64,000 nucleotides of DNA from Synechococcus sp. Nb3U1 (GTDB lineage: Bacteria; Cyanobacteriota; Cyanobacteriia; Thermostichales; Thermostichaceae). A program made the translations under genes and the position numbers. Under the pieces are notes generated by a model. It made no database searches and had not been told where the DNA came from. It saw only the letters and a list, made by a program, of their open reading frames with translations. This document shows, in pieces, positions 1-64,000 of this stretch; positions within the stretch are counted from its first letter, which is position 1, and every line of letters starts with the position of its first letter. The stretch covers positions 964,079-1,028,078 of the forward strand of contig NZ_JAKFYQ010000001.1 in the NCBI RefSeq assembly GCF_021533835.1. The letters run 5' to 3'.

Positions 1-2
1 TT

Positions 3-686
3 TCTACTTCTAAAGCTACTTCTAAAGGCGAACGGCAACCGGCTTCCCCAACCCCTGGATTCACGCCCCCTTTCCAAATTTATAATTTTTTCTCGGCGAC
101 CGAAGCAGAGCAGCTTTTGACCTACAGCCTGGAGCAAGAGGCAGCTTTTGAACCCAGCCAAGGCCAAACCTACGGCACTGAAGACGAACAGTCTCAAGAG
201 GATCGCAACTACCGCTTCTCTTGGGTTTTGGAAACGATTCAGCCCAAAGTGGAAAACCAGATCCGGCAGGCGGTACGAGCCGCTTTGCCCCAAGCCTTGG
301 CGGAATTGGGGATGGATCTCTTTGAGCCTGCCCACATCGAAGTACAACTCACCGCCCACAATCACGGCCACTACTTTAAGTTGCACAACGACAATGGCAG
401 CGAAGTCACGGCCCGCCGTACCCTTACTTTTGTCTACTATTTTTCCCGGCAACCGCAGCCTTTCTTGGGAGGGGAACTGCGGGTCTATCCCGGGGCCGCT
501 GCCAAAGTGGGCGCGGATAGAGGTTTAACCTTGCTCCAGCCACATCTCTACACCCCTATCCAACCTCGCCACAACAGCATTGTCTTTTTTCCCAGCCAGC
601 TTTGGCATGAGGTACGTCGCGTTCGCTGCCCCTCCCGAGTCTTTGCCGACAGTCGCTTTACCTTTAATGGCTGGGTTTACCGCTAG
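3..686 (+). CDS. 2OG-Fe(II) dioxygenase, prolyl 4-hydroxylase type (5' partial)
   Basis: The reading frame is open from the window edge, so the start lies upstream. The visible 227 residues contain the core of a prolyl-4-hydroxylase-like, non-haem iron, 2-oxoglutarate-dependent oxygenase. The iron-binding HxD motif is HND (visible residues 128-130), in the context HYFKLHNDNGS. The distal histidine is in WHEV about 74 residues later, and basic residues follow for 2OG binding (SRF near the C-terminus). The segment YNFFSATEAEQLL near the edge resembles the usual beginning of this fold, so little is probably missing. The next gene starts 45 bases downstream on the same strand. The substrate could be a protein or peptide prolyl residue or a small molecule; the sequence does not decide this. 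Confidence 0.8.
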   Translation, partial: STSKATSKGERQPASPTPGFTPPFQIYNFFSATEAEQLLTYSLEQEAAFEPSQGQTYGTEDEQSQEDRNYRFSWVLETIQPKVENQIRQAVRAALPQALAELGMDLFEPAHIEVQLTAHNHGHYFKLHNDNGSEVTARRTLTFVYYFSRQPQPFLGGELRVYPGAAAKVGADRGLTLLQPHLYTPIQPRHNSIVFFPSQLWHEVRRVRCPSRVFADSRFTFNGWVYR

Positions 687-731
687 GTTCGTTTGAGTTT
701 GTAGCCTGTTTCACCACTTTTGAGGGATCCG

Positions 732-2597
732 ATGCAAATCAGCCAAATCCTCCGCCAACTGCCTGCCGATCTGGAATGGATGGTGCTCTTTGACCTCGCA
801 GCGGTGCGGCAACTGGCTTCCGATGAGGTGGTGCGGGCCATGTACTTTCTGCCGGAAGATCTGGATTTGGATCCCTTTAGTCATGTCATCCTCAGCAGCG
901 AAGGGAGGCTCCTGGCCCCTCAAGCCGTCGGGCCATTACGGGAAGCTGAAACCGGTGCGCCGACTTCCCTGTCTGGGATCCCGCTGAGTCTGGGGGAGCA
1001 GTTTGCCGAGCGGCTGGCCTGGGTGCCTGTCGATGAAGCCGATTGCCTCGGTCTGGGAGAACAGCTCCCTTATGCCCCGGTGCTGCTGCACCTGCGGCTT
1101 GCACAAGGGGTGGGCCAAGCTCAGGCCATTTTTGACCAAGCCCCCAGCCAAGAGCATTACGAGCTGCTGCGAGCGGTGGGGGTAGAGTATCTGGGTGGGG
1201 ATCCCCATCCCAAGGGCTATGTGGCCCATTTCCGTAATCGCCTGCCCGTCCACATCCACACCGGCATCCTCTCCCACTTCGAGCGCACCACCCATTGCAA
1301 CCAGTTTTTCTTACAACATGGGCAGATTGATCCGATTTTGGAAGCCGGTTTGTTGGAGGCTACGACTCGTCGCATGGGTTGGGGACAACGACAGGGATCC
1401 CAGGCAGTGCAGGCATTGGCTGTGCGGGTGGTGCAACAGCCGGAAGTGCCTTTGTCAATGCGTTGCCAGCCCCCTTTGCCGGATCGTCCTTTTGATTATG
1501 GGGATTTGGTGCCCCTGGGTTTCTTGCTACGTGCCCTGAAGACAACCAATCCCGAGTTTTCCGGCCCTTTGCAAGCTCATTTACAAGAGCGGCGCAAGGA
1601 GGATCTGTGGGCGTTTCATTCCGGTCGCTTGATTACGGCCACCGATTCAGCCTTGGTGATGTTGGGCTATTCGGATCGGGCTGGAGCAGAGGCCCTAGAG
1701 CGATTTGCCGACCCGGATGGGGGCTATGTTCCGCAACAGTGGAGATCCAGCCGCGAACAGGATACGCTTACACAAGCTGCGAAGCAGCATCAAATGTTGC
1801 TGGAAGAGGATTGTCGCCATTGGTGTCAGGCGGATTTTGCTACCACCTGTTTGGTACGGGCTTGGCAACGGCAGTGGGATCTTGAGAACACTTCTCTTTC
1901 CTATTTGCAGACCCATTTTGGGGAGCGCTCAGGGCTGTATTTTGCCAACCCGTATCTAGTGGACTGGGCCTTGGCTCTGGCTCTGGCAGAGGATCCGACC
2001 CCAGAAGCTGCTCTGTTACGGGAGCAATTGCAGGCAGAATTGTTGGCTAGCCAGCAACCGGACTACAGCTTTGGCACCTTTGATCCAGCTCTCTCCACGG
2101 CTCTAGGGATCCTCAGCTTGACGGCCTTGGGAGTGCGGGATCGGCGGGTACGCATGGCTCAGCTGCGCTTGGTGGATTGGATGAACCCACAGGGTTACTG
2201 GCCCGTTTCCGCACCCTTCTACTCCAGTTTGCGGTTGGATCCCCAGGAGTCACCGCCTTTGCCCTATCGCCTGCTGTTGAATCGGATCCCGGCCAAGGGG
2301 GACTCTCCCGCCCTGAAATTGGTGCGCTCCGTAGCCGATGAGTACCACGGCATTTCCCTGTACTGGGATCAACATCGTATGATCGGCACTGCTCTGGCCG
2401 TCTTGGCTCTTGCCCAGCCCACCGACGGTGAACGGATGGATCCCTCAACTCCTGCAGATCCCCATCCCCGCTATCGCTGCGCCGATCCAACCGAATACAT
2501 CGCCCGCTGTGCTCTGCCCCCCTATGTTAGCTCAGCACGACTGGGATTGGTTGCTTCAGGAGCCCACTTATCGCGTCAGCGGGACGGAGCCCTATGA
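732..2597 (+). CDS. Alpha/alpha-toroid protein resembling terpene cyclase/prenyltransferase repeats
   Basis: This is a 621-residue protein that I do not recognise as a named enzyme. Its second half shows at least four helical-hairpin repeats of the kind found in squalene cyclases and protein prenyltransferases. Examples are SGRLITATDSALVMLG, FANPYLVDWALALALAE, FDPALSTALGILSLTALG and WDQHRMIGTALAVLALA. A DxDD acid motif of class II cyclases was not seen, so catalysis is uncertain. The N-terminal half has no family I can name; it includes a His/Cys-rich stretch, PVHIHTGILSHFERTTHCNQ. The ATG at 732 is preferred over the in-frame TTG at 720 because GAGGGA lies just before it. The stop overlaps the next gene by four bases (ATGA), which indicates translational coupling. 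Confidence 0.55.
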   Translation: MQISQILRQLPADLEWMVLFDLAAVRQLASDEVVRAMYFLPEDLDLDPFSHVILSSEGRLLAPQAVGPLREAETGAPTSLSGIPLSLGEQFAERLAWVPVDEADCLGLGEQLPYAPVLLHLRLAQGVGQAQAIFDQAPSQEHYELLRAVGVEYLGGDPHPKGYVAHFRNRLPVHIHTGILSHFERTTHCNQFFLQHGQIDPILEAGLLEATTRRMGWGQRQGSQAVQALAVRVVQQPEVPLSMRCQPPLPDRPFDYGDLVPLGFLLRALKTTNPEFSGPLQAHLQERRKEDLWAFHSGRLITATDSALVMLGYSDRAGAEALERFADPDGGYVPQQWRSSREQDTLTQAAKQHQMLLEEDCRHWCQADFATTCLVRAWQRQWDLENTSLSYLQTHFGERSGLYFANPYLVDWALALALAEDPTPEAALLREQLQAELLASQQPDYSFGTFDPALSTALGILSLTALGVRDRRVRMAQLRLVDWMNPQGYWPVSAPFYSSLRLDPQESPPLPYRLLLNRIPAKGDSPALKLVRSVADEYHGISLYWDQHRMIGTALAVLALAQPTDGERMDPSTPADPHPRYRCADPTEYIARCALPPYVSSARLGLVASGAHLSRQRDGAL

Positions 2598-3706
2598 AAA
2601 CCATCGCCATCTGTGGCCGCAATGTCCAAGCGCTGATCCAGCCCCCCAGCTATGTTCAGGAACTCACGGTCGAAGGGGTGACCGTGTATTGTGGGTTGAT
2701 TCACTCGGATCCCCCGAAATTTGACCCTCAGGCAGAAGTCCACTCCGTCTTGATTCGGGTGCGCGCTTTTTCCTGCAACTACCGGGACAAAGCACTGTTG
2801 CTCATGCATACGCTGCAATCGCCCCCTTCTCGTTTTGCCTCGATTGGCTCGGAGTTTGTGGCGGAGGTGATCGAGGTGGGATCCGCAGTGATGGATCTGC
2901 GACCGGGGGATCGGGTGATCGGCAACAACAGCTACCCCGATTCGGGTGTACCGGGTTTGCCACCAGGGATCCCCACCAACCGGGGTTCCAAAGAATATCG
3001 GGTGCTGCATCGGGCCAAGCTGATCCGGATCCCAGACATGATGTCCGACGCTGTAGCCGCCGCCTTCAGCATTGGGGCGCAAACCACCTACAGCATGATC
3101 CGGCGCTTGCAATTATCTCCCGGGGCAAAAGTGTTGGTGACGGCAGCCCGTTCCAATACCTCGCTTTTTGCCATCAATGCCCTACAGCTACATCCGGTGC
3201 GGGTTTTCGCCCTCACCACCTCAGATCGATTTGCCGAACAGATTCAGGCGTTAGGAGTCGAGCAGGTGTTGGTTTTACCCGGATCGGATGTCAACTCCTG
3301 GGAAGAGATCAGGAACTTTAGCCAAACTATCGGTGGGTTTGATGCCGTGATTGATCCCTATTTTGATCTCTACATGGGCAAGGTGGTACCGCTCATGGCG
3401 GCCTGGGGGCGTTACATTACCTGCGGTTTCTACGACCAATACTTGAACCTGCTGGGGCGCGATTTTGAATACTCTGGCCTGTCCTGTCGAGAGATCCTGA
3501 CACATGTGATGCTCAATAACTATTCCCTCATCGGCAACTGCATCGGCCTGGTGGAGGATCTGGAACGAGCTTTGCAAGACTATGCATCGGCACGGCTGAA
3601 GGTGGTGGTGGACTCTGTGTTTACAGAAGATCAGGCGGCTTCCTTTTTTGAGCGAACCTACTGCAGTTCTGATCGGTTTGGGAAAGTGGTTTTGACCTAT
3701 TCCTAA
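2594..3706 (+). CDS. Medium-chain (MDR) zinc-independent oxidoreductase
   Basis: This 370-residue protein of the quinone oxidoreductase/enoyl reductase branch of medium-chain dehydrogenases would carry out an NAD(P)H-linked reduction or oxidation. Visible features are a GroES-like N-terminal half (SCNYRDKALL, GSEFVAEVIEVGSAV, LRPGDRVIG) and a Rossmann-like C-terminal half. No cysteine-rich structural zinc loop is seen. The nucleotide-binding loop reads VLVTAARSNTSLFAINAL, so the usual glycine-rich GxGxxG is replaced by ARSNTS. That is either a subfamily variant or altered cofactor use. The start overlaps the stop of the toroid gene by four bases, so the two products probably work together. 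Confidence 0.75.
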   Translation: MKTIAICGRNVQALIQPPSYVQELTVEGVTVYCGLIHSDPPKFDPQAEVHSVLIRVRAFSCNYRDKALLLMHTLQSPPSRFASIGSEFVAEVIEVGSAVMDLRPGDRVIGNNSYPDSGVPGLPPGIPTNRGSKEYRVLHRAKLIRIPDMMSDAVAAAFSIGAQTTYSMIRRLQLSPGAKVLVTAARSNTSLFAINALQLHPVRVFALTTSDRFAEQIQALGVEQVLVLPGSDVNSWEEIRNFSQTIGGFDAVIDPYFDLYMGKVVPLMAAWGRYITCGFYDQYLNLLGRDFEYSGLSCREILTHVMLNNYSLIGNCIGLVEDLERALQDYASARLKVVVDSVFTEDQAASFFERTYCSSDRFGKVVLTYS

Positions 3707-3762
3707 CGTTTTTACCAAACTGGTTTGCTATTCATGGGCTTTTCACGTGAGGATTCTTGGGA

Positions 3763-5217
3763 ATGCATATTCATCTACTTGGACACGCCACCCTATTTAT
3801 TGAGGCTGCCGATTGTCGCATGCTCATGGATCCGGTGCTGTGGGATCCCTTTTGTGAGGGGTTGAATGCCAGTTGCCCCACCCGCGAGATCGATGTGGAT
3901 CGAATCCCGGAATATGATGTTTTGGTGATTTCCCATCGTCATCTGGATCACTTTGATCTGCGCTCGCTGGCCTACCTACCCAAGCATGTGGATGTGTTGA
4001 TCCCCCCCGACAAACTCCTGCGCAACTGCCTCCGACAGATGGGATATTCAAAAATCTATGCTCTACAAGATTTCTCAAAGGTTGTATTGGGTAAAACCAC
4101 TTTATTGACGACGCGTTCGGAAGTGCGAGTGCCCGAATTTGGGCTGCTTGTTTCGGATCCCTCTGGGGTTTTCTGGAATACCGTTGATACTTTGTTTGCT
4201 CCGCCCACCATTCGCAAAGTGTTGGAAACCTATCCCTCCATCGATTTTATGCTCGGCACCTGGCACATCAGCATGGAGGGGGATCAGCAATACAACAAGC
4301 CTTTAACATTTCCAACAGAACTGTACGGTCAATTGCTCAGCATTTATGATCTGATCCATCCCAAAACTTTTGCCCCAGGGGCACAGGGCTTTAAGTATAT
4401 CGGCAGTTCGGCTTGGCAAAATCAGACGGTGTTTCCGACCACCCGTGAGCGCTTGTGTTACGACTTGGCTCAGGTTTTACCCAAGACTCAAATAATCGAA
4501 ATGAACCCTGGGGATCTTGTTGAGTTAGAAGCTGGCCAAGCTACTCACCACCCTCAAGCCTGTCCCTTCGCCCGCACCTTAGTCGATGACCGCTACCTCC
4601 TGGATTTTGCGCCGGTACTGGCGGGATTCGATTGGCGGGATCCCAACCCAGAGGGCTACGACGAATCTTTAATGCTGCAAGAAATTCGTCAAGAAATCGA
4701 ACAGGAATGGCCAGCCTTCCTGCAAATCCAACAAACGATCTTGTTCAGCGACATGTGGCGTTGGCAGGTGATCTATCAGTTACAAGTGCAGTTTCCCTCA
4801 GGGCCACAGTACTGGTTCATCAACTTTGGGCAAGAACCGATTCAGATTCAATCTGGGCGCAATCCATTGGCCAATTTTTTCGTCTTTATCACGGCTTCAA
4901 TGTTCTACAGTTTGCTGCACCGCATCCGCGATTGGGATTATGTCACCTGTAGTGGAGAATATCGCACCTTTAACAAGGTTTATCGAGTGCATCCTATGGG
5001 CACTCTCAAGCCAGATGCGGCGATATTGTTGGATCCCTTGAGCCTGAAGTTATCGAGCGCTTATGTTGCCGAAAACAATATCCACCAAGATCTAGATCGA
5101 ATTTTACAATCCCCAGATTTTGTAAAAGCGACCCACTCTGAAAGCAGTGATGATAGCTACATGATGAGTTTGGGCAAATCTTTGATCAGAGTACGCAAGA
5201 AAAAAGTAGCGGGGTGA
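3763..5217 (+). CDS. Metallo-beta-lactamase-fold hydrolase with extra C-terminal domain
   Basis: The N-terminal domain opens with the MBL strand pattern HIHLLGHATLFIEAA. It carries the metal-binding signature SHRHLDHFD (His58, His60, Asp62, His63), typical of UlaG-like lactonases and of the CMP-sialic-acid-hydroxylase type of MBL fold. With 484 residues it is about 150-200 residues longer than a simple MBL hydrolase. The extra C-terminal part (aromatic-rich, WRWQVIYQLQVQF and MFYSLLHRIRDWDY) is not one I can name. ATG 3763 is chosen over TTG 3757 because GTGAGGA sits nine bases upstream. It follows the reductase gene by 56 bases and precedes the JmjC gene by four, so it belongs to the same transcription unit. 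The substrate is unknown. Confidence 0.75.
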   Translation: MHIHLLGHATLFIEAADCRMLMDPVLWDPFCEGLNASCPTREIDVDRIPEYDVLVISHRHLDHFDLRSLAYLPKHVDVLIPPDKLLRNCLRQMGYSKIYALQDFSKVVLGKTTLLTTRSEVRVPEFGLLVSDPSGVFWNTVDTLFAPPTIRKVLETYPSIDFMLGTWHISMEGDQQYNKPLTFPTELYGQLLSIYDLIHPKTFAPGAQGFKYIGSSAWQNQTVFPTTRERLCYDLAQVLPKTQIIEMNPGDLVELEAGQATHHPQACPFARTLVDDRYLLDFAPVLAGFDWRDPNPEGYDESLMLQEIRQEIEQEWPAFLQIQQTILFSDMWRWQVIYQLQVQFPSGPQYWFINFGQEPIQIQSGRNPLANFFVFITASMFYSLLHRIRDWDYVTCSGEYRTFNKVYRVHPMGTLKPDAAILLDPLSLKLSSAYVAENNIHQDLDRILQSPDFVKATHSESSDDSYMMSLGKSLIRVRKKKVAG

Positions 5218-5221
5218 ACCT

Positions 5222-6418
5222 ATGGCTAGCAACAAACCCTCTCTCGACTATCTCCTTGATCCGATCCCTTTAGAAACCTTTCTCAACGATCATTGGGAGC
5301 GGCGACCGCTGTGGGTTTCTGGACGGGATCCCGGCTATTTTCAGCATTTATTCTCGGTTGGGGCCTTAGAAGATATCCTACGTTTTTCTCGGGTTAAGCC
5401 CCCTGAAATCAAAGTGGTTCGTGAGCAGCAGGAACTCTTGCCGGAGCGATATCTTAAGCCCACAGGTGAGATCCATCTCAATCAAATCTATAAAGTATTC
5501 ACAGAAGGTTACACCGTTATTATCAATGGCTTGCAACAATTTAATGCTTCTTTAGCCTTATTCTGTTGCAACCTACAAGCATTTCTATGCCATCGCATTG
5601 TTGCGAACTTATATTTTTCACCGCAGGGATCGAAGGCGCTTTTCCCTCACTACGATACCCATGACGTGTTTGTCCTTCAAGTGGAGGGATCCAAGCAATG
5701 GTACCTGTATCCACCCCCGCAGCCTGTGCCGCTCCTTAACAGTTTTCAACCGGTCATTCCTTCTGAGCGGTTGGGATCCCCCCTCAAGGAGGTGTACCTA
5801 CAAGCAGGAGATCTGCTCTACATTCCGCGTGGATTTGTCCACGAGGCAGAAACCCAGACCCAGCCATCCCTACATCTCACCCTAGGGGTTTATCCCTTTC
5901 AGTGGCTGGATTTACTCACCTCCGCTTTGACGGCCCTGAGTTTACAGGAGGAATCTTTACGGAAGGCCTTGCCGCCAGGGTTTTTCCGGCTGCCCCCCGA
6001 TCAATTGGAGGAACACTTTCGGGAACTCTGTCAGCGGCTGGCTCTTCAAACCGATGTAGAAGCGGGGCTATCGCTGCTGATGGATCAATTTATTCGTCAG
6101 GCCATCGTCCAACCGGATCACCATTTCGCCCTCATTCCCCACTTGGATCAGGTACAGATCGACACCTGGGTAGCCAAACGAGTGGGCATGCCCTGTCGCA
6201 TTCTCTCGCAAGGGTTTTCGGTCTCCATTCAGTTCCCTGGTAACACCATCAAGGGGCAAGCCCATTTGGAACCCGCTTTCCAGTACATAGCTGCCGCCAT
6301 CAGCCCATTCCAAGTCTCAGATCTACCCGAATCCCTCTCAGATGAGGCCAAGATCACTCTGGTTCAGCGACTGATTCGGGGTGGGTTGCTGCGTGTCCAT
6401 GCGGACTCCTCGGTTTAA
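5222..6418 (+). CDS. JmjC/cupin-4 2OG-Fe(II) oxygenase
   Basis: This 398-residue protein has the cupin-4 (JmjC-like) fold of bacterial ribosomal-protein hydroxylases such as the RoxA/YcfD family. The iron site is visible as HYD (His143, Asp145) in the block FPHYDTHDVFVLQVEGSKQW, with the distal His207 in IPRGFVHEAE. The C-terminal part (LEEHFRELCQRLALQTDVE and onward) resembles the helical dimerisation/winged-helix region of that family. It lies four bases after the MBL gene and is the second 2OG oxygenase of the block. Known relatives hydroxylate ribosomal protein side chains, but the linkage here suggests a dedicated substrate made or bound by neighbouring products; that is inference. Confidence 0.75.
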   Translation: MASNKPSLDYLLDPIPLETFLNDHWERRPLWVSGRDPGYFQHLFSVGALEDILRFSRVKPPEIKVVREQQELLPERYLKPTGEIHLNQIYKVFTEGYTVIINGLQQFNASLALFCCNLQAFLCHRIVANLYFSPQGSKALFPHYDTHDVFVLQVEGSKQWYLYPPPQPVPLLNSFQPVIPSERLGSPLKEVYLQAGDLLYIPRGFVHEAETQTQPSLHLTLGVYPFQWLDLLTSALTALSLQEESLRKALPPGFFRLPPDQLEEHFRELCQRLALQTDVEAGLSLLMDQFIRQAIVQPDHHFALIPHLDQVQIDTWVAKRVGMPCRILSQGFSVSIQFPGNTIKGQAHLEPAFQYIAAAISPFQVSDLPESLSDEAKITLVQRLIRGGLLRVHADSSV

Positions 6419-6652
6419 GGTTTAGCCAATACAAAATCTGTACGCAGGTTCAATCTCAAGCCATAAAGACACAGCGGTGATCATTAAAACTCACTTCTGG
6501 TGATCCGGATCAAAGCAAATCGTTTTCCAAGCCCGTAAATTGAGTTCAGCCAAAAGGTCAATGACAACATTGACAAAAAAGATACCTTCTCCTCTCCCGA
6601 ACAGGTCATCCGATAGACTGGGGCTGAGAACAGGGCGCGGGGGCAATCAAGC

Positions 6653-7468
6653 ATGGAGGACGAAATCGTGTATCAACTGACGTTGGAATGGACAGAAGCC
6701 GATCCGGCTACACAGGCTGCGGAGCACCCTCAGCGCCGCTCGCAAACTCTCTCTTCCGATATGTCCCAACTGGTCACCATCGGACGGGATCCCAATTGTG
6801 ATGTGGTGCTCAATGACCAGGCTCGCTCTGTTTCTGGCGTCCATGCCGGACTTTATTTTGATCCCAAAAGTTTGAGTTTTCACATCCGCAACCTAACTCG
6901 AGATCGTCTGCCACCCAAGCAACCCAATCCAATTTGGGTGAATGGCCAAAAAGTGATCCAAGAAGAACTTTCCATTGCACCCGACAGCCAAATCCAGCTA
7001 GGCCGTATGGTTTTAAAGGTGAAATCTATAGAAGCGGTGATAAAAGATCGGGGTGTTACCCTGAGCCGAGGCTCTTTAGATGCCCTCAAAGTCAAGTGTA
7101 GCCGTCTGCAAAACCCGCACTACCTACCGCCGGAATATCAGGGCCAAAATTGCCCCTACTGTGGACATTTGGTATTGAGCGCCTCGTTGGTGATCCCCCC
7201 TCCAGAACCTGCCAAAGCCCCAAAAACTCCGGCTTCACAGGTAAAACCCAAGGTTGAATCCACCCCCAGTGCTTTACCCCCGCAGCAGGGATCTCCACTC
7301 ATTTCCCGACTGGATATTCAAATCGACGAGAGCAAACGGGAAAAGCAAGTGAACTCGATTCTAAAAGCCGACTTCTTCCAGAAATTACTGGAAAAATCGA
7401 AAAAATATCGGGATCCCGATGGTAACGACATTTCTGATGCCTCAGATCCCCCAAATCGCTCCAAGTAA
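6653..7468 (+). CDS. FHA-domain protein with putative zinc ribbon
   Basis: An N-terminal forkhead-associated domain (about residues 40-125) has the phosphothreonine-binding signature GRDPNCD (Arg45), then VSGVHAG (Ser61, His64) and WVNGQKV. A CxnCPYCGHLV segment near residues 150-172 looks like a small zinc ribbon, although only three cysteines are evident. The next section is proline-rich and linker-like. The C-terminal section is charged (SKREKQVNSILKADFFQKLL) and probably helical. FHA domains dock on phosphothreonine proteins, so this is likely an adaptor for a Ser/Thr kinase pathway encoded elsewhere. It precedes the FHA-oxidoreductase gene by 76 bases on the same strand and follows a 234-base spacer. 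Confidence 0.75.
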   Translation: MEDEIVYQLTLEWTEADPATQAAEHPQRRSQTLSSDMSQLVTIGRDPNCDVVLNDQARSVSGVHAGLYFDPKSLSFHIRNLTRDRLPPKQPNPIWVNGQKVIQEELSIAPDSQIQLGRMVLKVKSIEAVIKDRGVTLSRGSLDALKVKCSRLQNPHYLPPEYQGQNCPYCGHLVLSASLVIPPPEPAKAPKTPASQVKPKVESTPSALPPQQGSPLISRLDIQIDESKREKQVNSILKADFFQKLLEKSKKYRDPDGNDISDASDPPNRSK

Positions 7469-7544
7469 AGACAAAAAGTTTCGGTTGAGCCAGGAATTCC
7501 TTCGGTCAAGAGAAAATGTAAAACTTTGAATCGGGAGTAGAAGG

Positions 7545-9581
7545 ATGCAAATTCAACTGAGCTGGGAAGATCCCATTACAGAGGAACAACAGGAACCGAT
7601 CTTTCCATTACCTTTTGCTTTCGGGCGGGATCTCACCCAATTGCCCAGTGAATGGCAGGGGAAAGAAGTATCCCGAGCTGTATTCACCAGTCAAGAAATT
7701 TCTCGCTACCACGCCCTCATCTATCGTAGCGAAGATGGACAGGTGATCTACGAAGATCGCAGTGCCAACGGCAGCCGCATCAACGGCGAAAAAATCCGGC
7801 AGGCACGCCAGGTGCTCAAAGGGGGAGAAGTGGTGCAGTTTGGCCCCTACAGCATCACCGTCAGTTTGGTGCCATCTGAGGATGAGGATCCCGGCGTGAC
7901 ACTCTTAACCAGTGCCCACCGAGGAACTCGTACTCTCTTGCTAGAACCGCCAACGGATCTGATTCACCCAAACACCCGCACCAACATCGAAATTCCCCCG
8001 CCCTCCACAATTGTTTTTGCCCCAGAGCAGCCCGCCGATTCCCGTTCTGCTGGTGAGTTTCCACCCCCACATCTCTTTCAGGCGGAGCAAATTTCCCTCA
8101 GTGCGCTTCAAGCCACAGGATTGCCTGTAGAAGAGGTGGAGTACCTAGCCTTAGGTGGCGGCATGGGTAGCTTCGTGTGGGTAGATACCCTTCGCATTCA
8201 CGGGGTCAAACCGGAACAGATTCGGGTGATTAGCATCGCCAAAAAACCCTACGAACGGTACGATCGGCTGCTGAACAATTGCCAAATTCCCCGTTGGAAA
8301 CGCATTCGTTCTGGGTCGGATTCCTGTCCTGACAACATTTGGGGTTGGCCGGGTTATGCCCTGCGGGACGCTTGGCGTTCCTTTTTTTCGGGTCGTGTTT
8401 TGGAGGCTTTGGGCTTTTTGTGGCAGGTCTTTAGCGAGCCCCTCTTGGCCGACACCTATACACCACGGGCTGGGGATGTTTTTGCCTCCATGGATCGAGA
8501 AGCGGCCCGAATTAGCTGGGATCAAATGCTGCGCTACGGCCATATTCGCGCCATCCGCAAAACCGAAGATGGTCGATATGTGGTGGCCTATTCCGCAACC
8601 CGACCTGGCCATACGGATCACCGTTTTATGGTGGCCAAGTACTTACATTTGGCAACTGGCTATCCTGCCATCAAGTTGCTCAATGACCTACAAGAGTTTC
8701 GAGAACAAACAGGGGATCTCAAATCGGTGGTGCACGGCTACGAACCTCATCCGCACATCTACGAATATCTGGAAAAACATGGCGGTACCATTTTGATTCG
8801 GGGGTTTGGTATCGTCGCCTCACAGGTGATGGATCGGATCTATGAGGCTCGTAAAATTAACCCTCGCATCTCGGTGGTGCACTTGAGTCGTTCCCCAAAA
8901 AGCGGCAATCGCTTTGGACGGGCCAAACGGGCGGTGGATAACCATTGGGAGTTTCAACCCTACAACTGGCCCAAGGGCACTTGGGGGGGAGATCTGCGCG
9001 CCAAGTTGGAGGCTGCTACCCCGCTGGAGCGACGGGAGTTGCTAGAAGTGTGGGGGGGCACTACAACGGCCAGTCGACGCAAATGGCGGCGGACGGTTCG
9101 GCAAGGGTTACGGGAGGGTTGGTATTCGATCGTGTTTGGCAAGGTGGAATCGGTGGTGCTCAGCGATAAGGGCAAGCCGATCACCTACATTCAGGGTACC
9201 CACAACAACACGCAAATGAAAGTTGAGGCGGATTTTGTCATCGACTGCACCGGTTTGGTTTCGGATCCCATGACCAATCCTCTGCTAAACGATCTGATCA
9301 CTCGCTACAATCTGCCCCTCAACCCCCACGGGCGACTGCACGTCTCTAATGATTTTGAGCTGGTGGAAATGCGCAATCGGGATGGGCGGATGTATGCTGC
9401 CGGGATTATTACCTTGGGTGGCCCCTACGCGCCGGTGGATACCTTTTTGGGCTTGCAATACTGTGCTCATCGTTCGGCAGAGCATTTGGTGCGGGTACGA
9501 GCACCGGGCATGAAAACCTTGGAGGGAATTGGATCCCTGTGGCAATGGTGCAAATGGGCTTTGAACATTAGCCCTTCTTAA
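7545..9581 (+). CDS. FHA domain fused to FAD/NAD(P)-binding oxidoreductase
   Basis: A 678-residue fusion. Residues 20-105 form a canonical FHA domain with GRDL (Arg28), ISRYHA (Ser53, His56) and DRSANGSRINGEKI (Asn75-Gly76). A proline-rich linker follows. From about residue 200 a dinucleotide-binding protein begins with YLALGGGMGSF, a GxGxxG-type loop. Further on come ATGYPAIKLL, GGTILIRGFGIVASQVMD and VEADFVIDCTGLVSDP, which are consistent with a two-dinucleotide-binding flavoprotein. I do not recognise the substrate. The arrangement suggests a redox enzyme recruited to or controlled by a phosphothreonine partner. GGGAG at 7531 supports the ATG at 7545. A small membrane protein gene follows after about 115 bases. 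Confidence 0.7.
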   Translation: MQIQLSWEDPITEEQQEPIFPLPFAFGRDLTQLPSEWQGKEVSRAVFTSQEISRYHALIYRSEDGQVIYEDRSANGSRINGEKIRQARQVLKGGEVVQFGPYSITVSLVPSEDEDPGVTLLTSAHRGTRTLLLEPPTDLIHPNTRTNIEIPPPSTIVFAPEQPADSRSAGEFPPPHLFQAEQISLSALQATGLPVEEVEYLALGGGMGSFVWVDTLRIHGVKPEQIRVISIAKKPYERYDRLLNNCQIPRWKRIRSGSDSCPDNIWGWPGYALRDAWRSFFSGRVLEALGFLWQVFSEPLLADTYTPRAGDVFASMDREAARISWDQMLRYGHIRAIRKTEDGRYVVAYSATRPGHTDHRFMVAKYLHLATGYPAIKLLNDLQEFREQTGDLKSVVHGYEPHPHIYEYLEKHGGTILIRGFGIVASQVMDRIYEARKINPRISVVHLSRSPKSGNRFGRAKRAVDNHWEFQPYNWPKGTWGGDLRAKLEAATPLERRELLEVWGGTTTASRRKWRRTVRQGLREGWYSIVFGKVESVVLSDKGKPITYIQGTHNNTQMKVEADFVIDCTGLVSDPMTNPLLNDLITRYNLPLNPHGRLHVSNDFELVEMRNRDGRMYAAGIITLGGPYAPVDTFLGLQYCAHRSAEHLVRVRAPGMKTLEGIGSLWQWCKWALNISPS

Positions 9582-9696
9582 TTCTATTTATTCTTCTATT
9601 TCCTGGATTTCTGGATCCTGTTCAATTTTTATTCTATAGGTTTTATCCTATAGGTGCTATGGATTGGAACCTTGAAGCCTATCGATGGAGGGAGAC

Positions 9697-10149
9697 ATGA
9701 CTCCAACTCTAATTGGCCGTTGGCAAACCCGTGTTTTTCTGTTATCCACTGTTGGGGTTTTGGTGACTTTACCCTTCTATTTCGGGCTAACTGGACACGG
9801 AGGCAGCTTTATCTATTTTTGGGTGCTGCTCTACGTGGGTCTGTTCGGCTGCATTTGGGATGTGGTTTACAACTACCTGCTGGGGTGGATGTGGGATCAC
9901 GATTGGCCGGGGATCCTCCAGCTTTTGGCTGGCATTTGGGAAGGCTTGTTTTTGGGTACTGTGCTCACATTCATGGGCCTGCCCTATATTCCAACTCAAC
10001 GGTTTTATCTGGGGGATTTCATTTTCCATTACAGTGTGGTCTGGGTTTGCATCTATCTCAGTGCTTGGGTGGTGATGCGCATTTTGTTTCCCCGTTGGCG
10101 GTTTCGGGGTGGGGAGTGGTTGGGCAAATGGCCGTATTCCCGTGGCTAG
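9697..10149 (+). CDS. Small multi-pass membrane protein of unknown function
   Basis: A 150-residue, strongly hydrophobic protein with about four predicted membrane segments (around VFLLSTVGVLVTLPFYF, FIYFWVLLYVGLFGCIW, LLAGIWEGLFLGTVLTFMG and VVWVCIYLSAWVVM). Loops are rich in aromatic residues and Gly. I know no function for it. ATG 9697 is preferred to ATG 9685 because a strong GGAGGGAGA ribosome site lies directly before it and overlaps the upstream ATG. It follows the FHA-oxidoreductase gene on the same strand and may be its membrane partner, though that is only positional inference. Confidence 0.65.
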   Translation: MTPTLIGRWQTRVFLLSTVGVLVTLPFYFGLTGHGGSFIYFWVLLYVGLFGCIWDVVYNYLLGWMWDHDWPGILQLLAGIWEGLFLGTVLTFMGLPYIPTQRFYLGDFIFHYSVVWVCIYLSAWVVMRILFPRWRFRGGEWLGKWPYSRG

Positions 10150-10313
10150 GCTCGGCAGGTGAAAAGGGGATCCCGTCAGCAGGGGATCCATTGCCGTTAG
10201 AATCAGGCTGGAATTGCTCCATGGACAAGTCTGTGTCTGAGTTGATGTATGCAGGCTGAGGGGAGCGATGACTCGTTAATCCCAAACCCCTTACCTGCGC
10301 GGTGCCTCACCCC

Positions 10314-11249
10314 ATGCAAGCCTGTACTCTGATTGCTCGCGCCAAAATCAATCTCTACCTGGAAATTCTTGGATCCCGTCCGGATGGGTATTCAGAGGTA
10401 GCGATGGTGCTGCAGAGCATTCACCTGGCGGATCGGGTGCAGTTGAAACGCCGCCATCACGGGATCCACCTCAGGTGTGATCACCCCGAAGTACCGACAG
10501 ATGTCAACAACCTTGCCTACAAAGCGGCTGAGCTGTTGCAAAAAGAATGCCACTCCTCGGCTGGGGTCGAGATTCACATCGAAAAGCACATTCCGGTGGC
10601 AGCCGGCTTAGCTGGCGGCTCGGCCAATGCGGCGGCGGTGTTGGTGGGGATGAACCAACTGTGGGGATTGGGCCTAACGGTGGGAGATTTGCAGAGCTTA
10701 GCCTCTCGGCTGGGATCCGATATTCCCTTTTGTGTGCAGGGGGGAACCCAACTGGCCACCGGGCGAGGAGAAATTCTAGAACCGCTGGCGGATTGGGAGG
10801 GGATCCCTTTGTTGCTGGCCAAACCCAGACATTTGGGAGTTTCCACCGCCTGGGCCTACCAGGCCTTCCGGTCACTGCAAGAGGATAGCACCTCGGGTTC
10901 TCAGCCCTATGACACGGTTTCTAGCCTGCCCCAGGTGTTGGTGGCCTTTGACCGTCAGGATCCGCAAGCTTTGGCGAACAGTTTGCGCAATGACCTAGAA
11001 AAACCTGTGCTGGCCACATATACCCTTGTGGGGGAATTACGAAGTGCCCTGCGCTCAGCGGGGGCCCTTGGATCCCTGATGTCCGGATCAGGGCCAACAG
11101 TCTTTGGGATCATGCCCAGCTTGGAACAAGCCTCTCAAACGCGGGACACCTTGCGGCGACAGTTTCAGGATGTGGATTTTTGGGTGACTCAATCAGCTCC
11201 CACCGGCATCCTCCTGGAGCCGGATCCCCAAAGCCTTAGCCTCAGCTAG
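10314..11249 (+). CDS. ispE: 4-diphosphocytidyl-2-C-methyl-D-erythritol kinase
   Basis: IspE phosphorylates CDP-methylerythritol at the 2-hydroxyl in the plastid/bacterial MEP route to isoprenoids, which supplies carotenoid, phytol and quinone side chains. GHMP-kinase landmarks are visible: ARAKINLYLEILGSRPDGYS at the N-terminus, the ATP loop PVAAGLAGGSANAAA and the C-terminal glycine motif GSLMSGSGPTVFG. The length of about 311 residues fits the family. ATG 10314 is used; a GTG at 10302 would add four residues. It is convergent with the phn transporter, whose last gene ends 31 bases away. Confidence 0.95.
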   Translation: MQACTLIARAKINLYLEILGSRPDGYSEVAMVLQSIHLADRVQLKRRHHGIHLRCDHPEVPTDVNNLAYKAAELLQKECHSSAGVEIHIEKHIPVAAGLAGGSANAAAVLVGMNQLWGLGLTVGDLQSLASRLGSDIPFCVQGGTQLATGRGEILEPLADWEGIPLLLAKPRHLGVSTAWAYQAFRSLQEDSTSGSQPYDTVSSLPQVLVAFDRQDPQALANSLRNDLEKPVLATYTLVGELRSALRSAGALGSLMSGSGPTVFGIMPSLEQASQTRDTLRRQFQDVDFWVTQSAPTGILLEPDPQSLSLS

Positions 11250-11280
11250 AGCGTGGGCCAGATCCATGGGCTAGATCAAT

Positions 11281-12075
11281 CTAGATCAATTTGGAACGGG
11301 CATAGCTGGAGACCGCATCGATCAGCAGCACCACCCCAAATACGATCAAAATCAAGACAGCAGTGCCGCGGTAGTCGAAAAAACTCAGGTAGGTGCGCAG
11401 CAGTTGACCGATGCCACCCGCACCCACAAACCCCAGAACGGTGGAGGCCCGCACGTTGATCTCGAAAATGTACAGTACGTAAGAGGCCATGGTGGCGGCA
11501 ATTTGCGGCACCACACCGTAGATGATCTGCTGAATGCGCCCAGCACCCACCGCTTGCAAAGCCTCCAAAGGGCCAGGATCGATGGCTTCGACGGTTTCGC
11601 TACCCAGCTTGGCCAGTACCGAAGCGGTAAAAATGACGATCGCCACCACCCCCGGCAACGGCCCAAAGGAGAGGATCCCGACGCAAATGGCGGCATAGAG
11701 TAAATCCGGCACACTGCGCACCAAGGTTAAAAAGCCTCTTACCCCCCACATCACCACTGGATTTGCAGTCGTATTTCGGGATCCCAGAAAAATGAAAGGA
11801 ATGGCCAGGATCCCACCGAATAAAGTCCCCAAATAGGCGATTTGTAGCGTCTCCAAAAGCGGTTGCCAAATTTCCGGCAGAGCCCGCCAATCGAGGGGCC
11901 ACATCTTGCCAAAAAAGGCGAAAAAGTCTGGGATCCCTTGAGCCAGTGTCTGTAGGGAGAAGTTGGTGAAATGGGCAGAAACCAAAAACAAAGCCAGAAA
12001 AATCGTCCAGGATCCAATGCCAATCAGGCGGGGCAACAATGGGGGTTGGGGTAGGGTTGGAGGGGATCCCGTCAT
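11281..12075 (-). CDS. phnE: Phosphonate/phosphite-type ABC transporter permease
   Basis: The inner-membrane permease of a PhnCDE-type importer. The 264-residue protein has multiple hydrophobic segments and the permease signature EAIDPGPLEALQAVGAGRIQ, which contacts the ATPase, followed by VVPQIAATMASYVLY. Its ATG overlaps the stop of phnC by one base (TGATG), so translation is coupled. It ends in a short tandem duplication, CTAGATCAAT twice, at 11271-11290. The order phnD-phnC-phnE is a complete binding-protein, ATPase and permease set; the true ligand (phosphonate, phosphite or phosphate) cannot be told from sequence alone. Confidence 0.9.
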   Translation of the reverse strand: MTGSPPTLPQPPLLPRLIGIGSWTIFLALFLVSAHFTNFSLQTLAQGIPDFFAFFGKMWPLDWRALPEIWQPLLETLQIAYLGTLFGGILAIPFIFLGSRNTTANPVVMWGVRGFLTLVRSVPDLLYAAICVGILSFGPLPGVVAIVIFTASVLAKLGSETVEAIDPGPLEALQAVGAGRIQQIIYGVVPQIAATMASYVLYIFEINVRASTVLGFVGAGGIGQLLRTYLSFFDYRGTAVLILIVFGVVLLIDAVSSYARSKLI

Positions 12076-12848
12076 CAGATGGCCTGCCCTAGTAAATCTT
12101 TTTCCTTGTCAATAGAGCGGCCATAGATCTCGGTGAAGACTTGATCGCTCGCTTCGGCGGGCGTACCATCGAACACCACCTCCCCCGCCCGCATCCCGAT
12201 GATCCGATCGGCATAGTCGCGGGCCATGTCGATGAAGTGTAAATTCACCAGCGTTGTAATGCCATCTTCACGGGTAATCCGCTTCAGATCTGCCATGACG
12301 GCATTGGCTGTCGGTGGATCCAAGCTGGCCACGGGTTCATCTGCCAGCATCACCTGTGGCTGCTGGGCCAGGGCACGGGCAATCCCCACCCGTTGTTGTT
12401 GCCCTCCCGAGAGCGCATCTGCCCGCACATAGGCTTTTTCCGGGATCCCCACCCGCTGCAAACAGGCATGGGCCATGAGCAGATCCGACTTGGAAAAGAT
12501 CCCCAGCAAACTGGCCAGAGGATTGGCGCTACCCAACCGCCCCGACAACACATTGCGCAGCACCGTGGTGCGTTTCACCAAGTTGTAGGTTTGGAAGATC
12601 ATGCCGATCCCAGCCCGCATTTTGCGCAGCTCGGCCCCCCGCGCTCGCGTGATGGAGCGGCCCCCCACCCGCACTTCCCCTTTGGAGGGCACCACTAGGT
12701 TGTTGATGGTGCGAATCAGAGTAGATTTGCCCGCCCCCGACAGGCCGACGATGACCACAAATTGCCCTTTTGGAATATCAAGGCTGATTCCCTTGAGAGC
12801 TTGATACCCATTCGGATAGGTCACTTCTACGCCATCGAAGCTGATCAT
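12075..12848 (-). CDS. phnC: Phosphonate-type ABC transporter ATPase
   Basis: The 257-residue cytoplasmic ATPase that powers the importer. Walker A is GLSGAGKST, the Q-loop is IFQTYNLV, the ABC signature is LSGGQQQRVGIARAL and Walker B is VMLADEPVASLDP. A switch histidine lies in LVNLHFIDMA. The pattern and length match PhnC. It lies 61 bases after phnD and is coupled to phnE. Confidence 0.93.
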   Translation of the reverse strand: MISFDGVEVTYPNGYQALKGISLDIPKGQFVVIVGLSGAGKSTLIRTINNLVVPSKGEVRVGGRSITRARGAELRKMRAGIGMIFQTYNLVKRTTVLRNVLSGRLGSANPLASLLGIFSKSDLLMAHACLQRVGIPEKAYVRADALSGGQQQRVGIARALAQQPQVMLADEPVASLDPPTANAVMADLKRITREDGITTLVNLHFIDMARDYADRIIGMRAGEVVFDGTPAEASDQVFTEIYGRSIDKEKDLLGQAI

Positions 12849-12909
12849 ACTGCTAGGGAAGGGCTAGGAAACAGTCGGGATCCCCGTGAGGATCCCTTTG
12901 AGGGTACTC

Positions 12910-13773
12910 TTAATTGCGGCGGAAGGTACGGGAGACTTCCCGCACAATGTCGTAAGCAGAGGAGTCGATGGGAGCAAAGCCAGTCACGTTGAACAGAGCT
13001 TCCGTTAGTTTTTTGCCCTCTTCCGTCTCAGCAATCTCGATCATCGCCGTGGCGATCTGCTCAGACAGACCCTCCGGCAAGCCAGCGCGCACCACCGTAC
13101 CATCGTTGGGAATATCAGAGGTGTAGCCCAACACACACACCTTCTCGTTCACATCGGGGTGATCGTTGGCGATGGTGGTACGAGCATCCTCAAAAGACGC
13201 CGACACATCCACATCGCCGTTGTAAACTGCCAAGACAGAGGCATCGTGAGCACCTACGAAGATCGGCTTCATATCCACATTGGCATCGATGTTGTGCTCA
13301 TCCCTTAAAAACACGAAGGGAAACTGGTAGCCCGAGGCAGAACTCGGATCGACAAAGGCAATGGTTTTGCCCTTCAAGTCATCAAAGCTATCAATCTCGC
13401 CGCCACAGGGAATGTTGAACTGAGAACGATAAGTGGTGGATCCCCGCCGCACTGAGGCCAGGATTACTTTGGCACCATAGCGATCCACTGCTTCCACCAG
13501 AGCCGCAGGGCCGAACAGACCAATATCGACTCGGTTGGTACCCACTGCTTCCACCAAGCCGGTGTAGTCTGTAGATACGAAGGTTTCCACCGGGATCCCG
13601 ATCTTTTCGCTCAGCAATTCGGCAAATGGATCGAGGCTATCGACAATCCTTTCGGCCTCACGGGAAGGCACCATGCCCAGTACCAACTTATCCGGAGTTG
13701 ATTGAGCAAAGGCTTGGCTACTGGCCAGGATAAGACTCAGGCCGAGACCGTAGGAAAGAGCTTGCTTGATCAC
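12910..13773 (-). CDS. phnD: Periplasmic phosphonate/phosphite-binding protein
   Basis: The first gene of the transporter operon. The 287-residue protein has an N-terminal signal peptide ending in SSQAFAQS and a PhnD-family fold. LVLGMVPSREAERIV, FVSTDYTGLVEAVGTNRVDIG and the ligand-loop region GKTIAFVDPSSASGYQFP are typical of the family. It captures the oxyanion and delivers it to PhnE. No C-P lyase or phosphite dehydrogenase gene is in the window, so the ligand must be used by enzymes encoded elsewhere or is phosphate itself. The operon reads into a gene-poor region upstream that may hold its control sites; I could not identify a convincing Pho box there. Confidence 0.9.
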   Translation of the reverse strand: MIKQALSYGLGLSLILASSQAFAQSTPDKLVLGMVPSREAERIVDSLDPFAELLSEKIGIPVETFVSTDYTGLVEAVGTNRVDIGLFGPAALVEAVDRYGAKVILASVRRGSTTYRSQFNIPCGGEIDSFDDLKGKTIAFVDPSSASGYQFPFVFLRDEHNIDANVDMKPIFVGAHDASVLAVYNGDVDVSASFEDARTTIANDHPDVNEKVCVLGYTSDIPNDGTVVRAGLPEGLSEQIATAMIEIAETEEGKKLTEALFNVTGFAPIDSSAYDIVREVSRTFRRN

Positions 13774-14595
13774 AGTTGTTACTCCTATTGAGGGGTGAAC
13801 GAGGGTTGAGGAATCGTCAGCTCAGCGGCCCCAGCAGGTATATCACACCCATCCAAAAGGGTAAACGAGAACCGCTCAAAACCCGTGTGTTCCCCAACAC
13901 ATCCGGCAGATTCTGCCGCCACCCTATAGTCGCCTGGGGCTTCCCACTTGTTCCCACCCAGTCCTTAACGGTGAGAAAGCCCAAAAGATCACTCAGCAGA
14001 CAAGGACTCAGACAGGGATCCAGGAAGTGGATCTCAAGGGTGCTGGGAGGGGAATCTGAGTGGAGTTTCCACCTCCATCAAACACCTATGGGGCACTTCT
14101 AATTGCCTTGTTACAAGCCAGATTAAGGCTAGAATCCCCGTTCTATCATTGCCATTCTCAATAAGACCTGATCAGGTCTTTAAGACCTGGACTTTTTGAT
14201 GTGCCCTGTAGTTTTTCCCGATCTTACAGAAGAGAGATTCCAGGGCAGATCAAAATCTCTGTTGGAGAGGAGATTAGCTTGCATGAGCTGTAGTAGATAA
14301 AGGACTCCGTCCCGCTCTGCGGAGCTCTGAAAAAAACTGTGGTTTTTTGCTATCCGCATTGCCGCAACCGGGAGTGAAAACGAAAAGTTCTCCATGAACC
14401 ATCTTGATTTCTTTTTGAATTCAAATCGCTTTGCCCTTCTCACGCACTGACCTCCGAACTTGCCCCTCTGGCAAAATCCATTCTGAGCTGACCCATTTAC
14501 GCAGTTTGGCTGATAGTTTGAGATTCTTGAGGGGGTACTCTAAGCCGTAGAGGGGATTGAGCAGGTTCTGTCTGGTATTGGGAGCTGATCCAGTC
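13774..14595. other. Long intergenic region between phnD and the pilin-like gene
   Basis: About 820 bases without a gene I can support. It must hold the promoters for phnD (minus strand) and the pilin-like gene (plus strand). The right half is AT-richer than the flanks. It contains an 18-base perfect palindrome (listed separately), a short AAAAAAC-TGTG-GTTTTTT hairpin near 14330-14347 and an 87-codon minus-strand frame at 14180-14443. That frame shows no recognisable protein features and I do not count it as a gene. Confidence 0.5.
14163..14180. promoter_or_regulatory. Perfect 18-base palindrome, candidate operator
   Basis: AAGACCTGATCAGGTCTT reads the same on both strands. A third half-site, AAGACCTG, follows at 14182-14189, so three half-sites are clustered. 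Such spacing is typical of a dimeric regulator site, but no regulator gene is adjacent and the function is inferred only from symmetry. Confidence 0.4.
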
Positions 14596-15105
14596 ATGGA
14601 AAAAACTTTATTTTATGAATTACGCTTCAAGAGAGTGCTCCTCCTGCAAATGGTTGTGAACTCTCGGGGCATGACTTTAATTGAGCTATTGGTGGTGATC
14701 GTCATCGTTGGCATCCTCAGTGCCGTAGCCATTCCCAGCCTACTCACCCACATTCGTCGCTCCAAAGTTGCCGAAGCTCAAACGGCTTTGACCGCGATTA
14801 GCCGCGGGTCAGAAATTTACCGTATGGATTTTACGGTCTATCCATCTGACTACACCGATATTGAATTCGGTGGCATTCATGGGGATCGCTATTTGCAAGA
14901 TCCCTGGCAGGCCCCTAATTATCACCCTCCCCAAGTGGTTCCTCCCAATCTCAACCTGACGGGTATTCGTTGGATGACCGAGGCACGTGTTTATGTGGTC
15001 AGTACTGGGGATCCCTTGCGCTGTGACATCGGTCTTGGGGATCGCCGCCAAGAAGTTTTGCTCTCGGGCTACGACCTGCGCAACTCCTGCAACACCTACC
15101 AATAG
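14596..15105 (+). CDS. Type IV pilin-like (pseudopilin) protein
   Basis: The class III prepilin signature is clear: NSRG|MTLIELLVVIVIVGILSAVAIP, with the cleavage glycine, +5 Glu and a hydrophobic helix of about 20 residues. The processed protein is about 145 residues and carries the SKVAEAQTAL helix and a C-terminal beta region with a cysteine pair (RCDIG ... NSCNTYQ) that could form the pilin disulphide. It would be a subunit of a type IV pilus or related secretion pseudopilus. The start is uncertain: ATG 14596 has GGGAG upstream, while ATG 14650 gives a more usual seven-residue leader. It stands alone without other pil genes. Confidence 0.85.
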   Translation: MEKTLFYELRFKRVLLLQMVVNSRGMTLIELLVVIVIVGILSAVAIPSLLTHIRRSKVAEAQTALTAISRGSEIYRMDFTVYPSDYTDIEFGGIHGDRYLQDPWQAPNYHPPQVVPPNLNLTGIRWMTEARVYVVSTGDPLRCDIGLGDRRQEVLLSGYDLRNSCNTYQ

Positions 15106-15111
15106 GCCAGT

Positions 15112-15129
15112 TGGTATTAACGAATACCA
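15112..15129. other. Inverted repeat after the pilin-like gene
   Basis: TGGTATT-AACG-AATACCA forms a perfect seven-base stem with a four-base loop, starting seven bases after the pilin stop. No T-run follows, so it is more likely an mRNA-end stabiliser or a weak terminator than a classic intrinsic terminator. Confidence 0.4.
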
Positions 15130-15188
15130 GTCCGTAGATCCTCATCAGGAAAGAATAGGCCTTGTCTGTTCAAGAGGATCCCGGATTC

Positions 15189-16577
15189 ATGCACGATATC
15201 ACTGCACTACTGGGCGACCTAGAAGGGATCCCGTACTCAACCAACCTCAGCCAAGTGCGGGCCAAAAGTCGTGATATGACCCTGAGTTTTAGCCCCATCC
15301 TCAAACAAGATTTGCAGGGTAAATCGGCGGAAGTGGTCGTCACCCCCCGCAGCCAAGCAGAGGTGATCCGGGTGGTGGCTGCCTGTGCTCGCCATCGGAT
15401 CCCCCTACTTCCCCGTGGGGCCGGAACCGGCAATTTTGGTCAGGCGATCCCATTGTTTGGCGGGGTCATCCTGGATATGACCGCCCTCAAGCGGGTGTTG
15501 TGGGTGAAAGGACGGCGGGTGCGGGCGGAGGCCGGAGCCATTTTGGAATCTTTGGATACCGCGGCCAAAGCAGCGGGAGGAGAGTTGCGCATTCATCCTT
15601 CCACCTTACGTACCGCTACCGTTGGTGGGTTTGTGGGGGGCGGCCATGCCGGGATTGGGGCTGTCACCTACGGTATTTTGCGGGATCCCGGCAACATTCT
15701 CGGCTTGAAGGTGTTAAGTGTGGAGGAAGAGCCCCAGATCCACGAGATTCGTGGCCGCCAAGTCAACTGGGTTCACCATGCCTACGGTACCAACGGCATC
15801 ATCCTGGAGGTGGAACTGCCCCTTGCCCCGGCGCAGGAGTGGTTGGAGGTCATTCTCTGCTTTGAAGACTTTATGGATGGGGCACGGTTTGCTGTGGCCT
15901 TAGGGCAGGCGGATGGTATTGCCAAAAAGGTGATTTCCCTCTGTGAATGGCCGGTGCCCAGCTATTTCAAACCGTTGGCAGCCTATATTCTCGCCCATCG
16001 CACCACAGTATTGACCCTGGTGGCCGCAGAAAATGAAGAGGCACTGCGCTGGCTGGCAGAGGATCACCGTGGGCAGATCACCTACTGCAAAGCGGCTGGC
16101 TTGGGAGAGTTTGGCCCCCTCTACGAGTACACCTGGGGTCACACGGGCCTCTATGCGATCAAAGCCGGCATTGCTCTGTCCTATGCGCTGGGGCTTTTCC
16201 CACCCCATGACTTAATCGGTTCGATTGAACGGGTTTGGCGGCGTTTTCAAAGCCTGGGGCCCCTTTGCCTAGAAATGAAGCGCATGGATGGCCGGGGGGT
16301 GATGGCGCAGGGATCCCCGATCTTTAACTTCGTCAGCAATGAACACATGATCCAGGTAATTCGGGATATGGAGGCGGAGGGGGTACATGTGCGCAACAGC
16401 CATACCTACTTGATTGAAGAAAGTGGCTTCAAAACCGTGGATCCCGAAGAGCAAGCTTTTAAGCAGCGCATGGATCCCTACAACCTGCTCAACCCGGGCA
16501 AACTGAGCACCGCCAGCCCCAAGGATTCTGCTAGCAAAGCTGGCTTGGAGCTGGAGGTAACCGGCTGGAAGGCGTGA
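15189..16577 (+). CDS. FAD-binding oxidase, GlcD/lactate-oxidase family
   Basis: A 462-residue member of the FAD-linked oxidase (PCMH-type) family. The FAD-binding N-terminal half shows VVVTPRSQAEVIRVV, LLPRGAGTGNFGQA and the second FAD loop STLRTATVGGFVGGGHAGIG. The C-terminal part ends with MDPYNLLNPGKL, the usual tail of GlcD-type enzymes. Such enzymes oxidise 2-hydroxyacids or related alcohols; the substrate is not evident, and no iron-sulphur partner (GlcF) is adjacent. ATG 15189 is used; a TTG at 15162 is an alternative upstream start, with AGAGGA between them supporting the ATG. Confidence 0.85.
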   Translation: MHDITALLGDLEGIPYSTNLSQVRAKSRDMTLSFSPILKQDLQGKSAEVVVTPRSQAEVIRVVAACARHRIPLLPRGAGTGNFGQAIPLFGGVILDMTALKRVLWVKGRRVRAEAGAILESLDTAAKAAGGELRIHPSTLRTATVGGFVGGGHAGIGAVTYGILRDPGNILGLKVLSVEEEPQIHEIRGRQVNWVHHAYGTNGIILEVELPLAPAQEWLEVILCFEDFMDGARFAVALGQADGIAKKVISLCEWPVPSYFKPLAAYILAHRTTVLTLVAAENEEALRWLAEDHRGQITYCKAAGLGEFGPLYEYTWGHTGLYAIKAGIALSYALGLFPPHDLIGSIERVWRRFQSLGPLCLEMKRMDGRGVMAQGSPIFNFVSNEHMIQVIRDMEAEGVHVRNSHTYLIEESGFKTVDPEEQAFKQRMDPYNLLNPGKLSTASPKDSASKAGLELEVTGWKA

Positions 16578-16620
16578 CATCTTCCCGACACTATGCCTAC
16601 AGTAGGCTAAGACTCTAGGA

Positions 16621-16703
16621 CTTGCCGCCAGCGGCAAGCTTGACAGCGCGGGACTGATAGCTCCCCGAACTCCTCAAAAATGAACGACCTTGCGGAGCAA
16701 GGT
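16621..16703. terminator. Two hairpins between convergent genes
   Basis: CTTGCCGC-CA-GCGGCAAG (16621-16638) and ACCTTGC-GGA-GCAAGGT (16687-16703) are perfect inverted repeats. They lie between the 3' ends of the FAD oxidase (plus) and hsp20 (minus), so they probably end transcription from both sides. Neither is followed by a long T-run. Confidence 0.45.
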
Positions 16704-16714
16704 GCGCAGTGCCA

Positions 16715-17212
16715 TCAGGCAGACTGGCCTTCGACCGATAGCGTTTCGGGTTCAGGGGCTTCCCCTGGGGTACCCAGTTGCACCTTGACCACGCGTGCCG
16801 TTTCCGCCTTGGGCAGGGTGAGGCTGAGGATGCCATCATTGTAGATAGCAGATACTTTTTCCGGCTGGATACGACGGGCCAGCTTCAGGCTGCGCTGAAA
16901 AGGCTTGGCTTCTACCTCTTGGTAACGCAGTTCGGCACCTGCAGGGCCGCTCAGTTTGATCTCGCCGCTGATCAAGAGCTGATGGGGGGCTGCTTCGATA
17001 TTGAAGCTTTCCCGATCCGCGCCGGGGATCAGCAGATGAATCGTGTAGGCTTCGGCACTTTCCCAAACTTGCAGAGGGGCAGTGGGAACAGTGGCGCTGG
17101 GGCGCAAAGCCTCCGGCCCGCTGGCGTGAACGGTGGGCCATTCCAGCAGGCGGTTGAGATCTCGTTGCAGGGATCCCATTTCGAGAATGGGGGTGAAATG
17201 AAGGTGTGCCAT
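16715..17212 (-). CDS. hspA: Small heat-shock protein (Hsp20/alpha-crystallin)
   Basis: An ATP-independent holdase of 165 residues. The alpha-crystallin domain spans about residues 45-145, with VWESAEAYTIHLLIPGAD, the FQRSLKLARRI strand, VSAIYNDGILSLTLPKAE (the A-x-x-x-n-G-v-L motif) and an acidic C-terminal tail. Cyanobacterial HspA also associates with thylakoid membranes; that is family knowledge. It is divergent from the molybdenum hydroxylase gene. No CIRCE element (TTAGCACTC-N9-GAGTGCTAA) was found upstream, so heat control must use another signal. Confidence 0.92.
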   Translation of the reverse strand: MAHLHFTPILEMGSLQRDLNRLLEWPTVHASGPEALRPSATVPTAPLQVWESAEAYTIHLLIPGADRESFNIEAAPHQLLISGEIKLSGPAGAELRYQEVEAKPFQRSLKLARRIQPEKVSAIYNDGILSLTLPKAETARVVKVQLGTPGEAPEPETLSVEGQSA

Positions 17213-17528
17213 GGTGGCTCCTAGGGTAGCTGTGGTGAATGGTGATGAGGATCTAGGTGGGGGAGAAAGATGTTGGCCCGCATCCAGATCCAGGAAAAAC
17301 CTGTTTTGATCGTGGAAAAAAGTCCCTGATGAGTAGGGAGGGCAAACCGATCCGGCGAGGGGAGGATCCCATCACCTACTCAAATGTTCATCGAAAACAT
17401 TGGCAGCTGAACGGAATGTCGTAGATGTGGAAATGGGATCCGCAAAGATGAATAAAACTGAATAAAACCCAAATTGACCCCGTTAATTCACTCTTCACTC
17501 ACAGGCTTTTTGCCCCTCCTTCTCCACC
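17213..17528. other. Divergent intergenic region, hsp20 / molybdenum hydroxylase
   Basis: These 316 bases hold the promoters of two divergent genes. Near the plus-strand gene there is a direct repeat, GAATAAAAC, at 17450-17458 and 17460-17468 (10-base period) followed by AT-rich sequence; this could be a regulator site. Two GGATCC-type palindromes are also present. No RNA gene is recognised. Confidence 0.4.
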
Positions 17529-20309
17529 ATGCACTCCACCCCTGTTTCGATTCACCTTCAAGTTAACGGCCAATCCTATTGCCAATCGATTTTGCCCGGA
17601 TCCAGCTTGCTCAGTCTGTTGCGGGGGCTGGGATGGATGGGGGTACACCGCGCCTGTGAGTCGGGGGATTGCGGGGCTTGCACTGTGCTGCTGGAGGGGG
17701 ATCCCATCCACAGTTGCCTCTATCCGGCGGCCCGTTTGAATGGCCAGCGGATCACCACCATCGAAGGGTTGGCCAAGGACGGGGAATGGGATCCGATGCA
17801 GGCCCGGTTTTTGGCGGGGCAAGGGTTTCAGTGCGGCTTTTGTACGCCGGGGATGATCCTGAGTGCCCGCAAGCTCTGTGAACAAAGGATCCCGTCTGAG
17901 GCGCAGTTGCGGGATCTGTTGCGGGGGAATCTCTGTCGCTGCACCGGTTACCAAGCGATTCTGGAGAGCATTCAAGGGATCCCGGCTGATCTTCCCGAAT
18001 CCGATTTAGAGAGTGTAGGGCGCAATGTTCCCAAGCAGGATGGCCCCGAGATTGTCTCCGGTCAAGCGGCCTATACGAGCGATTTCACCCCTGCCGGGTT
18101 GCTGCATTTACGGGTGCTGCGCTCTCCCCATGCCCATGCCCGCATCCGAGCCATAGACACCACCCAAGCCCAAGCCTTGCCCGGTGTGGTGGCTGTTCTC
18201 ACCCACAAGGATGTTCCTCGCCAGATCTACAGTACCGCCGGACATGCTGAGCCGGTGCCGGATCCGTTGGATCGCTTTGTGCTGGATGAGAAAGTACGCT
18301 TTGTCGGCGATGCGGTGGCGGCAGTGGTGGCCGAATCGGTGGCGATTGCCGAGCAAGCCTGCCAGTTGATCCAGGTGGAGTATGAAATCTTGCCCCATGT
18401 GCTGGATCCCCTAGCAGCGATGCAACCGGGATCCCCTTGCATTCACGACGAACCAGAGGCCCGGCAAATTTACGATGCCAGCCGCAACTTAGCTGGTTAT
18501 GTTTGCTTGCAAACGGGGGATCCCGAACAGGGGTTTGCCGCAGCGGATCTGATCTTGGAGAATACCTATCACCTGCCTGCCGTGCAGCACGCTCATCTAG
18601 AGCCCCATGTCAGCACCAGTTGGCTGGAGCCAGTTCACCCAGAAGGGGGGGAATCCTTTGAGCAATTGGTGGTGCGCTCCAGCACCCAGGTTCCTTTTCA
18701 TTGCCAGCGGGTGCTCTCCGAAATTTGCGGGATCCCCCGCCAGCGGATCCGGGTGATCAAGGGCAAAATTGGTGGTGGCTTCGGCAACAAACAGGAAATT
18801 CTCACCGAACCCCTCTGTGCCCTAGCCACCCTAAAGACAGGCCGCCCGGTGCAATGGGAACTCACTCGCCTTGAGGAATTCACCACCACCAATAGCCGCC
18901 ATGCCATGCAGATCCGCGTCAAAACCGGTGTGAAAGCAGATGGAACGCTAACGGCCCAGGAGATCACCACCTATGGCAATGCCGGAGCCTATGGCAACCA
19001 CAGCCAAACGGTGGTGTTTCTGGCGGGCTATGTGCCCCTGGGGCTGTACCGCTGCCCCCACAAACGTTTTGAAGGCTTTGCCGTCTATACCAACTCCATG
19101 CCGGGGGGGGCCTTTCGAGGTTATGGGGCCACCCAGGGCACCTTCGCCATGGAATCCCAGATGGATGAGATCGCCCACAAGTTGGAATTGAATCCAATCG
19201 AGTTGCGCCTAAAAAATGTGATTCGCCCTGGAGATGCTTTGACCTTGGGCTATCGGGATCAGCAGGAGGCTGACCTGAAGGACTCCCACTTCAACCTGAT
19301 TGGCAGCTATGGGCTTAAGGAGTGCTTTGAGAAAATCCAAACCGCTTTTTCTACACCTCTACCTGCTCGCGAGGGATCCCGTCATTATGGCCGGGGCATT
19401 GCCCTTTCCATGCAGGGGAGTGGCCTTTCCAAGATTCACATCGCTGGCATTAAGCTGAGTTTGCAGCCGACGGGCCGGATCCTGATGCTTAGCGGCGCTG
19501 TGGATGTAGGCACCGGATCCGATACCACCCTGCGCCAAATTGCTGCCCAAGTGTTGGGGATCCCGTTGACTCAGATCGATCTGATCGCCGCTGATACCGG
19601 GCAAACCCCTTTTGATGCCGGATCCTATGCCTCTGCTACTCTGTTCATTTCCGGCCAAGCCAGTCAACGGGCCGCCCAAGTCCTGCGGGATAAGCTGATC
19701 CAGGCTGCTGCCCAAAGGTTACAGACGGATCCTGGCCAAGTGAGCTTTGCTGAGGGGATTTTTTCCACCCCCCAGGGATCCCTGACCCTGCAGGAGTTGG
19801 CCCAAGGCACACCGGCTCCGATTGAAGTAGAACTGCACCATGCTGCCGATGAATCTTCCCTCACTTTTGCAGTAGCAGGGGTAGAAGTGGCGGTGGATAG
19901 GGAAACTGGGCAGATTGAGCTGCTCAAAACTGTGCAGGCCATTGACCTGGGTACGGCGATTAACCCGCGCATCTGTCATGGGCAAGTCACGGGTGGTACT
20001 GCCATGGGCATCGGCTACGCCCTTTCTGAAGCCTTGATTCAAGACGAACAGGGCCAGATCCTCAACCCTGGCTTTCGCTACTACCGCATCCCCACTGCCA
20101 AGGATGTGCCCCCGATGGAAGTTCACCTGATTCAACAGGCGGATCCCTATGGCCCTTTTGGCGCCAAAGGAGTGGGGGAAATCACCACCAACTGCACCGC
20201 CCCGGCCATCGCCAACGCCGTCTTTCAGGCCACGGGGATCCGTTTTCGCCAACTGCCCCTTACCCCGGAACGGGTTTGGTCTGCGCTGGGAGAACAGGAC
20301 AAGCCCTGA
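17529..20309 (+). CDS. Xanthine dehydrogenase-family fusion: 2Fe-2S plus molybdopterin subunit
   Basis: A 926-residue fusion. Residues 1-75 are a plant-type 2Fe-2S domain (Cys43, 48, 51, 63). Residues 76-160 are the second 2Fe-2S helical domain (QCGFC at 101-105 and NLCRC near 134-138). From about residue 165 the aldehyde oxidase/xanthine dehydrogenase large subunit begins (GQAAYTSDF), with GGGFGNK and, near the end, GAKGVGEI, which contains the catalytic Glu (about residue 884). These enzymes hydroxylate heteroaromatic rings or aldehydes using water. The FAD subunit usual in xanthine dehydrogenase is missing from the fusion and from the neighbourhood, as in aldehyde oxidoreductases of the Mop type. 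It is followed by a cytosine-deaminase-like gene 85 bases later, which suggests nucleobase catabolism. Confidence 0.88.
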   Translation: MHSTPVSIHLQVNGQSYCQSILPGSSLLSLLRGLGWMGVHRACESGDCGACTVLLEGDPIHSCLYPAARLNGQRITTIEGLAKDGEWDPMQARFLAGQGFQCGFCTPGMILSARKLCEQRIPSEAQLRDLLRGNLCRCTGYQAILESIQGIPADLPESDLESVGRNVPKQDGPEIVSGQAAYTSDFTPAGLLHLRVLRSPHAHARIRAIDTTQAQALPGVVAVLTHKDVPRQIYSTAGHAEPVPDPLDRFVLDEKVRFVGDAVAAVVAESVAIAEQACQLIQVEYEILPHVLDPLAAMQPGSPCIHDEPEARQIYDASRNLAGYVCLQTGDPEQGFAAADLILENTYHLPAVQHAHLEPHVSTSWLEPVHPEGGESFEQLVVRSSTQVPFHCQRVLSEICGIPRQRIRVIKGKIGGGFGNKQEILTEPLCALATLKTGRPVQWELTRLEEFTTTNSRHAMQIRVKTGVKADGTLTAQEITTYGNAGAYGNHSQTVVFLAGYVPLGLYRCPHKRFEGFAVYTNSMPGGAFRGYGATQGTFAMESQMDEIAHKLELNPIELRLKNVIRPGDALTLGYRDQQEADLKDSHFNLIGSYGLKECFEKIQTAFSTPLPAREGSRHYGRGIALSMQGSGLSKIHIAGIKLSLQPTGRILMLSGAVDVGTGSDTTLRQIAAQVLGIPLTQIDLIAADTGQTPFDAGSYASATLFISGQASQRAAQVLRDKLIQAAAQRLQTDPGQVSFAEGIFSTPQGSLTLQELAQGTPAPIEVELHHAADESSLTFAVAGVEVAVDRETGQIELLKTVQAIDLGTAINPRICHGQVTGGTAMGIGYALSEALIQDEQGQILNPGFRYYRIPTAKDVPPMEVHLIQQADPYGPFGAKGVGEITTNCTAPAIANAVFQATGIRFRQLPLTPERVWSALGEQDKP

Positions 20310-20394
20310 GAGGGATCCTATGATGCTGTGGAGAGTGGTCTGGGGAGGGATCTCGATCGTGTGCTCCTTGACAGTGTGCTCCGTAGGAGGATTT

Positions 20395-21666
20395 ATGGAT
20401 CTGATTTTGCGCCGGGCCAATTTGCCGGATGGCCGCAAGGGGTTGGATATTGCCATTGAAGCAGGCCGGATCGTTGCCCTGGAAGCGAACCTACAAGCTA
20501 CCGCCCCACAGGAGATCGATGTCAGCGGTCGGTTGGTATCGCCCCCGTTTGTGGATGCCCACTTCCATATGGATGCCACCCTCAGCTACGGGATCCCACG
20601 GGTAAACCAATCGGGCACCCTGCTAGAAGGGATCGCCCTCTGGGGAGAGTTAAAACCGCTGCTCACTCCAGAGGCGGTGATGGAAAGAGCCTTGGTCTAT
20701 TGCGACTGGGCGGTGGCACGGGGCATTCTGGCAATTCGCACCCATGTGGATGTGTGTGATCCCAGCCTATTGGCGGTGCGGGCTCTATTGGAGGTCAAAC
20801 ACAAAGTTGCCCCTTACCTGGATTTGCAGTTGGTGGCTTTTCCGCAGGATGGTTACTATCGCTCGCCGGGCGCTGTGGATCTGCTGGAGAAAGCCCTCGA
20901 CTTAGGGGTGGATGTGGTGGGCGGGATCCCCCATTTTGAGCGGACGATGGCGGATGGGTCGGCTTCGGTGCGCGCCTTATGTGAGATCGCTGCTGAGCGG
21001 GGCCTGCGGGTGGATCTGCACTGTGATGAGACGGATGATCCGCTATCGCGCCATGTGGAAACCTTGGCCTACGAAACCCAGCGGCTGGGCTTGCAGGGAC
21101 GGGTGGCCGGATCCCATCTCACCTCTATGCACTCGATGGACAACTACTACGTCAGCAAGTTGATCCCGCTCATGGCGGAGGCGGAGCTGGGGGTGATCTC
21201 CAACCCGCTGATCAACATGGTGATCCAAGGTCGCCACGATACCTACCCGAAGCGGCGGGGCCTCACGCGGGTGCCGGAACTGATGACGGCAGGGCTAACG
21301 GTGGCCTTTGGCCATGATTGTGTGATGGATCCCTGGTATCCCCTTGGGAGCGGCAACATGCTGGAAGTGGCCCACATGGGGATCCATGCCGCCCAACTCA
21401 CTGGCTATGAGCAGATGCGCCAATGCTTTTTGGCCATCACTGAAAATCCTGCTCGCATTCTCGGTCTGGAGGGGTATGGTTTAGAACCGGGCTGTCATGC
21501 GGACTTCGTAGTGCTGCAGGCAGCGGATCCCGTGGAAGCCCTTCGCCTCAAACCGGCCTGTTTGTACGTGTTCCGGCGCGGCCAACTGATTGCCCAAACC
21601 CCGCCCGTAGTCAGTCAGCTCAATTTGCCCGGTCGCCCTACCGAAGTGGACTTCACCCGCCGCTAG
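20395..21666 (+). CDS. Cytosine deaminase-type amidohydrolase
   Basis: A 423-residue metal-dependent hydrolase of the cytosine deaminase/isoguanine deaminase branch. Metal ligands are evident in DAHFHMD, THVDVCD, DLHCDET (catalytic Glu region), GSHLTSMHSM and GHDCVMDPWYPLGSGNM, the last being highly typical of CodA. It would deaminate a pyrimidine or related ring. ATG 20395 is chosen because AGGAGG lies six bases upstream. An in-frame ATG at 20320 would add a hydrophobic leader (MMLWRVVWGGISIVCS) that could be a signal peptide; I consider it less likely for this family. Co-orientation with the molybdenum hydroxylase supports a joint pathway. Confidence 0.85.
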   Translation: MDLILRRANLPDGRKGLDIAIEAGRIVALEANLQATAPQEIDVSGRLVSPPFVDAHFHMDATLSYGIPRVNQSGTLLEGIALWGELKPLLTPEAVMERALVYCDWAVARGILAIRTHVDVCDPSLLAVRALLEVKHKVAPYLDLQLVAFPQDGYYRSPGAVDLLEKALDLGVDVVGGIPHFERTMADGSASVRALCEIAAERGLRVDLHCDETDDPLSRHVETLAYETQRLGLQGRVAGSHLTSMHSMDNYYVSKLIPLMAEAELGVISNPLINMVIQGRHDTYPKRRGLTRVPELMTAGLTVAFGHDCVMDPWYPLGSGNMLEVAHMGIHAAQLTGYEQMRQCFLAITENPARILGLEGYGLEPGCHADFVVLQAADPVEALRLKPACLYVFRRGQLIAQTPPVVSQLNLPGRPTEVDFTRR

Positions 21667-21728
21667 GGATCCCCGCCAGGATAACCCTGCCATATCTACA
21701 GTGCTCCAGCAGAACCTAACCCAAAGAC

Positions 21729-22163
21729 TCAACGTCGTACTGTACCACTAAAGCCACTGGCTTTGAATTGCTCCATCGTCAAGGGCAGCGGGTTGGTCAC
21801 CGGCACCGAAATCCGAATCGAGAAGGGGGTTTCGCCGGGAGGCACTTCTTCGATGGCTCCCAAACGGGTACGTTCGGGCATGACATCGTTGCCGTTGGCA
21901 TCGTAAAGACGACCGAAGACATCGGCATTAACCAAGGTATTTTTGGAACGGTTCACCACCGTGCCTTCGATGAATAAACACTTGGCCGCCATCGGGTTGG
22001 CGGTGCTGGTGACCATATTCGAATATTCGGCGGTATCAGGGCAGGGGGTAATGTGGAGATTCTTCAGTTGCAGAGAAGTCGCCCCAAAACCCATCAGCAA
22101 AAAGGCTAGTACAGTACAGCAGCCGAGCATTACCTGTTTGGCCCGGTTCCAAAATTGGCTCAT
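21729..22163 (-). CDS. Membrane-anchored FxLYD-type protein, unknown function
   Basis: A 144-residue protein with an N-terminal hydrophobic segment (VMLGCCTVLAFLLMGFGA) that could be a signal anchor or a lipoprotein-like leader. It is followed by a beta-sandwich domain with IEGTVVNRSKNTLVNADVFGRLYDANG and PPGETPFSIRI, which resembles the FxLYD pattern of extracytoplasmic proteins. No enzymatic motif is present. ATG 22163 is used; an ATG at 22184 would add seven residues. It follows the folate cyclo-ligase gene on the same strand after 31 bases. Confidence 0.6.
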   Translation of the reverse strand: MSQFWNRAKQVMLGCCTVLAFLLMGFGATSLQLKNLHITPCPDTAEYSNMVTSTANPMAAKCLFIEGTVVNRSKNTLVNADVFGRLYDANGNDVMPERTRLGAIEEVPPGETPFSIRISVPVTNPLPLTMEQFKASGFSGTVRR

Positions 22164-22194
22164 CGTTTTTCCTTGAATGCCCACCCTCCCTAGT

Positions 22195-22782
22195 CTAGGG
22201 GATCCCTGTCCAGTAAAATCCGTTCTCGGTTTGGATCCCGTCTAGGCGTTGATCCCAGTCATCTTGGGGCAAGGGATCCCCCAGCAGACAGGCTTGCGGC
22301 ACAATGCCCCACTTCGGGGTGAGCCGGTTCTGCAAAAAGCGGTCGTAATAGCCCCCACCGTAACCCAACCGCCCTCCCAACAGGTCACAGGCGAGCGCCG
22401 GCACAAGAATCAGATCGGCAGCATCAGGATCGAGCACTTCACTGCTAGGGGCAGGTTCGGGTAGACCAAAGTGATTACGAACTAGCGCTTCGGGTCTGTA
22501 GCGGTGCCACTGCATCTGCCGCTGCGGCAAACATCGGGGGATCCCCCAGTGCTTCTCCGGTAACGCTTCAAAGAGGGATCCCAAATTCACCTCCGAGCCA
22601 AAAGCCACATAAGCGAGGATTGTTTTCGCGGCCAGAAGGCGCGGGTTATGGGCTAAATGAGCACAAATTTGCTCGCTAAGCAGGATCCTATCTAGCCCGT
22701 GACGAACTTGGCGAAAGTGCTGTCTGAGCTGGGTTTTCTCCAAAACCGGATGCTCGATTGGAAGCTTGGATTGCACGGCCAA
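22195..22782 (-). CDS. 5-formyltetrahydrofolate cyclo-ligase
   Basis: The enzyme converts 5-formyl-THF to 5,10-methenyl-THF with ATP, returning a photorespiration/SHMT side product to the one-carbon pool. At 195 residues it has the family's characteristic DLILVPALACDLLGGRLGYGGGYYDRFL block (nucleotide/folate binding, given by its key GRLGYGGGYYD) and an N-terminal EKTQLRQHFRQVR helix. The start codon is non-ATG (TTG 22782 or GTG 22776). It works with glyA, encoded at 35918-37243. Confidence 0.9.
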   Translation of the reverse strand: MAVQSKLPIEHPVLEKTQLRQHFRQVRHGLDRILLSEQICAHLAHNPRLLAAKTILAYVAFGSEVNLGSLFEALPEKHWGIPRCLPQRQMQWHRYRPEALVRNHFGLPEPAPSSEVLDPDAADLILVPALACDLLGGRLGYGGGYYDRFLQNRLTPKWGIVPQACLLGDPLPQDDWDQRLDGIQTENGFYWTGIP

Positions 22783-22892
22783 AGAAGGGATCCCTGCCCA
22801 GTCCCGCTAGCTCTATCTAGCTATTTCTATCTATTGATCCTAGCTGATGATCTACTTGATCGATTTGATCGATCTACTGGGAGCTACCCAGT

Positions 22893-23348
22893 CTACTGAA
22901 TGCCCAGGAGTTCCACTTCAAAATCGAGGGTGGCATTGGGTGGGATCACCCCACCAGCCCCACGGCTGCCATAGGCCAACTCGGGCGGAATACGCAACTG
23001 ACGTTTGCCCCCCACCTGCATGGTGGCCAGACCTTCTTCCCAACCGGGGATCACTTGGCCCACTCCATAGGTGAAGGCGAAGGGCTGATTGCGTTGGTAG
23101 GAGCTATCGAACACCGTGCCATCCTGTAGTTTGCCCACGTAGTTCACCACCACGGTTTGTCCCGGCTCAGGGGAAGGCCCACTGCCTTGGGTGATGTCGT
23201 AGTATTGCAACCCCGAATCGGTTGTGATGAAATCGCTCGACTGCACGTTCACAACTGGATTATCCTGGGCCCGCGAAAAGGCCATAACCGGGTTGCCCCA
23301 TCCCAACAACAGCAGCAAGCCCAACACCAATACCAGCATCCGTTTCAT
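22893..23348 (-). CDS. Exported FKBP-type peptidyl-prolyl isomerase
   Basis: A 151-residue protein. A signal peptide ([19 protein letters not shown]) precedes an FKBP domain of about 110 residues with the active-site residues in [31 protein letters not shown] and [17 protein letters not shown]. It should speed proline isomerisation of proteins in the thylakoid lumen or periplasm. ATG 23348 begins the typical signal peptide; the ATG at 23363 adds five residues. Confidence 0.92.
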
Positions 23349-23427
23349 AAAACAGCACCCCAAAGCCCCAGTGATTTTCCAGTTGTATGGGTATCTCCAT
23401 AGGATCCTAAGGGATCCCGTCGGCCCA

Positions 23428-24117
23428 TTAACCCTTCATCTCAGCAAATTCGATGATCTGTCCCTGTTCATCCCGCACCCAAAACACAAATGGCTTCTCG
23501 GAACGAACGCTGTTGCGGATCCCTTGCTTGTTGATCCGCTTCAAGAGAGCTTTCAATGATTCCCGCTCATGGCTAGTGTGACGATAGCGCACTCCGCCGC
23601 CTGTAGCAGTAGAGGAAGAACCAGAGTATCCCTTGCCGTAGGAGCTGCTTCCATAAGCACCATAGGCAGTAGCAGAAGCCGCAGGCGTAGAGGTAGAGGT
23701 CTCCGTAACCCCCGGGATCACATGCAATTGTGCATTGTCGGAGAGTTGATACCAAAGGCCAGGCATATCCACCTGGGGAGGAGTGGTCGTCGGGCGAGAC
23801 CTGGAATCGAAGCGAGGGCTAAGACCAATATCCCCTGGAAAATAGACAGATCCCAGACTGGAACTCACCATGCTCTGCTCGTAGCCATAATAGTATTGCA
23901 GCGGCAGTTCTGCCTCCGGCAACTTCAGCACCTTCTCGTAAAAGCCCCTGGCCTGCTCCAGATCCGGCACGATGATCGTGTGTACCCGGGGTGCTCCACT
24001 TAAAAAAGTCCACATCGCCCCGCCGTAAGCCGAGAGCAACAAAAACATCAATCCCTTAGTGGAGAGCAAGATCTCCAGCGGGATCAAGGGCAACATCATT
24101 CCGGGCGGGGTCAGCAT
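23428..24117 (-). CDS. VOC (glyoxalase-like) protein with membrane anchor
   Basis: A 229-residue protein with a hydrophobic N-terminal segment ([22 protein letters not shown]). A glyoxalase/VOC fold follows: [20 protein letters not shown] is the classic first module, and [21 protein letters not shown] is the last strand with the metal-ligand glutamate. Between them is a low-complexity Gly/Ser/Tyr/Thr insertion (about residues 145-180, [17 protein letters not shown]). The catalytic type is not clear. Members of this fold include dioxygenases, lyases and resistance proteins. Confidence 0.7.
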
Positions 24118-24193
24118 CAGCACGCATCCATCCACAGGGCTTCTTTAATCCAGTATAGGATCCCAGCTCCTTCAGCCTGTATTTAAGCTTGTA

Positions 24194-24265
24194 AGCCCAC
24201 GACGAGGATTGAACTCGTGACCTCCCCCTTACCAAGGGGGTGCTCTACCACTGAGCCACGTGGGC
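24194..24265 (-). tRNA. tRNA-Thr (GGU)
   Basis: The minus strand folds as a cloverleaf: acceptor GCCCACG/CGTGGGC, D arm GCTC-AGTGGTA-GAGC, anticodon arm CCCCC-TTGGTAA-GGGGG with anticodon GGU, and T arm ACGAG-TTCAATC-CTCGT. Discriminator T at 24194; no encoded CCA. It is eight bases from tRNA-Tyr, which lies upstream, so the pair is likely co-transcribed. Confidence 0.95.
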
Positions 24266-24273
24266 AACTGGAA

Positions 24274-24359
24274 TGGTGGGCCGAGTTGGATTTGAACCAA
24301 CGTAGGCGTAAGCCAGCGGATTTACAGTCCGCCCCCTTTAACCCCTCGGGCATCGACCC
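24274..24359 (-). tRNA. tRNA-Tyr (GUA)
   Basis: An 86-base class II tRNA on the minus strand. The acceptor is GGGTCGA paired with TCGGCCC, the anticodon loop CTGTAAA carries GUA, there is a long variable arm (GCTGGCTTACGCC region), the T arm is TTGG-TTCAAAT-CCAA and an encoded CCA lies at 24274-24276. Confidence 0.95.
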
Positions 24360-24480
24360 ATTCATGCAGGCTTCCCATGTTAGCAGAAAGTGTTGGAACT
24401 GATCGAGAGCTGATTGGGTAAAACCCCTCTTTTTTCAAGTCTGGTCATCCCCCCAGAGAAACTGGCCAGAGAAACTTGAT

Positions 24481-25890
24481 ATGGTGAAAGGCAGTCTTCG
24501 TTTCCCTCCTATGGTTTCTACCCTCGACAGCTCCACCCAAACGGCCCCATTGGTCTCTCCCAATCAGTCTTTAGGCCCCTTGACTAGCCGTACCAACAAT
24601 CAGGGACATCTGGAAATCGGGGGGTGTGATGTGGTGGAGTTGGTGCAACAGTTCGGATCCCCTCTGTATATTTTGGACGAATGGACGCTGCGGCGGGCCT
24701 GTCAGCTTTACCGAGATACCCTGGCCCAGTGCTATAGGGGCGGATCCCAGGTTTTGTATGCCACGAAAGCCTGGAATTGTTTGGCGATTTGTGCGTTGGC
24801 TTTGCAGGAAGGGCTAGGGTTGGATGTAGCCTCTGGTGGGGAGATGTACACAGCCCTGCAAGCGGGATCCAAGGGGGAAGATCTCTACTTGCATGGCAAT
24901 GCCAAGTCGGTGGATGAACTGAAAATGGCCCTTGAGGTGGGCTGCACCTTGGTTGCGGATAGTTTGTTTGAGCTGGAGCAACTAGCAGCCCTGGCTACTC
25001 CAGACCAGCCGGCTCGGTTGCTACTGCGGATCAACCCAGGCATCGACGTGCATACCCACGAATATATCCGCACCGGACAAACCGACAGCAAGTTTGGCAT
25101 TGGGCAGTTTCAACTGCCCCAGGTATTCGAGTTCTTAGGCCAGCATCCCCAGTTACGTTGTGTCGGGCTCCACGCCCATATCGGATCCCAAATTTTTGAT
25201 CTGCAGGGTCATCGGGATCTAGTGGGGGTATTGGCCCAAATCTGGCGGCAAGGGCTGAACAAAGGGTTGCCGTTACAAGAACTGAATGTGGGTGGAGGCC
25301 TCGGGATCCGCTATGTGGAGTCGGATGATCCCCCCTCGATTCCTGCCTGGGTGGAAACTGTGGCTACTGCCGTTCAACAGGGGTTTGGATTGGCCGGGAT
25401 CCCTCTGCCCAAGTTGCTCTGTGAGCCGGGGCGTTCTCTGATTGGGCCAGCTGCTGTTACCGCCTACACTTTAGGCGGCCAAAAAGGGATCCCGGCCAGC
25501 GATGACCTACCGGAAGGACGCACCTACATCACCATCGACGGCGGTATGTCCGACAACCCGCGCCCCATTACCTATCAAGCCCGCTACACGGCGCTACTGG
25601 CCAATCGACCGGAAGCTGAGCCTACCCAACCTGTAACCGTGGCGGGTAAGCATTGCGAATCAGGGGATTTGCTGTTGAAGGATATTCTGTTACCCCATCC
25701 GGTGGCAGGAGAGGTATTAGTGGTGTTGGCGACAGGGGCCTACAACTACAGCATGGCCTCCAATTACAACCGCTTTCCTCGCGCGGCGGCAGTATTGGTG
25801 CATGAAGGACAGGCGCAACTGATTCTGCAACGGGAAACGTATGCAGATCTCATCCGTCAAGACCTTCTGCCGGAGCGGTTGCTGCGCTGA
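24481..25890 (+). CDS. lysA: Diaminopimelate decarboxylase
   Basis: The PLP enzyme that makes L-lysine from meso-diaminopimelate, the last step of lysine synthesis. The PLP lysine is in LYATKAWNC (about residue 95). Other landmarks are LDVASGGEM, the GLHAHIGSQI loop, NVGGGLGIRY, CEPGRSL (phosphate binding) and GAYNYSMASNYNRFPR. The 469-residue length includes an N-terminal extension usual in cyanobacteria. ATG 24481 is taken; ATG 24511 is a shorter option. It precedes cdaA and uppS on the same strand, a cell-wall-themed cluster. Confidence 0.95.
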   Translation: MVKGSLRFPPMVSTLDSSTQTAPLVSPNQSLGPLTSRTNNQGHLEIGGCDVVELVQQFGSPLYILDEWTLRRACQLYRDTLAQCYRGGSQVLYATKAWNCLAICALALQEGLGLDVASGGEMYTALQAGSKGEDLYLHGNAKSVDELKMALEVGCTLVADSLFELEQLAALATPDQPARLLLRINPGIDVHTHEYIRTGQTDSKFGIGQFQLPQVFEFLGQHPQLRCVGLHAHIGSQIFDLQGHRDLVGVLAQIWRQGLNKGLPLQELNVGGGLGIRYVESDDPPSIPAWVETVATAVQQGFGLAGIPLPKLLCEPGRSLIGPAAVTAYTLGGQKGIPASDDLPEGRTYITIDGGMSDNPRPITYQARYTALLANRPEAEPTQPVTVAGKHCESGDLLLKDILLPHPVAGEVLVVLATGAYNYSMASNYNRFPRAAAVLVHEGQAQLILQRETYADLIRQDLLPERLLR

Positions 25891-26048
25891 AGGGAAAGGA
25901 GGGCCGCAATTGAGCGTCTAAGGGCCGAGGGGGCGTGAGTCTGGTGGGGGTGAGTGGTAGGCTGGTCAGGGGGCCGCAGGTCTGAAGGTTCTGGGATGGG
26001 GCAGGCAGAGGTTCCGCAATGAGAGGAGCGTGAACGGGGTTTTTCGCC

Positions 26049-26969
26049 ATGCTGGCGGCCATATGGGCTTGGCTACAGCAATTTAACTTTCTCAGCCTCT
26101 TAGACTGGGCCCTAGCAGTCTTGTTGTTGGCGCTGGCTCTCTATTACACCCGTGAAAGCCGTGCTGGGGTGCTGGTACGGGGATTTATCCTGTTGTTGGT
26201 GTTATTTCTGGTCACCACCTCTCTGCCGCTGGTCAATCTGATCTTGGATCGGTTGTTAGTTGGCACAGCTGTGGCGATGGGAGTGCTGTTTCAACCGGAG
26301 TTCCGGCGGCTTTTGGAGCAGTTGGCCAAGGCGATCCGCATTGAGTGGCCAGGCAACGCGGGAGACTATGAGGACGAACCCGAGGAGGACTTGCTGGAGG
26401 AAGTGGTGCAGGCGGTGCGGGAACTCTCTCAAAACCGGACGGGAGCATTGATTGTGATTGAGCCGGATCAACCGATTGATTCCCGGGTATTTATCGACAA
26501 AGGGGTGCTACTCCAGGCGCGGGTATCGCGGGAGATTTTGCAGACCATTTTTCAAACCACAACCTCGCTCCACGATGGGGCAGTGGTCATCTATCAGAAT
26601 CGGATCCGAATGGCGGGGGTGATCCTACCCGTGTCGGAGCGGGTGGCCTCCCGGCAGTTGGGAACACGGCACCGTGCAGCGATGGGGATCACAGAGCAAA
26701 CCAATTGCTTGTGTATTGTGGTCTCAGAGGAGACAGGATCCATCTCTCTAGCAGAAGGAGGACGTCTAGAACGCCCCCTGGCCAGTACCAAATTGCAGGA
26801 GCTGCTGGCAAAACGATTGCGGGGTAGCCGCGATACCAAACGGGAGTTACCGTTGCAAGGATTGTGGGCACATCCCTGGTTTCACAATGGACTAAAACGC
26901 TGGCGGGGATCCCTACGGGATCTGGTCAAGTTGCCTCGCAAACCCGAAAAAACCCTTCCCAAAGAATAA
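26049..26969 (+). CDS. cdaA: Diadenylate cyclase, membrane-bound (c-di-AMP synthase)
   Basis: Makes the second messenger c-di-AMP from two ATP. Three membrane segments occupy roughly residues 10-80. The DAC catalytic domain follows with [10 protein letters not shown] (DGA motif) and [11 protein letters not shown] (RHR motif), and [10 protein letters not shown] is also typical. The family controls osmotic and potassium balance and wall integrity; in cyanobacteria it has been linked to night survival. The 306-residue length fits CdaA. GAGAGGAGCG occurs upstream but rather far from the ATG. The stop is five bases before uppS, which suggests an operon. Confidence 0.93.
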
Positions 26970-26974
26970 TCCGC

Positions 26975-27721
26975 ATGACCCTTTCATCTGCCCATCTTCT
27001 ACAGTTGCCCGCCGATCTGGATCGCCAGTTGCTGCCTCACCATGTGGCGGTGGTCATGGATGGTAATGGGCGTTGGGCACAAAAGCGAGGATTACCCCGC
27101 AGCATCGGTCATCAGCGAGGGGTGTCGGCCCTGAAGGAGTTGCTGCGCTGCTGCGATGATTGGGGGATCCCTGCTTTAACGGCTTACGCTTTTTCCACCG
27201 AAAACTGGGGCCGTGCCCATGAAGAGGTGGATTTTCTCATGACCTTGTTCGAGCAGGTGCTTTGGCGAGAATTACAGGAAATGGTGCAGCAGGGGGTGCG
27301 TATTCAGTTTGCCGGACAGTTGTCGGCATTACCCACGTCCTTGCAAGACACCATTTTGCACGCCGTGGAGAGCACTCGCCACAATAAGGGCATTTGTCTG
27401 ACGGTGGCCCTCAACTACGGCGGTAGACAGGAGATCCTCCAAGCCTGCCGTTCTATTGCCACGTTGGTTCAGCAAGGGCTGTTGCAACCGGATCAGATCG
27501 ATGAAGCTCTGTTTTCCCAATTTCTTTACACCACTGGCCTTTCGGATCCTGATCTGTTGATTCGCACCAGCGGTGAAATGCGCATTAGCAACTTCCTGCT
27601 CTGGCAGATGGCCTACACCGAGCAGTACTTTACCCCAATCCTCTGGCCCGATTTTGACCGCGCTGCCTTTCACGATGCCTTGCTCAGCTATCAGTCTCGG
27701 CAGCGGCGGTTTGGTAAATAG
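26975..27721 (+). CDS. uppS: Undecaprenyl (polyprenyl) diphosphate synthase
   Basis: A cis-prenyltransferase that makes the C55 carrier for peptidoglycan and polysaccharide assembly. The catalytic Asp is in [14 protein letters not shown], followed by [28 protein letters not shown] and the C-terminal [20 protein letters not shown]. The 248-residue length is standard. ATG 26975 is used because the homology begins just after it; an in-frame upstream start would overlap cdaA by about 100 bases. Confidence 0.95.
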
Positions 27722-27936
27722 ATCCCAGGGAATCCCCCACCCCAAACTTAGCCCAAGGCATTGAAAGGCATTGATCGTTTTTTGCCGAATCAAACTGGCT
27801 TCTAATCCTTGGTGCAAGGTGGAACGGTGGGGCCAAGAAAGACAATAGGGATCCGAACTGCAACAACGCTTGCCCTCCGGACAACTGGAGCAGATCCCTG
27901 CCGAGCGGGGGTTGAAGAGGCGAGGGATCCCTATCC
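27722..27936. other. Spacer between convergent uppS and recombinase genes
   Basis: On the minus strand one frame encodes a compact cysteine-rich stretch (about 27800-27930: GICSSCPEGKRCCSSDPYC followed by LSWPHRSTLHQGLEASL). It has a CxxC-n5-CC-n4-C spacing. There is no good start codon, and the frame runs on antisense to uppS. It may be a gene fragment or a short unannotated protein. Confidence 0.3.
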
Positions 27937-28905
27937 CTAAACCAATCCTTGATCCAACACTTCGCGGGAACGGGCGATGGCCGCCCGCAGGTTGGCCCTC
28001 TGGGTGTAGCGCATGGTCATAGCCGCCGTGGTATGGCCGAGTAGGTGCTGAATGTGTTCTGGGGCTACACCGCGATCCAAAAGCAAGGTGGCAAAGCTGT
28101 GGCGAAATTGGTGGGGGGTTTGCTGGCCTGGTTCGGGTTCTGTAAGCTTTAGAACAATGTGGCGCAGGCCATCGTAGGTGAGGGGTTTGCCCTGGTAGGC
28201 CAAGCAGCGAGATTGAGAAATAAACAAGGGATCCGTTGGCGCATACAGGCCCCGTTCCAGGTTCAGGTAGTTTTGCAATAGTTCAGACAGGGGATCCCCT
28301 ACTGCCACGGCCCGGGGTTTACTGCCTTTCCCGCATCGCACCTCCAACAGGGATCCCTCGGGGCTAATCTGAAAGTCTTGGATGGTCAGATCCAGCAGTT
28401 CCTGGGCTCGCAATCCGCACTCTAGCATCAGGCGGATCAAGGCTGCATAACGCAGCGAATGGCCTTGGGCACGTTCTAACACCCGTTGCAGCAGCAATCG
28501 ATCCAAATCTCGGGGTAGGCGGGTAGGTAGGCGAGCCGCGCGAATGGCCTGGGTGGGCGGAGGATTCTGGAAATAGCCGCGTCCGTTGGCCCATTCGAAA
28601 AACTGTTGCAACGCCAGCCGCTTCAGGTTGTAGGTAGCAGGAGAAGCAGGCGGGTGGATCCACTGTCCGGAACGGCTCTGAAACGGGCGGCCCTTCAACC
28701 CATTCAAAAAGGTCTGGACATGTACAGGCTGAATCTGCGCCAAAGGGACGGGGCAGATTTTGGCAAATTGTTCCAGAGCAATGCGGTAGGTGCGGCGACT
28801 AGCTTGGGCCAAATCTCGCTCTCGCTCCTGCAAAAACTGGGCCACCAACTGGCTGAGGCTGGGGTGCAGGGGCTGATCTGGAGCTGATGTTGGATCCTTC
28901 ATCAT
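27937..28905 (-). CDS. Tyrosine recombinase (XerC/D-like integrase)
   Basis: A 322-residue site-specific recombinase. The N-terminal SAM-like core-binding domain (LSQLVAQFLQERERDLAQASRRTYR) is followed by the catalytic domain with the full set of residues: Arg in ECGLRAQELLDL, Lys in VRCGKGSKPR, HQFRHSFAT (His-x-x-Arg), LLGHTTAAMT (His) and MRYTQ (nucleophile Tyr). It could be the chromosome-dimer resolvase or an integrase of a lost element. ATG 28905 is chosen because GGAGG lies at 28910-28914; an in-frame ATG at 28980 is weaker. The 5' flank has TATACT boxes that could be its promoter. Confidence 0.85.
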   Translation of the reverse strand: MMKDPTSAPDQPLHPSLSQLVAQFLQERERDLAQASRRTYRIALEQFAKICPVPLAQIQPVHVQTFLNGLKGRPFQSRSGQWIHPPASPATYNLKRLALQQFFEWANGRGYFQNPPPTQAIRAARLPTRLPRDLDRLLLQRVLERAQGHSLRYAALIRLMLECGLRAQELLDLTIQDFQISPEGSLLEVRCGKGSKPRAVAVGDPLSELLQNYLNLERGLYAPTDPLFISQSRCLAYQGKPLTYDGLRHIVLKLTEPEPGQQTPHQFRHSFATLLLDRGVAPEHIQHLLGHTTAAMTMRYTQRANLRAAIARSREVLDQGLV

Positions 28906-28987
28906 GAAACCTCCGAGATACCCCATCTTGCCTAGTTCAAGGGCCTGTGTGAAGTCGGAAAAGGCTGTATTCTCATCCATTCAGGAA

Positions 28988-29000
28988 AGTATAAAGTATA
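28988..29000 (-). promoter_or_regulatory. Possible promoter -10 boxes of the recombinase gene
   Basis: The minus strand reads TATACTTTATACT, two overlapping-spaced copies of a near-consensus -10 element about 85 bases upstream of the preferred start. No clear -35 box is seen. Confidence 0.3.
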
Positions 29001-29187
29001 CCTCTTGTCCTAACCATGCCTTTGGCTTGTTCAGGGAAAAGTCTGACAGGGCAAGGATCTCATAGCCTCGCCTTCCCATCAGGGTGTCCATGTGGCTACG
29101 CAACGCTAGCGCGACAGCAACCCTTTGGGTAATGTGTTTACTCCACTCTGTTTCGGGCGCTTCGGGCACGATCCCGGGAGAGCCCAC

Positions 29188-30456
29188 CTATTCCCCTATC
29201 CATTCTGTTTGTGACTGAGTTGCCACTTGTTTAGGGATCCACCGCGCAGGTAAAGCACTTGGGGATCCCTGTTGATCCTGAAGCTGGCTTAAAAATTGGC
29301 CCTGCTGTGTGCGAAAACCCACCAAATCGGTGCCCCCATTCATCAAGGCAAACCAAATGTCCCCCTGTTCGGTCGGCAACACACCGGCCAGTGTACTCAC
29401 CGCATTCAATGTCCCGGATTTGGCAATTAAAATTGCAGGCAAAAGTCGCCGCTCTAGTACCCCTACATCCTGCCCCACGATCGCAAAGACATCGGCCAAA
29501 GATAAATGTTTCTCTTGCAACAAAGATTGGATGGCCCGAAACAAAGCTACATTTCCATGTGGAGAAATACGGTTCTCAACCCCTAACCCCGAGCCATTGA
29601 TCAGTTGCAACTCTTCAGCCGGGATCCCTGTCAACGACCGACTTATTTGTGCTACCCGTTCTGCACCCCCCACTGCATCCGCCAGCATATCCGCCATCAA
29701 GTTATTGCTGTAGAGGTTCATCAGCTTGAGCACATGGAGTAGCGGCGCAGATTCATGCCTGACCAGTGCTTGCCATCCGCTTGGGATCCCGTCTACGAAC
29801 CGAACCGAACCCAAAATATCTACCTCAGGTCTGGGGGTGCCGGGCGGTAAAGTTTGAAATTGAGCCTCTGCCTCTGCCGACCAACGCTGCCCATTCAATC
29901 CCTGCCGCAACAAGGCTCCAGAACGTTCCGCTTGCGGGAAAAAGTTCATGTAAAATCGCCCAGCAATCACTAGATCCCCTGTGACCTGACCGATCCCTTG
30001 GGCATTGAGCACATTTCCAACTGCAATCGCTTCTTCCCACACAAACAGGGGATCCTCACCCCCCAGCACCCACAAATCCCCCTGCAACACGCCATTCTCC
30101 ACAGAGCCAGAGGTGCCAAAAAGAGTGACAAAACGATGTTCCGGGCCCAGTTGATACAAACTGGCCAGTGTCGTCGCCACCTTGGTTAAGGAAGCCGCCG
30201 GTAAGGGGATAGATCCTTGATGTTGAGCCAATACCTGGTCGCCTGTCTGTAGCCAAACCCCCTGCGCCGTTTGGGGAAACCCTCGCTGAGCCAACTGAGC
30301 TAGGTAGCGCTCCACCTGAGGTTGCAGGGCTCCCGGCGCAGCCGCATGAGAGGCAGGCAAACTCCAAAACAGACCCAAAAGGATCCCAGCCGCGCATAGT
30401 CCTACCCACACCGAAATAAGCCGCCTGTTGAGCCAGCCCCACCTATGCCGATTCAC
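29188..30456 (-). CDS. dacB: D-alanyl-D-alanine carboxypeptidase/endopeptidase (PBP4, S13)
   Basis: A periplasmic peptidoglycan-trimming enzyme of 422 residues. A signal peptide ends in SHAAA. The penicillin-binding motifs are SLTK (Ser89, Lys92), YSNNLMADML (SxN) and KSGTLNAVSTLAG (KTG-type, here KSG). The region between SxxK and SxN is the long insertion usual in PBP4. It cleaves the terminal D-Ala or cross-bridges during wall remodelling. Its 3' end is at 29188, just upstream of a short open frame that leads to the recombinase gene. Confidence 0.9.
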   Translation of the reverse strand: MNRHRWGWLNRRLISVWVGLCAAGILLGLFWSLPASHAAAPGALQPQVERYLAQLAQRGFPQTAQGVWLQTGDQVLAQHQGSIPLPAASLTKVATTLASLYQLGPEHRFVTLFGTSGSVENGVLQGDLWVLGGEDPLFVWEEAIAVGNVLNAQGIGQVTGDLVIAGRFYMNFFPQAERSGALLRQGLNGQRWSAEAEAQFQTLPPGTPRPEVDILGSVRFVDGIPSGWQALVRHESAPLLHVLKLMNLYSNNLMADMLADAVGGAERVAQISRSLTGIPAEELQLINGSGLGVENRISPHGNVALFRAIQSLLQEKHLSLADVFAIVGQDVGVLERRLLPAILIAKSGTLNAVSTLAGVLPTEQGDIWFALMNGGTDLVGFRTQQGQFLSQLQDQQGSPSALPARWIPKQVATQSQTEWIGE

Positions 30457-30509
30457 CGGAGTAGCCTCAAAAAATTGTGTCTTACCAGACCTAGGCCAGG
30501 GATCCCTGA

Positions 30510-30890
30510 CTAACTCGTCAATTCCCAGCCGCTATCTTCCAAAGGTTCCACTTCGATGGTTCCTGGCGGTGTTTGCCGGTAAAAATGTCCATCCGCCACA
30601 AACAGGGGCTCTCCACAATCTGGGCAAAGAAAACGAGTACCTTCCACCGCTTGAGACTCTGACCCGCACACCGGGCAGTGATCCGTTGTAATCCAGCGAC
30701 GTGCCCACCAACGAAAAGCCAGCAGAACCAAAATGGGCAAAGACAACAACAACAGTAGCAAAGCCACCAAGCCAGTCACCAACCAACCCAAGCCTAAGCT
30801 AGTTAACAAAGCCGCTCCCGCCAGGGATCCCAGCCAGAACCCCCAACCGTTCAGGGAGATGGAATAGGTCTTGGGCTGATCAAACCGCAT
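30510..30890 (-). CDS. Membrane protein with C-terminal zinc ribbon
   Basis: A 126-residue protein. Two adjacent hydrophobic helices (WLGSLAGAALLTSLGLGWLV and LVALLLLLLSLPILVLLAF) are followed by a positively charged stretch and a zinc ribbon, CPVCGSESQAVEGTRFLCPDCG. The function is unknown; such proteins are often adaptors or rubredoxin-like electron carriers at membranes. It lies 53 bases upstream of dacB on the same strand. Confidence 0.65.
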   Translation of the reverse strand: MRFDQPKTYSISLNGWGFWLGSLAGAALLTSLGLGWLVTGLVALLLLLLSLPILVLLAFRWWARRWITTDHCPVCGSESQAVEGTRFLCPDCGEPLFVADGHFYRQTPPGTIEVEPLEDSGWELTS

Positions 30891-31115
30891 CTTGACTTCC
30901 CTTCCTCAGAATCTACGCACACCCATGCTGCCAGGATATTTCAAGTCTTTCCCTGAGTATGTTAGCCCAGCCTCACCCAGAAACAATCCGATACACCATT
31001 ACCATCTGTAGGCTAGCTTATCCCCCACTCGCCAGGGATCCGGTTTACCGCACCCATGCTGCACACCCTATCCACTGAAAGTCCATTACATCAAAACCTA
31101 TTAAAAGTATCCACC

Positions 31116-31766
31116 TCAATTGACGGGCCGACCCCGGTACATCAGACGATATTTCACTTGAGGAGCAGAAGATTTGGCCTCTGTGGGTTCTTCCGACTTT
31201 ACCGATTGCGGTGGAGCAGTGGGTGTTTGAATAGCCGTCTGCGGGGGTGCAGTAGGAGAAGGTACAGGATTCGGCTCCCCAGGCATCAACCCCGCTTGTT
31301 CTAGTACCGTGTAGAGAGCATCCGTATCGATGGGCAAAGACCACTTCGCTGCTTTATATATGCGATCCAGCGAATCGAGAATGTCGCTTGCTGCCGCCAA
31401 ACCCGGAATGACTTCTGCCGCCCCTTGATAAATTGCCCACCGTCGTTCTGCTGGCTCAATGTGGCGACGAGCATGGTGGGTCAAAATGACAGGGGTATCG
31501 GGCAACTGGCTGTGGCAATCCCGGCAAAAAGCATAAGGGTTAAATAACCCCGTCGTCATATCCACCACCATCAGATCCAAAGGCTGAACCTTGGCCACCT
31601 CCAACAGATTCATGTGCGGGGAAGTCAGCAGTACTGAGTGCCGTTGAGACTCCAGCACCAACTTCCACAGTTGCACCTGTAGAGACTGACCCTGAGCCAC
31701 CAGAATGGTTTTGGTCACGGTAGATGAAGATAGGTGTGTAGGAGAGGGAGCAAAGGTCTGTACCAC
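31116..31766 (-). CDS. Pseudo-receiver protein with C-terminal YRG motif
   Basis: A 216-residue protein. Residues 18-140 look like a response-regulator receiver fold (TILVAQGQSLQVQLWKLVLES, LDLMVVDMTTG). The acidic pair at the end of strand 1 is replaced by QG, and the conserved Lys is not seen, so it is unlikely to be phosphorylated normally. A CRDC pair (AFCRDC) follows. After a proline-rich linker the protein ends in KYRLMYRGRPVN, the short motif of DUF4278-type cyanobacterial proteins. GTG 31766 has AGGA six bases upstream. Role unknown. Confidence 0.6.
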   Translation of the reverse strand: MVQTFAPSPTHLSSSTVTKTILVAQGQSLQVQLWKLVLESQRHSVLLTSPHMNLLEVAKVQPLDLMVVDMTTGLFNPYAFCRDCHSQLPDTPVILTHHARRHIEPAERRWAIYQGAAEVIPGLAAASDILDSLDRIYKAAKWSLPIDTDALYTVLEQAGLMPGEPNPVPSPTAPPQTAIQTPTAPPQSVKSEEPTEAKSSAPQVKYRLMYRGRPVN

Positions 31767-31935
31767 TTGATATCCTGTTATACATCACAACCCTATGTAG
31801 CCGGTAAATTACCACCTCCGAAGACAGAAAATAGTGATTGGCTATACCAGTGTTGGGCTGTAGACTCGTTCCTGGCGAACCCTCTGTCTAGGATTTCAAC
31901 ATCAACTGCAAACCAGTTTCAAGTCTATCTCCCAG

Positions 31936-32280
31936 CTAAGCCTGTTCTTGCTCAGGAGATCCTACCGCCGGGCTCCCTTCTTTTTCCAATTTTTCCAATT
32001 CTGCCTGCAAAGTCTGCCATTCCTCGGGCGAGAGGGCTTCTAGGCGTTCCTGCATCTGCTGAACTTCAAAACTAGCTCGCTGTGCTTTCAAGGCCATTTC
32101 CCCCCGCAGCACCCGCCCTAGGTAGCCAAAAGTCCAACCTAGGCAAGCCAACAGAAACACCACGCTCGACACTTTTTGCGCCGAACCCGTATCTAGGCCT
32201 GCCCAGAGCAACGCCCCGTAGAGGAGCCCTCCTCCCAGAAGCACGGCTAAACCCAGGTTGAGAACGTCGAGTCTGCGCAT
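31936..32280 (-). CDS. DUF3007 membrane protein linked to ndhL
   Basis: A 114-residue protein with two N-terminal hydrophobic helices (VLNLGLAVLLGGGLLYGALLW and VSSVVFLLACLGWTFGYL) and a charged helical tail (QQMQERLEALSPEEWQTLQA). This matches the cyanobacterial/plastid DUF3007 pattern, which usually sits directly after ndhL, as here (18 bases). Possibly an NDH-1 assembly or accessory factor; that is inference from context. Confidence 0.75.
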   Translation of the reverse strand: MRRLDVLNLGLAVLLGGGLLYGALLWAGLDTGSAQKVSSVVFLLACLGWTFGYLGRVLRGEMALKAQRASFEVQQMQERLEALSPEEWQTLQAELEKLEKEGSPAVGSPEQEQA

Positions 32281-32298
32281 GGCTGAGATTTACCCGAT

Positions 32299-32520
32299 TT
32301 ACAGGGAACGGGGCTTGGGTCGGAAAGTCATGAAAGGAGCCAAGAGCACCATGCCGGGGAAGAAAAACAAGACCAAGAAAAACATCAACACCTTTTCCCA
32401 AGCACCGCCCGAGGTCCAGCGTTTGTCCACGTACAACAAAGACAACAGAGGCAGCACCAATAAGTAAAGACCCGCCAAACCGGCATAAGTCATCAAAATC
32501 AGCAGCGTGGTAGAGGTCAT
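32299..32520 (-). CDS. ndhL: NAD(P)H-quinone oxidoreductase subunit L
   Basis: A small NDH-1 subunit of 73 residues that is specific to oxygenic phototrophs and needed for cyclic electron flow and carbon uptake complexes. It has two membrane helices and the signature LLYVDKRWTSGGAWEKVLMFFLVLFFFPG, abbreviated here by YVDKRW and FFFPGM, with the RPKPR tail. ATG 32520 gives the usual length. An upstream ATG at 32568 would add 16 residues without a ribosome site. Confidence 0.92.
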   Translation of the reverse strand: MTSTTLLILMTYAGLAGLYLLVLPLLSLLYVDKRWTSGGAWEKVLMFFLVLFFFPGMVLLAPFMTFRPKPRSL

Positions 32521-32616
32521 AGTGGGTTCGCTTCCCAAGTATTGGGTTTGTGTCAAATCCAAACTCATTGTAAAGGGATTTGTCGGCTGAGGGAGGTTTG
32601 CGACTCCACCAACCTG

Positions 32617-33021
32617 TCACAAGCTGGTGCTGATCGCCCCAACAGGGCAGGTGGGTATACACTGTTCGCACATAACACAGCGGTTGCGTAAAAACTCTAG
32701 TTTCCAGTCGGGAGCGGAGATCTTCAGGGCTTCCGTTGGGCAAACTCCCGTACACAATCCGCAATCCACACACCGTTCCGGGTCAATTTGAATTTCTTTG
32801 GTCCGTTCTGCTACCTCGATTCCTAAAGACTGCGCCCACTCCAGGCCCGCCTCCACCTGGTCGATATCCCCCGAAAGCTCGACCACCAGAGTGCCCACTT
32901 CATCTGGGGCCACTCGCGCCCGCATGATATTGGCGGCCACGTCGAAATCCTTGGCTAACCGATAGGTAAGGGGCACATTCACCAAGTGGCGAGGAAAAAT
33001 CAGGGTGACTCGTTTGCGCAC
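32617..33021 (-). CDS. NIL-domain ferredoxin (two 4Fe-4S clusters)
   Basis: 134 residues. The N-terminal half is a NIL domain (VTLIFPRHLVNVPLTYRLAKDF), often a small-ligand sensor in methionine uptake and sulphur proteins. The C-terminal half has two ferredoxin motifs, CVDCGLCTGVCP and CVMCEQCIPTCP. It may carry electrons for sulphur or homocysteine metabolism; that is a family-level guess. It is upstream of ndhL on the same strand, separated by about 100 bases. Confidence 0.88.
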   Translation of the reverse strand: MRKRVTLIFPRHLVNVPLTYRLAKDFDVAANIMRARVAPDEVGTLVVELSGDIDQVEAGLEWAQSLGIEVAERTKEIQIDPERCVDCGLCTGVCPTEALKISAPDWKLEFLRNRCVMCEQCIPTCPVGAISTSL

Positions 33022-33070
33022 GGATCCGGAGGGTAATGACTTCTTTCAGTATGGCAAGTCCAGACTGCCC

Positions 33071-33241
33071 TCAGCCCAGTTGCTGACGGGAGCGGGCCAC
33101 ACTCATCCACAGAATCTGCCCGGTAAAGCCCAGCAGCGCCAGCGTATGGGGCCACAGCACCTCCAGCCCGATACCCTTGAGCAGGTTCCGAGCACGTCCA
33201 AGCCAGACAGTACCGCCTGAGTTTAAGGATCCCTGATTTCG
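33071..33241 (-). pseudogene. Remnant of an ABC-2 type transporter permease (C-terminus)
   Basis: The minus strand has an open frame of about 56 codons ending at 33071. It reads NLLKGIGLEVLWPHTLALLG then FTGQILWMSVARSRQQL, the hydrophobic C-terminal end of DrrB/ABC-2 permeases. The frame is closed by a stop at 33242-33244 and no start or upstream permease sequence is present, so it is a 3' gene fragment. It lies in the roughly 300-base gap between the NIL-ferredoxin and the phosphoribosyltransferase. Confidence 0.4.
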
Positions 33242-33327
33242 CTACCGTTTACCCAGCTCTATGCAGCAGAGCTTTTGCCGCTGGATAGCCAGAGCTTGCT
33301 GGAAACCCTATTGGCCCTGACCCTCCA

Positions 33328-34077
33328 TCATCTCTCCCCCGATCCTGGCCGACAAAACCCTGGCGGAAACTGAGCTGCCACCTGTTCAAAGATCTGCCCA
33401 TTGAGAGTGCCCAAGTTGCAATGCAACACTCGTGAAAAGGTTCCATCTTTCTTTTGTTCAATGTCGGAAGCCAGCAGGGTTTTCACCTGGATCCCAGTTT
33501 GCTCATACACATATTGTCGCCCTTGATTTTCCGTTTTCTCGGCAATGGTAAAGACTTCTAAAATCTCTGCTCCGGCGTTGCGCACCGACTCGATCAAGGC
33601 CACCATCGTCCCGCCCGTGCTGATCAAATCGTCCACCAGCACCACCCGATCCCTTGCGGTCACTCCATTCAAGTACACCTGAATCGATCCTTCCGGAATA
33701 TATTCATTGGTCAATGGGATCCCGATTTCTCCGGGTGCACCTGTGGGGGTCCAACGGGCCAAGGTGCGGGGCAAATTGTAGCTAAGCAAGATGTCGGAGA
33801 TGATCATGGCACCCCGATCCTCTTCTCCCACCCCTAAGGTGGCTTGATGAACTTGGGTGAGGTGTAGACGGCTGAGCAGACACACGGCTGCCGAGAGCTG
33901 CGGATGCAAGGGAGGGATATTGTCGGTAATCGAAGTGGCAAAAAACTGAAAAGAACGCCCCCCCTTTCCGGTGACGCTGTAGGTGGGCCGCGCATGAAAA
34001 TCGGCGATCACCCGTTGCAAGGCTTTGACAATACTCTCAGGCGACTGGACGGGATCCCTAGAGGCAGGGCTGAGCAT
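33328..34077 (-). CDS. Phosphoribosyltransferase-family protein
   Basis: 249 residues with the PRPP-binding loop VVLVDDLISTGGTMVALIE, the hallmark of adenine/orotate-type phosphoribosyltransferases, and an N-terminal region like adenine phosphoribosyltransferase (VKALQRVIADFHARPTYS). It may salvage a nucleobase or act as a regulatory PRT; the substrate is unclear. An ATG at 34077 is used; a TTG at 34092 is in frame. It is downstream of an unknown gene (34133-34699). Confidence 0.75.
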   Translation of the reverse strand: MLSPASRDPVQSPESIVKALQRVIADFHARPTYSVTGKGGRSFQFFATSITDNIPPLHPQLSAAVCLLSRLHLTQVHQATLGVGEEDRGAMIISDILLSYNLPRTLARWTPTGAPGEIGIPLTNEYIPEGSIQVYLNGVTARDRVVLVDDLISTGGTMVALIESVRNAGAEILEVFTIAEKTENQGRQYVYEQTGIQVKTLLASDIEQKKDGTFSRVLHCNLGTLNGQIFEQVAAQFPPGFCRPGSGER

Positions 34078-34132
34078 AAGGAGGAAACTCAAGCAAGCTG
34101 AGCCTGATTTTGTGGTAGAAACCGGATCTGCG

Positions 34133-34699
34133 TCAACCGAGGCGCACCGACTGCCGAACAGGAACCTCTTCTTCCTTATGCAAGGTTTGGGTCAATCGGT
34201 TGATCTGAGCCTGTGCCTGCAATTGTTCGTCAATCCAGCCCGCCAGTTCTCGCATGTACAGCACCACATGCATCGCAGAGTTTCGCTGCACCTGCTCCAG
34301 GCCTTTCTCCGCCAGACGTGCCAAGATGACGGGGTCGCTCAGCTCTTCTAAGGCCGCAAAGTCTTCCGGTCGATCAAACCCCCATTCCGCCATTTTTGCA
34401 AATACATACCCCAGCCTCAAGCCCGTGACCGAGCAGCGCTGCTCCTGTTGCAGGGGATCCCGTAGGGTCAGAGCAGCCGTCCGGTAAGCGGTTTGGGCAA
34501 TGCTACGCCAGGTGCCGCGATGAATGCGCAAGCTCAGTTGATCCCCGTCCCAACCCAGGGCTTCACGCACCAGTAGCCCACAGTTACAGCGGGTGCTATC
34601 CTGCCAGCGATATTCTGTATCCCAAAAGCCCCATCGCTGCGACTGGATGCGATCGGCAGTACGCCGCAGCAGGCTGGCCAATTCAGGTGTCGGGTGCAT
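34133..34699 (-). CDS. Conserved hypothetical protein
   Basis: A soluble 188-residue protein that I do not recognise. It begins with a helical segment (LASLLRRTADRIQ), then TRCNCGLLVREALGW, where a short cysteine pair could bind a metal or cofactor, and ends in a helical, charged tail with QAQAQINRLTQTLH. No membrane segment. It is flanked by the wecA-like and phosphoribosyltransferase genes on the same strand. Confidence 0.55.
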   Translation of the reverse strand: MHPTPELASLLRRTADRIQSQRWGFWDTEYRWQDSTRCNCGLLVREALGWDGDQLSLRIHRGTWRSIAQTAYRTAALTLRDPLQQEQRCSVTGLRLGYVFAKMAEWGFDRPEDFAALEELSDPVILARLAEKGLEQVQRNSAMHVVLYMRELAGWIDEQLQAQAQINRLTQTLHKEEEVPVRQSVRLG

Positions 34700-34786
34700 A
34701 GGCCCAGGGCTGCCAGGATCCAGCAGCAAAAACTCGATTTGAATAGCTTCAGTCTAGGCAGATCTTGGGGTGAGAACAAGACAAGG

Positions 34787-35902
34787 TTAATGAGACTTTG
34801 AATCCGGTTGTGAATCCACACCCCTATCTCCAGGAGGCAGGGATCCCCTTCCCTGAATTCGTTTTGTTGGTTGCCGATGCCGTTGCCAGGCCCCCCAAGC
34901 CACGCCCCCCAGCACCAAAGAAGCTCCACCCAAATACGTGCCTCCTGCGGGTAACCCCGCTAAGGCCAAGGCCAGGGATCCCACCCAGAGCGTCATGGCG
35001 TAGATCAGCAACACCGAGTGCCGTTGGGAGAGCCCGGCTTTGAGGAGGCGATGGTGCAGATGCCCCTTATCGGGATGGAAAGGAGATTGACCCCTAGATA
35101 GCCGCTTGAGGATCACCGTAGACATATCCAAAATCGGCACCGCCAAAATACAGAAGGGCAGGGCCACTGCTAGGGTTGTCACCACCTTAGCCACCCCGAT
35201 CACCCCGATCCCCGCCAAGGTAAACCCCAGAAAATAGGCCCCCCCATCCCCCATAAAAATCTGGGCTGGGTTGAAGTTGTAGCGCAAAAACCCCAGGCAA
35301 GCCCCTGCCAAGGCGGCTGCAATCATCGCTGCCGAAGGACGATCCAGCAGCAAAGTCACTATCAACATCGCCACTGCCGCAATCCCCGATACCCCCGCCG
35401 CCAAGCCATCCAACCCATCCATAAAATTGATGGCATTGGCCATGCCCACCAACCAGAACAGGGTGATCAGCAGGCTCAGCCAAGCGGGAAAAAACCAGGT
35501 ACCCAAGACCGGCAGACTGACAAACTCAATGCGCACCCCCACCCCCCAAGCGGCGGTGGCAACCGTGAACTGCATCAACAGGCGGGAAAAAGGGGACAGC
35601 CGAAACAGATCGTCCGCCAAGCCAATCAAAAAAAACAGAACCCCGCCAATCGTCACCCCCCAAATTTCGTACTCCTGCTCCGTGCGCAGGCCCCCAAAGG
35701 CCCCCGCCCCCCACAACAGCAGCAAAGCCACCAGATTGCCGCAAAAAATGGAGATGCCCCCTAGGCGCACCATCGGCTGTTGATGAATTTTGCGCTCATC
35801 TGGCAGATCCAATTGGCCGCTACGGATCCCTACTGCCTTGACCATGGGGGTTGCCCACAAGACCACACAGGCAGCAGCAAGAAAGGCGACCAAATAGGGC
35901 AT
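34787..35902 (-). CDS. Undecaprenyl-phosphate glycosyl-1-phosphate transferase (WecA/MraY family)
   Basis: A 371-residue polytopic membrane enzyme that moves a sugar-1-phosphate from a UDP-sugar to a polyprenyl phosphate, starting O-antigen, teichoic-type or other surface polysaccharides. Family signatures are GLADDLFRL (DD motif), NAINFMDGLDGLAAG, IFMGDGGAYFLGF and HPDKGHLHHRLL (the HxHH-type motif). These are WecA-like rather than MraY-like. It starts 15 bases after the stop of glyA on the same strand; uppS in this window would supply the lipid carrier. Confidence 0.88.
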   Translation of the reverse strand: MPYLVAFLAAACVVLWATPMVKAVGIRSGQLDLPDERKIHQQPMVRLGGISIFCGNLVALLLLWGAGAFGGLRTEQEYEIWGVTIGGVLFFLIGLADDLFRLSPFSRLLMQFTVATAAWGVGVRIEFVSLPVLGTWFFPAWLSLLITLFWLVGMANAINFMDGLDGLAAGVSGIAAVAMLIVTLLLDRPSAAMIAAALAGACLGFLRYNFNPAQIFMGDGGAYFLGFTLAGIGVIGVAKVVTTLAVALPFCILAVPILDMSTVILKRLSRGQSPFHPDKGHLHHRLLKAGLSQRHSVLLIYAMTLWVGSLALALAGLPAGGTYLGGASLVLGGVAWGAWQRHRQPTKRIQGRGSLPPGDRGVDSQPDSKSH

Positions 35903-35917
35903 GGTAAGCCGCAGAGA

Positions 35918-37243
35918 TTATCCCAGGTGGGGGTAAAGGGGGAAACAACGACACAGCTGTAATACCCGCTGCCGACAAGCCGCCAATACAGCGGCATCTT
36001 CAGGGTGAAACAAACACTCGGCAATAATATCCCCAATCTGCTCAAATTCTATCGGCCCCAAGCCGCGAGTGGTCAAGGCTGGGGATCCCAAGCGCAAACC
36101 ACTGGCCACGAAGGGAGACTGCGGATCAAACGGAATGGTGTTTTTGTTGGCGGTGATGTGAATCTCATCCATCAACCGATCCGCCCGCTTACCCGTCATT
36201 AAGGGATCCGCCGCCCCACCCTTTTCCAACACCGTCGAAACCGAGCGCAGATCCAGCAACATCAAATGATTGTCTGTTCCTCCTGAGACCAGACGGATCC
36301 CCCGTTTTTGCAGGGATCCCGCCAGGGCTTGGGCATTGGCGATCACCTGGGCAGAATACTCCGAAAAACCGGATTGCAAAGCCTCCCCGAAGGCCACTGC
36401 CTTGCCGGCAATCACATGTTCCAGCGGCCCCCCTTGGCTGCCCGGAAAGACTGCCTTGTCTAGCTTTTTACCCAGTTCCGGATCCCGGGTCAGGATCAAA
36501 CCGCCGCGCGGCCCCCGCAGGGTTTTGTGGGTGGTGGTGGTCACCACATCGCAGAGAGGGACAGGGTTAGGATGATGGCCCGTCGCCACCAAGCCGGCAA
36601 TATGGGCAATATCGGCCAACAAATAGGCTCCCACCTCATCAGCAATCGACCGGAATGCGGCAAAATCGATCACCCGAGGATAGGCAGAATAGCCGCAGAT
36701 GATTAACTTGGGGCTGTGTTGTTGCGCCAGAGCACGCACCTGCTCAAAATCAATCCGCTCACTTCGGGGATCCACCCCGTAATGCACCACATTGAACCAC
36801 TTGCCGGAGACATTCACCGGCGAGCCATGGGTGAGATGGCCCCCATGGGAGAGATCCATGCCCATGATCGTGTCTCCCGGCTGCAACAGGGCCAGAAAAA
36901 CGGCGAAATTGGCCTGGGCTCCAGAATGGGGCTGGACGTTGGCGTGGGCAGCCCCAAACAGTTGCTTGGCCCGATCAATAGCCAGTTGTTCCATCTCGTC
37001 CACAAACTCGCAGCCGCCGTAGTAGCGCTTCCCTGGTAAGCCCTCAGCATACTTGTTGGTCAGCACGGAGCCTTGGGCGGCTAAAACCGCTGGCGAGGTG
37101 AAGTTCTCGCTGGCGATCATCTCCAGGTGATCCCGCTGTCGATTCAGCTCTTGCCCAATCAGGCCAAAAACCAGGGGGTCGGTTTCCGCCAAAATTGACA
37201 GACTGTCTCGTTGGGTTTGTAGACTTTGAGGGGCAGCTACCAT
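35918..37243 (-). CDS. glyA: Serine hydroxymethyltransferase
   Basis: The PLP enzyme that interconverts serine and glycine with 5,10-methylene-THF, central to photorespiration and one-carbon supply. Landmarks are [52 protein letters not shown] and the PLP-lysine block [15 protein letters not shown]. The 441 residues include about 20 extra C-terminal residues compared with many bacterial forms. ATG 37243 matches the usual start (MVAAPQS). Confidence 0.97.
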
Positions 37244-37461
37244 GATGACGCTAGGACTGAACTTCTGAAGGGGCCTAAACCGCCACGCCATCGTAGCATG
37301 GTTGGCCCAAGCTGATGGAATGGGATCCCGATCCGGGGCCAACAGAACCTCTGTAAAGAATTTTGAGCTTTTCCTTCCGATTCAGAAGCCCCCCTCGAGG
37401 CCACGGTAAAGTGAGGGGGTTCGCCTTTGCGAAAGGGAATTCCATCGTTAGGGAGTTGGTT

Positions 37462-37554
37462 ATGACGGACTCGCAAGTCTTCACTATTTTGGCTATTGCT
37501 TTGGTTCCTGCAGTGATGGCACTGCTTTTGGGAGCTGGCTTGGCCCGTAGCTAA
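37462..37554 (+). CDS. psaM: Photosystem I reaction centre subunit XII
   Basis: A 30-residue single-helix subunit of the photosystem I trimer core. It reads MTDSQVFTILAIALVPAVMA and then LLLGAGLARS, aligning with PsaM (TDTQVY-ALVIALLPAVLAF pattern). GGGAG at 37451-37455 supports the ATG. The gene is monocistronic, with an intrinsic terminator about 125 bases downstream. Confidence 0.88.
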   Translation: MTDSQVFTILAIALVPAVMALLLGAGLARS

Positions 37555-37679
37555 GCAGGTCACCGGGATCGATGGGCTGAGTCAAGCTGCTCCTGCTGTG
37601 CTTTTTCAGGGCGCTAAGGGTGCTATCCCATCCTTCTGCAAAGCGGATTTTGCCTCAAATTTCACTCTGAATTCCTCTG

Positions 37680-37703
37680 GCCCACCCTGATGTGGGCTTT
37701 TTT
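37680..37703 (+). terminator. Intrinsic terminator after psaM
   Basis: GCCCAC-CCTGAT-GTGGGC forms a six-base GC-rich stem followed by TTTTTT. It is the first strong terminator after psaM; no gene lies between. Confidence 0.75.
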
Positions 37704-37817
37704 ATGGCTTTTTTATTGGGAACAAGAAGGTTTCTCAAAAATTGTTTTGTGTCAGAGCCTGACACTTTTGGAAAAATCGGCTTCAATAGGCCCTAGCTGC
37801 GCTTCCTGGCAGCAGAG

Positions 37818-39546
<1,729 letters not shown>

Positions 39547-40446
39547 TCAAGCATGAACCGGAAAATGCTGGGTCAGCCACTGCTGCAACGTGTGCTTCAC
39601 GGCTTCCGCTTGGCGATCGTGCAACAGATCGTGGCGAGACTCGGGACAGTTTTGGACTTGGGCGTTGGGTGCATAGCGAGCAAACTCCAGGGATCCGGCA
39701 GGGTTCACCACAATATCTCCAGAGGTGTAAAGCAGCAGTATCGGCAGGTTGAGATGATGCGCCTGGGCAATGCAGCGTCGCCCACTCCGGATCAGTTCGG
39801 CGGTAAATCTGGCCCGGGTTACCCCACAGATATAGGGATCCGCTGCAAAGGCTGCCTGTTGTTCTGGCAAAGAGGTAACCCGAGGTGGTTCGTAGCGTCC
39901 TGTGAGCGCCAGTTGAGGAGCTACACGATCCAACAGCTGCAAGAGGCGCTCGGTGAAGGGCGTGAAGTAATGATCGATGCGGAAGGCGGGAGAAAGAAGA
40001 ACCAATCCTTGCACCTGTTCGGGATGGGCGAGGGCATATTCTGTTACCCAATTGGCCCCAGAACTGTAGCCACACCAAATTTGCGGGATCCTATCTTGGG
40101 GCCACACCTGCCGGGAAATCCATTCCAAATCCGCCTGATACTGGGTGAAGCGGTCGATCCAGCAGCGGATCCCACCGGAGCGACCAAACCCGCGCATATC
40201 GGGAGCCAAAACTTCCCAACCCTGGCTGGCCAAATCGGTTGCCAATTCAACAAATCCACCCGCATGATCTCCTTTGCCATGTAGGAGCAACAGTCGCCCG
40301 CGTGCTGCCGGTTGGGGCCAATGGTGCAAAAAAGCCGGGATCCCGTCCGATAAAAGCAACTGATGTGGTTGATAGGTCACTTCTGTGGGTGTTTGAGTCA
40401 GTGCTAAAGGCAACTCTCGGCCCACTTCCGGCAAGTCAAAAGGCAT
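39547..40446 (-). CDS. Alpha/beta hydrolase (lysophospholipase/monoacylglycerol lipase type)
   Basis: A 299-residue serine hydrolase. The oxyanion strand is LLLHGKGDHAGGFVELA, the nucleophile elbow is GYSSGAN, the acid is in YTSGDIVVNP and the likely catalytic His is in ESRHDLLHD. The pattern fits the monoglyceride lipase/lysophospholipase family. The natural substrate is unknown. It is upstream of hemB on the same strand. Confidence 0.85.
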   Translation of the reverse strand: MPFDLPEVGRELPLALTQTPTEVTYQPHQLLLSDGIPAFLHHWPQPAARGRLLLLHGKGDHAGGFVELATDLASQGWEVLAPDMRGFGRSGGIRCWIDRFTQYQADLEWISRQVWPQDRIPQIWCGYSSGANWVTEYALAHPEQVQGLVLLSPAFRIDHYFTPFTERLLQLLDRVAPQLALTGRYEPPRVTSLPEQQAAFAADPYICGVTRARFTAELIRSGRRCIAQAHHLNLPILLLYTSGDIVVNPAGSLEFARYAPNAQVQNCPESRHDLLHDRQAEAVKHTLQQWLTQHFPVHA

Positions 40447-40845
40447 GGTCAAATCCAAGGCAAAAAATCAAGCCACTATTGGGTCAGCAAAACGCCACGC
40501 TCCCCATGTTCACACATCCGTTCCGACGACGTGGCTTAGGTGGCGTAATCTTCCTCTACCAACCTAAACATTTCTTAATAGATTTCTGAATAACCGCTTC
40601 TCTGGGCAGGGATCCCTCTCCAGGGTTGCTGTGTAAGGCTTATGGGTTTTGCCTCCAACAATCTGTGGGGGATTTCTAGAGTGAATGGTCCTGATCCAGA
40701 GGGATCCGGCGGCTCTGCAGGGTATGATCTTGTGAAGAAGTTTTGCGGAGCCTCAGGTTTGACGGGATCCCGTCTCTGGGCGGTTCCGCCTCTGCTTTAC
40801 CATTGCTTTATCACTTTGTTCGATCAGAAACGGGTTACTGAGACT
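40447..40845. other. Intergenic region upstream of psbI
   Basis: About 400 bases without a gene I can support. It should contain the psbI promoter: a TATGAT -10-like box lies near 40722 with no clear -35. A 12-base palindrome, ACGGGATCCCGT, at about 40763-40774 sits inside a larger GCGGA...TCCGC inverted arrangement. Confidence 0.4.
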
Positions 40846-40962
40846 ATGCTGCTACTCAAAATCTCTGTTTACGCTGTCGTGATCTTTTTTGTTGGGCTGT
40901 TTGTGTTTGGTTTCTTGAGCAATGACCCCTCTCGCAACCCCAACCGGCGGGATATGGAGTGA
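40846..40962 (+). CDS. psbI: Photosystem II reaction centre protein I
   Basis: A 38-residue single-helix subunit next to the D1/CP43 side of photosystem II, involved in early assembly. It reads [15 protein letters not shown] and ends [18 protein letters not shown], the hallmark PsbI C-terminus (DPTRNPGRKDLE type). ATG 40846 matches the family start. It is convergent with rsmB. Confidence 0.95.
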
Positions 40963-41044
40963 GGGATCCTGCATCTGTCTGCAGCTTGCGAACATCAATC
41001 CGTTCATTGGGGGGTGCCGGGTGCTGTGCATCCCCTGCCTGGCT

Positions 41045-42391
41045 TTAAGGGTGTCGGCGGAGTCGTTGACCAAAAAATCCATCTCGATCCTGCCGATGGG
41101 GCCAGATCAGGAGGGGATCCCCTTCAGCAGTCCAACCGGGTTGTGTTTGCAGAAAAGTCTCGATCACCTGCTCATTTTCGGCTGGGTGTAGCGTGCAGGT
41201 GGCGTAGACCAAGAGTCCTTCCGGTTTGACCCAGCGAGCGGCCACGTCCAACAGTTGAGTTTGCAACTGAGCCAGCGTTTTGATTTCGTCCGGGGTTTGT
41301 CGCCAGCGGGCATCCGTATGTCGGTGCAAAGTTCCCAATCCTGAGCAAGGGGCATCCACCAAAACGCGGTCGGCACTGTTCCAGACGGGTAAGGGGGCAG
41401 GGGGTTTTTCAACCGAGGTCAACTCCAACAGATCGACAGCAAAGGAACGAATCGCCGTCAGACCTAACCGATGGGCATTCTCCTCTAGGCGCTTAAGGCG
41501 ATGGGCGTAGCGATCCAAGCCCCAAATTTCCCCTTGATCCTGCATCTGTTCGGCAATGTGGGTGGTTTTGCCCCCTGGAGCTGCACAGCAGTCGATCACC
41601 CGTTCTCCCGGTTGGGGATCTAACCAATGCACCACCTGCTGAGCACTGGCATCCTGCACGGTCCACCACCCTTGGGCAAAACCGGGTAGAGCGGTAATCT
41701 CGCCAGCATGCCCCTGTAGCCGCAAAGCGCCTGGCACCTCTGGGATAGGGGTTGTGGGGATCCCTGCTTCAGCCAAAGCCTTGCGGATCCTATCTGCAGC
41801 CGCCCGTAGAGGGTTGATCCGCAAATCCAGGTGCGGCGGTTGATTGAACCATTGGCATAACTGCTCCGTTTCTGTTGACCCCAATCGTTCCCACCACAGG
41901 CTGACCAACCAGTCGGGAAAACTGTGCAAAATCCCTAGGGCCTGAATCGGGTCTGCAGGCTGGGTATCTCGTAAAGGCTGGAGGGGATCCCTTTCAGGTT
42001 CCGGGAGGGCCTGCCGTTGATAGGCTCTTAGGATCCCATTCACCACCCCCGTTAGGGATCCCAGCCCCATCTGGCGGGCCAGTTCCACACTGGTATGAAT
42101 GGCGGCACTGGCCGGGATTTGATCCAAAAAAGCCAGTTGGTATAGCCCCATCTGCAAAATCAGCCGCAGATCGGGAGGTTGTTTGTGGGCAGGACGCTGG
42201 GAAAACCGTTCGAGCAAAGCATCCAAGGTGCGGCGGCGGCGGGTAATGCCGTACACCAGTTCTGTGGCCAGATGTCGCTCTGCTGGAATGAGATCTGAAC
42301 CTTGTAACAGATGCCCGAGTACCCGATCTGCATAGGCTTTTTGGCGCTCAATTTTCTGTAAAGCCAACAGGGCCAATTGACGGGCATTCAT
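41045..42391 (-). CDS. rsmB: 16S rRNA (cytosine-967-C5)-methyltransferase
   Basis: A 448-residue RsmB/Sun protein. The N-terminal NusB-like RNA-binding domain (LALLALQKIERQKAYADRVL) is followed by a SAM methyltransferase with DCCAAPGGKTTHIAEQM, the catalytic motif VDAPCSGLGTLHRHTDARW and YATCTLHPAENEQV (second cysteine). ATG 42391 (MNARQ) starts the homology; the frame stays open upstream for 118 codons but that part is antisense to hisA and I reject it. The gene is divergent from hisA. Confidence 0.93.
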   Translation of the reverse strand: MNARQLALLALQKIERQKAYADRVLGHLLQGSDLIPAERHLATELVYGITRRRRTLDALLERFSQRPAHKQPPDLRLILQMGLYQLAFLDQIPASAAIHTSVELARQMGLGSLTGVVNGILRAYQRQALPEPERDPLQPLRDTQPADPIQALGILHSFPDWLVSLWWERLGSTETEQLCQWFNQPPHLDLRINPLRAAADRIRKALAEAGIPTTPIPEVPGALRLQGHAGEITALPGFAQGWWTVQDASAQQVVHWLDPQPGERVIDCCAAPGGKTTHIAEQMQDQGEIWGLDRYAHRLKRLEENAHRLGLTAIRSFAVDLLELTSVEKPPAPLPVWNSADRVLVDAPCSGLGTLHRHTDARWRQTPDEIKTLAQLQTQLLDVAARWVKPEGLLVYATCTLHPAENEQVIETFLQTQPGWTAEGDPLLIWPHRQDRDGFFGQRLRRHP

Positions 42392-42481
42392 GAGCGATCC
42401 AGAAGGTTCTCCCATTATCTCCGCTGGAGAAAGGTGCCTCCCAAGCGATACTGGAAAAGCCGACCCATAGGGATCCTGCTT

Positions 42482-43276
42482 ATGCCCGAGGCTGCATCCA
42501 AACCTGTTTTCCTGGAGGTGATCCCGGCTATCGATCTGCTTGGGGGCCAAGCGGTACGCCTCTACCAAGGGGATTATGGGCAAGCAGAACAGGTGGCTGC
42601 CGATCCGGTGCAGCAAGCCCAATATTGGGCTGAACAAGGTGCAACCCGTCTGCACGTGGTGGACTTGGATGGAGCCAAAAGCGGGGATCCCGTCAACCTG
42701 TCCATCATCGAGCGCATCGTTAACCAAGTGCCGATCCCAGTCCAAGTGGGAGGAGGGATCCGCTCCATCGAACGGGCCCAGCAGCTTATCGATTGGGGGG
42801 TAGAGCGGGTGATCGTCGGCACCCTAGCCGCAGAAGAACCGACCCTCTTGGCAGCGATGACCAAAACCCTGCCCGGTCGGATTTGGGTGGGAATCGATGC
42901 TCGTCAAGGCAAAGTCGCAACCCGTGGTTGGCTGAGCACAACCCCCTTGTTGGCCACCGATTTGGTGCGACAGGTCGGCGAACAGGGAGCCGCTGGCATT
43001 ATCTACACCGACATTCACCGCGACGGCACCCTGACCGGCCCCAATCTGGAACAGTTGCAGGAGATCCTCGCCATCTCTCGGTTGCCAGTGATCGCTTCGG
43101 GAGGGATCAGCTCGCTAACGGATTTGCTCTCCCTGCTAAGCTTGTCTGGTTTGGTGGGGGCCATTCTGGGCAAAGCCCTCTACTCGGGGGCGATCCAGTT
43201 GAAGGAAGCTTTGCGGGCTGTGGGGCCGGGCCGTTGGCAGGATATTCCCCCCGAGAACGGATCCCAGTGGGCCTAG
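42482..43276 (+). CDS. hisA: ProFAR isomerase (histidine biosynthesis)
   Basis: The 264-residue (beta/alpha)8 enzyme that isomerises ProFAR to PRFAR in histidine synthesis. Conserved blocks are VIPAIDLLGGQAVRLYQGDY (catalytic Asp), VVDLDGAKSG, VQVGGGIRS, WVGIDARQGKVATRGW (second Asp), YTDIHRDGTLTGPN and VIASGGISSL. ATG 42482 is consistent with the start of homology. It is isolated from other his genes, as is usual in cyanobacteria. Confidence 0.95.
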   Translation: MPEAASKPVFLEVIPAIDLLGGQAVRLYQGDYGQAEQVAADPVQQAQYWAEQGATRLHVVDLDGAKSGDPVNLSIIERIVNQVPIPVQVGGGIRSIERAQQLIDWGVERVIVGTLAAEEPTLLAAMTKTLPGRIWVGIDARQGKVATRGWLSTTPLLATDLVRQVGEQGAAGIIYTDIHRDGTLTGPNLEQLQEILAISRLPVIASGGISSLTDLLSLLSLSGLVGAILGKALYSGAIQLKEALRAVGPGRWQDIPPENGSQWA

Positions 43277-43409
43277 AGAGGAAGAGTTGCGGATTTTGAA
43301 CGGGAAGAATGTACCCGATGGCTCAATAGCCTCGGCAAAACCTTTGCCATACTGATGAAACCTGTACGTCCCCTGTGAAGGGCTTCTTTGAACGTTTTTT
43401 AGGTTAGCC

Positions 43410-44600
43410 ATGCTCCTTCCTTCGCTTCGCTCCGCTGTTCAGGCTCTGCAACCGGAATTGGTGACCTGGCGTCGCCACATTCATAAGTATCCAGAGCTGG
43501 GTTTTCGAGAAGAGCAAACCGCCGCTTACATCAGCCAGCGCCTGAAAAGCTGGGGGATCCCCCACAAAACGGGCATTGCCCACACCGGCATTTTGGCCAC
43601 CATCGAAGGGGAACAGCCGGGGCCAACCTTGGCGCTGCGGGCAGACATGGATGCTCTCCCGATTGAAGAGGCGAACGAAGTAGAGTACCGTTCCTGTCTG
43701 CCCAACACCATGCACGCCTGCGGACACGACGGCCATACCGCCATTGCCATGGGTGCTGCCAAGCTGCTGCAACAGCACCGCCAACACCTGAAGGGCAGGG
43801 TTAAGGTTATTTTTCAACCTGCCGAAGAAGGCCCCGGAGGAGCTAAGCCGATGCTGGAAGCTGGGGTACTGAAAAATCCCGATGTGGAGGGGATCCTCGG
43901 CCTGCACCTGTGGAACAATCGACCGCTGGGTAGCATTGGCGTCAAAAGTGGCCCCTCGATGGCCTTTGCGGATCGCTTTCAAATTCAGGTGATTGGGCGG
44001 GGGGGGCATGCTGCCATTCCCCATCAGACGGTGGATGCGATTGTGGTGGGATCCCAGATTGTTTCGGCACTGCAAACCATTGTCTCCCGCAGCGTGGATC
44101 CAATGTTGCCAGCAGTGGTCACGGTGGGCCGCTTCCGGGCGGGAGATGCCTTTAATGTCATTGCCCCGAGCGCAGAAATTTGGGGCACCGTGCGCAGTTT
44201 TCACCCTGAAGTGGCGGAGTTGATCCCCCGGCGCATCGAAGAAATAGTCGCCGGTGTTTGCCAAGCCTACGGAGCGACCTACGAGTTTCAGTTTGAGCGG
44301 CGCTATCCTGCGGTTCACAACGATCCGGCCATGGCGGCACTGGTTGAGAAATCTGTCCGTCAAATCTTTGGCCCGGAGGCGATGATCATTCCCGAAATGA
44401 CTATGGGCGGAGAAGATGTCTCCTTCTTTATGAACGAGGTACCTGGCTGCTACTTTTTTGTCGGCTCCGCCAATTCTGAGAAAGGTCTAGACTACCCCCA
44501 TCATCACCCCCGCTTCGACTTCGATGAATCCGCCCTCGGCATTGGAGTCGAGCTGTTCCTACGCTGCATTGAGAACTACACAGGGCAAGCCTTGAAGTGA
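43410..44600 (+). CDS. M20 amidohydrolase (hippurate/IAA-amino-acid hydrolase type)
   Basis: A 396-residue di-metal amidohydrolase. Metal and catalytic motifs are LALRADMDALPI, MHACGHDGHTA and FQPAEEGPGGA, and the dimerisation domain contains GRGGHAAIPHQTVDAI. The family removes acyl groups from N-acyl amino acids (hippurate, indole-3-acetyl-amino acids, N-acetyl-diaminopimelate). The substrate here is not clear. It is 133 bases downstream of hisA on the same strand. Confidence 0.9.
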   Translation: MLLPSLRSAVQALQPELVTWRRHIHKYPELGFREEQTAAYISQRLKSWGIPHKTGIAHTGILATIEGEQPGPTLALRADMDALPIEEANEVEYRSCLPNTMHACGHDGHTAIAMGAAKLLQQHRQHLKGRVKVIFQPAEEGPGGAKPMLEAGVLKNPDVEGILGLHLWNNRPLGSIGVKSGPSMAFADRFQIQVIGRGGHAAIPHQTVDAIVVGSQIVSALQTIVSRSVDPMLPAVVTVGRFRAGDAFNVIAPSAEIWGTVRSFHPEVAELIPRRIEEIVAGVCQAYGATYEFQFERRYPAVHNDPAMAALVEKSVRQIFGPEAMIIPEMTMGGEDVSFFMNEVPGCYFFVGSANSEKGLDYPHHHPRFDFDESALGIGVELFLRCIENYTGQALK

Positions 44601-44640
44601 CAACTTGCTCAAGCAACCTGGCTCATTGAAGCGTTAGAAA

Positions 44641-44710
44641 CTGCCCGCTCTTTAGCAGGTGGTAGTTCATGAACACCTCCGAGAAACCCCATCCCCTTGT
44701 GGGTGGGGTT
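44641..44710. other. Hairpin cluster upstream of the metallothionein gene
   Basis: A perfect ten-base palindrome, GTTCATGAAC (44665-44674), and a GC-rich hairpin, AACCCCATCCC/GGGTGGGGTT (44685-44710), lie close together. The palindrome could be an ArsR/SmtB-type operator for smtA. Alternatively the block resembles the hairpin-bearing right end of an IS200/IS605 element without its transposase. Neither reading is proven. Confidence 0.3.
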
Positions 44711-44819
44711 GTTGACATTGAGTCTGATTCTTGTTTCAGCATCGCTGGGGAGAAACCGTTAGGGTATGGAGGCAGGGATTTTCGGGATCCCGTCTGATCT
44801 TCATTTGAGGAGACCCATT

Positions 44820-44987
44820 ATGTCCACCAGTACCCTTGTCCGTTGTGCCTGTGAACATTGCAACTGTAGCTTTGACAGTAGCCAAGGCTTTACCTACGAA
44901 GGGAAACTCTATTGCAGTGAAGCCTGCGCTACCCACAATCATGAGCACCCTTCCGATTGCTGTGGGGCTTCCCATTGCTGTCAGTGA
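44820..44987 (+). CDS. smtA: Bacterial metallothionein
   Basis: A 55-residue cysteine/histidine-rich zinc/cadmium-binding protein of the SmtA family. The N-terminal CACEHCNC, the middle YCSEACATHNHEH and the C-terminal DCCGASHCCQ give nine cysteines and several histidines arranged as in cyanobacterial SmtA. GAGGAG lies eight bases before the ATG. No smtB regulator is adjacent. Confidence 0.92.
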   Translation: MSTSTLVRCACEHCNCSFDSSQGFTYEGKLYCSEACATHNHEHPSDCCGASHCCQ

Positions 44988-45088
44988 GGTGCTAGCTCTG
45001 GGGCGGTTCAAGTGATGGGATCCTAAGGACTCCCTCCCACTGACGCGATTAGGCAGTTTTTGATAGGCTCCTGAGAAGGTCTATCTCT

Positions 45089-45117
45089 GCAGGCCAGACT
45101 GTGGCCTGCTTTCTTCT
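45089..45117 (+). terminator. Hairpin with T-rich tail between smtA and recJ
   Basis: GCAGGCCA-GACTG-TGGCCTGC is a perfect eight-base stem followed by TTTCTTCT. It ends two bases before the recJ start codon. It probably terminates smtA, but it must also lie in the recJ leader unless recJ is leaderless. Confidence 0.65.
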
Positions 45118-45119
45118 GC

Positions 45120-47420
45120 ATGAACTACCGCTGGGAGCTGCTGCCCACTCCTCCCCAATTCAGCTTGGAGCTGAGCCGCGAATATGGCAAGTATGCCGCT
45201 AAGTTACTGGCTTTGCGGGGGCTGCACACCTGGGAGCAAGTGCAGGCTTTCCTAGATCCTGACCACTACATCCCCACCCCAGCGGGATCCCTGCCGGATC
45301 TGGAGCGGGCGGTGAAGCGGCTTTTACGGGCGCTGGAGTTGGGGGAGAAGATCTGGATTTGGGGAGATTTTGATTGTGACGGTGTAACCAGCACTACTCT
45401 GTTGCTCTCGGCGCTGCGACCGCTCGGGTTTCAGGTGCAGTTCACCCTGCCGCTACGCAGTGGAGAAGGCCACGGACTGAACCGGCCACGGCTAGAACAG
45501 GTCTTGGCTCAAGGCTGCCAGGTGCTGGTGACGGTAGATTGTGGGGTGGGCAATGCCGCCGAAATCGCTATAGCCCAAGCCCAGGGGGTGGATGTGATTG
45601 TGACGGATCACCATACGCTGCCGGATCCGCTGCCAGCAGCCCATGCGGTGGTGAACCCTCTACGCTTGCCTGCCGAGCATCCGTTGCGCTTTTTGCCGGG
45701 GGTGGGGGTGGCCTACAAGTTGGCAGAAGCTCTGTATGCGGCGCTCGGGATCCCGGATGTGGAGCAGCATCTGGATTTGGTAGCGGTGGGGATCGTGGCG
45801 GATGTAGCGGTGCTGCAGCGGGAGTGTCGGTACTTGGTGCAGCGAGGCCTGCCGATTTTGGCCAATACCCAACGGTTGGGGCTGCGGGCTTTGCTGGAGC
45901 AGGAGATGAGCCGGGCCAAGCGGGAGCTTTCTGCTCAGGATATTGGCTTTCGCCTTGCTCCGAAGTTGAATGCGATCGGGCGCTTGGAGGATGCCAGCCT
46001 AGCGGTGGAGCTGTTGACCACAACGGATGGGGTGCGAGCCCAAGAGCTGGTGCAGCTTTTCATGGCCACCAACGAGGAGCGCAAACACCTCACCCAGCAG
46101 GTGGTGCAGGAGGCCAGCCAGCAGGTGGACAGTCTGGATTTGACGCAGGAGCGGGCGATTGTCTTGGCGGGATCCGGCTGGAGCCAGGGGGTGGTGGGCA
46201 TTGCGGCGGGGCGGTTGGCGGAGCAGTATGGCTGTCCGACGGTGTTGATCGCCAAGGATGAAGCTGTGGGGCGGGGCTATGGCTCGGGCCGTTCCATCCC
46301 GGGGGTGAGCTTGGTGGAGGCAATCGAGGCGGTGCGGCCGCTGCTGTTGGGGGGAGGTGGACACCCGATGGCGGCAGGGATCCAGGTGGAACTGTCCTGT
46401 CTACCGACTTTGCAACTGGCTCTGCGACGGGAATTGGCGGCTCGGGTCAGCCCGGATCAACACACCCGTGCTCTGAGCCTAGAGATTGTCATTGATCTAG
46501 CCCTGCTGGAGTCCCAAGGCCGGGATCCGGTGGCAGAATTGGACGATTTGTACCAGCAACTCCAGCTTCTACAGCCCTTTGGGCATGGCAACCCTCTCCC
46601 GACGGTAGCGCTAATGAATTTTCGCCCCAGCCGTTCCAACCCGAAAGCCTCCAAAAATGGCCAGCACCTCAGCTTTCAACTGACCGGCGCTCAGGGATCC
46701 CGTACCCTGTGGTTCTGGCGCGAGGGGGAACAACTGGCCACCCTGGCTCAGCTCCGTGCTTTGGATCTCGCCCTACACCTGGAGGCTAGCGACTGGGATC
46801 CTCACCCTTGGCAGGGGAAAGTCTTGGCGGTGCGGCCCTCCAGCGATTGGCATATTCCAGTATCCACCTCCAAAAGCCTACAGGTGGAGGATCGGCGACA
46901 AAGCTCTTCGCCCGAACTCCTGCCTGTGAGCGCTGCCAGCCGCTACGACGGGAGGATGATCCCACCTCCCTCCCCAGAGCTTCTCTTGACTCGCTGGCCT
47001 TGGCTACCGGCAGACCTGGCACAGCTGCTGCAACAGGTACAACCGCAAAAGTTGATCTTGGCAGCAACTGGCCATCGTTGGGAGCAGCTTCCCACTCAAG
47101 TCACCCGACTGATGCAACTGTGGCAATCCGGGCAACGGGATCCCCAGCACCTGTCGGAGGCAACAGGTTTGCCGACCGAGTGGCTGGTAGACCTATCTGG
47201 CTCCGACCTCTCCAGGGAGATCGTTCCCCTCCTGATGGCCTGCATTCAAGAATCCCAAGCCTTTCACCGTTGGTTAGACGAAGCTAGCCCCACAGCCATT
47301 CGCCAACTGTGTCAGCGGCTGTTGCGACCGGATCCTCCCCTGGCAACCATCGGATCAGAGCAGGGATCGGGATCCCTCTCCCAGCAACCATTCACAGGAG
47401 AGAATGGTCAAAAAACATAG
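45120..47420 (+). CDS. recJ: Single-stranded-DNA-specific exonuclease RecJ
   Basis: The 5'-3' single-strand exonuclease of recombination and mismatch repair. The DHH-family motifs are IWGDFDCDGVTST (about residue 83), VLVTVDCGVGN and VIVTDHHTLPDPLP (DHH about residue 164). The DHHA1 domain contains GRSIPGVSLVEAI and GGGGHPMAAGI. The C-terminal part contains the OB-fold region and an extension of about 180 residues seen in cyanobacterial RecJ. 766 residues. Confidence 0.93.
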   Translation: MNYRWELLPTPPQFSLELSREYGKYAAKLLALRGLHTWEQVQAFLDPDHYIPTPAGSLPDLERAVKRLLRALELGEKIWIWGDFDCDGVTSTTLLLSALRPLGFQVQFTLPLRSGEGHGLNRPRLEQVLAQGCQVLVTVDCGVGNAAEIAIAQAQGVDVIVTDHHTLPDPLPAAHAVVNPLRLPAEHPLRFLPGVGVAYKLAEALYAALGIPDVEQHLDLVAVGIVADVAVLQRECRYLVQRGLPILANTQRLGLRALLEQEMSRAKRELSAQDIGFRLAPKLNAIGRLEDASLAVELLTTTDGVRAQELVQLFMATNEERKHLTQQVVQEASQQVDSLDLTQERAIVLAGSGWSQGVVGIAAGRLAEQYGCPTVLIAKDEAVGRGYGSGRSIPGVSLVEAIEAVRPLLLGGGGHPMAAGIQVELSCLPTLQLALRRELAARVSPDQHTRALSLEIVIDLALLESQGRDPVAELDDLYQQLQLLQPFGHGNPLPTVALMNFRPSRSNPKASKNGQHLSFQLTGAQGSRTLWFWREGEQLATLAQLRALDLALHLEASDWDPHPWQGKVLAVRPSSDWHIPVSTSKSLQVEDRRQSSSPELLPVSAASRYDGRMIPPPSPELLLTRWPWLPADLAQLLQQVQPQKLILAATGHRWEQLPTQVTRLMQLWQSGQRDPQHLSEATGLPTEWLVDLSGSDLSREIVPLLMACIQESQAFHRWLDEASPTAIRQLCQRLLRPDPPLATIGSEQGSGSLSQQPFTGENGQKT

Positions 47421-47619
47421 GAAATACCCCAAAAAACCCCGGCTAACCGCTGGAACAGGGATCCCTTTTGAGTACCCTAGACACAAGCCCTAACTATGGC
47501 TTAGTTTGCATCCCAGAATAGTTCCAGAATAGCTTTGGATCCCTATGGATCAAACCCATTTTTTGGACACCCTTTTGTCGTTGTTCTCGTCAAGTACCTA
47601 GAGTCCTTTAGAGTCTTCA

Positions 47620-50600
47620 GTGATCCCGGTTCGCCTCACCCTACAAGATTTTCTCTGCTATCCTCGAGCGGTTTTGGATTTGAGTGGGATCCATACCGCC
47701 TGTATTTGTGGCCCCAATGGTGCGGGAAAATCTGCCCTCCTCGATGCCCTTACCTGGGGCATTTGGGGGCAAAGTCGAGCCAGCAACGACAGCGATTTGA
47801 TTCGCAAAGGAGCCAGCCAAACCCAAGTGGAGGTGATCTACCTCTCCCGTGGACAAACCTACCGCATCTTGCGCAGCCGCCATCTTTCCGGTCAGGGATC
47901 CCTGGAGTGGCAAATTCAAACCCTTGAAGGGAGCTGCAAAACCCGCTGGCGTACTCTAACCCGGCGCGGTATGCGCGCTACCCAGCAGGCGATCCAAAGT
48001 CAGCTCAGCCTCAACTACGACACCTTTATTCATTCCGCCTACCTGCGCCAAGGGCAAGCGGATGCCTTTACCCTGAAGCGCCCCGGCGAACGCAAGCAAA
48101 TCTTGGCGGAAATGCTGAAACTGGGGCAATACGACCCTCTAGCAGAGCGTTGTCGAGAACAGATGCGCGGGGCAAAACTAAAGGCTGATCTGCTACAGGA
48201 ACATCTGCACAAGCTCGACCAACAGCAAGCCCAAGCAGAGCAAATTCAAGCGGAATTGACCCAGTTGCAACATCAGCAAGCTTACCTGCAGCAGTTACAA
48301 ACCCAGCAGCAGCAGGAACTGCAAACCCTAGAACACCGCTGCGAACAGCGGCGCACCCTCCAGGATCGCCATCAGCACCTCACCCAACACCTGCACAAGC
48401 TCAGCGCCACCCTGCAACACACCGAGCAACAGTGGCGAACCCAGCGGCAACACGTGCTGGAACTCGAAAGTCTGCTTGCCCAGAGAGAGTCGATTCTGGC
48501 AGGCTACGAACACTATCAAATTCTGATAGCCCAAGATCGGCATCTCAACCACCTCTTCGAGCAACAGCAGCACCTGCTCGAAGAACGACAAAGGCTACAG
48601 GCCCAACAGGCCGAGCACCAGCAGCAACACCTACACACTCTCCAGCGCTTACAACAGGAACTGGCCAACCGACAAGCCCAAGCCCAGGCGGATGCCCAAC
48701 TGCTGGCAGAACAAGACCGCATTGAAACCGCGCTGCAAAACTACCACTCCGCTCAGGAGCGTCTACAGACCCTAAGCCAACACCAGCAACAGGCGGCCAC
48801 CCTGCTGGAACAACAACGACAGTATCAGGAGCAGATCCACCGGGAACAAGAGCGCCTACAGGCCCGCGCCCAACTGCTGAGGCAACAGCTACAAGCGCAA
48901 CATACCCAGGCCCAACGACAACAGCAGATCCAGCAGGCCCTGGCTGCCGGGGAAGCCAAACTGGCACAACTGGAACGGCGACGACTCTATCAGCAGCGGG
49001 TACTGGAAAAAGGACAAGAACGGCGACTGTTTGTACAGCAGCTACAAGAACGTCAACGGGCTCTCCAGCAACAGTGGCAACAGGAAGAGGAGCGATGTTG
49101 GCTACTTCAGGATCCCCTAGCTCTGGGGCAGGATTCTGCCGCCCATGTCTTGGCAGGGGTTAGTGCTGTTGTTGAACCCGAAACCGAAAGGGATCCCGAC
49201 GGTGAACCGGCCTCTGAATTTCCTCTCCCTCAGGGATCCGCCACCGAGCGCGCCAGCGGGACGGGATCGGGAGGAGCCTCTCCCTCCATCTGCCCTCTGT
49301 GTACACGCCCCCTTAGCCCCCGCTTGCGAGATGTGGTGCTGAAAAAACACCGGGATCACCAGGAGGACATTGCCGGAGAACTGTTTGTCATCCGCGAACA
49401 ACTGGCAGTTGCTGACCGAGAAATTGAACTGTTGCGGGAGGAGTACCGCCTCCTTAGCCAAGAACTAGCCACGGCAGATGAGTGCTTACAAGCCCAGGGA
49501 CGTTTGCAACAGCAATGGCAGGTAGAACAGGAGCGCCATCGGCAAATGGAGGCTTGGCAAGCGGAACTAGCCGAATTGGAACAGATCCTGGCCAACAAGT
49601 CCTACGCAGAAACCGCCCACCAGCACTTACAAACTGTTGAACAAGCCTTACAGCAGTTGGGCTACGATGACCGCGAATACGCCCTGCAACGGGGGGAAGT
49701 GGAGCGCTGGCGCTGGGCGCTAGGTCGTTCTCATGACTTGCGCAAAGCACAGGAGCGCCATCCTCACCTGAGTGAGCAGATTCGAGCCCTACAGGCACAA
49801 CTGGAAACCCTACAACAGACGGGATCCCCTACCTCAGCTGTCGCCGAACGGTTAGCCCAGATCGAGCAAGCCCTCAACCATCTCGGCTACGACGGAGTTT
49901 TGCATCAGCGCCTCAAGGCAGAACTGACCCAAGCACAAATGTGGCCCGCCCGCCTACAGGCCTTGGAACTGGCCTGTCAGGAGCTGCCGGAAGCTGAAGC
50001 CCGCAGCCAAGCTCTATCCCAACGGCTCCAGGAAAGCCGTCAACATTTTGCCCAAGTCACCCAAGAGCTAGAACAGATTCATCAACAGTTGGCGGAGTAT
50101 CCCAGTGTTTCTGAAGCTCACCGACAAGGGATCCGCCGCGCGATTCAGGAGCACCGCCAGCAACTCGACCAGGTACTTTCTCAACTGGGGGCCACCCAAC
50201 AACGGCTGGAGCAGGTGGCACAACGGGAAACGGAGCGCGTGGAGATTGAGCAACAACTGCAACAGGCCCGCCGCCAGCAACAGGTGTACCAAGAGCTGGC
50301 CAACGCCTATGGGCGCAATGGCATCCCCGCTTTAATCATCGAAAATGTGCTACCGGAACTGGAAGCCCAAGCCAACCAGATCCTGTCTCGCCTCACCCAG
50401 CACCGCCTGCACCTGCAATTCATCACCCAGCGCTCCGGGCGCCGGTCAACCAAGTTGATCGATACCCTCGATATTCTGATTGCGGATCCCCACGGCACCC
50501 GCCCCTACGAAACTTACTCCGGTGGAGAAGCCTTTCGCATCAACTTTGCTATTCGTCTGGCCCTCTCTCGCCTGCTCACCCAGCGCTCCGGATCCGATTT

Positions 50601-50802
50601 GCAAACGCTGTTGATTGATGAGGGGTTTGGATCCCAGGATGCCAGCGGACGGGCCCAACTTTTGGCCGCCATCAATGCCGTGGCCCCCGAATTTGCCTGC
50701 ATTTTGGTGATCACCCACATCCCCAGCTTGCAGGATGCCTTTTCCCATCGCATCGAGGTACACCCTTCCCCGCAGGGATCCCGTTTACAGATTCGCGGTT
50801 AA
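47620..50802 (+). CDS. sbcC: SbcC/Rad50-type DNA repair ATPase
   Basis: An SMC-like protein of 1,060 residues with SbcC nuclease-complex architecture. Walker A is GPNGAGKS (residues 31-38), then LRQGQADAFTLKRPGERK. Two long Gln/Glu-rich coiled coils flank the zinc hook ICPLCTRP (about residues 556-563). The signature is YSGGEAFRINFAIRLALSRLL and Walker B is TLLIDEGFGSQD. The start is GTG 47620, placing MIPVRLTLQDFLCY at the N-terminus. A proline/serine-rich insertion of about 50 residues lies just before the hook. The SbcD nuclease gene is not in the window. Confidence 0.93.
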   Translation: MIPVRLTLQDFLCYPRAVLDLSGIHTACICGPNGAGKSALLDALTWGIWGQSRASNDSDLIRKGASQTQVEVIYLSRGQTYRILRSRHLSGQGSLEWQIQTLEGSCKTRWRTLTRRGMRATQQAIQSQLSLNYDTFIHSAYLRQGQADAFTLKRPGERKQILAEMLKLGQYDPLAERCREQMRGAKLKADLLQEHLHKLDQQQAQAEQIQAELTQLQHQQAYLQQLQTQQQQELQTLEHRCEQRRTLQDRHQHLTQHLHKLSATLQHTEQQWRTQRQHVLELESLLAQRESILAGYEHYQILIAQDRHLNHLFEQQQHLLEERQRLQAQQAEHQQQHLHTLQRLQQELANRQAQAQADAQLLAEQDRIETALQNYHSAQERLQTLSQHQQQAATLLEQQRQYQEQIHREQERLQARAQLLRQQLQAQHTQAQRQQQIQQALAAGEAKLAQLERRRLYQQRVLEKGQERRLFVQQLQERQRALQQQWQQEEERCWLLQDPLALGQDSAAHVLAGVSAVVEPETERDPDGEPASEFPLPQGSATERASGTGSGGASPSICPLCTRPLSPRLRDVVLKKHRDHQEDIAGELFVIREQLAVADREIELLREEYRLLSQELATADECLQAQGRLQQQWQVEQERHRQMEAWQAELAELEQILANKSYAETAHQHLQTVEQALQQLGYDDREYALQRGEVERWRWALGRSHDLRKAQERHPHLSEQIRALQAQLETLQQTGSPTSAVAERLAQIEQALNHLGYDGVLHQRLKAELTQAQMWPARLQALELACQELPEAEARSQALSQRLQESRQHFAQVTQELEQIHQQLAEYPSVSEAHRQGIRRAIQEHRQQLDQVLSQLGATQQRLEQVAQRETERVEIEQQLQQARRQQQVYQELANAYGRNGIPALIIENVLPELEAQANQILSRLTQHRLHLQFITQRSGRRSTKLIDTLDILIADPHGTRPYETYSGGEAFRINFAIRLALSRLLTQRSGSDLQTLLIDEGFGSQDASGRAQLLAAINAVAPEFACILVITHIPSLQDAFSHRIEVHPSPQGSRLQIRG

Positions 50803-50884
50803 CGGGCTCGGCACCTGGTTGATGCGCTTAAAATCAGAGTCATCCTAGCGATCTTCGTTCTTTCGTTTTTTCGTAGACGACACC

Positions 50885-51481
50885 ATGTTGCGAGGGTTAG
50901 AGCAAACCTTGAGGAGCTTTGGCAGCCATCCGCTTTGGGCTGAACTGAAGCAAATGCAAACTTTGCGACAACTCTGGCCTGAAGTGGTAGGAGAGGTTGT
51001 TGCGGCTCAAACCTACCCCCTCAGCGTGCGACGGCAGGTACTCCAGGTAGCCACCTCAAACCCGGCCTGGGCGCAAAATCTAGCCTTTCAACGGCACTTG
51101 ATCCTCAAAAAACTGAACAGCCACCTTCATACTCCCCTCATCAGCGATATTCGCTTTAGCCCCGGCGCTTGGCACGAGGGATCCGGCCCAACTCCCCACC
51201 TTCATCCCGATGCAGAACTAACCGGCAAGTTTTATGGTGTTTCCCGCCTTGCCAAGCAAGATCGTCAACCCCTCCCTTCAAGATCCAAATCTTCAGAGCA
51301 ACAGCCGCCACTGGATGCCAAAACCGCCTTTGAGCGCTGGGTGCGAGTGGTGAAACAACAGCAAACGCAGCAGAATATGTTCCCCTGCCCCACCTGTCAC
51401 TGCCCTACCCCTGCCGCTGAATTGGAGCGTTGGTTTGTCTGCGGGTTTTGTCATCGGCAATCGGTACGCCCACAGCGGTGA
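50885..51481 (+). CDS. dciA: DciA-type helicase loader (DUF721) with C-terminal zinc finger
   Basis: A 198-residue protein. The N-terminal DUF721 domain (LRQLWPEVVGEVVAAQTYPL, LQVATSNPAWAQNLAFQR) is that of DciA, the ancestral replicative helicase loader of bacteria without DnaC/DnaI. The C-terminal part adds CPTCHCPTPAAELERWFVCGFC, a four-cysteine zinc finger. Cyanobacteria are known to use DciA. It follows sbcC by 82 bases on the same strand and is convergent with pxcA. Confidence 0.8.
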   Translation: MLRGLEQTLRSFGSHPLWAELKQMQTLRQLWPEVVGEVVAAQTYPLSVRRQVLQVATSNPAWAQNLAFQRHLILKKLNSHLHTPLISDIRFSPGAWHEGSGPTPHLHPDAELTGKFYGVSRLAKQDRQPLPSRSKSSEQQPPLDAKTAFERWVRVVKQQQTQQNMFPCPTCHCPTPAAELERWFVCGFCHRQSVRPQR

Positions 51482-51516
51482 GCTTGGGCTCCCTAAAGCA
51501 TTCCCAATTGATCGGG

Positions 51517-52902
51517 TTAATCGTTCATGGCGCGATAGGTAGCTACCGAAGAGGGCGATACCCGATTCAAATAGCGGAAGATCCAGTACTTAAACACTGT
51601 ATCCAGGAAAACTGGGAAAGTTGCAATAAATCCATAGATCAAATCTCGGTTTTCCGGCACCCCTAAGTGAGTGGCTAAATTGCTCAGGAGTACCTCCCAG
51701 CCATGAGGGGAGTGGTAACCCACAAACACATCCGTAAAGAGAATGATAATAAAAGCCTTGGCACTGTCACTCAGGCCATAGATAAGGCGATCCAAAAAGG
51801 ATTTGAGCACTTCGATTTCTTCTCGCCCAATGAAAATGAGCCAGCCAAACACCATCAGCGACAACAGATCAGCCAGGATGTTTTTCAGACCCTCTGAGTT
51901 CTTACGGCTGTATTTCTGTAACAGTTCTTCTGCTTTGGCAGAAAGCTGATCTTCAGCTTCTAAGTCCAGTTCTGGAGATTGATGGTGCAGGACTCGCTCA
52001 AATTCAATTCTCTCCTTAAAAAACTCGAATTCTGACAGAGCTTTTTCCTGAAATTCAGTGCTGAGGGTGATAGCAGTGGGATCCTGGTATTGGAGGTGAT
52101 CGACCAATGGCCCAAATAGAAAGTTTTTCGACAGAATTTGTGTCAGCAAAGGCAAGATCGCCAGTAACAACAAAAACCGTACCGACACCAACGTGCGGGT
52201 GCGGGCGTTGCGGTAATCACGAACCAGTTCTTCTTCGGCTTGAGAACTCAGCTCACGGCGGATCTGGCTAGCGGTGCGCAGAATGGAGCGGGGCAGGATC
52301 CCCATTTTGGAAGCAACAGGGGCGTTGCCATTACTTGGACTTGCTTTGACTAATTCGTCAGAGGAACTGGGTTGGGTCGGGTCAGGTTGTTTTGGCTGCT
52401 CGGAAGGCTGAGGCGGGGCAGAGATGGATTTGGGTTTGCCGGGGGAACGTTTGTAGCGGGAGGTCACCTGGTCGATAAACTGCAATTTTTCCAGAATAGA
52501 AGGATCCTGGCTTTGGCGACCGTTTTCAGGACTTTTGCCGTTGCTCTCGGGGGCGCTTGTGTTGGGGGGATGGAGTTCTTTGTCCTGATCTTGGGCATCT
52601 TGGACAGAAGAGGTGGTGGTGCCGCTTCCATTTCGATTGGGATCCGGCAGGCGCGAAAAGGTGCTACTGGCTCGAAATTCCGCTAGGCGCAGCTCAATCT
52701 GGCTGAGTTGTTGTCGCAGTTGAATTTGAAAGTAGCGACTGACATTTTGGCCATATTCCCCATCACCACCGATGGATCCCCCGTGGAAGTGTTGATCTTC
52801 GATGGCTTTGATGCGAAGGGCGGCCTCGTAGGCTTGCTCAAGAGAGCGCAGGGGCGTATTTGAGATCCATTGGCCTAGTCTGCTAAAGACGGACTCTCCC
52901 AT
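51517..52902 (-). CDS. pxcA: Proton extrusion protein PxcA (CemA family)
   Basis: 461 residues. The C-terminal half is the CemA/PxcA membrane domain with several hydrophobic segments (VRFLLLLAILPLLTQIL, LADLLSLMVFGWLIFIG, AFIIILFTDVFVGYHSP) and GVPENRDLIYGFIATFPVFLDTVFKYW, given by its key DLIYGFIATFPV. Cyanobacterial PxcA supports light-driven proton release and indirectly bicarbonate uptake. The N-terminal 200 residues are soluble and charged, with a proline/serine-rich linker. Confidence 0.9.
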   Translation of the reverse strand: MGESVFSRLGQWISNTPLRSLEQAYEAALRIKAIEDQHFHGGSIGGDGEYGQNVSRYFQIQLRQQLSQIELRLAEFRASSTFSRLPDPNRNGSGTTTSSVQDAQDQDKELHPPNTSAPESNGKSPENGRQSQDPSILEKLQFIDQVTSRYKRSPGKPKSISAPPQPSEQPKQPDPTQPSSSDELVKASPSNGNAPVASKMGILPRSILRTASQIRRELSSQAEEELVRDYRNARTRTLVSVRFLLLLAILPLLTQILSKNFLFGPLVDHLQYQDPTAITLSTEFQEKALSEFEFFKERIEFERVLHHQSPELDLEAEDQLSAKAEELLQKYSRKNSEGLKNILADLLSLMVFGWLIFIGREEIEVLKSFLDRLIYGLSDSAKAFIIILFTDVFVGYHSPHGWEVLLSNLATHLGVPENRDLIYGFIATFPVFLDTVFKYWIFRYLNRVSPSSVATYRAMND

Positions 52903-53057
52903 TGCCTATTCCTGTGGCGCTTCCCCTACGGGCCGATCCACCCACCTTTCTTGACTATTGTAACGACTTCTTTGGGCCTGAGCAGGGATCCCCATCCAGA
53001 AGGGCCTCAGTCCAAGCAGATCCTGCCCTGTCAGGTTGAGAAAGGTTCTCTCTGGGT

Positions 53058-53444
53058 CTAGTTGGGTAAGAGCCAGTTCAAATAGGCAGCAATCTGGCGA
53101 GGCAGTTGGGCGGCGTTGAAGGGCTTAGAGATCAACCCAGCTACGTTCAAGTCGGAATAGTTGGCTTGGTCGGAGCCTCTTACTTTGGCGGTGAGCAAAA
53201 TTACTGGAATTTGTTCAGTTTGCGGATCCTCCTGTAGCTTTCGCAGCGTTTCTAAGCCATTCATACCCGGCATCATCACATCCAGCAAAATGACATCGGG
53301 CTGCTCAGTGAGGGCGATGCGGATCCCGGCTGGGCCGTCGTAGGCCACCAAAACCTGCCAATTTACGAAGGCCGTGATCGTAATTTGAACCATGCGGACA
53401 ATATCCGGTTCATCGTCGATCAAGAGGACTCGTTTTGAGCACAT
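53058..53444 (-). CDS. Stand-alone response regulator (CheY-like)
   Basis: A 128-residue receiver domain with Asp10-Asp11, phosphoacceptor Asp55 in ILLDVMMPGMNG and Lys107 in ISKPF. It has no output domain. It is the last gene of the chemotaxis-like cluster and probably receives phosphate from the PAS histidine kinase or CheA upstream on the same strand. Confidence 0.9.
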   Translation of the reverse strand: MCSKRVLLIDDEPDIVRMVQITITAFVNWQVLVAYDGPAGIRIALTEQPDVILLDVMMPGMNGLETLRKLQEDPQTEQIPVILLTAKVRGSDQANYSDLNVAGLISKPFNAAQLPRQIAAYLNWLLPN

Positions 53445-53551
53445 AGGTAGACTGTCTAGAGTGCATTAGGCTACACCACTTCAGCCCAAGAATCAGGCTT
53501 CAGTACAGAGTAACTCTTAAAGACGCTTGAAAGGACACTCTTTCCCAAAGA

Positions 53552-53950
53552 CTAGCTTTGTCTTGGCTCTATCTGCTCATTATCCAAAAGGGTAAAGATT
53601 TGCTGTCTAAATTCAGAAGGGCTAATGCGGCTTTTGGTATAGATATACCGGGTTGTGGGTTGAAGCTGTTGCAGTTCTTGCTCAGAAAGGTCTCGAGCTG
53701 TGTACACCACCAAGATGGGTAGTGTCGGGCTTTTCAAGCCATTCAGCCAGGCCACCAGTTGAAAACCATCTCTGTGGGGTAAACCCAGATCAAGAATGAC
53801 CAAGTCTGGTAACTGCTGCTGACAGGAGGCAATAGCAGAGACAATAGACTGAGTCGTCTCAATCTGGAGGTTATTCCGCTGGAGCAGTAAGGCCAAAACC
53901 CGGAGTAAGTCAGGATCGTCTTCAATAATCAGGAGAGTTTGAGTATGCAA
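53552..53950 (-). CDS. Stand-alone response regulator
   Basis: A 132-residue receiver with EDD at residues 10-12, phosphoacceptor Asp54 in VILDLGLPHRDG and Lys106 in YTKSR. It has no output domain. It lies 97 bases downstream of the PAS kinase and is the likely direct partner of that kinase. Confidence 0.88.
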   Translation of the reverse strand: MHTQTLLIIEDDPDLLRVLALLLQRNNLQIETTQSIVSAIASCQQQLPDLVILDLGLPHRDGFQLVAWLNGLKSPTLPILVVYTARDLSEQELQQLQPTTRYIYTKSRISPSEFRQQIFTLLDNEQIEPRQS

Positions 53951-54047
53951 GAGAAAACCACCCTAAGAGCGAGTATCCGTATGCATGTATTATAAATTAC
54001 TCAGTCTGCCTCTAAGGAGAGGGAAATTACAGAGAAATTATGATTCA

Positions 54048-56612
54048 TTATCTGGGATCACGTAAGGGTAAAGCAATGTAAAAAATATTGCCCTCTCCTA
54101 AGCGGCTTTCCGCCCAAATCCGACCTTGATGTTGCTGGACGATTTGCCGACAGATGGCCAAGCCCAACCCAGTTCCGCCTTTCTTGCGGGAGTCCGAGGC
54201 ATCCACCTGTTGAAAGCGCTCAAAAATCAGCTCCAGTTTATCAGCAGGGATCCCTGGGCCTTGATTTCGAACAGCGATCAGGAGGGTGTCTTGTTGAGGT
54301 TGAGCGGAAATGTGGATGCTGCTGTGGGGGGGCGAAAACTTGATCGCGTTGCTGAGCAAATTGGTGAGCACCTGCACGATTAAGTCGGGATCCGCCCAAA
54401 AGGTACAGTCTGTAAGAGTCTGTTGAATTTGAATCTGCGCCTGCTCGGCCAAAGGTTGCATTGTGGCACAGGCTTGGGCCACAAGCTCAGCACACCGGCA
54501 CGGTTGCCTGTCGAGAGGCAGGTCGGGGTTATTTAAGCGTTCTAAATCGAGGATGTCGTTGACCAGTCGGATCAGGCGGGTGATGTTTTGTTCGGCGATG
54601 TGTAAAAGCTCTTGCCCCATCGGTTGCAGGGATCCAAAAATACCCGTATTCAACGTGGTCAGGGATCCGTGAATGGCGGTGAGGGGAGTGCGCAATTCAT
54701 GGCTGACGACGGAGATAAACTCATCTTTGAGTCGATCCAACTCTTTCTGATAGCTAATATCCCGAATAATCCAGGAGGTGCCACAGGGATCCCCTCTGAC
54801 ACTCTTCAAAATAGAGATGGTCACGAAGACATCTATTAAGCGGCCTTCCTTAGATCGGTGTTGGCTGATAAAAGAGTCTTCTGGAGGGAAGCCATGTTCT
54901 AGTATTAGGATATCTCGAATGTTGATCCCTATGACCTCCTCAGCAAGGTATCCATAAGTACGTTCTGCCCCCTCATTCCATGTCAGGATTACGCCTTTCA
55001 AATCGGTGCTAACAATAGCATCAATAGAAGAATGGACAATAGACGCCAGAAGTTCCAGTTGTAACTCTGTATGTTTACGATCGGTAATATCAATGCAAGC
55101 CCCAAGAAGTCTCCTGACTTGTCCAGAGTCATCGCTGTCAAGTTTTCCTCGGAAAAGGAGCCAGCGCAATTCACCATCAGGCCGAATATAGGGGTATTCT
55201 GAATCAGGGTAGTGTCCTGTTGATAAAGCCTTTTCAATGTTGTCTTGGCACTCCTTCTGAGCCGAAGGAAGAATGCGATTAAAAATTAGCTCTCTAATGG
55301 GATAAGGTGCCACCACCTGACCTTGAGGATCCAAAACATGACCATGTTCATCGCTGACAAAACCTAAAATGTGATATTGCTCCGGTGACCACCACATTTT
55401 ACTGGTAATCAAATCTGCTTCCCAGACCCCCATATTTCCCCCTTTGAGGGCTATTTCCAGTTGGGAACGAGCTTGAACAAGGTTCGCTTCAGCTCGTCGT
55501 TGCTCGGTAATATCAACATGCACTCCCAAGGATCCGATGATTTGGTCTTCTTGACGGATGGGAGCACCTATAAACAGAAGATGTTTCTCCTCTTCATCGC
55601 AACATACTTTCTTTTCTCTTTTAATGAATTCTCCAGTTTTAATCTTGGCCACAGTGTCCTGCCAGTCTAAGATGTCTTCCTCAGAAAGATTCATATCTTC
55701 AATCCGTTGACCAAGACAATTTCCATATTGTTCTTGATCAGACTTACTTTGATAAATTAAAATATCTTTGCTATCTCGAGCCCAAAACTGAAAAGGCAGA
55801 TTATCAATGAGTGCTTTGAGGCGGGCTTCACTGATTCGCAATGCCTGTAATCTAGCCTGCTGCTCGGCTTCTTGTTGTTTTTCTTGAGTGATATCTTTAT
55901 TGATGCCAAAAACTTGAATTCTTTTGCCTTGGTAATTTTTTATAGTTTGAATAAAGGAGCGAATCCACCGTATTTCACCATTAGGCCTAATGATACGAAA
56001 TTCCCGTTGGAAAGGACGGGATTCCTCCTCTTGAAGCCAATCAAATTTTTCAAATAAATGAAGATCTTCTGGATGAACTCGATTCAGAAAAGTCTGGCGG
56101 GTGGGCTGAGGAACCTGTTCCGGGTTGAGTCCTAGTTGGCGATAAACTTCTGCAGACCACTGTTGTCGTTCCGGATCGGTGCATAGATCCCGTTGCCAAG
56201 TGCCCATCTCCCCTGCGGCTAGGACAAGATTCAATTTTGCCTCCCGTTCTCGAAAGCTATTTTGCACCCTCAAGCTCATGGCCATGATGGCCTCTGCCAG
56301 GGGAGCCAATTCTGAGAAATGAGTGGGAAGAGGATCAGATGAAAAATGGCCTTGCTCGATTTGCTGAATTCTTTGGGTCAGCAACTTCAAGGCCCGGTCT
56401 ATACAGCGATAAATCAGCAGCCCTCCGCCTACTCCAATGGCCAAAATCAGGCCCAGAACGCTGAACATGGGGGTGAGCGGCTGCGATAGGGTATCTTCTG
56501 TTCCTGACCACAGGACAAAGCTGTATCCACCCAGTCCAATCTGCAACGCTAGGGGAATCACTAACACCCAGCGTAAGGGGATTTTCAGATAAGGTTTGAG
56601 ATGTTCCTGCAC
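54048..56612 (-). CDS. Membrane histidine kinase with four PAS-like domains
   Basis: 854 residues. Two membrane helices (about residues 12-32 and 48-68) are separated by a very short periplasmic loop, then comes a HAMP-like linker. Four PAS/PAC modules follow (about 125-245, 260-375, 380-510, 515-625; PAC ends such as VFGINKDIT, GVHVDIT, GACIDIT and WIIRDISYQ). HisKA has SVVSHELRTPLTAIHG (His about 637). HATPase has NLLSNAIKF, NQGPGIP and GGTGLGLAICRQIVQQH. The short extracytoplasmic part means sensing is probably by the PAS domains. The central PAS region is AT-richer than its surroundings. Confidence 0.93.
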   Translation of the reverse strand: MQEHLKPYLKIPLRWVLVIPLALQIGLGGYSFVLWSGTEDTLSQPLTPMFSVLGLILAIGVGGGLLIYRCIDRALKLLTQRIQQIEQGHFSSDPLPTHFSELAPLAEAIMAMSLRVQNSFREREAKLNLVLAAGEMGTWQRDLCTDPERQQWSAEVYRQLGLNPEQVPQPTRQTFLNRVHPEDLHLFEKFDWLQEEESRPFQREFRIIRPNGEIRWIRSFIQTIKNYQGKRIQVFGINKDITQEKQQEAEQQARLQALRISEARLKALIDNLPFQFWARDSKDILIYQSKSDQEQYGNCLGQRIEDMNLSEEDILDWQDTVAKIKTGEFIKREKKVCCDEEEKHLLFIGAPIRQEDQIIGSLGVHVDITEQRRAEANLVQARSQLEIALKGGNMGVWEADLITSKMWWSPEQYHILGFVSDEHGHVLDPQGQVVAPYPIRELIFNRILPSAQKECQDNIEKALSTGHYPDSEYPYIRPDGELRWLLFRGKLDSDDSGQVRRLLGACIDITDRKHTELQLELLASIVHSSIDAIVSTDLKGVILTWNEGAERTYGYLAEEVIGINIRDILILEHGFPPEDSFISQHRSKEGRLIDVFVTISILKSVRGDPCGTSWIIRDISYQKELDRLKDEFISVVSHELRTPLTAIHGSLTTLNTGIFGSLQPMGQELLHIAEQNITRLIRLVNDILDLERLNNPDLPLDRQPCRCAELVAQACATMQPLAEQAQIQIQQTLTDCTFWADPDLIVQVLTNLLSNAIKFSPPHSSIHISAQPQQDTLLIAVRNQGPGIPADKLELIFERFQQVDASDSRKKGGTGLGLAICRQIVQQHQGRIWAESRLGEGNIFYIALPLRDPR

Positions 56613-56697
56613 GACCAGTGTTGGCTAAGGGATCCTGTTCATTTTGCCGCAGTTTTCCACCAAGGTTCAGATGAAATTGAGATCTTGCCCGCAATTC

Positions 56698-57300
56698 TCA
56701 GGGATCGGAATCGGCAAGAATTAGGGTTGAAACCTGAGCAGAATCTGTGAACAAGGGGGTTTTCCCCAACCCAATGATGTGCAATCGTTGTGGTGGATCC
56801 ATGTTGGCGAGGGTGGCAATGTGGCTGACAAAGCGATAGGCGGGATCCCGTTGTAGGGCAGACGGCAGCGGCGTGACTTCTGCAAGGGGTAAATCGATCA
56901 GAGCGGGCATGATCTGAAGGGGCAGGGCACAGGGCTCTCCTTGCGCCGTTTGAATCAAAATCAGGAATGGATCCTGCAGAGGGTGAGCAGTCTGACGGTT
57001 GCTGAGCAAATGGGCCAGATCCACCACCAAAAGGGTTTGGCTGGACAGGCCGGTGCGCAATTCCAACAGACCCACCCCCTCGGAGTTGATCTGGATCCCG
57101 TCTGGGCAGTGGGAAACCTTCAAGATCATGCTAAGGGGCAACCCCAGCAGCCGCTCTTGCACATAGAAAATCATCAGCCGTAGCGTTTGAGCCGCTTCAG
57201 TTTCACGGCTGAGTAAAGACCGTTTTGGCCTGCCAGAGGTTGGAAAGGCAGGGGTTTGGGGGTGGGTGAAAGGCATCGTGTTCATTCTGGTCATGTTCAT
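56698..57300 (-). CDS. CheW-like scaffold protein
   Basis: 200 residues with a CheW fold (MIFYVQERLLGLPLSMILKV, SQTLLVVDLAHLL, FLILIQTAQGEPCALPL), which couples CheA to the receptor. The start overlaps the stop of the CheA gene by four bases (ATGA), so translation is coupled. The sequence is divergent from E. coli CheW and resembles PixI/PilI-type proteins. Confidence 0.8.
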   Translation of the reverse strand: MNMTRMNTMPFTHPQTPAFPTSGRPKRSLLSRETEAAQTLRLMIFYVQERLLGLPLSMILKVSHCPDGIQINSEGVGLLELRTGLSSQTLLVVDLAHLLSNRQTAHPLQDPFLILIQTAQGEPCALPLQIMPALIDLPLAEVTPLPSALQRDPAYRFVSHIATLANMDPPQRLHIIGLGKTPLFTDSAQVSTLILADSDP

Positions 57301-60300
57301 CCTGGTGAGTGGAGGGGGAGCGCATTGGAATGAGGGGACGTTAGCACTTGGGAGAGCACCTGCAACAGTTCTGCTTCCTGAACGGGTTTGGTCAAATAGG
57401 CATTGGCCCCGAGAGAGAGGGCGTAGTCGCGGTGTTTCTGGGCGGCGCGAGAGGTGATCATCACTACCGGGATCCGTTGCAGTTCCGGGTTTTGGCGACG
57501 GGCTTGTAAAAAGTCAAACCCGTTCATGCGAGGCATTTCGATATCGCAGAGGATCAGGTCAATCCTGGATTGCTGCTGACATTGATTCAAGGCTTCATAA
57601 CCATCTCCCGCTTGCACCACCTGGTATTGGGCTTTTTGCAGAGTGAGGGCGAGGCTGAGCCGCTGGGTCATGGAGTCGTCAACGGCCAATACAATGCGCG
57701 GGGATCCCTGCTTGCCAAAGCCCTGAGTTGATGTTGAGGCTGGGGGCAGTTGTGGGGAGTCCGGCTGCGACAATAGAGGCGGGGGAGCTGCTTGAGGGGG
57801 TGCGGTGGATGGAGTAGAAGATTCCAGCCAAAGGTGCGGATCCATCACCAGACAGAGTTGCCCTTCTGATAGCAGGCTGTAGCCCAGTACATAGGGGGGT
57901 GGGGTGGGGTGGGGGCTGAGAGGCTTCACCACCAGATCTTGTTCCGCCACAATGTCATCCACCTCTAGGGCCACAATCGGCACTCGTTCGGCAAAGGATC
58001 CCGTCCCGCTAATGCGAACAGCAGCAGTGGATCTCAGCAGGATCAAGGGAGCTTTTCTGGTGGTCAGAGATCTCGTTGTGGGGCTGTGGATGCCATGCGA
58101 TAGCGTTTCGGATAGGGAGCGGATCGGTAGCCAGCGGGTTGAATCTCCTTCGCTCCAGCGCAAGGCTCGTTGTTCTCCCACAAAGCCTTTGTAGTACTGC
58201 ACCGGCGAGGGTTCTGTCCCATCTACCGGGTCGGGTGAGACAATCTGCACAATCGCATCGGTGAGCAGCGCATAGGGGATCCCGCCAGACTGGCAAACCA
58301 ATAGCCGCTCTGTTGAAAGGGTGAGGGGCAAATATAGGCTAAAGGTGGTGCCCGCCCCCGGTTGAGAGTGAATGGCAATGGATCCCTGTAGGGTCTGAAT
58401 TTGGCTGCGCACCACATCCAAGCCAACGCCGCGACCAGAAAGCTGGCTCACCTGAGCAGCCGTAGAGAACCCCGGCTCAAACAGCAGATCTTGGAGTTGC
58501 TCTGGGCTGGGCTGAGCTTCTGGGCTGAGCAGTCCCCGCTGGATCCCTTTTTGGCGGATCCGCTCCCAGTTTAGGCCCCTGCCATCGTCTCGCACCTCGA
58601 TCACGGTGCGGTTGCCCTGACGGAAGGCGGCAATGGCGACCTGGCCGATGGCGGGTTTGCCCTGTTCCAGCCGTTCTGATTGCGGTTCGATGCCGTGGTC
58701 AAAGGCGTTGCGCACCAGGTGCAGCAGCGGATCGTAGAGTTTCTCCACCAGGGATTTGTCCATCAACAGGTCACTGCCCCTCAGGCTGAGCTGCACGGGC
58801 TTGTGATTGTACTCCGCACGACTCGGAGAGTTATGGGAGGCTTGCAGTTGTTCCAAAACCGGCGAAAACCGCTGCAACACTGTTCCTATGGGTACCATGC
58901 GCATTCGCAGCAATTCTTCTTGGGCCTGATCCAGGAGCCTTTTGCGCCGTTTCAATTCGAAGCCCGTGTGTTGCCCCTGCAAACCCCGTAGCCGATCTTC
59001 CATGTGGCCAAAACTTTCGCTGATGGCCTGCACCAACACATGCAGCTCGCTGTAGGCATCCAGTTCTAGTGAGTCAAAGGATTTGGGGTTTGGAGAGGAA
59101 TTTGACTGAGTTGTTTTCCGGGATGGCGGCCTTGAGGGAGTCGGTTGTACCTGGGTCATAGCCCAGTCTTGCAGCTTTTCCAAGTGTTCCTGGGCTTTTT
59201 GCCAGAGGAATAGGGTTTCCTGTAGCTCTTTTTGGGTGTGCTGGTGGGTTTGGGTTTGCTGGTTGTGGTCGATGAGCAGCTCCCCGATAGCATGGTTCAA
59301 CTGTTCTAGGTGCTGAAGATCAACTCGGATCTTGGGCATGGATTCACGGGATCCACTGCGGGGATTTGTGGGTCGCTGGGGGGCGGGTTTAGGAGCAGCA
59401 GGGGCGGTAGAAGTCATATCAGAAGTCATATTCAGCCCATCCAGCCCCGAACCGGGCTGCTCTTGCGAACTTTGAAGGGAGCTGGAACCAGCTTGTTCCA
59501 AAGCGTTGGCTTTCGGTTGTACCAGCAGGAGATCCCGTTGCAGTTCCGCCTCGATCTCTTGTAGAACAGCCTCGATCTGGGCCAAGGGGGGAAGCTCAGA
59601 AGGACTCTGTTCCGATGACCCTCCGGGGGAGCACGATAACGTGAACGGGGGGATAGGAAGGGGATCTGATTCGGGTGATGCTGCCGGGTGGGATCCCAGT
59701 GTTGGAATGGGTTCGGCCTCTTCAACAGGCTCTTGAACAGGCGGAGCGAAATCCACATCTACGTCTGGCCAAGCAGGCCCGGTAGGGATCCCGTCTGTGA
59801 ACAGAGGTTCTGCTGCCATGGGATCCGGATCCTCAACCTGTTCTGGAACCGGGCTTTGTCCAGCCAGCTCCAGCAACAGCGGCGAGGGATCCCCGCCTCG
59901 CTCCCGGTCGCCCGCCAGCACCGCCAAACGCGCCTGTTGATAATCTTCCAGGGCCAGTTCTGCGATGATCAGAGTTTGTTCGGGGTGGGCTTGTAGGGCT
60001 GCCAGTGTAGCCGAGGCGATTGCCGCCAAACCGGGCAAATTATAGGACTCTGCCAGCCCAGCAAAAAACTCCGCTTGATTCCCAAAAGACTCTCGGATGT
60101 GCTGCGGATCCCCGGTGGACAAAACATAAGCCAGTTGGTTGAGATCCCCCAACACACTCTCTTTAAACAGAGATCCCACCACATCGAACCCCAGATCAGC
60201 GGAACTGGGCAAAACCTCGTCTTGTCCGTAGGCATCCCCCAGATGGTTCTGCAACTGGGCAAAAATGCCTGCCGCTCGGTTCAGGAGTTCCTCATCGTCG

Positions 60301-60659
60301 ATGGGGGTACCCGCCAGTTCTGCCTGCAGAGCAAAGCGCAAAGAATCAAACCCATCCATCAACAGGGATCCCATCTCGGGAAGGCTCATCCGCTCCGGTT
60401 CGTAGAGAGCTTTGAACACATCCTCCAAATGGTGGGCCAGCATGCGCAGGGTATGCCGTTCCACGCTGGCTGCCGCCCCCTTTAGGGTATGGGCATTGCG
60501 CATCAGGCTGTGAACCCGCTCGATAGAGTGTTCCCGCAACAGCTCCAGCAGATCCTGCTCCATGATTTGGATCAGCTCTGGGGCTTCTAGCAAGAAATAC
60601 TGGTAAACCTGTTGTTGGATATCAACAGACTCTGTGCCGCTAAGAGTATCGACAGACAT
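57297..60659 (-). CDS. Hybrid CheA histidine kinase with receiver
   Basis: 1,120 residues, similar to PixL/PilL/HmpE-type CheA. An N-terminal Hpt has His57 in NAHTLKGAAA. A second, degenerate Hpt-like helical segment lies around residues 155-270, and a long Pro/Gln-rich linker around 270-450. The HATPase has VRNAFDHGIEP (N box), VRDDGRGLNW and SGRGVGLDVV. A CheW-like domain follows, then a C-terminal receiver with LCDIEMPRMNG (phosphoacceptor Asp) and LTKPVQEAE. The ATG at 60659 has GGAG seven bases upstream. It sends phosphate to its own receiver and to separate CheY proteins. Confidence 0.93.
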   Translation of the reverse strand: MSVDTLSGTESVDIQQQVYQYFLLEAPELIQIMEQDLLELLREHSIERVHSLMRNAHTLKGAAASVERHTLRMLAHHLEDVFKALYEPERMSLPEMGSLLMDGFDSLRFALQAELAGTPIDDEELLNRAAGIFAQLQNHLGDAYGQDEVLPSSADLGFDVVGSLFKESVLGDLNQLAYVLSTGDPQHIRESFGNQAEFFAGLAESYNLPGLAAIASATLAALQAHPEQTLIIAELALEDYQQARLAVLAGDRERGGDPSPLLLELAGQSPVPEQVEDPDPMAAEPLFTDGIPTGPAWPDVDVDFAPPVQEPVEEAEPIPTLGSHPAASPESDPLPIPPFTLSCSPGGSSEQSPSELPPLAQIEAVLQEIEAELQRDLLLVQPKANALEQAGSSSLQSSQEQPGSGLDGLNMTSDMTSTAPAAPKPAPQRPTNPRSGSRESMPKIRVDLQHLEQLNHAIGELLIDHNQQTQTHQHTQKELQETLFLWQKAQEHLEKLQDWAMTQVQPTPSRPPSRKTTQSNSSPNPKSFDSLELDAYSELHVLVQAISESFGHMEDRLRGLQGQHTGFELKRRKRLLDQAQEELLRMRMVPIGTVLQRFSPVLEQLQASHNSPSRAEYNHKPVQLSLRGSDLLMDKSLVEKLYDPLLHLVRNAFDHGIEPQSERLEQGKPAIGQVAIAAFRQGNRTVIEVRDDGRGLNWERIRQKGIQRGLLSPEAQPSPEQLQDLLFEPGFSTAAQVSQLSGRGVGLDVVRSQIQTLQGSIAIHSQPGAGTTFSLYLPLTLSTERLLVCQSGGIPYALLTDAIVQIVSPDPVDGTEPSPVQYYKGFVGEQRALRWSEGDSTRWLPIRSLSETLSHGIHSPTTRSLTTRKAPLILLRSTAAVRISGTGSFAERVPIVALEVDDIVAEQDLVVKPLSPHPTPPPYVLGYSLLSEGQLCLVMDPHLWLESSTPSTAPPQAAPPPLLSQPDSPQLPPASTSTQGFGKQGSPRIVLAVDDSMTQRLSLALTLQKAQYQVVQAGDGYEALNQCQQQSRIDLILCDIEMPRMNGFDFLQARRQNPELQRIPVVMITSRAAQKHRDYALSLGANAYLTKPVQEAELLQVLSQVLTSPHSNALPLHSPG

Positions 60660-60709
60660 GAGGTACTCCAGAACCGTGGATCTGTGGATCTAGTGGATCT
60701 TGGGTGGGG

Positions 60710-62641
60710 TTAGTATTCCAGTTGCGGATCCGAGAGCGTTTGCAGGGCGGACAGGGCTTGCTCTAAGTGCTGAATTTGCGCCTTAAGAGCCTCGATCTGG
60801 CTGAGGGCAGCCATTAGGGTGGGATCCCCCAATTCATTGAGGATGCGATCCAGGGTTTGGAGTTGCTCCCGCAGAGCGGCGCATTCTTGGCTCAGCAGTT
60901 GAATTTGGCTATCGGCATGCATGTGTACTGCCTCCATTTGCTGTTGAAGTTCTGCTTGGTGCTGCTCCCGCCACCCCAGACATTCCTGCTCAAACCGTTG
61001 TCGCTCCTGTTGCAGCAGATACCGCTGCCGCTCCAGATCCTGTTGCTCCTGTTGCAGTTTCGCTAGAGCCAAGTGGTGCTGTTCCTGCTGAGCTTGCAGG
61101 GATCCCCATTCCTGTTGCCAGTGGTGTTCTAGTAAAGCCCGTTCCTGCTCCAGACACCTCCGCATCAGCTCCTGCTGGGTTTGGGCTGCTTGGTGCTGCT
61201 GTTCGATGTCTTCCTCCAGGTGGGCGTAGCGATGGCGCAGCTCACTCTGCCAGGCTTGTTGTTGCTCCTGAAGAGCGTGCAGAAACTGTTGCAACTCCCG
61301 CAGCAGTATCCCCTGAAACTGTTGGCGTTTTTGCTCCAGCTCCAGCTTTAGAGTGCGGGCTTGCTCTTGTAGGGCGACGGTTTGCTGGTCGCGGTGTTGC
61401 TCCAGTTCCGCTTGCAAGTCCAGATAAGCCTGCTGACGGGCCTCTTCCCACTCCCGCTGCTGGGCCTGGAACTGGGCGGCTTGTTCGTCGAGGAACTGCT
61501 GGCGGGCCTGCCAGGATGCGTCCATCTCGCTGGCCCGTTGCGCCAGGGCAGCCTCTTGTTCTGCCAACCGTTGCTGCTGAGCCAGTTGCTCTGCTTCTCG
61601 TTCTGCTTGCAGAGTTTCTCGCCAGGTTTCCAGCTCTTGCCGGCGGGCTTCCAATTCTGCTTGTGCTGTACTCCGCCAGCATTCGATGTTTTGCCGTTGG
61701 GTTTCTAGCTCCGCCAGAACTTCATTGCGTAGGGTTTCGATCTCTTGCTCCCGTTGTTCGCGGAGCAGTGCACTTTCTTGTTGAATGCCCTCACGGGTCG
61801 CTTCGGCTTCCGCTTGCAGTTGCTCCCGTTGTTGAGCGATCTCAGTCTCGGCTTCTGCCCGCAGAGTCGCCAACTGGGAGAGGGTCGCTTGGCGCTGCTC
61901 CGCCAGTTCGCGTTCTGTGGCCGCCCGTCGGTTCTCCAGATCTGCCAGTACCGATTGCCGATGCTGTTCGAGATCTTGGATTTGGGCCAGGGCCTGCTGG
62001 GCAGCCTCCAGGTGTTCTTGCTGTTGTTGGATTTGAACCTCTAGAGCGGCGCGGGTTTCGGCCCATTCCGCCGCCGCTTGCTCCCATTGGGCGGTGCTTT
62101 CCTGAAGGGATCCCAGCTTGGCCTTTATGGACTCCGTCTCGCTAACGCGAACGGCGGCCAACTCCTCCCAAGACTGTTGCAGGCGAGCTTGTTCCTGCCG
62201 CAGTTGGGCTTGCTGGGCCTGAAGCTGCTGGTACTGTTGCTGTAGGGTGAGCATTTGCCCCAAGGTCTGCTGCAATTGGGCGGCTTCCTCCGGGAAGGCT
62301 TCTGGCGAAATCACCTGTAGGGCCTGCTGATAACAGGCGATGGCGATCTCCAGAATCACTAGGGGTTGAACGGGCGGATCCAGTTCTGGGTGGGGATCCC
62401 ATTTTTGAACTAACTGACTGAACTTGAGCAACAGCTGGGTAATGGCGCGGCTAACCGCCAAGTTTTTGCTGCGGAACTTTTCGCTGGCCCATTGACGAAT
62501 CTCCTCCGCGAGCTGGGGCAGATGGTTGGAGTGCTGGTGGAGCAGTTCATACAGCGGTTGGGGATCCCCGTTCACTTGGTAGGTACGCTCCAGTAGGGTT
62601 TGCAGCAGGCTTGTGGCGGCTGGGGTGATGGTGGTGGTCAT
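60710..62641 (-). CDS. Long coiled-coil protein of the phototaxis/pilus cluster
   Basis: 643 residues. An N-terminal folded part (about 1-150, LERTYQVNGDPQPLYELLHQ, ACYQQALQVISPEA) precedes a nearly continuous Gln/Glu/Ala/Leu heptad coiled coil of about 450 residues. It has no enzymatic motif. Its place between receptor and CheA recalls the filament-polarity protein HmpF of motile cyanobacteria, but I cannot confirm homology. It would be a scaffold for the signalling array or the pilus motor. Confidence 0.65.
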   Translation of the reverse strand: MTTTITPAATSLLQTLLERTYQVNGDPQPLYELLHQHSNHLPQLAEEIRQWASEKFRSKNLAVSRAITQLLLKFSQLVQKWDPHPELDPPVQPLVILEIAIACYQQALQVISPEAFPEEAAQLQQTLGQMLTLQQQYQQLQAQQAQLRQEQARLQQSWEELAAVRVSETESIKAKLGSLQESTAQWEQAAAEWAETRAALEVQIQQQQEHLEAAQQALAQIQDLEQHRQSVLADLENRRAATERELAEQRQATLSQLATLRAEAETEIAQQREQLQAEAEATREGIQQESALLREQREQEIETLRNEVLAELETQRQNIECWRSTAQAELEARRQELETWRETLQAEREAEQLAQQQRLAEQEAALAQRASEMDASWQARQQFLDEQAAQFQAQQREWEEARQQAYLDLQAELEQHRDQQTVALQEQARTLKLELEQKRQQFQGILLRELQQFLHALQEQQQAWQSELRHRYAHLEEDIEQQHQAAQTQQELMRRCLEQERALLEHHWQQEWGSLQAQQEQHHLALAKLQQEQQDLERQRYLLQQERQRFEQECLGWREQHQAELQQQMEAVHMHADSQIQLLSQECAALREQLQTLDRILNELGDPTLMAALSQIEALKAQIQHLEQALSALQTLSDPQLEY

Positions 62642-62653
62642 TCGGATCCCTCC

Positions 62654-64000
62654 TTAGTCAACGCGGAAACGGCTGATGTGGGCTTCCAGTTCGCCGGAGG
62701 TGGCCAGCAAGTCCTGGAAGGAGTGGGCGATACGATCGGAGTCTTGGGCGGTTTGGCTGGCGATGACGGCCACCGCTTGCATGGCTTGGCTCAGGGTTTC
62801 TGACTGCTGGGTTTGGCTGGCGGTGGAGTGGCGGATCCCGCTCACCAGTTGGTTGATCTGCTGGGTAGCGGCGGCAATCTCGTTCAGGCTTTGGCGGGTT
62901 TCGTTAACCAGGTTTGTGCCTTCCACCACCTGGGAAATGCCGATTTCCATGGTCTCGATTACCTCCTGGGTTTCCGCCTGGATCTCCTGCACCAACCGCT
63001 CGATCTCGTTGGTGGCATTGGCGGATTGGTAGGCCAAGGAGCGCACTTCATCCGCCACCACCGCAAACCCGCGCCCATATTCCCCGGCCCGTGTGGCCTC
63101 AATGGCGGCATTCAAAGCCAGCAGGTTGGTTTGGGTGGCGAAGTTCTCGATCAGGCGCACCACTTTGGCGATCTTCTGGGAGGATTCCCCCAAGCGTTTA
63201 ATTTTCTTGGCGGTCTCGGAAACGGTTTCCCGAATATCGAGGATCCCGTCCACGGTGCGCTCCATCACGGCATCCCCGGCTTCCACCCGCTGGTTGGCCA
63301 CCTGTACGGCCTGTTCCACCTGCTGAGCGTCTCGGGCCACCTGCTCGATGGAGTTCACCATGGTGTCCAGTTGGCCCAGGGCTTGGTTCAGTTCCTGTAC
63401 CTGCTGGGCTGCTTGACCTGCTAGGGCATCGACGGCCTCGCTACTATCGCTGGAGGTTTGAGCCACCTTGCCTGCCGCCACTTTCACCTGCCGCACCAGC
63501 TCCCGCAGGCTCTGGATGGTGGTGTTGTAGCCATCAGCAATGGTGCCAATTTCATCTTCCGTGAGGGGGGCGCGTACCGTCAGATCCCCTTGGAAAGACG
63601 GGGCCAGAGCCTGAAGTACTCGCAAAGCCCCTTGCTGTAGGTTTTCTTTGGCACCTCGCTCCCGCTCGGCAGCGACTGCTAACTCGGCGTTTTTCTGTTG
63701 CAGCTGCTCCAGAAACTCAATCTGCTGCAGGGCAATGCCAAACTGGTTGGCCACCTGCTGCACAAACTGGATCTCCTCCGGTTGCCAGACGCGGGGATCC
63801 CGGCATTGATGGACACAGAGCAGCCCCCAGACGCTTTCCCCCTTGAGCAGCGGCACCACCAGATGGGCGCGTACCTGAAACTGCTCCAGGATCTCCAGAT
63901 AACAATCACTCAACCCCGCTTGGTGCACATTCTCCAGCGCTTGGTAGCGGCCCTGGGCGTAGAGAGGGACATATTGTTCTCCCAGGCAGTGGTCGTGCAC
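62654..64000 (-). CDS. GAF (cyanobacteriochrome-like) methyl-accepting receptor (5' partial)
   Basis: The gene runs off the window edge, so the N-terminus is missing. The visible 448 residues begin in a GAF domain with HDHCLGEQY and [20 protein letters not shown]. The two cysteines are 28 residues apart, in the context of the DXCF and canonical chromophore cysteines of cyanobacteriochromes such as PixJ. A HAMP-like linker ([18 protein letters not shown]) and a methyl-accepting signalling domain with the hairpin tip [21 protein letters not shown] follow. It is the likely light sensor feeding CheW/CheA. The next gene, the coiled-coil protein, starts 12 bases after its stop. Confidence 0.85.

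Follow-up and report, generated by a model that had tools for sequence, protein, structure and literature searches.

A five-gene block in Synechococcus sp. Nb3U1 as a probable tailoring operon for RiPPs ending in tryptophan

Arrangement of the gene block

The DNA analyzed here (hereafter the window) comprises 64,000 nucleotides of Synechococcus sp. Nb3U1 (G000:C1:964079-1028078) and begins with five ORFs, all on the + strand and at the positions given in the original prediction. The genes overlap or lie close together, with an ATGA overlap confirmed at 2594-2597 and a gap of four bases at 5218-5221. Terminators separating the genes, which the original prediction had named as evidence against a single unit, were not convincing anywhere in the block, with predicted counts no higher than those in shuffled sequences. 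The window start falls inside gene 1, whose C-terminal part (1..686, +) carries a 2OG-Fe(II) oxygenase domain (2OG-FeII_Oxy_3). It is followed by gene 2 (732..2597, +; preferred start ATG 732), encoding a two-domain protein of 621 aa, and by gene 3 (2594..3706, +), encoding an MDR reductase with an ADH_N domain. Gene 4 (3763..5217, +; best start ATG 3763) encodes a UlaG-like MBL protein that matches Lactamase_B_3 and retains the HRHLDH motif, and gene 5 (5222..6418, +) encodes a JmjC_2/cupin-4 oxygenase (JmjC_2, 5.4e-27). Pfam thus upheld the earlier assignment of the 2OG, MDR, MBL, and JmjC families. A precursor peptide gene was sought inside and adjoining the block and none was found; both the precursor peptide genes and the putative prenyltransferase domain of gene 1 lie outside the window.

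Gene 1 most likely encodes a prenyltransferase-dioxygenase fusion

When the whole genome was read, gene 1 was found to start roughly 1,180 bases before the window begins and to encode 627 aa (G000:C1:962881 with GTG, or 962905 with ATG, to 964764, equivalent to L005:10882/10906-12765), of which the N-terminal ~400 aa lie outside the window. The 2OG-FeII_Oxy_3 domain covers residues 515-626 (Pfam, 2.7e-17). The original description of gene 1 as a 2OG oxygenase therefore holds for the domain inside the window, but not for the whole gene, which appears to be a prenyltransferase fusion; the window edge had concealed the decisive domain.

The N-terminal part of gene 1 gave no match in Pfam, NCBIfam, or solved structures by sequence and profile searches, but aligned with an ORF of locus L099 at 38% identity (E 5e-72). 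That ORF is located directly downstream of the gene for an 84-aa precursor with a 77-aa leader and the core ACWRWSG. The precursor possesses L66, L71, C79, W80, and W82, which are all the published features of MppE (PMC11791876); judged by sequence, it corresponds to MppE, and the L099 locus to the published mpp cluster of Moorena. Given its gene position and the identity of this precursor, the L099 ORF, the sole prenyltransferase candidate in that mpp stretch, was designated as MppC. Its residue 340 is Phe, in agreement with F340 of the published MppC, while residue 336 is Leu instead of Trp (W336), which we take as a strain difference. The mpp cluster of Moorena producens comprises the prenyltransferase MppC, the "terpene synthase" MppD, and the Nif11 precursor MppE (PMC11791876, PMC12715784), and MppC geranylates Trp82 of MppE in a leader-dependent manner (PMC12715784).

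Phylogenetic analysis placed the gene-1 prenyltransferase domains of the loci encoding gene-2 proteins (hereafter toroid loci) and the L099 ORF in one clade (support 97/90). A search with the profile of the gene-1 domain detected a wider family in 16 of 386 genomes (three weak hits discounted), with members in LanM clusters and lasso-peptide clusters. The cyanobactin prenyltransferases (TIGR04445) likewise prenylate cyanobacterial peptides, but the gene-1 family showed no profile similarity to them above decoys (hhalign prob 0.6, decoys equally good), no NCBIfam match was obtained, and no cyanobactin genes lie nearby. An AlphaFold model of the Hyella gene-1 homologue, made from a single sequence, reached a pLDDT of 33. 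The MppC-family homology and the shared clade indicate that gene 1 most likely encodes a peptide prenyltransferase of the MppC family fused to a dioxygenase, and the same C-terminal 2OG fusion is present in two other loci (L059 and L060). The N-terminal domain of gene 1 is the key to the function of the block.

Gene 2 encodes a two-domain protein with a toroid-like half

The original prediction described the gene 2 product as an alpha/alpha-toroid protein. This applies to its C-terminal ~360 residues only (1500..2597, +), as alignment of homologues revealed that the first ~255 residues (732..1499, +) form a separate conserved domain with no recognized family. Sequence and profile searches with any part of gene 2 gave no match in Pfam, NCBIfam, or PDB sequences. 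When the gene-2 profile was compared with 275 other ORFs of the same loci, the toroid half of a FAD-oxidase-toroid protein from the mpp locus, on sequence grounds the best candidate for MppD, ranked first (P 3e-4; runner-up P 0.019), and the reverse hhalign comparison of this toroid with that of gene 2 gave a prob of 89 (P 2.5e-6, 240 columns). The MppD-candidate toroid in turn matched squalene-hopene cyclases (SHC; hhalign prob 94-95) and Pfam SQHop_cyclase_C (2e-7). Direct comparison of gene 2 with SHC detected no similarity (prob 0.1). The chain of matches from gene 2 through MppD to SHC led us to regard the last ~360 residues as a distant toroid of the SHC type.

Class II terpene cyclases use DXDD as their proton donor. 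None of the 11 full-length gene-2 proteins contains this motif. In the stretch aligned between gene 2 and the MppD candidate, TATDSA stands opposite TAEDSA; T-A-T-D would thus replace DXDD, a placement made by inference only since gene 2 has no direct alignment with SHC. Many polar and Cys/His residues are conserved in the gene-2 homologues, as in HWCQ, D-Y-S-F-G, and H-I-H. AlphaFold models of gene 2 (window and Hyella rows) had a pLDDT of 33-34. Gene 2 accompanies the prenyltransferase as a conserved partner that belongs to no named family.

Genes 3, 4, and 5

The altered nucleotide loop that the original prediction noticed in the MDR reductase is real and is conserved in homologues: the non-glycine loop TAARSNTS of gene 3 belongs to a stretch with the sequence TAA[RK]SNTSLFAI that the window shares with three homologues; a fourth has TAGKSNTSLFAI and a fifth is truncated. 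As had also been predicted, the MBL protein has a C-terminal domain outside known families; this domain is conserved, and no Pfam family was recognized beyond about residue 100 of gene 4.

The gene 5 product is a relative of MINA/NO66, aligning with MINA over residues 8-241 with matching HYD and distal His of the HxD...H facial triad. It shares the JmjC_2 family with the ribosomal oxygenases MINA, NO66, and YcfD, but differs from them in lying within a RiPP tailoring operon, with no link to ribosomal proteins seen. No relative of gene 5 was found in any other toroid locus examined, and the gene is known only from the window and from a relic in the sister species G005. We therefore consider gene 5 an accessory gene and rejected it as a core member of the pathway.

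Occurrence of the block in other cyanobacteria

Genes of the block recur in 12 other cyanobacterial genomes, and the prenyltransferase-toroid pair is intact in nine of them. A single-sequence search for gene 2 in 58 relatives found none, and the gene is absent from the five other genomes of the genus searched. At ~50% identity it occurs in distant cyanobacteria, namely in four others among 386 genomes drawn across the phylum and also in Hyella patelloides. A further search in one family gave a gene-2 match at E 1e-3 or better in 11 genomes, seven of which have a full-length gene 2, including two already among the matches from the 386 genomes.

Counting the window, a homologue of the gene-1 N-terminal domain directly adjoins gene 2 in 10 of the 11 full-length toroid loci, and homologues of gene 3 and gene 4 occur in six and five toroid loci (five and four besides the window), respectively, with the gene order of the window kept. 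A second MBL protein of ~489 aa is encoded in nine of the ten other toroid loci, where small 2OG oxygenases are also frequent. LanM genes were present in eight homologous loci and absent from the vicinity of the block and of the precursors in the genome of the window. Because of their Nif11 or NHLP precursors, often accompanied by LanM genes, the toroid loci are RiPP clusters. An independent scatter of homologues, named in the original prediction as an outcome against it, was not found for genes 1-4, whose membership of one pathway is supported by their recurrence together. The proposal that all five genes form one pathway is supported for these four but not for gene 5.

Nearly all precursor peptides of the toroid loci end in tryptophan

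The precursors in the toroid loci are of the Nif11 type, or of the NHLP type in Hyella; in L127 and L128 none was found within the ~20 kb read. The genome of the window carries five such precursors, unlinked to the block, at ~341-343 kb of C1 (beside a gene for the 489-aa MBL protein) and at ~778-779 kb of C2. The Nif11 leader model scored 45.3 bits (cut-off 32.3).

Trp is the last residue of 35 of the 36 toroid-locus precursors, a set that includes both precursor sites of the genome of the window, and 30 of the 36 end in Lys-Trp; in L071/L072, all five end in Trp, and the core encoded at L071:10985-11311 closes with KIPKPKW. Beside gene-1 relatives lacking gene 2, by contrast, a Trp end was seen in one of 12 precursors. 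Counted by locus, a Trp end occurred in 11/11 toroid loci versus 1/6 prenyltransferase-only loci (Fisher p ~0.001, to be taken only as a guide, given the kinship among the loci and the origin of two toroid loci in a single genome). The cores of the toroid-locus precursors are hydrophobic, and 34 of 36 are free of Cys, which makes lanthionine rings impossible in most of them; a lanthipeptide was rejected as the product class on this ground.

The block and the precursors share one history

In the sister species G005, what is left of the block at either end and the flank downstream of it show 82-89% nucleotide identity. Between the two ends lies a single clean deletion of ~6 kb at a 7-base near-direct repeat, spanning window positions -592 to 5487; gene 1 breaks off at codon ~200 and runs on inside gene 5, so that all five genes were lost together. 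G005 still possesses the -KW precursors and an MBL gene of the 489-aa type. A search of eight relatives, five of them in the genus, found precursors only in G005 besides G000, the genome of the window; the remaining four species searched in the genus have neither precursors nor genes 2, 4, and 5. In this set, precursors occur only where the block is present or has left its deletion relic, and therefore the block and the precursors share one history. With the block lost and the precursors kept, G005 is a ready-made natural control.

A proposed pathway and its alternatives

Building on the established RiPP context, the co-inheritance, the homology of genes 1 and 2 to MppC and the MppD toroid, respectively, and the conservation of the C-terminal Trp, we consider it fairly probable that the block serves as the tailoring operon in a RiPP pathway in which the C-terminal Trp is prenylated, the prenyl group is remodeled by the toroid protein, and the product is oxidized. 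Membership in a RiPP pathway is secure. Prenylation of Trp is likely, the homology behind it being strong; that it takes place at the C-terminal Trp is proposed with moderate confidence, and homology weakly suggests cyclization and the later steps. The prenyl length and the exact roles of genes 3-5 given below are those we infer. Peptides and terpenoids were both among the substrates guessed in the original prediction.

As substrates we propose the Nif11-leader precursors from the two unlinked sites on C1 and C2, whose cores are hydrophobic, lack Cys, and terminate in Lys-Trp. The indole of their last Trp would first receive an allylic prenyl group (C10-C20) from the gene-1 prenyltransferase domain, after which the toroid of gene 2 may take up the prenylated peptide and fold or cyclize the prenyl chain. 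The fused 2OG domain, in this strain together with gene 5, would hydroxylate the product; gene 3 (MDR) may perform a redox step and gene 4 (MBL) a hydrolytic or metal-dependent one. The leader would be cut at Gly-Gly upon export.

Several observations count against this pathway: the missing DXDD in gene 2, the undetectable direct similarity of gene 2 to SHC, the precursors being unlinked to the block, the dissimilarity of the gene-1 domain to cyanobactin prenyltransferases at the profile level, and the Leu at W336 in the L099 ORF, which was equated with MppC by position and precursor. The first two would suit the same RiPP prenylation with a gene 2 that is not a cyclase, its toroid being instead a partner with another catalytic role or none, which would bind to the prenylated Trp or the leader and present it to the oxygenase, the reductase, and the MBL protein. 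The conserved extra N-terminal domain, the strict pairing with gene 1, and the ~50% identity across distant families would fit such a partner as well. However, the conserved HWCQ, D-Y-S-F-G, and H-I-H residues look catalytic or metal-binding, the authors who described MppD, the nearest relative, annotated it as a terpene synthase, and in NctPC a prenyltransferase is paired with a cyclase on Trp, so we hold a non-cyclase gene 2 to be rather unlikely.

It is less likely still that the C-terminal (Lys-)Trp merely serves as a tag by which a processing enzyme or an exporter recognizes the peptide, with the prenyltransferase and the toroid protein modifying another core residue. A fixed -KW on greatly varying cores is what a recognition signal would look like, and the cores do contain other nucleophiles; yet many of them lack another aromatic nucleophile, MppC did not tolerate substitution of its Trp by His or Tyr (PMC12715784), and the supposed tag is missing from the prenyltransferase clusters without gene 2. 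As for a pathway to a free terpenoid or lipid small molecule with no tie to ribosomal peptides, the Nif11 and NHLP precursors of the homologous loci, usually accompanied by LanM genes, and the parallel distribution of precursors and block in the genus make it very improbable, though terpenoid pathways also use 2OG, MDR, and MBL enzymes and the lack of linkage to precursors in this genome would suit it.

Comparison with known systems

The original statement that no system of this composition had been described was too strong, since the mpp cluster already combines a gene-1 homologue, the prenyltransferase MppC, with a relative of the gene-2 toroid, and NctPC RiPPs have been described. The mpp system further resembles the present one in its Nif11 leader, its cluster oxygenase, and a near-C-terminal Trp as prenyl acceptor. 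It differs in a seven-residue lanthionine core that does not end in Trp, in a halogenase and arginases, and in an MppD candidate that is a FAD oxidase-toroid fusion with TAED where gene 2 has TATD. Specific to the system described here are the prenyltransferase-2OG fusion, long hydrophobic Cys-free cores, and the MDR and MBL enzymes.

NctPC-type RiPPs (Hubrich 2024), as they are described in PMC13290415, are polycyclic isoprenoid peptides with cyclized geranylgeranyl groups. According to that description, NctPC likewise combines an alpha-beta-beta-alpha prenyltransferase acting on Trp with a terpene-cyclase-type domain, but as a fusion with an MstE-like cyclase, whereas here each of the two is a protein of its own, and the toroid has diverged widely, contains no DXDD, and bears an extra N-terminal domain. 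RiPPs with a prenylated Trp (MppC) and with cyclized geranylgeranyl (NctPC) are thus already known. What is new is that the toroid occurs as a separate protein without DXDD and with an additional domain, that the prenyltransferase is fused to a 2OG oxygenase, that the substrates almost invariably close with Trp, and that they are Cys-free and carry either of two leader types. RiPPs with cyclized isoprenoid groups have been described only since 2024, with few examples. The toroid loci add a distinct family spread across several cyanobacterial families and allow its substrates to be recognized by sequence, through a terminal Trp that mostly belongs to Lys-Trp. We tentatively raise the possibility that gene 2 represents a new class of peptide-dedicated isoprenoid cyclase that works without DXDD on the prenylated C-terminal Trp of long Cys-free Nif11 or NHLP peptides, in which case the loci might yield a new RiPP class of linear peptides with an oxidized, cyclized terpenoid-tryptophan cap.

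The C-terminal Trp of a RiPP is also prenylated by PalQ of Paenibacillus (PMC10853753, as reported in PMC13290415); by that account PalQ is an enzyme of the trans-isoprenyl-diphosphate-synthase type, in contrast to gene 1, which groups with the MppC family.

Accessory proteins and precursors of the block and related loci

The locus matching the published Moorena mpp cluster (L099) encodes a DUF6445 protein (L099:15021-16109), probably MppG, whose C-terminal ~90 residues match the C-terminus of gene 5, the JmjC_2 oxygenase of the block, with 33% identity. This common segment suggests that the two unrelated oxygenases share an accessory domain. Relatives of gene 1, the prenyltransferase-2OG fusion, in the lasso-peptide clusters L103 and L107 are probably lasso-peptide prenyltransferases. 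At L106:11241-13414, another gene-1 relative has an SHC-like toroid of 360 aa downstream of it, together with two PhyH oxygenases, and an NHLP-like peptide adjoins. This prenyltransferase-cyclase pair resembles NctPC of the polycyclic-isoprenoid RiPPs, but is unfused.

At L071, one of two sites of Nif11 precursors ending in -KW in the Nb3U1 genome, a ~489-aa protein (L071:11696-13165) carries a conserved ~170-aa N-terminal domain and then an MBL domain (HSHYDH). Its homologues occur in nearly all loci with a gene-2 (toroid-like) homologue, where it may be the leader-binding component. LanM synthetase genes are present in clusters L056, L059, L060, L127, L129 and L130, in which precursor cores are mostly Cys-free; LanM may act there in dehydration only, or on other substrates.

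A truncated precursor (L071:10575-10805), flanked by intact ones, retains the leader and lacks Gly-Gly and the core, apparently a remnant of decay or duplication. The second site (contig C2, ~778-779 kb) holds two orphan -KW Nif11 precursors (L072:10140-10481 and 11082-11258); no maturase was found near either in ~20 kb, an arrangement like that of dispersed prochlorosin-type precursors. The core of a sixth Nif11-type precursor (L073:7580-7957; contig C1, ~1589.7 kb) ends in WWGDDYGC instead of -KW.

Downstream in the window, a 678-aa protein (7545-9581) combines an N-terminal FHA domain with a long oxidoreductase-like remainder that barely touches FAD families, and is highly conserved in the sister species G005.
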